Below, in pieces: positions 1 to 22,750 of a DNA stretch of 22,750 nucleotides. The translations under genes were made by a program, and so were the position numbers. The stretch lies in the IMG/VR virus record IMGVR_UViG_3300025684_000074, positions 1 to 22,750 of that record, one strand, 5' to 3'. The notes below the pieces were generated by a model. It was not told the DNA's origin, searched no databases, and saw only the letters and a program-made list of their open reading frames with translations. The stretch is from a virus. How positions within the stretch are numbered: the first letter of the stretch is position 1; every line of letters begins with the position of its first letter.

Positions 1-975
1 ATGTTGGATGTTGCCATTTCTAATCGCCCTTATGGTGGATTGCCTGTTGGTAGAATCACCGAAATTACTGGACTAGAACAATCTGGAAAATCATTAGTAT
101 CTGCTCACCTCCTTGCTGAAACACAAAAGCAAGGTGGTGTAGCGGTACTCATCGATACCGAAAATGCGGTAAGTAGAGAGTTCTTGGAAGTAATCGGTGT
201 AGATGTATCTAAATTACTATATGTAGCAGCTGAAACTGTGGAACAATGTTTCGCATATACTGAAACCATTATTGAAAAAGTACGAGTTGCATCGAAAGAT
301 AAGATGGTTACTATCGTAGTGGATTCAGTTGCAGCAGCATCAACTGAAAAGGAGATGGAAGCTGATTATGGTAAGGATGGATACGCTACGGATAAGGCAA
401 TCATCATCTCAAAGGCAATGCGTAAAATCACTAACTTAATTGGTAGACAGAAAATCACTTTGGTTTTCACAAACCAATTAAGACAGAAGATGAACGCAAT
501 GCCATTCTCCGACCCTTGGACTACTTCTGGTGGTAAAGCAATCGCTTTCCACGCATCGGTTCGTTTGAGATTGAAGAGTATGGGAACTATTAAGGTGAAA
601 GAAAGTAGTGGTGATAGAATTGTTGGTATCAAAGTAAGGTGTCAGGTTGTTAAAAACCGAATGGGACCACCACTTCGTTCCGCAGATTTCGATATATTCT
701 TCGATAGAGGAATTGATAACTATGGAGCTTGGCTAGCAATGATGAAGGATAACAAAATCCTTACTCAGGGTGGAGCTTGGTACACATATGTGGATATTGA
801 AACTGGTGAAGAATTCAAATTCCAAGCCAAAGATTTTCCTGAATTGATGCAAACCAACAAAGAGTTGGAGGAGCAGATTTACAAAAGAATTTGTGAAGCA
901 ACTATTCTACAATACAAAAAAGATTCATTGGATACCGATAATTTGGTAACCGATTCAGAAGTAATTGGAGATTAA
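1..975 (+). CDS. uvsX: RecA/UvsX-type recombinase, 5'-truncated by window edge
   Basis: Strand-exchange recombinase that would coat single-stranded DNA and drive recombination-dependent replication and repair. Visible motifs: Walker A GLEQSGKS (residues 24-31 of the readable part), DTENA at 52-56 matching the catalytic-glutamate segment of RecA, the Walker B strand ending VVDS (about 106-109), FTNQLRQK (156-163) matching the RecA segment after the L1 region, and TTSGGKAIAFHASVRL (174-189) at the L2 region. E. coli RecA has Walker A at residue 66, so about 40 N-terminal residues appear to be missing. The ATG at base 1 is probably an internal Met, because RecA proteins have a conserved stretch directly before this point. 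The Walker A is closer to bacterial RecA than to T4 UvsX; the uvsX name rests on the T4-like context. The C-terminus is acidic, as in RecA. The family call is firm; the true start lies outside the window. Confidence 0.93.
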   Translation: MLDVAISNRPYGGLPVGRITEITGLEQSGKSLVSAHLLAETQKQGGVAVLIDTENAVSREFLEVIGVDVSKLLYVAAETVEQCFAYTETIIEKVRVASKDKMVTIVVDSVAAASTEKEMEADYGKDGYATDKAIIISKAMRKITNLIGRQKITLVFTNQLRQKMNAMPFSDPWTTSGGKAIAFHASVRLRLKSMGTIKVKESSGDRIVGIKVRCQVVKNRMGPPLRSADFDIFFDRGIDNYGAWLAMMKDNKILTQGGAWYTYVDIETGEEFKFQAKDFPELMQTNKELEEQIYKRICEATILQYKKDSLDTDNLVTDSEVIGD

Positions 976-988
976 AAAATAATAAGTT

Positions 989-1240
989 ATGAGTAAATTA
1001 GCAAACATGCTACGAACATCTGCGGAAGCAGATAAAGCAAAAGCACTCCTTACATTGGAGTTGTTGGAGAACCATCCAGCCGGAATTGGTGACCATTCTA
1101 CAAAAGATTTCTACGAAAACGCTGAAGAAGCACTTCAGATGTTGGTAGATGCTGATGATAGATTGGAAGCAATTGATAAATATCTTTCTGGAAACACTGG
1201 ATTGATTAACGGACATGGTTATACTACAACAACAACATAA
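989..1240 (+). CDS. Small acidic helical protein, unknown function
   Basis: 83-residue protein that I do not recognise. It is mostly predicted helix, acidic, with no Cys, no membrane segment and no signal peptide. It ends in five consecutive threonines encoded by ACT/ACA codons. The start follows the recombinase stop by 13 nt in an AATAAGTT-ATG context also seen before other starts here. The stop overlaps the next ATG by one base (TAATG), which indicates translational coupling to the FEN nuclease. Lying between a recombinase and a nuclease, it could be a recombination accessory factor (T4 has UvsY), but nothing in the sequence supports that and it is much shorter than UvsY (137 aa). Confidence 0.75.
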   Translation: MSKLANMLRTSAEADKAKALLTLELLENHPAGIGDHSTKDFYENAEEALQMLVDADDRLEAIDKYLSGNTGLINGHGYTTTTT

Positions 1241-2286
1241 TGAAAGCACTCTACAAAGATATCCTCAACGAAGTTAGTGAGGAACACAAAACCAATCATC
1301 TTCGTGAAAGGAATAGTAGAGTTCTTGTTATTGATGGACTAAATACCTTCATCCGTAGCTGGACAACCAACCCCACAATGAATGAGGATGGTGACCATAC
1401 GGGTGGAGTTATTGGTTCATTAAAATCAATTGGATTCCAAATCAGAGAATTTAACCCAACAAGAGTTATTGTAACTTTTGATGGTAAAGATGGTTCTAAA
1501 TCAAGAAAAAAAATCCACGAAGGATACAAAGCTGATAGAGCTAAAAACCGATTTCGAGTCAATCGTGCCTATGGGGATATGATGACGGAGGAGGAAGAAA
1601 AGTTATCTATGAGGCAGCAATTCGTTTGGTTAAACGATATGTTGGATTATCTACCAGTTCAAACAATGATTTATGATGGGATTGAAGCAGATGACACTAT
1701 TGCATATCTTACACAACATACTCAATATGAGTTAGATGGTGAGGTGGTTATTGTATCAACTGATAAAGATTTCCTACAATTAGTTTCTGATAAAGTTAGT
1801 GTTTTTTCACCAACTAAAAAGAAAATGTATAATAGACAGGTTGTATTTGATGAGTTTGGAATCTGGCCACAAAACCTTCTTTTGTATAGAACTTTGGATG
1901 GTGATAAATCCGATAACATACCAGGCATCAAAGGATGTGGTATTAAAACCCTTTTGAAGAGATTTCCTGAGCTTTCGGAAGATAGACTAATCACACATGA
2001 TGAATTATTCCAATTGTGTGAGGATAAACAGGGAAAGATTAAACTCTATACTGATATCTTAGAAGCAAAAGACCAACTTTTGATGAATAAGAGATTAATG
2101 GAGTTAGATGAACCACATATTCCAACTGAAAAGAAACTAAAGATATTAGATAGATTCAGAGAAGATGATGTTGAATTTAACAAACTTGATTTCTTACGAG
2201 TTGGGGCAAAATACAAAGTTCTCCAAAATTGGCGGGACATTAACGATTGGTTACAATCAACATTTCACAATATTATTACAAAATAA
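1240..2286 (+). CDS. rnh: RNase H / FEN-family 5'-3' exonuclease (T4 Rnh-like)
   Basis: Structure-specific 5' nuclease that removes RNA primers and 5' flaps from lagging-strand fragments; same superfamily as T4 RNase H and the 5' nuclease domain of DNA polymerase I. Metal-binding acidic motifs appear in the expected order: VIDGLN (30-35, D32), TFDGKDG (79-85), IEADD (148-152), VSTDKDF (172-178) and GDKSDNIPGIKGCG (221-234), the last being the helix-hairpin-helix with its preceding Asp residues. The basic stretch at 87-104 (KSRKK, HEGYKADR) fits the flexible arch that threads the 5' end. Length (348 aa) is slightly above T4 Rnh (305 aa). It overlaps the upstream 83-aa gene by one base, and the helicase promoter follows directly. 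Confidence 0.93.
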   Translation: MKALYKDILNEVSEEHKTNHLRERNSRVLVIDGLNTFIRSWTTNPTMNEDGDHTGGVIGSLKSIGFQIREFNPTRVIVTFDGKDGSKSRKKIHEGYKADRAKNRFRVNRAYGDMMTEEEEKLSMRQQFVWLNDMLDYLPVQTMIYDGIEADDTIAYLTQHTQYELDGEVVIVSTDKDFLQLVSDKVSVFSPTKKKMYNRQVVFDEFGIWPQNLLLYRTLDGDKSDNIPGIKGCGIKTLLKRFPELSEDRLITHDELFQLCEDKQGKIKLYTDILEAKDQLLMNKRLMELDEPHIPTEKKLKILDRFREDDVEFNKLDFLRVGAKYKVLQNWRDINDWLQSTFHNIITK

Positions 2287-2287
2287 T

Positions 2288-2318
2288 TTTGATAACTCAC
2301 AAATTTTTAGTATCTTTG
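2288..2318 (+). promoter_or_regulatory. Bacteroidota-type promoter for helicase gene
   Basis: TTTG (2288-2291), 19-nt spacer, TATCTTTG (2311-2318): exact match to the Bacteroidota -33/-7 consensus TTTG / TAnnTTTG. The spacer begins ATAACTC and has a T-run before a final G, like the other promoters here. Predicted start is near 2323, about 17 nt before the helicase ATG. Confidence 0.8.
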
Positions 2319-2339
2319 TGAACTCAAATTAAGTTATAG

Positions 2340-3698
2340 ATGCAAGATATAGATACATTATCCAAATACGGACAATCCTTTCAGACGAAGGTGTTATCAA
2401 CATTGATAACCGATGTCCGTTTATTGGATACACTTAATGAGATTATCCATCCTAAGTTTTTTGAATCCGAATCTAATAAGTGGATTTTAGATGAAATCGT
2501 TAATTACTATAACGAATTCAAAAAGCCACCAACTTTAGATGTGTTCAAAGTAGAACTATCTAAGATGGATGATAAGGCATTTCAAAAAAGAATTGTTGAC
2601 CAACTAAAGTTAGTTTTTACTCAGGTTGGTGATTCGGATTTGGAATATGTTAAAAAAGAGTTTTCTAATTTTTGTATCAATCAGAATATAAAACAAGCAA
2701 TCGTTCAATCGGTTGATTTATTGAAAGCAGGTTCTTATGATAGAATCAAAGAGTTGGTAGATAAAGCAATGAAAGTTGGTGTAGATACCGAAATGGGACA
2801 TGATTATGTTCTTGATTTTATGGATAGAACTGAAGAAATCAATCGTAATACTGTACCAACTAATTGGGAATGTATTAACGAATTGATGGATGGTGGATTG
2901 GGACCTGGCGAATTGGGGGTAGTGGTAGCACCTTCTGGGGTTGGAAAGACTTGGGTACTATGTGCATTGGGAGCAGCCGCTGTGAAAGCTGGACTTAATG
3001 TGGTACACTATTCTTTGGAACTTTCAGAACACTATGTGGGACAGAGATACGATACCGTCTTTACTCAAATTCCATCAGTAGATGTGAAAGATAAGAAAGA
3101 AGAGGTATTGGATAAAATCAAACGATTGAAAGGTAAACTTTTAATCAAATACTTCCCACCTAAAGGTGTATCTGCTAAAAAGGTAGAAGCTCACATTGAG
3201 AAGATGATTGCAGCTGGTAATAGACCTGATTTAATCATTATCGATTACGCTGACCTTCTACTTTCTCACTCCAACAAATCCGATTCAACTTATGGTGAGC
3301 AAGGTGGTGTTTACATTGAGTTGAGAGGTATGAGTGGTGAGTTGAGAATTCCAATTTGGACAGCATCCCAAACCAATCGTTCAGGTATTGATTCTGAAGT
3401 TATCGAAGCGGATAAGATTGCAGATTCTTACGCTAAGGTAATGAACGCTGACTTCATTATGAGTGTGAGTAGAAAATCAAAAGATAAGTTGAACAATACT
3501 GCCAGATTCCACATTATGAAGAATCGTTTTGGACCAGATGGGATTACCTTCCCATCAAAGATGGATACCAACAAAGGATTCATTGAGGTTTACGATGGTA
3601 ATTCATCGGATGGAATCATCACACAAAAAGAATCCGCAAATGGAGAAGCTGTTGAGAAAAAACTACTTCACAAAAAGTATGTTGAAAACTTCGGATAA
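2340..3698 (+). CDS. Replicative DNA helicase, DnaB/gp41-like
   Basis: Hexameric helicase that unwinds the fork and, in T4, works with the gp61 primase (no primase gene seen in this window). The N-terminal part (about 1-150) is a helical DnaB-type N domain with only weak similarity visible. The RecA-like motor follows: Walker A APSGVGKT (197-204), a YSLE segment at 224-227 matching motif H1a, Walker B LIIIDYADLL (298-307), and the H3 segment TASQTNRSG (341-349). Length (452 aa) is close to T4 gp41 (475 aa). It has its own promoter just upstream. The C-terminal 20 residues are Lys-rich. Helicase assignment is firm; the T4 gp41 equivalence rests on neighbours and length. Confidence 0.92.
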   Translation: MQDIDTLSKYGQSFQTKVLSTLITDVRLLDTLNEIIHPKFFESESNKWILDEIVNYYNEFKKPPTLDVFKVELSKMDDKAFQKRIVDQLKLVFTQVGDSDLEYVKKEFSNFCINQNIKQAIVQSVDLLKAGSYDRIKELVDKAMKVGVDTEMGHDYVLDFMDRTEEINRNTVPTNWECINELMDGGLGPGELGVVVAPSGVGKTWVLCALGAAAVKAGLNVVHYSLELSEHYVGQRYDTVFTQIPSVDVKDKKEEVLDKIKRLKGKLLIKYFPPKGVSAKKVEAHIEKMIAAGNRPDLIIIDYADLLLSHSNKSDSTYGEQGGVYIELRGMSGELRIPIWTASQTNRSGIDSEVIEADKIADSYAKVMNADFIMSVSRKSKDKLNNTARFHIMKNRFGPDGITFPSKMDTNKGFIEVYDGNSSDGIITQKESANGEAVEKKLLHKKYVENFG

Positions 3699-3747
3699 GT
3701 ATCAAAATTTGTAAAACCTACCAAAAAGAAAAAACCAAAAATTTAAC

Positions 3748-3779
3748 TTTGTAAATGGATTTTTTTTCTCATATATACA
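3748..3779 (+). promoter_or_regulatory. Probable weaker promoter for histone-like gene
   Basis: TTTG (3748-3751), 20-nt spacer starting TAAAT and containing eight Ts, then TATATACA (3772-3779). The -33 and spacer fit the local pattern; the -7 keeps TATAT but departs from TTTG at its 3' end. Predicted start near 3784 would give a leader of about 60 nt, the longest in the window. Confidence 0.4.
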
Positions 3780-3793
3780 ATAGTTATAATCAC

Positions 3794-3813
3794 CCAACTT
3801 AAAAAAGAGTTGG
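3794..3813 (+). other. Hairpin in the leader of the histone-like gene
   Basis: CCAACTT (3794-3800) can pair with GAGTTGG (3807-3813), six Watson-Crick pairs plus one T-G, closing a loop of six A residues. There is no following T-run, so it is not an intrinsic terminator. It lies 30 nt before the ATG at 3844 and could stabilise or regulate the mRNA. Role is inferred. Confidence 0.45.
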
Positions 3814-3843
3814 TAAATCTAATAATTAAAAATAATAAAATTT

Positions 3844-4014
3844 ATGGCAACATCGCAAGAAATTTTCGAACAAATTAAAGAGTTATATACTCAATTTGAG
3901 GCAGAGCACAACGGAACTACTAAAGCAGCTAAATCACGTGCTCGTAAGCATATCGGTGAAATGAAAAAATTGGTAACGGATTATAGAAAGGCATCAGTCG
4001 AAGAATCTAAATAA
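3844..4014 (+). CDS. Histone H1-like (Hc1-family) DNA-binding protein
   Basis: 56-residue basic protein. Residues 26-35 (TKAAKSRARK) followed by a helix with KK and YRKAS spacing (to about 52) match the pattern of bacterial Hc1 histone H1-like proteins, typically short Lys/Arg/Ala-rich proteins in Chlamydiae and Bacteroidota. The N-terminal 20 residues form a predicted amphipathic helix. The expected role is DNA binding and compaction, or effects on host nucleoid and transcription. It follows a 145-nt leader with a hairpin and sits 10 nt before the reductase beta gene, so the two are probably co-transcribed. The start uses an A/T-rich leader without Shine-Dalgarno. The family call is from remembered consensus, not a search. 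Confidence 0.75.
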   Translation: MATSQEIFEQIKELYTQFEAEHNGTTKAAKSRARKHIGEMKKLVTDYRKASVEESK

Positions 4015-4024
4015 GTTATCAACT

Positions 4025-5020
4025 ATGAGCAGATTATTTACCGAAAGAATTCCTTTCAAACCGTTTGAATACCCAGATTACTATACCGAAGGTTGGTTGA
4101 AACAAGCACAGGCGTTTTGGTTACATACCGAAATTCCAATGCAAGGTGATGTCAAAGATTGGAACGAACACCTTACTAAAGAAGAAAAGAACTTAGTTGG
4201 TAACATTCTTTTGGGATTTGCTCAAACTGAATGTGCTGTATCTGACTATTGGACTACTATGGTAACCAAATGGTTCCCAAAGCATGAGATTAAGCAGATG
4301 GCTATGATGTTTGGTTCCCAAGAAACAATCCACGCAACGGCATATTCTTACTTAAACGAAACATTGGGGTTGGATGACTTTTCAGCATTTTTGCATGAAC
4401 CTGCAATCGCTGAAAAGTTTGAACTCCTAACTCAAACATCCGCAGATTGGACACATGAAGATTTGGATACAAATCCAGAAGCAAGAAAAGAGGTAGCTCG
4501 TTCACTTGCAATCTTCTCCGCATTTGCAGAGGGAGTATCTCTCTACTCCTCTTTTGCCGTTCTCTACTCCTTCCAAATGAGAAATCTATTGAAGGGTATC
4601 GGACAACAAATGAAGTGGAGTGTAAGGGATGAATCTCTCCATTCCAAAATGGGTTGCCAACTATTCAGAGAAATGTGTAATGAATTTCCTGATTTGAAAG
4701 AGGCTAGTAAACAAACTATCGAAGAGGCAGCCAAACTTATTGTAGAATTAGAATCTCGCTTCATTGATAAAATGTTCGAAATGGGTGATTTAGAAAACCT
4801 ATCAGCATCTGATTTGAAAGAATTTATCAAAGCAAGAACAAATACAAAACTACAAGAACTTGGATACGAAAGTATCTTCGAATACAATAAGAAAAAAGCA
4901 GAAAATTTAGAGTGGTTCTATCACCTAACCGGTGGGTTAACTCATACCGATTTCTTCGCTATCAGACCTACTGATTATTCAAAGGCTGGTGAAGGTGAAG
5001 ATTGGGGTGATTTATTTTGA
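4025..5020 (+). CDS. nrdB: Ribonucleotide reductase class I beta subunit
   Basis: Radical-generating small subunit that supplies the tyrosyl radical for reduction of ribonucleotides to dNTPs. All diiron ligands can be placed with spacing like E. coli NrdB: E69, E100 and H103 (QETIH), E169 (FAEG), E203 and H206 (RDESLH). Tyr107, four residues after H103, matches the radical tyrosine Y122. Intervals 69-100 (31) and 169-203 (34) equal the E. coli intervals. The C-terminus (DWGDLF) is acidic/aromatic, fitting the tail that docks on the alpha subunit. Length (331 aa) is usual. It is separated from the alpha subunit by a SET-domain gene and a MazG-like gene, an unusual split. Its stop codon overlaps the -33 element of the next promoter. 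Confidence 0.95.
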   Translation: MSRLFTERIPFKPFEYPDYYTEGWLKQAQAFWLHTEIPMQGDVKDWNEHLTKEEKNLVGNILLGFAQTECAVSDYWTTMVTKWFPKHEIKQMAMMFGSQETIHATAYSYLNETLGLDDFSAFLHEPAIAEKFELLTQTSADWTHEDLDTNPEARKEVARSLAIFSAFAEGVSLYSSFAVLYSFQMRNLLKGIGQQMKWSVRDESLHSKMGCQLFREMCNEFPDLKEASKQTIEEAAKLIVELESRFIDKMFEMGDLENLSASDLKEFIKARTNTKLQELGYESIFEYNKKKAENLEWFYHLTGGLTHTDFFAIRPTDYSKAGEGEDWGDLF

Positions 5021-5046
5021 TAATTCAAATATTTTTCGTATCTTTG
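5016..5046 (+). promoter_or_regulatory. Bacteroidota-type promoter for SET gene, near-leaderless
   Basis: TTTG (5016-5019), 19-nt spacer starting ATAATTC and ending TTTTTCG, TATCTTTG (5039-5046). The last G is only 5 nt before the ATG at 5051, so the transcript would start at or within a few bases of the start codon. The -33 element overlaps the nrdB stop codon. Confidence 0.8.
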
Positions 5047-5050
5047 TGAG

Positions 5051-5461
5051 ATGAATATATTTGAGTATCTTACTGATTCTATTAAAACCGATATAGCACC
5101 ATCTTCAGTACACGGTATTGGGACATTCGCTTTAAGGGATTTGGAAATTGGTGAAGAGGTTTTTGTTAAGTGGGGTGGTGAATCAAAGGTTTATACTATT
5201 AGTGTGGATTCCTTTGAATCACTCCCAACTTATGTTAAAATGATGATATTAAAGTCATACGAAAATAAAGAAGAATATCCATTTATTTGGTTTAGGTTAT
5301 ATAACGATTCATATTTCAATTTGGCTAATCCTTGGGCATATGTAAACACCAAAGAGAAAGATGGAAATGTGGATTCACTAACAAAAAAGGTAATTAAACC
5401 AATCAAATCAGGTGAAGAATTATTCGGAACCTATAATTTAGAAAATACAATATTAAAATGA
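5051..5461 (+). CDS. SET-domain protein (putative protein-lysine methyltransferase)
   Basis: Single-domain 136-aa SET protein. Visible: SSVHGIGTFA (18-27), the SAM-binding N-terminal SET motif with Gly pair; IGEEV (33-37); AYVNT (96-100) at the place of the usual FINH motif; IKSGEELFGTYN (118-129), matching the C-terminal GEEL-x-x-x-Y motif with candidate catalytic Tyr128. The canonical Asn-His pair is Asn-Thr here, and no Cys-rich post-SET segment follows, so activity is not assured. SET enzymes transfer methyl from S-adenosylmethionine to lysine side chains of proteins. The gene has its own strong promoter although it sits between nrdB and mazG-nrdA, and overlaps mazG by 4 nt (ATGA). A possible target is the Hc1-like protein 1 kb upstream; this is inference. 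Confidence 0.82.
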   Translation: MNIFEYLTDSIKTDIAPSSVHGIGTFALRDLEIGEEVFVKWGGESKVYTISVDSFESLPTYVKMMILKSYENKEEYPFIWFRLYNDSYFNLANPWAYVNTKEKDGNVDSLTKKVIKPIKSGEELFGTYNLENTILK

Positions 5462-5772
5462 CATTTGATAAACTAATTGAAAATGTAAAAGGTTGGGCAG
5501 ACGATAAGGGTATCCTTAAATCTGAAAACGCTCCCAAACAACTGATGAAAGTAATGGAAGAGTTAGGTGAAACCGCTGGAGCCATTGCAAAGAACAAAGC
5601 AACCGATGAAATCCAAGATGGTATTGGTGATACATTCGTAACTCTAATCATTTTGGCTTATCAATTGGGATTGGAACCATCTGAGTGTTTGGAGCATGCT
5701 TGGAACGAAATTAAAGATAGAAAAGGAAAAACCGAAAACGGAGTTTTCATTAAAGAAGAAAAAGGACTATAA
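5458..5772 (+). CDS. MazG-like nucleoside triphosphate pyrophosphohydrolase
   Basis: 104-residue all-alpha NTP pyrophosphohydrolase of the MazG superfamily. The metal-binding signature is complete: E34, E35 and E38 (EELGE), then 12 residues, then E51 and D54 (EIQD), with a further GD at 57-58. Family members hydrolyse (d)NTPs to monophosphates and PPi, cleaning the nucleotide pool or, in phages, shifting nucleotides or (p)ppGpp-related signalling; the substrate cannot be read from the sequence. It is translationally coupled on both sides: ATGA overlap with the SET gene and a one-base TAATG overlap with nrdA. This placement between reductase subunits supports a dNTP-pool role. It is a short single-domain form rather than the two-domain E. 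coli MazG. Confidence 0.85.
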   Translation: MTFDKLIENVKGWADDKGILKSENAPKQLMKVMEELGETAGAIAKNKATDEIQDGIGDTFVTLIILAYQLGLEPSECLEHAWNEIKDRKGKTENGVFIKEEKGL

Positions 5773-7553
5773 TGGCTAAGAATTACGGAGAAGATTTAGG
5801 TTGGGAATTAGGAGTGGATTTCCCAGAATGGGGTAACACAGAAATTTATGTAAAAACAATTTCAAAGGGTTACCTATTACAAGGTGAAAAACCAAAAGAT
5901 GCATATTGGAGAGTTGCAACTAAAGTGGCTCAACGATTGAACAAACCTCAGATGGCATCAAAATTCTTTGATTACATTTGGAAAGGTTGGTTAAATCTTG
6001 CAACACCTGTTCTTTCAAATACCGGAACCGATAGAGGTTTACCTATCTCTTGCTTCGGAATTGATGTAGCTGATTCAATCTTTGATATTGGTGCAAAGAA
6101 CTTAGAATTGATGTTACTTGCAAAGCATGGTGGTGGTGTTGGTATTGGTATCAACCAAATCAGACCAGCAGGTTCACCAATTACTGGTAATGGTACATCG
6201 GATGGTGTAATTCCATTCGCTAAAATATACGATTCAACAATCCTTGCAACAAACCAAGGTTCAGTTCGTAGAGGAGCAGCATCGGTAAACCTAAACATTG
6301 ACCACAAAGATTTTGAAGAGTGGTTAGAGATTAGAGAACCTAAAGGTGATGTAAACCGCCAATCACTTAACCTACACCAATGTGCGGTAGTGGGTGATAA
6401 GTTTATGAGAAAGTTGGAAAATGGGGATGAAGAAGCTCGTAGAAAATGGAGTAAACTTCTTCAGAAGCGTAAGGCAACTGGTGAACCTTATATTATGTAC
6501 AAAGGCAATGTAAACAAACAAAACCCTGATATGTACAAACATAATGGTTTGAAGGTTCATATGACAAACATTTGTTCTGAGATTACCTTACATACTGATG
6601 AATCACATTCATTTGTTTGTTGTTTGAGTTCATTGAACTTAGCAAAATATAACGAATGGAAAGATACTGATTTGGTATATACTGCAACTTGGTTTTTGGA
6701 TGGTGTTCTTTCTGAATTTATCCAAAAAGCTAAGAACTTAAAAGGATTTGAAAACTCAGTTCGTTCTGCTGAAAAAGGTAGAGCATTGGGATTGGGTGTA
6801 TTGGGATGGCATACTTACCTACAACAAAATGGTATTCCATTCGAAGGTATGACAGCACAATTTGAAACTCGTAAGATTTTCTCTCAATTGAAGATTGAAT
6901 CCGAAAGAGCGAGTAGAGATATGGCTTCCGAATATGGGGAACCTTTATGGTGTAGAGATAGTGGGTTCAGAAACACTCACCTTCGTGCAATCGCACCAAC
7001 GGTATCTAACTCTAAATTGAGTGGTGATGTATCAGCTGGTATCGAACCTTGGGCAGCTAATGTATTTACTGAACAAACCGCAAAAGGAACTTTCATTCGT
7101 AAGAATGGTGAGTTGGAAAAAGTACTTAAAAAGATTGGAATCAACACCAAAGAAACTTGGGACAAGATTATGGCTGATGGTGGTTCAATTCAGGATATTG
7201 CAGAATTGGATAATTGGTGTTTCCTTAATGGTAAAGTTATTAAGTGTGATGAGATTTCTGAAACCGATTCACAAAAAACATTTACTATTAAGAGTGTATT
7301 CAAAACATTCAAAGAAATTAACCAATTAGATTTGGTTAGACAAGCTGGTATTAGACAACAATATATTGACCAATCGGTTTCATTAAATTTGGCATTCCCA
7401 TCAACGGCATCTCCAAAGTGGATTAACCAAGTATCTATGGAAGCATGGAAGCAAGGTGTAAAGACACTTTACTATATGAGAACCGAATCGGTTTTGAGAG
7501 GGGATATTGCAACACAAGCAATGGACCCAGAATGTTTAAGTTGTGATGGATAA
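5772..7553 (+). CDS. nrdA: Ribonucleotide reductase class I alpha subunit (short form)
   Basis: Catalytic large subunit that reduces ribonucleoside diphosphates. Active-site residues: C94 (PISCFG) and C284 as the redox pair, NICSE (266-270) with Asn, the radical Cys268 and Glu, the YY pair at 567-568 for long-range radical transfer, and the C-terminal pair C588/C591 (ECLSC) that shuttles electrons to thioredoxin. The substrate-phosphate segment APTVSNSK and SAGIEP is at 408-426. At 593 aa it is far shorter than E. coli NrdA (761 aa): it starts close to the barrel and lacks the N-terminal ATP-cone, so dATP activity inhibition through that domain should be absent. Coupled to mazG by a one-base overlap and followed 19 nt later by its likely reductant, thioredoxin. 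Confidence 0.94.
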   Translation: MAKNYGEDLGWELGVDFPEWGNTEIYVKTISKGYLLQGEKPKDAYWRVATKVAQRLNKPQMASKFFDYIWKGWLNLATPVLSNTGTDRGLPISCFGIDVADSIFDIGAKNLELMLLAKHGGGVGIGINQIRPAGSPITGNGTSDGVIPFAKIYDSTILATNQGSVRRGAASVNLNIDHKDFEEWLEIREPKGDVNRQSLNLHQCAVVGDKFMRKLENGDEEARRKWSKLLQKRKATGEPYIMYKGNVNKQNPDMYKHNGLKVHMTNICSEITLHTDESHSFVCCLSSLNLAKYNEWKDTDLVYTATWFLDGVLSEFIQKAKNLKGFENSVRSAEKGRALGLGVLGWHTYLQQNGIPFEGMTAQFETRKIFSQLKIESERASRDMASEYGEPLWCRDSGFRNTHLRAIAPTVSNSKLSGDVSAGIEPWAANVFTEQTAKGTFIRKNGELEKVLKKIGINTKETWDKIMADGGSIQDIAELDNWCFLNGKVIKCDEISETDSQKTFTIKSVFKTFKEINQLDLVRQAGIRQQYIDQSVSLNLAFPSTASPKWINQVSMEAWKQGVKTLYYMRTESVLRGDIATQAMDPECLSCDG

Positions 7554-7572
7554 TTTATAAAAATAAAAAACT

Positions 7573-7842
7573 ATGTTAGAAGTAAAGAAATTTTATGGAA
7601 CATGGTGCGGGCCTTGTAAAGCATTAGCACCAACTATTGAAAAGTTGAAGCAAGCACATACTGATGTTAGATTCGAAGATATCGATGTTGATGTTGATTT
7701 TGAAGCTGCATCTAAATACGGAGTTCGTAGTATTCCATTGGTAGTTATTGAAAAGGATGGACAAGAGGTACAGCGTTTTGCTGGACTTCAATCAGAAATG
7801 GCATATAATAACGCAATCAATGAATTGAAAAAGGTAGGATAA
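7573..7842 (+). CDS. Thioredoxin-like protein
   Basis: 89-residue thioredoxin fold with the classical WCGPCK active site (residues 11-16), the cis-proline region RSIPLVVI (about 52-59), and a C-terminal helix. It is shorter than E. coli thioredoxin (108 aa), lacking the first beta strand and helix, like compact phage thioredoxins/glutaredoxins. Placed directly after nrdA, it most likely re-reduces the C588/C591 pair of the reductase. The stop overlaps the next ATG by one base. Confidence 0.92.
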   Translation: MLEVKKFYGTWCGPCKALAPTIEKLKQAHTDVRFEDIDVDVDFEAASKYGVRSIPLVVIEKDGQEVQRFAGLQSEMAYNNAINELKKVG

Positions 7843-8045
7843 TGCCAATACTAAGAGGTCAGTCTCATCCGTCATCAAAGTTGACAGATGAGCAGGTTAT
7901 ACAAATAAGAAAGTTATGGAAAATGGGACACCGAAATGTTCGAGTAATGGCTCGAAACAATAAGTGTTCCTCAGCCAATATTCTTAGGATTGTACGAAAT
8001 GAAACTTGGACACATCTAAATGAATTTTGGTCTGGTAGTTTATGA
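7842..8045 (+). CDS. Small basic HTH DNA-binding protein
   Basis: 67-residue basic protein. Residues 13-56 (from SKLTDEQV through NETW) resemble the small helix-turn-helix module often found attached to phage HNH and GIY-YIG homing endonucleases, here with no nuclease domain. It starts by a one-base overlap with thioredoxin and ends in an ATGA overlap with the first Mom-like gene, so it is co-translated with both. Possible roles are a regulator of the Mom cassette or a remnant of a homing endonuclease; the intact overlaps argue for a functional gene. The specific function is unknown. Confidence 0.7.
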   Translation: MPILRGQSHPSSKLTDEQVIQIRKLWKMGHRNVRVMARNNKCSSANILRIVRNETWTHLNEFWSGSL

Positions 8046-8803
8046 AAGAAAATAAGATATACTGCGATACATCAAAGTTATCCATTAGACCTATAACTAA
8101 ATCGGTAGCGAAAGATATCATTGTTAACAACCATTATAGTGGATTGTGGACAAAGGTATCTTACGCTATCGGTTTATTCACTTCAGAGGTTGAAGAACAT
8201 CCTTTCTTCCAAAATGTAGAAGAAAAACTAATTGGAGTTGCCTGTTATGGAGACCCAATTGGTAGAAGTGCTGGACAATCCATCACTCCCTTATTAGAAA
8301 GAACCGAAGTATTGGAACTAACCCGATTATTTGTATTCGATGGGTATGGTTCAAACATTGAGAGTTGGTTCTTATCTCAAACTTTCGATTGGTTAAGAGA
8401 AAACGCTTCCCACATCAAAGGACTTATATCGTATTCAGACCCCAAAGTTGGACATAACGGAACAATTTACCAAGCAACTAATTGGTTGTATCAAGGTAAC
8501 AAATTGAGATTCAACGATAGTTGGGATTTCAGATGGGAAGAAGATGGTGAATGGCATCACGGAAGAACTTCCTATGTGAAGTTTGGGACAAATGACCCGA
8601 AAGAAATCCAAAAGATGATATCAACTCCCTTTTGGATAAAGAAATCACCCAGAAAACACCGATATGTGTACATCTTATCAAAGGGTGGTGAACGAAGAAA
8701 ACTAATTAAAACATTAAAGCACCCAACACTCCCTTATCCAAAGGAAAGTGAAGAATTTGTAGATGAAATCCACAAATTAGAACCAATCAATTTGGATAAT
8801 TAA
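8042..8803 (+). CDS. Mom-like DNA adenine modification protein, copy 1
   Basis: 253 aa, similar in pattern to phage Mu Mom, a GNAT-fold enzyme that converts adenine in DNA to an N6-modified form protecting phage DNA from restriction. Shared features: NHYS (30-33), LIGVACYGDP (63-72), LELTRLFV (91-98), GYGSNIES (101-108), and an SYSDPKVGH segment (130-138) followed by GTIYQATNW (140-148). Family-specific C-terminal motifs KHRYVYIL (205-212) and LKHPTLPYPK (225-234) are shared with copy 2. It overlaps the HTH gene by 4 nt. A recognisable promoter (TTTG at 8791) begins inside its 3' end. Family call from motif memory; the chemistry in this phage is not known. Confidence 0.8.
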   Translation: MKENKIYCDTSKLSIRPITKSVAKDIIVNNHYSGLWTKVSYAIGLFTSEVEEHPFFQNVEEKLIGVACYGDPIGRSAGQSITPLLERTEVLELTRLFVFDGYGSNIESWFLSQTFDWLRENASHIKGLISYSDPKVGHNGTIYQATNWLYQGNKLRFNDSWDFRWEEDGEWHHGRTSYVKFGTNDPKEIQKMISTPFWIKKSPRKHRYVYILSKGGERRKLIKTLKHPTLPYPKESEEFVDEIHKLEPINLDN

Positions 8804-8822
8804 AATATTTTTCGTATATTTG
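8791..8822 (+). promoter_or_regulatory. Bacteroidota-type promoter for 52-aa/Mom copy 2 pair
   Basis: TTTG (8791-8794, inside the end of Mom copy 1), 20-nt spacer beginning GATAATT and ending TTTTTCG, TATATTTG (8815-8822). Predicted start near 8827, about 14 nt before the ATG at 8841. It would let Mom copy 2 be expressed independently of copy 1. Confidence 0.75.
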
Positions 8823-8840
8823 TTTATTAAATAGATTGAC

Positions 8841-8999
8841 ATGACTGAATCGGAAGAAATCGAAGGAATCCTAATTGAAGCATCAGCATATAACCTCCGT
8901 ACTGAGGTAATGGAATGGGCTGTAAAGGAATTAAAAGAAAACCCAAAAATGCGGAGAGTTGATGCATATCACTTAGCATTTAATGAGTGGGTAAAATAG
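8841..8999 (+). CDS. 52-aa helical protein, unknown function
   Basis: Open frame of 52 codons starting directly after a good promoter and ending with TAG immediately before the ATG of Mom copy 2 at 9000, so the two are tightly linked. It reads as an acidic N-terminus followed by helices (EVMEWAVKELKE, then DAYHLAFNEWV). No Cys, membrane segment or catalytic motif is seen. I have an impression of similar short proteins scattered in phages but cannot name a family. Promoter placement and codon use like its neighbours support it as a real gene. Confidence 0.72.
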   Translation: MTESEEIEGILIEASAYNLRTEVMEWAVKELKENPKMRRVDAYHLAFNEWVK

Positions 9000-9803
9000 A
9001 TGAAAGAAGAAGGAAAACACTATGTAGATGCAAATAGGGTAAGCGTAGCTCCTATTGCAAAATCTATCGCTAAAGATATGATTATCAAAAAGCACTACAC
9101 TCATGCTTGGACAGCATGTAGATATGCTTTGGGTATCTATCATCAAATGGATGAAAACGATGTATTTGGTAATGATAAGCAATTAGTTGGAGTAGCAGTA
9201 TATGGTTTCCCAGTTGGGGCTAAGGCATCCACCTCAGTTTGTGAAGGATTAACCAAAGATAACATCTTAGAACTTACCCGTTTGTATGTAGATGATGGAT
9301 ATGGTTCAAACATCGAAAGTTGTGCAATAGGTAAAACTTTCCAATGGTTAAAAGAAAACGATACCAACATCAAAGTTTTACTTTCTTACGCTAACAACGG
9401 ACAGGGGCATGTTGGTGGAATCTATAAGGCAACCAATTGGATTTATCAAGGTTTGAACACGGATATTGCGCTCATGCCAAATTGGGGTATCTCTCTATCT
9501 AATGACCCATACGATTGGATTCATAGTAGGACAGTTTACAATAATTGGGGTAGTGGTAACTTAGAACATCTACGAAGAGAAATTGGAAAGCAGGGTTATA
9601 CTGAATTTTGGAGAAGAGAAGAACCACCAAAACATAGATACATTCAGATTCTTGCTCAGAACAAAAAGGAAAAGAAAGATTTGATGAAACGATTAAAGCA
9701 CCCAATACTTCCTTATCCAAAAGAACTAAACGATTACAATACTGAAATCGTACACCATACAACATACGCACCGGAAGAATCAAACGAAATAAATTTTTGG
9801 TAA
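9000..9803 (+). CDS. Mom-like DNA adenine modification protein, copy 2
   Basis: 267 aa, a diverged paralog of the gene at 8042. Conserved points: KHYT (31-34, for NHYS in copy 1), LVGVAVYGFPVG (62-73), ELTRLYV (91-97), GYGSNIES (100-107), SYANNGQGH (129-137) with IYKATNW (141-147), HSRTVYNNWG (175-184), KHRYIQIL (211-218) and LKHPILPYPK (232-241). Similarity runs the full length, pointing to duplication followed by substantial divergence. The start ATG directly follows the TAG of the 52-aa gene. Two copies may modify different sequence contexts or form a heteromer. The tail after 241 is unique to this copy. Confidence 0.8.
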   Translation: MKEEGKHYVDANRVSVAPIAKSIAKDMIIKKHYTHAWTACRYALGIYHQMDENDVFGNDKQLVGVAVYGFPVGAKASTSVCEGLTKDNILELTRLYVDDGYGSNIESCAIGKTFQWLKENDTNIKVLLSYANNGQGHVGGIYKATNWIYQGLNTDIALMPNWGISLSNDPYDWIHSRTVYNNWGSGNLEHLRREIGKQGYTEFWRREEPPKHRYIQILAQNKKEKKDLMKRLKHPILPYPKELNDYNTEIVHHTTYAPEESNEINFW

Positions 9804-9827
9804 ATCCAAATATTTTTTGTATATTCG
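9796..9827 (+). promoter_or_regulatory. Bacteroidota-type promoter for 607-aa gene
   Basis: TTTG (9796-9799), 20-nt spacer beginning GTAAATCC and ending TTTTTTG, TATATTCG (9820-9827; one mismatch to TAnnTTTG). Overlaps the end of Mom copy 2. Predicted start near 9832, about 26 nt before the ATG at 9858. Confidence 0.65.
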
Positions 9828-9857
9828 TAAAACATTAAAACTCATAAACCATAAAAG

Positions 9858-11681
9858 ATGAAATTAATTGACAAGTTAAAAGAATTTGTAGAGAGTGGTA
9901 AAAGACACAAAATCATTACCGCAACCATCTCTGAAATTAGAGAAATCTTCAAACCTAAAGAGGATGTTCCAGCAGTATTTAAGATTCAGTTTTACATCTT
10001 TAACTCTGTATGGAATCGTATTCCTAACTTTGGTATTTCTTCTGTATTAGAAGATAAATTGAAATACGCAATCAAAATTGGTAGTGGTATTTCTTCGTAT
10101 AACCAACTTCCAATTTCTTGGATTGAGGATAGGGTTTTCAAACTTAAAAACTTCCTAATGAAAGATAGGGGACACATCACTACTTTGGTGTGTTGGTTGT
10201 ATTCGGAGAAGTTTTCAATTACAGCCTTTGAAAAAATTGTTGATAAACTAATCACCGAATACAAAGCAGTTGATGATTGGAAGAAAGATTTTTCAGTTTC
10301 ACATACTGTTTCCATCTTAGAAGAAGTTCAATCTTACATTGAAGAATCAAAGAACCAACAAAAGAAAGTTGGAACTAAGAAGTCAGACCAGAAACTTTCT
10401 ATTCAGATGATTTGTGAGAATGTTCCATCATTTGGTGAAACCCTTAATGATTTTGAAGTAAGTATTGAGGTTCGTAGAGAAAGTATCTATGTTCATATGT
10501 TGGAGATTTTAGCACTTAATAATACTTTCAATAAATGGATTGAATATCAGAAAGCGTTCCTTGCTTTTGTTGGTAAGGTAATGAGAAAAGATGGGTCTGA
10601 TAACTACTTTAGAGATATTCTTAATATTGAAGCAATCCGAAACCACATTGATACTCTGAACACATTTGTGGGTAATTCTAAGATTGCAATTTTCTCATCA
10701 GCAATCGCTTCTTACAAACGAAAGGTATCCGAATATAGTGAAATCATCCCTATGAGGTTTTTGGGATTACGAAAGTTGACTACCTTTGATAAGAGAGGTT
10801 CATATTACTACTCATCAACCGAAAGTAATATTGAAGAACAGTTGATGGCTTTACACACCAATGGTGTTACTGAAGCTGAGGCTAAATTAGAGTTGACAAT
10901 TATGAATCAAATCGCTGATAATGTGGCTTGGGATTCATATGAAGAGAAACGAAAAGAACTATTGGGTTCACAACCTGATAAGTTAAACACTACCAATTTA
11001 GCAGATGCCTCATTGGGTAAAGAAGATTTCGGTATGGCTTGTGTGGATGCTGTAATGGAATTGAGAGCATCTCTACCACATATGGGTGATAGAAAATCGG
11101 AAAAACAAATCAACCTATTGGTTACTGATTTTGTAAATGGTTTGATTGCACAAATGGAAGAGGTGGTTGATGATGAAACTCTTTTTAATGTTGGGGCTAC
11201 TATGGATAACCGATTCCAAAAGTTGATTCTACCAACTTACATCAAACTTAAAGATACATACACATCAGAAACTCCAACCGATAATAAACAAACAATTTAC
11301 GAAACCCTACTTAACGAACTTAAACCATTCCTAAACGGACAGACTAAGTTCAAAGTAATGAAGTTTACAGCTGAATCTTACAAAGAACCTGAAGTTACTA
11401 CGATTGACTTTGGAACAAATAAACGAGGTGAAGCTGGTTTGGATTTGGGACAGAGAAAACAAAGTATGGGGTACACCATTCAGAATTGTATTGTTCAGCA
11501 AAAACACCACAACCGCTCTGAAAATGATGTTGACCACAATATTTCAAATGTGGATTATTGGAAGTGGTATTCTAAAGCTAACTTTGAGTTGGTTATGAAG
11601 AATCAACAACACTTTATCTCAATTGGTGAGTTTAGTGTTTTGGCTGATGCACACACATTAAATAACATTTTTAACGCATAA
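9858..11681 (+). CDS. Large protein of unknown function with possible degenerate HNH tail
   Basis: 607 aa, not recognised as a whole. Residues 1-500 are mostly helical and Lys/Glu-rich with no transmembrane segment, signal peptide, Walker or nuclease motif visible. The C-terminal part (about 527-560) has GLDLGQ, then MGYTIQN, then KHHNRSEND, a spacing like the C-terminal half of phage HNH endonucleases (LDRI, KGYxxxN, then N about 10 residues on). The zinc-binding Cys pairs and a clear first catalytic His are absent, so if it is HNH-derived it is degenerate. It has its own promoter. It sits between the Mom cassette and a glycosyltransferase, which would fit a DNA-modification or structural role, but no function can be assigned. 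Confidence 0.6.
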   Translation: MKLIDKLKEFVESGKRHKIITATISEIREIFKPKEDVPAVFKIQFYIFNSVWNRIPNFGISSVLEDKLKYAIKIGSGISSYNQLPISWIEDRVFKLKNFLMKDRGHITTLVCWLYSEKFSITAFEKIVDKLITEYKAVDDWKKDFSVSHTVSILEEVQSYIEESKNQQKKVGTKKSDQKLSIQMICENVPSFGETLNDFEVSIEVRRESIYVHMLEILALNNTFNKWIEYQKAFLAFVGKVMRKDGSDNYFRDILNIEAIRNHIDTLNTFVGNSKIAIFSSAIASYKRKVSEYSEIIPMRFLGLRKLTTFDKRGSYYYSSTESNIEEQLMALHTNGVTEAEAKLELTIMNQIADNVAWDSYEEKRKELLGSQPDKLNTTNLADASLGKEDFGMACVDAVMELRASLPHMGDRKSEKQINLLVTDFVNGLIAQMEEVVDDETLFNVGATMDNRFQKLILPTYIKLKDTYTSETPTDNKQTIYETLLNELKPFLNGQTKFKVMKFTAESYKEPEVTTIDFGTNKRGEAGLDLGQRKQSMGYTIQNCIVQQKHHNRSENDVDHNISNVDYWKWYSKANFELVMKNQQHFISIGEFSVLADAHTLNNIFNA

Positions 11682-11690
11682 TTTTGCGTT
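11673..11690 (+). other. Hairpin spanning the stop codon of the 607-aa gene
   Basis: AACGCA (11673-11678) pairs perfectly with TGCGTT (11685-11690), loop of six bases containing the TAA stop. The following bases are pyrimidine-rich but not a T-run, so it is at most a weak terminator. Confidence 0.35.
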
Positions 11691-11714
11691 TACTTCCTCT
11701 ACCATGTATGTATA
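11683..11714 (+). promoter_or_regulatory. Doubtful promoter upstream of glycosyltransferase
   Basis: TTTG (11683-11686), 20-nt spacer ending in TG, then TATGTATA (11707-11714), which keeps only TA at the start and two of four TTTG positions. The spacer lacks the T-rich stretch seen in the clear promoters. The gene could instead be read from the 9796 promoter. Confidence 0.2.
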
Positions 11715-11739
11715 TGTGTAGAAACATTAAAAATAAAAT

Positions 11740-12858
11740 ATGAGAGTATTAGTAATACCAAATTACACAAACTTTGGGATGGCAAAGGACATCAATAGGG
11801 ATTCGTTTCTATTGGTGTTCAAATCCTTTTTAGATAACACACAAATTGGTAAAGAGTGGGAGTGGATTCTACCTTACCCTGATTTGAATAATCATCCGGG
11901 TATCATCAATCAGTTTGAATATCCGAATGTTACTTTACTTAAAATGGAAGGGTTAGATTGCTTTCCACCTAAAATGAGGGTAGATTATCCTCATAAAGTA
12001 TTTGAACGAATTATAGACAAATACAATGGTGAATTTAATCTAATCTGGTCACATTTGCCTGAGTGGACTAACGAATTCAAAATTACCCGTATCTACAACA
12101 AAACCCAACCAATCATTGGATATTGCCATTGGTGGGAAATTAAAGATAATGGTGCTAGAGATGATAACTCCTTTTGGAGAAATATCAAAGGTATGTTACA
12201 AATGAAAGTTTGTGGTGTGAATTCACAATGGGTAAAAGATTTGGTTATCAAAAGAGCAAGTGAAACATTCCAACCACATATCATTGAGAAGTTGGAAGAG
12301 ATTATCCAACCTTGGTATTTAGGCTGTGATTCAGCAACACCAACCGGTGAATACGATGATAAAACAATCGTATTTAACCATAGAGAAGGTGTGTACACTG
12401 GTTCAGATTGGTTCTTTGAAACTATGGATGAGTTGTGGAAAGAAAGACAAGATTTCAAAGTTTACACTTCACTAAAGGATATGGGTAAACCATATACCAA
12501 ATACATTGGACATGCTGATAGAGATGTATATTTGAATCAGTTATCCAAAGCACATTTTGGTGTAGGAACTTTTCAAGGTTATTCAGCATGGAGTATGAGT
12601 GCAACTGATGGATTGAGTAGAGGTGTTCCATATCTACTACCAAATGATTTTTGTTACCCTGAAATGGTTGGTAAAGATTACCCACTACTTTATAATGGTA
12701 AGAAAGAGTTCAAAGAAATGGTTGTAAAATTATTGGATGGTGATATCCAAAGGCCCGATGTAACTCACATTGCAGAATCATTACTATGGGAACATCAACT
12801 TAAAAGTTGGAAGATAGAAGAGAACTTTATTAATAACGCAAGAAAATCCTTTGATTAA
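11740..12858 (+). CDS. GT-B-fold glycosyltransferase
   Basis: 372 aa. The N-terminus starts directly with a Rossmann strand (RVLVIPNYTNFG). The C-terminal half has the layout of GT4-like donor-binding domains: VFNHREG (211-217), VYTSL (241-245), LSKAHFGVGTF (268-278), then ATDGLSRGVPYLLP (288-301), which corresponds to the acid-x-small residues-G-P segment of the family; D290 takes the place of a Glu. It would transfer a sugar from a nucleotide-sugar donor. The acceptor cannot be read: modified DNA bases, virion proteins or host glycans are all possible. No DNA base hydroxymethylase is visible in the window. Cytoplasmic; no membrane segment. Confidence 0.75.
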   Translation: MRVLVIPNYTNFGMAKDINRDSFLLVFKSFLDNTQIGKEWEWILPYPDLNNHPGIINQFEYPNVTLLKMEGLDCFPPKMRVDYPHKVFERIIDKYNGEFNLIWSHLPEWTNEFKITRIYNKTQPIIGYCHWWEIKDNGARDDNSFWRNIKGMLQMKVCGVNSQWVKDLVIKRASETFQPHIIEKLEEIIQPWYLGCDSATPTGEYDDKTIVFNHREGVYTGSDWFFETMDELWKERQDFKVYTSLKDMGKPYTKYIGHADRDVYLNQLSKAHFGVGTFQGYSAWSMSATDGLSRGVPYLLPNDFCYPEMVGKDYPLLYNGKKEFKEMVVKLLDGDIQRPDVTHIAESLLWEHQLKSWKIEENFINNARKSFD

Positions 12859-12880
12859 TCGGATATTTTTTGTATCTTTG
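12850..12880 (+). promoter_or_regulatory. Bacteroidota-type promoter for DNA polymerase
   Basis: TTTG (12850-12853, inside the end of the glycosyltransferase), 19-nt spacer beginning ATTAATC and ending TTTTTTG, TATCTTTG (12873-12880). Predicted start near 12885, about 13 nt before the ATG at 12898; the leader is only A and T after that. Confidence 0.8.
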
Positions 12881-12897
12881 TAACAAATAAATAATAA

Positions 12898-15417
12898 ATG
12901 GCGTATCAAAACTGCTACTATCAGCGAGAGAAGAATTTAGTTCATATTTGGGATGACCGTCAAGGTTATCGTTCATTTCCCTACACCCGTTATGCTTATG
13001 AAAAAGCTACTAATGGTGAATACACAACTCTTTATGGTGATAAAGTAACTAAGATTTACAAATACACAAAAGATGATGTAAATTTGTTTGAATCCGATGT
13101 ACCTGAAACCACACGAGTTTTGGTTGATACCTATACGGATTCAGATTTGCCATCCGAAGGACACGTGATTCTTACATACGATATTGAGTGTGAGATGGAG
13201 AGTGGATTACCAAATCCAGAAGAAGCTAAGAATGAATTAACATCCATCGGTTTGCATGATTCCGCTACCAATCAATATTGGGTATTGGTAATGGATAAGA
13301 AAGGTGAGATGATTGAAAAGAAAACCGATAAAGCAATCGTAATCCCATTCAAACATGAGGAGGATATGTTGATGAAATATTTGGAGTTGTATGAATACAT
13401 CAACCCAACTATTGTAACGGGATGGAACATCGATTACTTCGATACTCCTATGTTATACAATCGTATCAAACGATTGTTGGGAGAACGCCATGCAAATCGT
13501 TTATCACCAATTGGTGAGTGTTTCTGGTCACCATATCGTAAACGATACTTTATGGCTGGTGTTTCTTATTTGGACTACCTTTCACTTTATAAGAACTTTA
13601 CTTATTCGGAATTAGATTCATATCGATTAGATTCGATTGCTCAAAGAGAGTTGGGTAAGGGTAAGATTGAATACGATGGAAATTTGGATATCCTCTTCAG
13701 AGATGATATTGAAAAGTTCATTGAGTATAACTTGGTGGATGTGGAGTTGGTAGTTGAGTTTGACCAAAAACTTCAGTTCATTGATACCGCTAGAGGTATC
13801 TGTCACGCTGGGCATGTTCCTTATGAAGATTTCGTTTACTCTTCAAAGTATTTGGAGGGGGCTATGTTAACTTATCTAAAACGAAAAGGTATCGTAGCAC
13901 CTAACAAACCTGCGGATAGACAAGAACGAATGCAGGCACTTAGGGATAACAATGAAGAGAAGTTCATTGGGGCATATGTAAAAGCACCTATTGTTGGAAA
14001 GTATGAATGGATTTATGATTTGGATTTAACATCTCTATATCCATCCATCATTATGAGTATCAACATCTCACCTGAAACCAAAGTTGGAAAGATTGAAGAT
14101 TGGGATGCTCAGAAATTTATCAAAGGTGAGGTAGCTGAATATAGAGTTGGTGATAATTATATAACCAAAGATAACTTACAAAAGTTATTGGAGAAAAGTA
14201 AATACTCAATCGCTTCCAATGGTGTAATGTATAGAACCGATAAGCCAGGTTGTATTCCTGATATTTTGGACTTGTGGTTCTCACAAAGGGTTGAATTTAG
14301 AAAGTTGGAAAAGAAGTATGGAGATGAGGGAGATAAAGAAAAATACGCATTCTATAAGAAACGTCAGTTGGTTCAGAAGATTCTACTTAACTCTCTTTAT
14401 GGTGTGCTTGGTCTTCCTGCCTTTAGGTTCTATGATGTTGATAATGCTACCGCTGTTACCACAACGGGACAGACGGTTATTAAGAGCACAGCTGATATGG
14501 CTAACATCAAATACAATAAGGAGCTTAATACTCCTAATGCTGACTCTAACATATACATTGATACTGATTCGGTATTTTTCTCCGCAGTTCCCCTTTTAGA
14601 CCATCGTAAACCTAATTGGAAAAACGAAGAGCAAGATGTAATTGCTGGTTATGTGAATGAGATTGCTGGTGAAATGCAAGATTACCTAAATAATTTCTAT
14701 GATATCTTAGGTAAGAAAGTATTCAACATTGATAAACACCGATTTGAGATTAAGAAGGAATTCGTATCCAAAGCTGGTATTTGGATTGCTAAGAAACGAT
14801 ACGCTCAATGGATTATTTCAGATAATGGTGTACCTGTTGATAAGTTGGATGTAAAAGGATTGGATGTTGTTCGTTCTTCATACCCAGCCGCATTCCGTAA
14901 GTTTATGGGTGAGGTTTTGATTGAAATCCTTAGAGGTGATACGGAAGAGCAACTTACCAATAAAGTATATGATTTCAAAAAAGATTTGGTAAATATGGAT
15001 GTGGTAAAGATTGCTAAAGCTGGGGCAGTGAAAGAACTATCCAAATACCTACCAAAGAAAAAGGAACAAACTGCAATGTTCCAATTCAAAAGTGGAACTC
15101 CGGCTCACGTAAAAGCAGCAATTGCATACAACCAACTACTAACCCACTTTGGGTTGGATAAACAATATGAACCACTAAAAGATGGTGATAAGATTAAATG
15201 GGTGTATTTGAAACAAAATCCATATGGTTTGGATGGTGTAGCTATGAATGGTTACAATGACCCAAAGGAAATTATGGATTTGGTAACTACCTACATTGAT
15301 TATGATAAAATCTTTGAAAGAGAACTCCTAAAGAAATTGGAAGATTTCTACGGAGCATTAAATTGGGGTGAAGTTTTATCCTCAACCAAAACGGCTGAAA
15401 AGTTTTTCGCATTTTAA
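12898..15417 (+). CDS. DNA polymerase, family B (T4 gp43-like)
   Basis: Replicative polymerase with 3'-5' proofreading. Exonuclease motifs: DIE (95-97), NIDYFD (177-182) and Y277 with D281 (YNLVD). Polymerase motifs: A, DLTSLYPSII (376-385); B, K494 with NSLYG (498-502); C, YIDTDS (553-558). All catalytic acids are present: D95, E97, D179 and D281 for the exonuclease, D376 and D556 with D558 for polymerisation. The C-terminal end is aromatic (KFFAF), which could serve as a clamp-binding tail as in T4 gp43. At 839 aa it is a little shorter than T4 gp43 (898 aa). It has its own strong promoter and is followed by the clamp gene, with no intron, intein or split seen. Confidence 0.97.
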   Translation: MAYQNCYYQREKNLVHIWDDRQGYRSFPYTRYAYEKATNGEYTTLYGDKVTKIYKYTKDDVNLFESDVPETTRVLVDTYTDSDLPSEGHVILTYDIECEMESGLPNPEEAKNELTSIGLHDSATNQYWVLVMDKKGEMIEKKTDKAIVIPFKHEEDMLMKYLELYEYINPTIVTGWNIDYFDTPMLYNRIKRLLGERHANRLSPIGECFWSPYRKRYFMAGVSYLDYLSLYKNFTYSELDSYRLDSIAQRELGKGKIEYDGNLDILFRDDIEKFIEYNLVDVELVVEFDQKLQFIDTARGICHAGHVPYEDFVYSSKYLEGAMLTYLKRKGIVAPNKPADRQERMQALRDNNEEKFIGAYVKAPIVGKYEWIYDLDLTSLYPSIIMSINISPETKVGKIEDWDAQKFIKGEVAEYRVGDNYITKDNLQKLLEKSKYSIASNGVMYRTDKPGCIPDILDLWFSQRVEFRKLEKKYGDEGDKEKYAFYKKRQLVQKILLNSLYGVLGLPAFRFYDVDNATAVTTTGQTVIKSTADMANIKYNKELNTPNADSNIYIDTDSVFFSAVPLLDHRKPNWKNEEQDVIAGYVNEIAGEMQDYLNNFYDILGKKVFNIDKHRFEIKKEFVSKAGIWIAKKRYAQWIISDNGVPVDKLDVKGLDVVRSSYPAAFRKFMGEVLIEILRGDTEEQLTNKVYDFKKDLVNMDVVKIAKAGAVKELSKYLPKKKEQTAMFQFKSGTPAHVKAAIAYNQLLTHFGLDKQYEPLKDGDKIKWVYLKQNPYGLDGVAMNGYNDPKEIMDLVTTYIDYDKIFERELLKKLEDFYGALNWGEVLSSTKTAEKFFAF

Positions 15418-15449
15418 TTTGGTAATGTGAGAAATAATTCGTATATTTG
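15418..15449 (+). promoter_or_regulatory. Bacteroidota-type promoter for sliding clamp
   Basis: TTTG (15418-15421, right after the polymerase stop), 20-nt spacer beginning GTAATG and ending ATTCG, TATATTTG (15442-15449). Predicted start near 15454 gives a 30-nt A-rich leader. It would also drive the downstream DUF4338 and clamp-loader genes, which have no clear promoter of their own. Confidence 0.78.
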
Positions 15450-15483
15450 TAAACAATTAAAAAATAAACACTAAAAGTAAATT

Positions 15484-16179
15484 ATGGAAAAAGTAAAATT
15501 CGATGGTTTTATTAACCGCTACAACCTTGGTGGAGAGGTTGAATCGGTAATGATTAAATCTGATGATACAAACCTTTCGGTTCGTATGATTTCAGATGAC
15601 AAAACTCTTTTGGGTGATGTTACAGTAACTGAATCTGAATTCCCAAATGGTGAGTTTGGTATCTACACTACATCTCAGTTGAAAGGGTTGTTGAGTGTAT
15701 TGGATAATGGTATCTCAGTAGAGGAAGTAACCGGTGCACTTAAATTCTCAGATAAGGGAACTAAGATGCAGTATATGTTGGCAGCTCCTTCAGTTATTCC
15801 AGCAGTACCTGATTTGAAGGCACTTCCTCCTTTCAATGTGGATATTACATTGGATAATGAGTTTGTAAACAAATTCATCAAATCTAAGGGTGCTTTGGCT
15901 GATGCTGATACATTCACATTCACTTGTAAAGATGGTAAGGGAGAAATCATCTTAGGATATTCTTCAATCAACTCTAACCGCATTTCAATCACTGTTGATT
16001 GTAAGTGTGATGGTGATGTTCAACCAATCGCTTTCTCAGCAAAGTATTTGAAAGCAATTTTGATGGCTAACAAAGGTTCATCAACATCATCATTGAAAAT
16101 CTCTTCACAGGGTTTGGCACATCTAAACTTTGTGGATGGTGAATACACATCACGATACTATTTAGTAGAAATAAAGTAG
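15484..16179 (+). CDS. DNA polymerase sliding clamp (T4 gp45-like)
   Basis: 231 aa, nearly the length of T4 gp45 (228 aa). It forms a trimeric ring that tethers the polymerase to DNA. The reading rests on overall beta-rich pattern, size and context: two similar halves, the first with LSVRMISDDKTL and a FGIYTTSQLKGLLSVLD helix (about 58-74), the second with a cluster of Thr/Lys strands (FTFTCKDGKGEIILGYS) and FSAKYLKAIL (183-192), a typical clamp segment before the last strands. In T4 the gp45 clamp also activates late transcription. It is followed by DUF4338, clamp-loader large, zinc ribbon and small subunit genes, a 45-44-62 order as in T4 with two insertions. Confidence 0.88.
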   Translation: MEKVKFDGFINRYNLGGEVESVMIKSDDTNLSVRMISDDKTLLGDVTVTESEFPNGEFGIYTTSQLKGLLSVLDNGISVEEVTGALKFSDKGTKMQYMLAAPSVIPAVPDLKALPPFNVDITLDNEFVNKFIKSKGALADADTFTFTCKDGKGEIILGYSSINSNRISITVDCKCDGDVQPIAFSAKYLKAILMANKGSSTSSLKISSQGLAHLNFVDGEYTSRYYLVEIK

Positions 16180-16215
16180 GAAAAAATTTTAGAATAACCA
16201 AGTTAAAGTAACATT

Positions 16216-17436
16216 ATGAGTTTTTGGGATGTAGAAGAAACAAAGCCAGAATTCGTATTTGAAGAAGCTAAACAAAAGCTGATTGAGAATATGGATTACC
16301 TTATGACAATGAGTGTAGAAGAGCAAACCCTCTACAAAAAGTGGGTAGAATTGCAAGAAGATTCTATGCTCAGAGATAAATCCCAAATTGCCTCTTTGTA
16401 CGATATCCAATGGAAACCAACTGATATCAATAATAAGGAACTAACCATCAAAGAAATTGAAGAGTTGGAACCTTATGTTGAAATCGTTGATGATGATGCT
16501 AGAGAATCTACAAAGTGGACATATCTTCGTAAGATGATTCACACAATGAGTTGGACAGCTAACCCTGGCCGAAATGTGAAAATCTTTATCAAAGATAGAA
16601 AGAGTGGTAAACTATTAGGTTTAGTATCACTCGCTTCAGATGTTACCGCAATGGCTGTTAGAGATAATTACATCGGATGGACTAAAGAAGATAAGTTCCA
16701 AAAGGGGAAGTTGAACTACACAACTATCGCTTCCACTATTGTTTGTACCCAACCATTAGGTTACAATTTCTTAGGTGGTAAGTTGACAGCAATGATGACT
16801 ACTGTGCCTGAAGTACGAGAGTATTGGAAAAAGAAGTATGGGCAAACATTGATAGCTGTGGGAACAACTTCCCTATATGGAATTCATTCTCAGTATAATG
16901 GTATTCCTCACTTCAAAACTTTGGGAGAATCCGCTGGTAAGATTGCAATCAAACCTGATGATGAGTTCTATGACCCTTGGCACCAATGGTTGAAAGAGAA
17001 CCGAGCTGAGTGGTACGAAACCGCAATCACAAATGAACGAATTCGAAATGGAGCGAATATGGGAACTGGTGAAGGTGCTAGTGGACCTGTAAGTGGTATC
17101 AAACAAAAGATTTTGGGACAAATTTTCAAAGAGTGTGGTATCAAAGCATCCGATTATCACCACGGATTCAAAAGAGGTGTTTATTTCGCTCAAATGTATG
17201 AGAACGGAAATGAATTCCTTTGTAGTAAAATTGAAGAATCAGAATTGGTGATGAAGAAGAAGTTCGCAGATGGTGTAGATTACATTAACAATTGGTGGAA
17301 AAGACAAGCAATCAAACGATACACCACCTTACACAATGAGGGTAGATTGAAACCTGAAGATTTATTCTACATTGATGGTATTGGAATGAGTTGGGAAGAA
17401 TTTAAGCAAAAACGATTGTCTGAAGTAGGACGATAA
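16216..17436 (+). CDS. DUF4338 / DruA-like protein
   Basis: 406 aa. The middle (about 119-241) resembles DUF4338, the domain of DruA from the Druantia anti-phage system: NVKIFIKDRKSGKLLG (120-135), DNYIGWT (150-156), LNYTTIASTIVCTQPLG (166-182), YWKKKYGQTLIAVGTTSLYG (203-222), SQYNGIPHFKTLGES (225-239). The N-terminal 115 residues are helical; the C-terminal 160 contain a basic, aromatic stretch (YHHGFKRGVYFAQMY, 314-328) and a WKRQAIKRY segment. It lies between clamp and clamp-loader genes, 36 nt after the clamp stop and 10 nt before the loader, with no promoter of its own, so it is expressed with the replisome. The biochemical function of DUF4338 is not something I can state; a role on replicating DNA is inferred from position. 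Confidence 0.65.
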   Translation: MSFWDVEETKPEFVFEEAKQKLIENMDYLMTMSVEEQTLYKKWVELQEDSMLRDKSQIASLYDIQWKPTDINNKELTIKEIEELEPYVEIVDDDARESTKWTYLRKMIHTMSWTANPGRNVKIFIKDRKSGKLLGLVSLASDVTAMAVRDNYIGWTKEDKFQKGKLNYTTIASTIVCTQPLGYNFLGGKLTAMMTTVPEVREYWKKKYGQTLIAVGTTSLYGIHSQYNGIPHFKTLGESAGKIAIKPDDEFYDPWHQWLKENRAEWYETAITNERIRNGANMGTGEGASGPVSGIKQKILGQIFKECGIKASDYHHGFKRGVYFAQMYENGNEFLCSKIEESELVMKKKFADGVDYINNWWKRQAIKRYTTLHNEGRLKPEDLFYIDGIGMSWEEFKQKRLSEVGR

Positions 17437-17446
17437 AAAATAAAAT

Positions 17447-18394
17447 ATGGCATTTTTCGAAGAAACAAAAAACGAACAAGTAGATAATTCACTTTGGGTT
17501 GAGAAGTATCGCCCAACTGTATTGGAAAACTATGTAGGTAACGAACACCTTAAATCAAAGGTTGAAGGTTATTTAGAAACTGGTGATATTCCTCACCTAC
17601 TTCTTTATGGTAGAGCTGGTACGGGTAAAACCACATTGGCTAAGTTGATTGTAAAATCATTGGATTGTGATTATATGGTAATCAACGCATCGGATGAGAA
17701 CAATGTGGATACAGTCCGTAATAAAGTGAAAAACTTTGCATCTTCAATGGGATTCAAAAAGTATAAGATTATTATCTTAGATGAGTTTGATTATATGTCT
17801 CAGAATGCACAAGCGATTCTTCGTAACTTAATGGAAACTTTCTCACAACACTGTCGATTCATTTTGACTTGTAACTATGTGGAGAAAGTAATTGAACCAA
17901 TCCAATCTCGTTGCCAAACTTTCCAAATTGTACCTCCAACTAAAAAGGATGTTGCAGTTCAAATCTCAAAGATTTTGGGAAGTGAAAGTATTAAGTATGA
18001 ACCAAAAGATTTAGTTCCTATTATTGATGCTGGTTATCCTGATATTCGTAAGATTATCAATACTTGCCAAATGAACTCAATCAAAGGTGAGTTGAAAGTA
18101 GATACTCAGAATCTTTTGGAAAACGATTACAAAATGAAAGTTTTGGATATCCTCAAATCAAATGATGATAAACGAAACAAATATATGAATATGAGACAAA
18201 CAATTATTGATAGTAGGGTTACTGACTTTACTGAATTGTTTACTCTCTTATATGATAAAGTTGATGAGTTCGCTCCAGCAAATACCGCAAATGTGATTAT
18301 CGCATTATCGGAAGGGCAGACAAGACATTTCCATTCTATTGATAAGGAAATTCCAATGGCAGCAACTCTAATAGAAATCTTAAATTTAATCTAA
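17447..18394 (+). CDS. Clamp loader large subunit, AAA+ ATPase (T4 gp44-like)
   Basis: 315 aa (T4 gp44: 319 aa). AAA+ ATPase that opens and loads the sliding clamp at primer-template junctions. Motifs: WVEKYRP (17-23), the N-terminal RFC-type signature; Walker A GRAGTGKT (55-62); Walker B IILDEFD (109-115); sensor 1 TCNY (141-144); arginine-finger SRC motif (154-156). The C-terminal third is the helical collar region. It begins 10 nt after the DUF4338 gene and is followed, after one base, by the zinc-ribbon gene. Confidence 0.96.
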   Translation: MAFFEETKNEQVDNSLWVEKYRPTVLENYVGNEHLKSKVEGYLETGDIPHLLLYGRAGTGKTTLAKLIVKSLDCDYMVINASDENNVDTVRNKVKNFASSMGFKKYKIIILDEFDYMSQNAQAILRNLMETFSQHCRFILTCNYVEKVIEPIQSRCQTFQIVPPTKKDVAVQISKILGSESIKYEPKDLVPIIDAGYPDIRKIINTCQMNSIKGELKVDTQNLLENDYKMKVLDILKSNDDKRNKYMNMRQTIIDSRVTDFTELFTLLYDKVDEFAPANTANVIIALSEGQTRHFHSIDKEIPMAATLIEILNLI

Positions 18395-18395
18395 A

Positions 18396-18713
18396 ATGGC
18401 AAAAATAGTAGGAATGAATGGTGGTGGTAAACCACAAAAACCATCCAACGAATCAGCACAAATGGGACAACCTCAAATTGATTTGGGTAAATCTAAACCA
18501 TTGGTATGTGAACATTGTGGTTACGATACTTTCGTAACTGGTGGTAAGTTCCGTAGAATCTCAAAACTCCTAACAGGTACAGCGCAGGATGTTATCGTTC
18601 CAATCGATGTATTCCTTTGTGGTAATTGTGGAGAGATTTCACAAGAACTTATGGCACCTGAGTTGAAAGCATTAGAACAATTAGATAAACAACGAGCAGA
18701 AGAAAAAGAATAA
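18396..18713 (+). CDS. Small zinc-ribbon protein
   Basis: 105 aa with two CxxC knuckles, C38/C41 (CEHCGY) and C75/C78 (CGNCGE), separated by 33 residues, forming a plausible zinc ribbon. The first 35 residues are Gly/Pro/Gln/Ser-rich and probably unstructured; the C-terminal 20 are a charged helix rich in Glu and Lys. The gene starts one base after the clamp-loader large-subunit stop and overlaps the small-subunit ATG by one base, so it is made together with both. It may be a replisome or clamp-linked transcription accessory factor; T4 has no gene at this place. The function is not assigned. Confidence 0.75.
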   Translation: MAKIVGMNGGGKPQKPSNESAQMGQPQIDLGKSKPLVCEHCGYDTFVTGGKFRRISKLLTGTAQDVIVPIDVFLCGNCGEISQELMAPELKALEQLDKQRAEEKE

Positions 18714-19162
18714 TGGCTGCTACCCTCTTCGACCATATCACACAAATAACCAATGTTCAAAACGCAAAGTATTGGGATACATTGGATGAATCGGATAAGA
18801 AAACATTTTCCAACTATATGGTTCTTCGTTTCTTATCTATGAAATATGAATGGGTAGAAACCATTGCAACAGTCCAACCATATCTGCAAGAGGTTCCACC
18901 TAAAGCAATGTATTTGGCTCTAATTGATTTACTTCCAAAGGGTAGACACTTTATGAAGTATATGAAGCCAAAAACTGCTGATAAGTATGAAAGTTGGTTA
19001 GTGGAGTTGGTAGCAAAGCATTATATGGTATCTAAATCAGAAGCTGAGGATTATCTAAAGATTCTATACCTAACTAAGGATGGTAGGGAACGAATCATTC
19101 AGTTATCAGAAGATTACGGAACTGACCCAAAGGTAATTAAAAAACTAAAATTAAAGGTATAA
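18713..19162 (+). CDS. Clamp loader small subunit (T4 gp62-like)
   Basis: 149 aa, all-helical. There is no ATPase motif, as expected for gp62, which joins four gp44 subunits in the loader. Points of similarity with T4-type gp62: an NYMVLRFLSM segment (34-43), MYLALIDLLPKGRHFMKYMK (66-85), close to the PRGKR-x-x-KW region of T4 gp62, and a C-terminal part with VELVAKHYMVSKSEAEDYLKIL resembling the KLLAKRYQVNTNDAINYKSIL-like end of that family. It is slightly shorter than T4 gp62 (187 aa). One-base overlap with the zinc-ribbon gene; a terminator follows 18 nt after the stop, closing the operon. Confidence 0.78.
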   Translation: MAATLFDHITQITNVQNAKYWDTLDESDKKTFSNYMVLRFLSMKYEWVETIATVQPYLQEVPPKAMYLALIDLLPKGRHFMKYMKPKTADKYESWLVELVAKHYMVSKSEAEDYLKILYLTKDGRERIIQLSEDYGTDPKVIKKLKLKV

Positions 19163-19180
19163 CAATATCAAATTTTTTAT

Positions 19181-19221
19181 AAAAAAGTTGGGATTTCATT
19201 TGGATTTCTCAACTTTTTTTT
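19181..19221 (+). terminator. Intrinsic terminator after the clamp-loader operon
   Basis: AAAAAAGTTGGGA (19181-19193) pairs with TCTCAACTTTTTT (19207-19219) over 13 positions with one G-T pair, loop of 13 bases, and a run of eight Ts at 19214-19221. The A-run on the left arm makes it potentially usable from both strands. The loop contains the -33 element of the next promoter. Confidence 0.85.
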
Positions 19222-19230
19222 GTATATTCA
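19199..19230 (+). promoter_or_regulatory. Promoter overlapping the terminator, for the 194-aa gene
   Basis: TTTG (19199-19202, in the terminator loop), 20-nt spacer beginning GATTTCTC and ending in T-run plus G, TATATTCA (19223-19230; TTCA instead of TTTG). Predicted start near 19235, about 14 nt before the ATG at 19249. Confidence 0.6.
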
Positions 19231-19248
19231 TAGTGTAATTGATTTGAT

Positions 19249-19833
19249 ATGACAAACTCTGAGTTAAAGAAGTTATTAAAAGAAAAATTAAAAGATTTTC
19301 AACTATCCGAATCATATGGGCATAGAGCTGTTGGCGATAAGTTGGAAGCTGATACTGTTGATATCTTAAAGGAGATTTTACCTAAAAATTTAGTAGAAGC
19401 TAAAAGTAAAAGAAGTATTGATGATTTTACTTTGGTATTTGATGGTAATATCAATTTATTTGATACCAAATCTCACTTTGTGCAAGAAACCGATGGATTC
19501 TCAATGCCAAACCTAATTTCGGTTAAACGATTAAAAGATGTGTTAGAAGATGATTCAAAAACTCTTTCTTATGTATTTATTGATTACAAAAGAGAAAATG
19601 GGAATGTATTGATTGAAGATATTCATATTAAATACATTTGGGAGTTAGATTGGTCAATTCTTTCAATTGGAGCATTAGGTAAAGGACAACTTCAGATTAA
19701 AGATGCTAACAAAGAATTGATTTTTACCGATATGGGTAAAGATGCTTGGTTTGAGATTCTAAAAACAAAAGTTATGGAGTTTTATACCAAACAAATTATA
19801 AAAATCGAAAAAGAAATGAAATTGTGGGAATAA
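19249..19833 (+). CDS. Putative PD-(D/E)XK nuclease, restriction-endonuclease-like
   Basis: 194 aa, family not recognised. The order E33 (in helix GDKLEADTVDIL), D58/D59 (RSIDDFTL), then D72-T-K74 at the end of a strand (INLFDTKS), followed by beta strand SYVFIDYK (107-114), fits a PD-(D/E)XK core as in type II restriction enzymes. No methyltransferase gene is adjacent. It is monocistronic, with a promoter entangled with the upstream terminator and another promoter downstream. In a phage with suspected DNA modification, it could cut unmodified host or rival DNA. The fold assignment is an inference from residue spacing only. Confidence 0.5.
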   Translation: MTNSELKKLLKEKLKDFQLSESYGHRAVGDKLEADTVDILKEILPKNLVEAKSKRSIDDFTLVFDGNINLFDTKSHFVQETDGFSMPNLISVKRLKDVLEDDSKTLSYVFIDYKRENGNVLIEDIHIKYIWELDWSILSIGALGKGQLQIKDANKELIFTDMGKDAWFEILKTKVMEFYTKQIIKIEKEMKLWE

Positions 19834-19844
19834 TATTTCCTCGG

Positions 19845-19876
19845 TTTGGTAAATCCAATCTTTTTTCGTATATTTG
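19845..19876 (+). promoter_or_regulatory. Bacteroidota-type promoter for Cas4-like nuclease
   Basis: TTTG (19845-19848), 20-nt spacer beginning GTAAATCC and ending TTTTTTCG, TATATTTG (19869-19876). Predicted start near 19881, about 14 nt before the ATG at 19895. The spacer shares its first eight bases with that of the 9796 promoter. Confidence 0.8.
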
Positions 19877-19894
19877 TATAACAAAAGTAAAGTT

Positions 19895-20761
19895 ATGGCT
19901 AAAGTAAGTTTTTCCCAATATTCAATGTACTCAACTTGTCCTCGTCAGTATAAGTTGGCATATATCGATAGGTTGGGTGAATCATCCGCCAACATTCATA
20001 CAATCTTTGGCACTTCCATTCACGAAACAATCCAACATTTCCTTTCGGTGATGTATGGTGTTTCTAAGAAACAAGCAATGGAAATCGATACCGATAAATT
20101 ATTGTTGGACTGGATGCGAAAAGAATATACCAAAGAAACTGAAAAGTTGACAGAAGGTACAATTTGTACTCAGTTGGAATTGGAAGAGTTCTATGGTGAT
20201 GGTAGACGGATTTTGGAGTGGTTTAAGAAACACATTGATAAATTCTACACAAAGACTGGATTTGAGTTGGTAGGTATTGAGATTCCTCTTAATGCTAAAA
20301 TCAAAGAAGGTGTTCACTTCATTGGATTTGTGGATATTGTGATGAAAGATTTATCAGATAACTCTATTATCATCATTGACTTAAAAACATCAACACGGGG
20401 TTGGAACAAATACCAAAAAGCGGATAAGTTTAAGAACGCTCAAATCGTTCTTTACAAAAAATACTACTCAGAACTATTCAATGTTCCATTGGATAAAATC
20501 AAAGTGGAGTATCAGATTATGCGTAGAAAGTTATTTGATGAAGCTCCTTTCCCAATTCCACATATGTCAAAACACATCCCTGCAAATGGTAAACCAACTG
20601 TAAACAAAGTTTATAGTGAGTTTATGAGTTTTGTAGATGAGGTTTTTGATGATGAAGGTAAGTTTAGGGATATCGAATACCCCAAAACGCCGGGTGATGG
20701 TAAAAAGAATTGTAAATTTTGTGAATTCCTTCATAGAGGGATTTGTGATGGGAAACCATAA
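19895..20761 (+). CDS. Cas4/RecB-like PD-(D/E)XK nuclease with Fe-S cysteines
   Basis: 288 aa from ATG at 19895. A longer frame from TTG at 19874 is rejected because that TTG is part of the promoter -7 element. Nuclease motifs of the RecB/Cas4 family: YSTCPRQYK (12-20), H43 (GTSIHET), D147 (GFVDIVM), D162-L-K164 (IIIDLKTS), Q183 with Y187 (QxxxY). Four cysteines, C15 near the N-terminus and C273, C276, C284 at the C-terminus, match the arrangement that holds a 4Fe-4S cluster in Cas4 and AddB. It would act as a single-strand-directed DNA exonuclease for recombination or end processing. No cas1/cas2 or CRISPR array is nearby, so a CRISPR role is not suggested. Confidence 0.87.
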   Translation: MAKVSFSQYSMYSTCPRQYKLAYIDRLGESSANIHTIFGTSIHETIQHFLSVMYGVSKKQAMEIDTDKLLLDWMRKEYTKETEKLTEGTICTQLELEEFYGDGRRILEWFKKHIDKFYTKTGFELVGIEIPLNAKIKEGVHFIGFVDIVMKDLSDNSIIIIDLKTSTRGWNKYQKADKFKNAQIVLYKKYYSELFNVPLDKIKVEYQIMRRKLFDEAPFPIPHMSKHIPANGKPTVNKVYSEFMSFVDEVFDDEGKFRDIEYPKTPGDGKKNCKFCEFLHRGICDGKP

Positions 20762-20785
20762 CAAAAAATAAATATCTATATACTT

Positions 20786-20810
20786 ATATATAAAGATATA
20801 ATTTATATAT
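20786..20810 (+). repeat. Perfect inverted repeat directly before the RHH gene
   Basis: ATATATAAA (20786-20794) and its exact reverse complement TTTATATAT (20802-20810), separated by seven bases, ending one base before the ATG at 20812. It is a candidate operator for the ribbon-helix-helix protein it precedes. The local sequence is almost pure A/T, so chance pairing is possible. Confidence 0.4.
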
Positions 20811-20811
20811 T

Positions 20812-21009
20812 ATGGATGTAGAAACTAAATTAACTACGGTTAAAATATTAAAAGGGGTGTATTCCAACTTCAAAAGAGTTTCTTTTGAATCTGATGTAAC
20901 ACTTCAAAAATTAGTAAATAGAACAGTTGAAAGGTATGTAACTGATGAAGAATTTAGACAGGAAATGAATGAATACCTAAAGTTACAAGTCAGCGGTTCT
21001 CAATTTTAA
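20812..21009 (+). CDS. Ribbon-helix-helix (Arc/CopG-like) small protein
   Basis: 65 aa. TTVKILKGVYSNFKRVSF (8-25) supplies a beta strand and first helix, and DVTLQKLVNRTVERYV (28-43) the second helix with the usual T-LQ-LV-R--E-Y spacing of the MetJ/Arc fold. Such dimers bind DNA as repressors, commonly of their own promoter. It follows an AT-rich 50-nt gap with a perfect inverted repeat and no recognisable Bacteroidota promoter. No toxin gene is next to it: the following gene is a glycosyltransferase 24 nt on. Confidence 0.7.
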   Translation: MDVETKLTTVKILKGVYSNFKRVSFESDVTLQKLVNRTVERYVTDEEFRQEMNEYLKLQVSGSQF

Positions 21010-21033
21010 GATAAAAAGTTATTTCAATAAGTT

Positions 21034-22419
21034 ATGAGTAAAAAGAAAAAAATCCTATTACTTTCTGATGATTTACGAATGGCGAGTGGTATCGCTACTA
21101 TGAGTAAAGCATTGGTTATGGGTACTGTTCATAAATACGACTGGTTCCAAGTTGGAGCAGCTATCAATCACCCTGAAAAGGGAAAAATCTTAGATGTATC
21201 CGCTGATGTAGGACGCCAAACTGGTGTAGAAGATGCTAGTGTAAAGATTCTACCTTGGACTGGTTATGGTGACCAAGGTTTGATTCGTCAATTGATAAAT
21301 TCAGAACAACCTGATGCTATCCTTCACTTTACTGACCCACGTTATTGGATTTGGTTATATGAGATGGAGCATGAAATCAGACAAAACATTCCAATCCTTT
21401 TTTACGCAATTTGGGATGATTTGCCAGACCCACTTTACAACCGAAACTATTATGAGAGTTGTGATTGGATTGGATGTATTTCTCGTCAAACTTATGGTAT
21501 TGTTTCCCGTTTAACCTCATTGACGGACAAACCAACTTGGAAACCTCATTCAGATTGGCAGGTATCCTATGTACCACATGGTATCAATCCAAACGAATAT
21601 CAGCCAACCGATGTACCTATGGAATTCCGTTCTGAAGTTTTAGGTGGTAAAGAATTCGATTTTATTTTCTATTGGTCAAATCGTAACATTCGTAGAAAAC
21701 AACCAGCGGATGTGATTATGGCATTTAATCAATTTTGTGATAGAATTGGTGAAGAGAAAGCATCTAAAGTTTGTTTATTGATGCACACTCAACCAATCGA
21801 TGATAATGGTACAAACCTATTAGAAGTACACAAAACATTAGCACCCAATACAAATGTAATTTTCTCAGATAAACGAAGAAGTACAGCTGAGTTGAATTAC
21901 CTTTACAATATGGCTGATACAACAATCAACATTGCTGGTAACGAAGGATTTGGTTTAACTACTGCAGAATCAGTAATGGCTGGAACTCCAATCATCGTAA
22001 ATGTAACTGGTGGATTACAAGACCAATGCGGTTTCCGTAAAGATGGTAAATTGCTAACCGCTGAAGATTACATTGAGATTGGTTCACTTCACAATTGGAG
22101 AGACTGGGAAGGTAAAGTAACACATGGTGAGTGGGTTAGGCCTGTATGGAGTAGAGCACAAACTATGGCTGGTTCAGTTCCAACTCCTTATATTTGGGAT
22201 GATAAAGTAGATATCTATGATTTAGCAACCGCTATGGAAGAGATGTACAACACTCCAAAAGAAGATAGAACAAAAGCTGGTTTAGTTGGTAGAGAAATGT
22301 TTATGGGTGAGATGGGATTGGTAAACACAAATATGTGCCAAACTCTTATCGATGGAATTGAAACTACCTTTGAAAATTGGAAACCAAGAAAATCATACGA
22401 ATTATTTAAGATAAATTAA
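21034..22419 (+). CDS. GT-B glycosyltransferase, GT4-like
   Basis: 461 aa. N-terminal Rossmann-type domain begins KKILLLSDDLRMASGIA (4-20), with a glycine-containing loop after strand 1. A PHGI segment (181-184) precedes the donor-binding domain, which has the EX7E motif at E304 to E312 (GNEGFGLTTAESVMAGTPI, 302-320) and the VTGGLQD segment (324-330), typical of GT4-family retaining glycosyltransferases. Donor and acceptor are unknown. It starts 24 nt after the RHH gene with the AATAAGTT-ATG leader, and is followed after 2 nt by the NTF2-like gene. It is not a close paralog of the glycosyltransferase at 11740. Confidence 0.88.
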   Translation: MSKKKKILLLSDDLRMASGIATMSKALVMGTVHKYDWFQVGAAINHPEKGKILDVSADVGRQTGVEDASVKILPWTGYGDQGLIRQLINSEQPDAILHFTDPRYWIWLYEMEHEIRQNIPILFYAIWDDLPDPLYNRNYYESCDWIGCISRQTYGIVSRLTSLTDKPTWKPHSDWQVSYVPHGINPNEYQPTDVPMEFRSEVLGGKEFDFIFYWSNRNIRRKQPADVIMAFNQFCDRIGEEKASKVCLLMHTQPIDDNGTNLLEVHKTLAPNTNVIFSDKRRSTAELNYLYNMADTTINIAGNEGFGLTTAESVMAGTPIIVNVTGGLQDQCGFRKDGKLLTAEDYIEIGSLHNWRDWEGKVTHGEWVRPVWSRAQTMAGSVPTPYIWDDKVDIYDLATAMEEMYNTPKEDRTKAGLVGREMFMGEMGLVNTNMCQTLIDGIETTFENWKPRKSYELFKIN

Positions 22420-22421
22420 TT

Positions 22422-22750
22422 ATGGGAACTAAAATAATCAGAGAGCAATATGGTAATCCATCTCCAAAAAACTTTTTGGAAATATCCGAAATGTATTTTG
22501 AGTATTTGAATGAAAAGAATCTAATGAAATTGGAAGAACTTTATTCAAAAGATATAGAACTATACGATTGGAACGATATGTGGCATGGTAGACAAAATGT
22601 ATTGGATATGAACGAAGGTCTATTTGATTCTGGTTTAGAGTTTGTATTAAACGAATCTAAGCAAATTGGAAATCGTACTTACAATCATATTGTAATTCAC
22701 ACAAATAAAGAAACTATAAAAGTATTAGATGTAATCTATTGGAACGAAGA
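22422..22750 (+). CDS. NTF2/SnoaL-like small protein, 3'-truncated by window edge
   Basis: First 109 residues of an open frame that runs off the window. The sequence YFEYLNEKNLMKLEELYSKDIELYDWNDMWHGRQNV breaks down as helix 26-42, strand with Asp-Trp at 48-51, then WHG at 55-57, as in SnoaL-like/NTF2-like fold proteins (limonene-hydroxylase/ketosteroid-isomerase-like group). Members may be enzymes or binding proteins; no function can be assigned. It begins 2 nt after the glycosyltransferase stop, indicating co-expression, and may act in the same sugar or ligand pathway. Confidence 0.6.
   Translation, partial: MGTKIIREQYGNPSPKNFLEISEMYFEYLNEKNLMKLEELYSKDIELYDWNDMWHGRQNVLDMNEGLFDSGLEFVLNESKQIGNRTYNHIVIHTNKETIKVLDVIYWNE

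What the first reader, a model, noticed from the sequence alone, without database searches (positions are those of the whole stretch)
16216..17436. DruA-like (DUF4338) protein inside the clamp/clamp-loader block
DUF4338 is best known from DruA of the Druantia anti-phage system, yet here it is encoded by a phage, between gp45-like and gp44-like genes, without its own promoter. Embedding in the replisome operon suggests action on replicating phage DNA, not a transient cargo. Options: a DNA-modifying enzyme working with the clamp, a counter to Druantia, or the ancestral role from which the defence protein was recruited.
Basis: partly seen in the sequence, partly recalled or inferred. Interest (0 to 1): 0.65.

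Follow-up and report, generated by a model that had tools for sequence, protein, structure and literature searches.

The report
Clamp-linked DruA protein of T4-like phages
A relative of the anti-phage defence protein DruA is built into the DNA-copying gene block of many marine viruses of bacteria, where it is most likely an enzyme that rides on the replication clamp and chemically marks newly made viral DNA; this is inferred from sequence and predicted structure and has not been tested in the lab.

Summary
Window 16216-17436 encodes a 406-aa DruA/DUF4338 protein (PF14236, E 4e-21) between a gp45-like clamp and gp44, with no promoter of its own. The linkage recurs: clamp-DruA-gp44 in phages like this one, gp44-DruA-gp62 in cyanophages, gp46/47-DruA in Pelagibacter phages. 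DruA-like proteins in Synechococcus phages were already published (Phold, PMC12774648).

Not found in the literature searched: (1) The fold is GNAT (AlphaFold pLDDT 90); phage Mu Mom, an adenine modifier, tops a PDB re-ranking, and transposon-type DUF4338 profiles link to Mom (hhalign 96.7%; unrelated controls at most 2.9%). (2) The clamp-gp44 slot is swappable: in close relatives it holds a TAGT, a known DNA glycosyltransferase family. (3) In this clade 52 of 53 DruA start with a conserved aromatic pair (MSFWD...), in a tail predicted to be disordered. Similar pairs end PolB (32/32) and one of two neighbouring Mom enzymes (26/26), and resemble T4 clamp-binding tails. Precedent: T4 alpha-glucosyltransferase binds gp45.

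Best reading: a clamp-tethered, Mom-like DNA-modifying acyltransferase. Catalysis, substrate and clamp binding are untested. A counter-Druantia role is unsupported.

The parts
16216..17436 (+). DruA/DUF4338 protein, 406 aa, predicted GNAT-fold DNA-modifying enzyme
   Evidence: family; AlphaFold pLDDT 90.3; GNAT/Mom fold; bacterial DruA, hhalign 99.9%
16216..16239 (+). N-terminal tail MSFWDVEE: predicted disordered, conserved aromatic pair, candidate sliding-clamp-binding motif
   Evidence: pLDDT<50 for residues 1-8; motif in 52/53 W-clade representatives versus 3.6 expected; absent from cyanophage and Pelagibacter-phage clades
17422..17433 (+). C-terminal EVGR: terminal Arg invariant in the alignment (VGR here, IIR in cyanophage forms)
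   Evidence: role unknown
15484..16179 (+). gp45-like sliding clamp
   Evidence: phrog_223 E=1.6e-14
15418..15449 (+). Bacteroidota-type promoter consensus before the clamp; no further + strand match before 19845
17447..18394 (+). gp44 clamp loader; starts MAFFEE
   Evidence: phrog_168 3.9e-79; aromatic pair in 36/58 distinct N-termini
18396..18713 (+). small putative zinc-ribbon protein
   Evidence: only sub-threshold Zn-ribbon matches
18713..19162 (+). gp62 clamp loader
   Evidence: PF16790 7.8e-7
12898..15417 (+). Family B DNA polymerase, C-terminus KFFAF
   Evidence: PF00136 4.5e-39; tail with aromatic pair in 32/32 distinct W-clade C-termini
9000..9803 (+). Mom protein 2, C-terminus NFW (candidate clamp motif)
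   Evidence: PF25680 2.1e-45; aromatic pair in 26/26 distinct C-termini
8042..8803 (+). Mom protein 1, no terminal aromatic pair
   Evidence: PF25680 7.3e-44; 0/21 C-termini
11740..12858 (+). Putative glycosyltransferase; its homologues adjoin DruA in other phages
   Evidence: no family match, so the assignment is by inference

Best explanation
The protein is a GNAT-fold, Mom-related enzyme that transfers an acyl-type group to bases of phage DNA and so protects progeny DNA from host restriction. In this phage clade its disordered N-terminal peptide (MSFWD...) binds the sliding clamp, so modification happens behind the replication fork. It is encoded in one unit with the clamp and clamp loader, and its slot is used by alternative DNA-modification enzymes. 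Shown here by computation: DruA family membership, GNAT fold, profile link to Mom through DUF4338, recurrent replisome linkage, slot swapping with TAGT, conserved terminal motif. Inferred: clamp binding, DNA as substrate, acyl transfer, protection from restriction.
For: Family: (phage against bacterial DruA, prob 99.9, E 6.5e-32). Fold: model pLDDT 90.3; VIA-align rank 1 is phage Mu Mom, Z 9.9, 168 of 202 residues, rmsd 3.6, other chains Z up to 8.9. The cyanophage model also gives GNATs; Mom Z 8.9, tied with the best but the longest alignment listed, 182 residues. Profile bridge: transposon-type DUF4338 against Mom prob 96.7, E 4e-10; phage DruA against DUF4338 95.8, E 7e-9; unrelated control profiles at most 2.9 with DUF4338 and 6.6 with phage DruA. 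Context: (clamp, gp44, gp62, PolB, gp46/47, Mom, glycosyltransferase neighbours). Slot swap: TAGT, PF20691 4.6e-32, phrog_842 9.4e-31. Terminal motif: 52/53 DruA N-termini, PolB 32/32, Mom2 26/26, Mom1 0/21. One DruA starts MSLEDFFD; cyanophage PolB tails include SLEDFFG and SLEDFFS. Precedent: hydrophobic-acidic tails of T4 gp43, gp55 and gp33 bind gp45 and are interchangeable (PMC2988020); T4 alpha-GT co-purifies with gp45 (PMC13216743, citing Sommer 2004).
Against: No direct profile match between phage DruA and Mom (prob 0.4); Mom leads other chains by only 1 Z unit in one model and is tied in the other. The canonical GNAT CoA-binding loop is not clearly kept (QPxGxN..GGKL; bacterial DruA lacks the Q), so catalysis could be altered or lost. 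The N-terminal motif is absent from cyanophage and Pelagibacter-phage DruA, so clamp tethering by this peptide cannot be the universal mechanism. In one whole phage contig, terminal aromatic pairs are about as frequent as chance (18 against roughly 15), so only conservation is informative. In T4, gp45 binding is not what makes alpha-glucosylation predominate (PMC13216743).
Confidence: 0.55

Rival explanations
1. A GNAT-type acyltransferase that modifies a protein (clamp, polymerase, RNA polymerase or a host factor) rather than DNA, recruited through the clamp.
For: The fold is generic GNAT and most GNATs modify small amines or proteins; phage GNATs such as phiKMV Rac acetylate host RNA polymerase (PMC7824862).
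Against: The top-ranked solved structure and the profile link outside the family is a DNA modifier, Mom. Slot replacement by TAGT and flanking Mom/glycosyltransferase genes point to DNA.
Confidence: 0.2
2. A non-catalytic GNAT-like DNA-binding or structural factor of the replisome or recombination machinery (for example a strand or flap binder).
For: The CoA-loop signature is unclear; it sits with clamp loader, gp46/47 or PolB genes in every clade.
Against: A conserved polar core (N184, GGKL 187-190, TTSLYG 217-222, Y227) looks like an active site; optional presence and swap with glycosyltransferases argue against a core replication part.
Confidence: 0.15
3. A counter-defence protein aimed at Druantia (decoy or dominant-negative DruA).
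For: True homology to Druantia DruA.
Against: DruA1-type genes are rare in sampled Bacteroidota (2/296) and Pelagibacterales (5/197); the family is widespread and replisome-linked in at least three T4-like groups; no other Druantia gene was found in the window proteins scanned.
Confidence: 0.05
4. A passenger gene, hitchhiking in the replication operon without functional link to the clamp.
For: The slot is swappable and sometimes empty.
Against: Recurrent replisome placement in separate clades, tight spacing (median 5 and 11 bp; -4 bp to gp62 in cyanophages), and a conserved N-terminal peptide resembling PolB tails.
Confidence: 0.05

Closest known systems
Druantia type I DruA (PF14236, PADLOC DruA1)
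   Same: Same family across the core: hhalign prob 99.9 over 264 columns; shared motifs GRx..VRDxxIGW, YN.LLGGKL, TTxS..G..S.YN.
   Different: No DruB-E found in the window; encoded in a phage replisome operon; separate clan in the tree; N-terminal aromatic tail in one phage clade.
DruA-like proteins of Synechococcus phages (Phold, PMC12774648)
   Same: Same protein family; S-PRM1, named there, is in the hit list.
   Different: The passages read report fold similarity to DruA only, not replisome linkage, slot swapping, the terminal motif or the Mom relation.
Mom adenine-modification enzyme of phage Mu (PF25680, PDB 8bv8)
   Same: GNAT fold, top VIA-align hit; profile link through transposon-type DUF4338 with shared HHY, N..S and GTxYxAANW motifs.
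   Different: No direct PF25680 match; DruA has an extra DUF4338 segment (RDxxIGW) and long C-terminal helices; genuine Mom genes are separate in this window.
T4 alpha-glucosyltransferase and TAGT (PF11440, PF20691)
   Same: DNA-modifying enzymes of T4-like phages; alpha-GT binds gp45 (PMC13216743); TAGT occupies the same clamp-gp44 slot in close relatives.
   Different: Glycosyltransferases, not GNATs; no homology to DruA was seen.
DUF4338 domain fused to DndF (PMC10853773)
   Different: Fused to a bacterial restriction protein and suggested there to target self proteins; no clamp context.

Membership tests
DruA / DUF4338 (PF14236) | Profile match above the curated cut-off | tested here: met
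   75.8 bits against 27; PADLOC DruA1 2.4e-17; hhalign to bacterial DruA 99.9%
Druantia type I defence system | DruA together with DruB, DruC, DruD and DruE | tested here: not met
   None found in the window proteins scanned; the record is a 22.75-kb fragment and not every small ORF was scanned
GNAT superfamily | GNAT fold | tested here: met
   VIA-align lists dominated by GNATs, Z 8.2-9.9 and 8.5-9.3 for models of two clades; Foldseek alone gave E no better than 6.7e-3
GNAT superfamily | Acyl-CoA binding loop (Q/RxxGxG/A) | tested here: inconclusive
   QPLGYN in the phage protein, not kept in bacterial DruA; binding not measurable here
Mom family (PF25680) | Profile match to the Mom family | tested here: not met
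   No PF25680 hit for DruA; hhalign prob 0.4. Distant relation only, through DUF4338 and fold
Sliding-clamp-binding motif proteins of T4-like phages | Short hydrophobic-acidic peptide at a disordered terminus, conserved | tested here: met
   MSFWDVEE, pLDDT<50; aromatic pair in 52/53 W-clade representatives; similar tails on PolB
Sliding-clamp-binding motif proteins of T4-like phages | Physical binding to the clamp | not testable with these tools
   No multimer prediction or assay available

The most novel reading that the evidence does not exclude
DruA/DUF4338 is a previously unrecognised class of DNA base-modifying acyltransferase related to Mom. In phages it works tethered to the sliding clamp together with a clamp-tethered Mom, and the DruA of the Druantia defence system is therefore a DNA-modifying component.
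Probability: 0.45. Interest if true: 0.85.

Novelty: new variant of a known kind. Interest (0 to 1): 0.66.

Why it matters
I found no stated biochemical function for DruA in the passages read here. The phage data offer a testable one: a Mom-like DNA modifier. If true, the family (hundreds of loci in marine phages) adds a hypermodification route, shows modification enzymes recruited to the clamp by short terminal peptides, and suggests that a Druantia component marks DNA. It also defines a swappable replisome slot in which new DNA-modifying enzymes can be sought.

Tried and rejected
Direct DruA-Mom profile comparison failed (phage DruA prob 0.4; bacterial DruA 5.6); the link appeared only through transposon-type DUF4338. 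PDB sequence searches with DruA found nothing. Foldseek alone gave only weak GNAT hits. A whole-contig scan for terminal aromatic pairs was not enriched, so presence alone was dropped as evidence in favour of conservation. A 239-aa ORF ending EFFSY that I suspected to be a gp55-like sigma factor could not be confirmed by profiles. The PADLOC DruE model is not specific (rings in 12 of 14 control genomes), so host Druantia was gauged by DruA1 instead. Counter-Druantia and pure-cargo readings were considered and ranked low. Placement next to the clamp as an accident of one genome was rejected.

Full report
OBSERVATION. The window is a 22,750-base virus record. The ORF at 16216-17436 (+) is a true DruA/DUF4338 member: PF14236 E=4.4e-21, PADLOC DruA1 2.4e-17, phrog_19197 4.5e-30. 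It lies between a gp45-like clamp and gp44, followed by a small putative zinc-ribbon ORF and gp62. A Bacteroidota-type promoter consensus (TTTG-N17-23-TAnnTTTG) occurs 8 times in the window against 1.8 expected; one precedes the clamp (15418-15449) and the next on the + strand is at 19845, so clamp to gp62 reads as one transcription unit. That consensus, known to me from Bacteroidota genetics, suggests a Bacteroidota host; this is inference.

HOW WIDESPREAD. In cultured phages tblastn finds 31 records. In Pelagibacter phages Mosig and HTVC008M the gene follows gp46/gp47, several kilobases before the clamp. In Synechococcus phages it lies between gp44 and gp62. In IMG/VR 572 of the first 600 pattern matches encode a relative. 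Three clades emerge: W (window-like), C (cyanophage) and P (Pelagibacter-like). Among fetched loci, clamp-DruA-gp44 is the commonest W arrangement (94 loci with close neighbours) and gp44-DruA-gp62 the commonest C arrangement; these counts include near-identical contigs. Other W loci have DruA next to PolB, Mom2 or a glycosyltransferase-like gene, for example Mom1-Mom2-DruA-PolB in L051 and Mom1-Mom2-DruA-glycosyltransferase-PolB in L037. Spacing is tight: median 5 bp clamp to DruA, 11 bp DruA to gp44, and a 4-bp overlap DruA to gp62 in cyanophages.

A SWAPPABLE SLOT. Starting from the clamp rather than DruA, 69 of 80 close homologues (82-100% identical) have DruA in the locus and 11 do not. 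Three of the 11 are cut off by a contig end. In the other 8, with PolB, clamp and clamp loader still about 75-91% identical to the window's, the clamp-gp44 slot holds either a 496-aa glycosyltransferase-like ORF that ends DNKFF (weak similarity to the window ORF at 11740, no family match), or an HD-type ORF plus a 411-aa TAGT (PF20691 4.6e-32; phrog_842, beta-glucosyl-HMC-alpha-glucosyltransferase, 9.4e-31). TAGT is an established DNA glycosyltransferase family (PMC13216743). In Microcystis phage Mel-JY01 (PolB 50% identical) the slot is empty, and the record is not among the DruA hits. So the occupant changes while the address stays, and the one alternative occupant of known family modifies DNA.

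FOLD AND RELATIONS. AlphaFold gives pLDDT 90.3. Foldseek against the PDB gives only weak hits, mostly acetyltransferases. VIA-align re-ranking puts phage Mu Mom first (8bv8, Z 9.9, rmsd 3.6, 168 of 202 residues), other chains at Z 8.9 or less; the margin is one unit. A cyanophage model (pLDDT 81) again matches GNATs (Z 8.5-9.3), with Mom at Z 8.9, tied but with the longest alignment listed, 182 residues. By profile, phage DruA matches bacterial Druantia DruA at 99.9%. Phage DruA against Mom directly fails. Transposon-type DUF4338 proteins, taken from bacterial genomes, match Mom at 96.7% (E 4e-10, 156 columns) and phage DruA at 95.8%. Unrelated control profiles reach at most 2.9% with DUF4338 and 6.6% with phage DruA. 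These hhalign E-values are for single comparisons and are best read against the controls. PMC10853773 independently calls a DUF4338 domain a GNAT. One cyanophage record is annotated 'methylcarbamoylase mom'.

TERMINAL PEPTIDE. Residues 1-8 (MSFWDVEE) are predicted disordered, yet an aromatic pair [FYW][FW] is present in the first 12 residues of 52 of 53 W-clade representatives at 90% clustering (3.6 expected from random 12-mers of the same proteins; 13 of 14 at 65% clustering); it is absent from clades C and P. In the same loci the PolB C-terminus carries it in 32 of 32 distinct tails (KFFAF, KFFSF), Mom2 in 26 of 26 (NFW, KFW), gp44 N-terminus in 36 of 58, Mom1 in 0 of 21, and most other families in none. 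Cyanophage PolB tails read SLESFF or SLEDFF, and one DruA starts MSLEDFFD. T4 gp43, gp55 and gp33 bind gp45 through such hydrophobic-acidic tails, which are interchangeable (PMC2988020). I therefore read MSFWD as a candidate clamp-binding motif. A whole 252-kb contig shows no overall excess of terminal aromatic pairs, so conservation, not presence, carries the argument.

MECHANISM. Most likely the enzyme is carried by the clamp along new DNA and adds an acyl-type group to a base, as Mom does for adenine, protecting progeny DNA. T4 alpha-glucosyltransferase is a precedent for gp45 binding by a DNA modifier (PMC13216743), though there binding does not set the level of modification. Steps shown by computation: family, fold, Mom link, linkage, slot swap, motif. 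Steps inferred: clamp binding, DNA substrate, chemistry, protection. Confidence for the whole chain is 0.55; for the GNAT fold alone I would say 0.95.

RIVALS. Protein acylation (0.2), a non-catalytic replisome factor (0.15), anti-Druantia (0.05), passenger (0.05). DruA1-type genes are found in 2 of 296 Bacteroidota and 5 of 197 Pelagibacterales genomes, so Druantia is a poor target. An unrooted tree separates phage DruA from bacterial DruA (bacterial clan support 0.86); the direction of transfer is open.

NOVELTY. DruA-like proteins in six Synechococcus phages are published (PMC12774648). I found no report of the replisome linkage in three T4-like groups, the swap with TAGT, the terminal motif or the Mom bridge; the paper library searched is open-access only, so absence there is not proof. 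I rate it a new variant of a known kind: DNA-modification enzymes of phages, with a clamp-tethering feature and a link to a defence protein.

Noticed in passing
window 9000-9803 (C-terminus) and 8042-8803: Two Mom genes lie close together; only Mom2 ends in an aromatic pair (NFW), in 26 of 26 distinct tails, suggesting that one of the two Mom enzymes is clamp-tethered.
   Followed up: partly
L350 5698-7610; L338 5707-7197: Alternative occupants of the clamp-gp44 slot: HD-type ORF plus TAGT, or a 496-aa glycosyltransferase-like ORF ending DNKFF.
   Followed up: partly
L055 5986-8221; L277 2352-4705; L084 5911-7149 and 12183-13148: Some phage contigs carry two DruA-like genes, in tandem or at separate replisome positions.
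   Followed up: no
BFVD hits A0A3G4ZXG3 (Faunusvirus), A0A5K0UAJ3 (Yasminevirus), A0A3G4ZRA1 (Dasosvirus): Three giant-virus proteins have a strong structural match to the phage DruA model (Foldseek E 3.5e-20 to 1.1e-9).
   Followed up: no
L035 1190-2389: ParB-N-like 399-aa ORF between Mom2 and a glycosyltransferase-like gene next to DruA, possibly another modification or restriction part.
   Followed up: no
L378 7919-8638 (G157 46919-47638): 239-aa ORF ending EFFSY, suspected late sigma factor (gp55-like), not confirmed by profiles.
   Followed up: partly
window 7842-8045: 67-aa ORF before Mom1; its homologue in G157 (L385 4666-4866) matches HNH endonuclease families (phrog_20467, 8.3e-6).
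   Followed up: no
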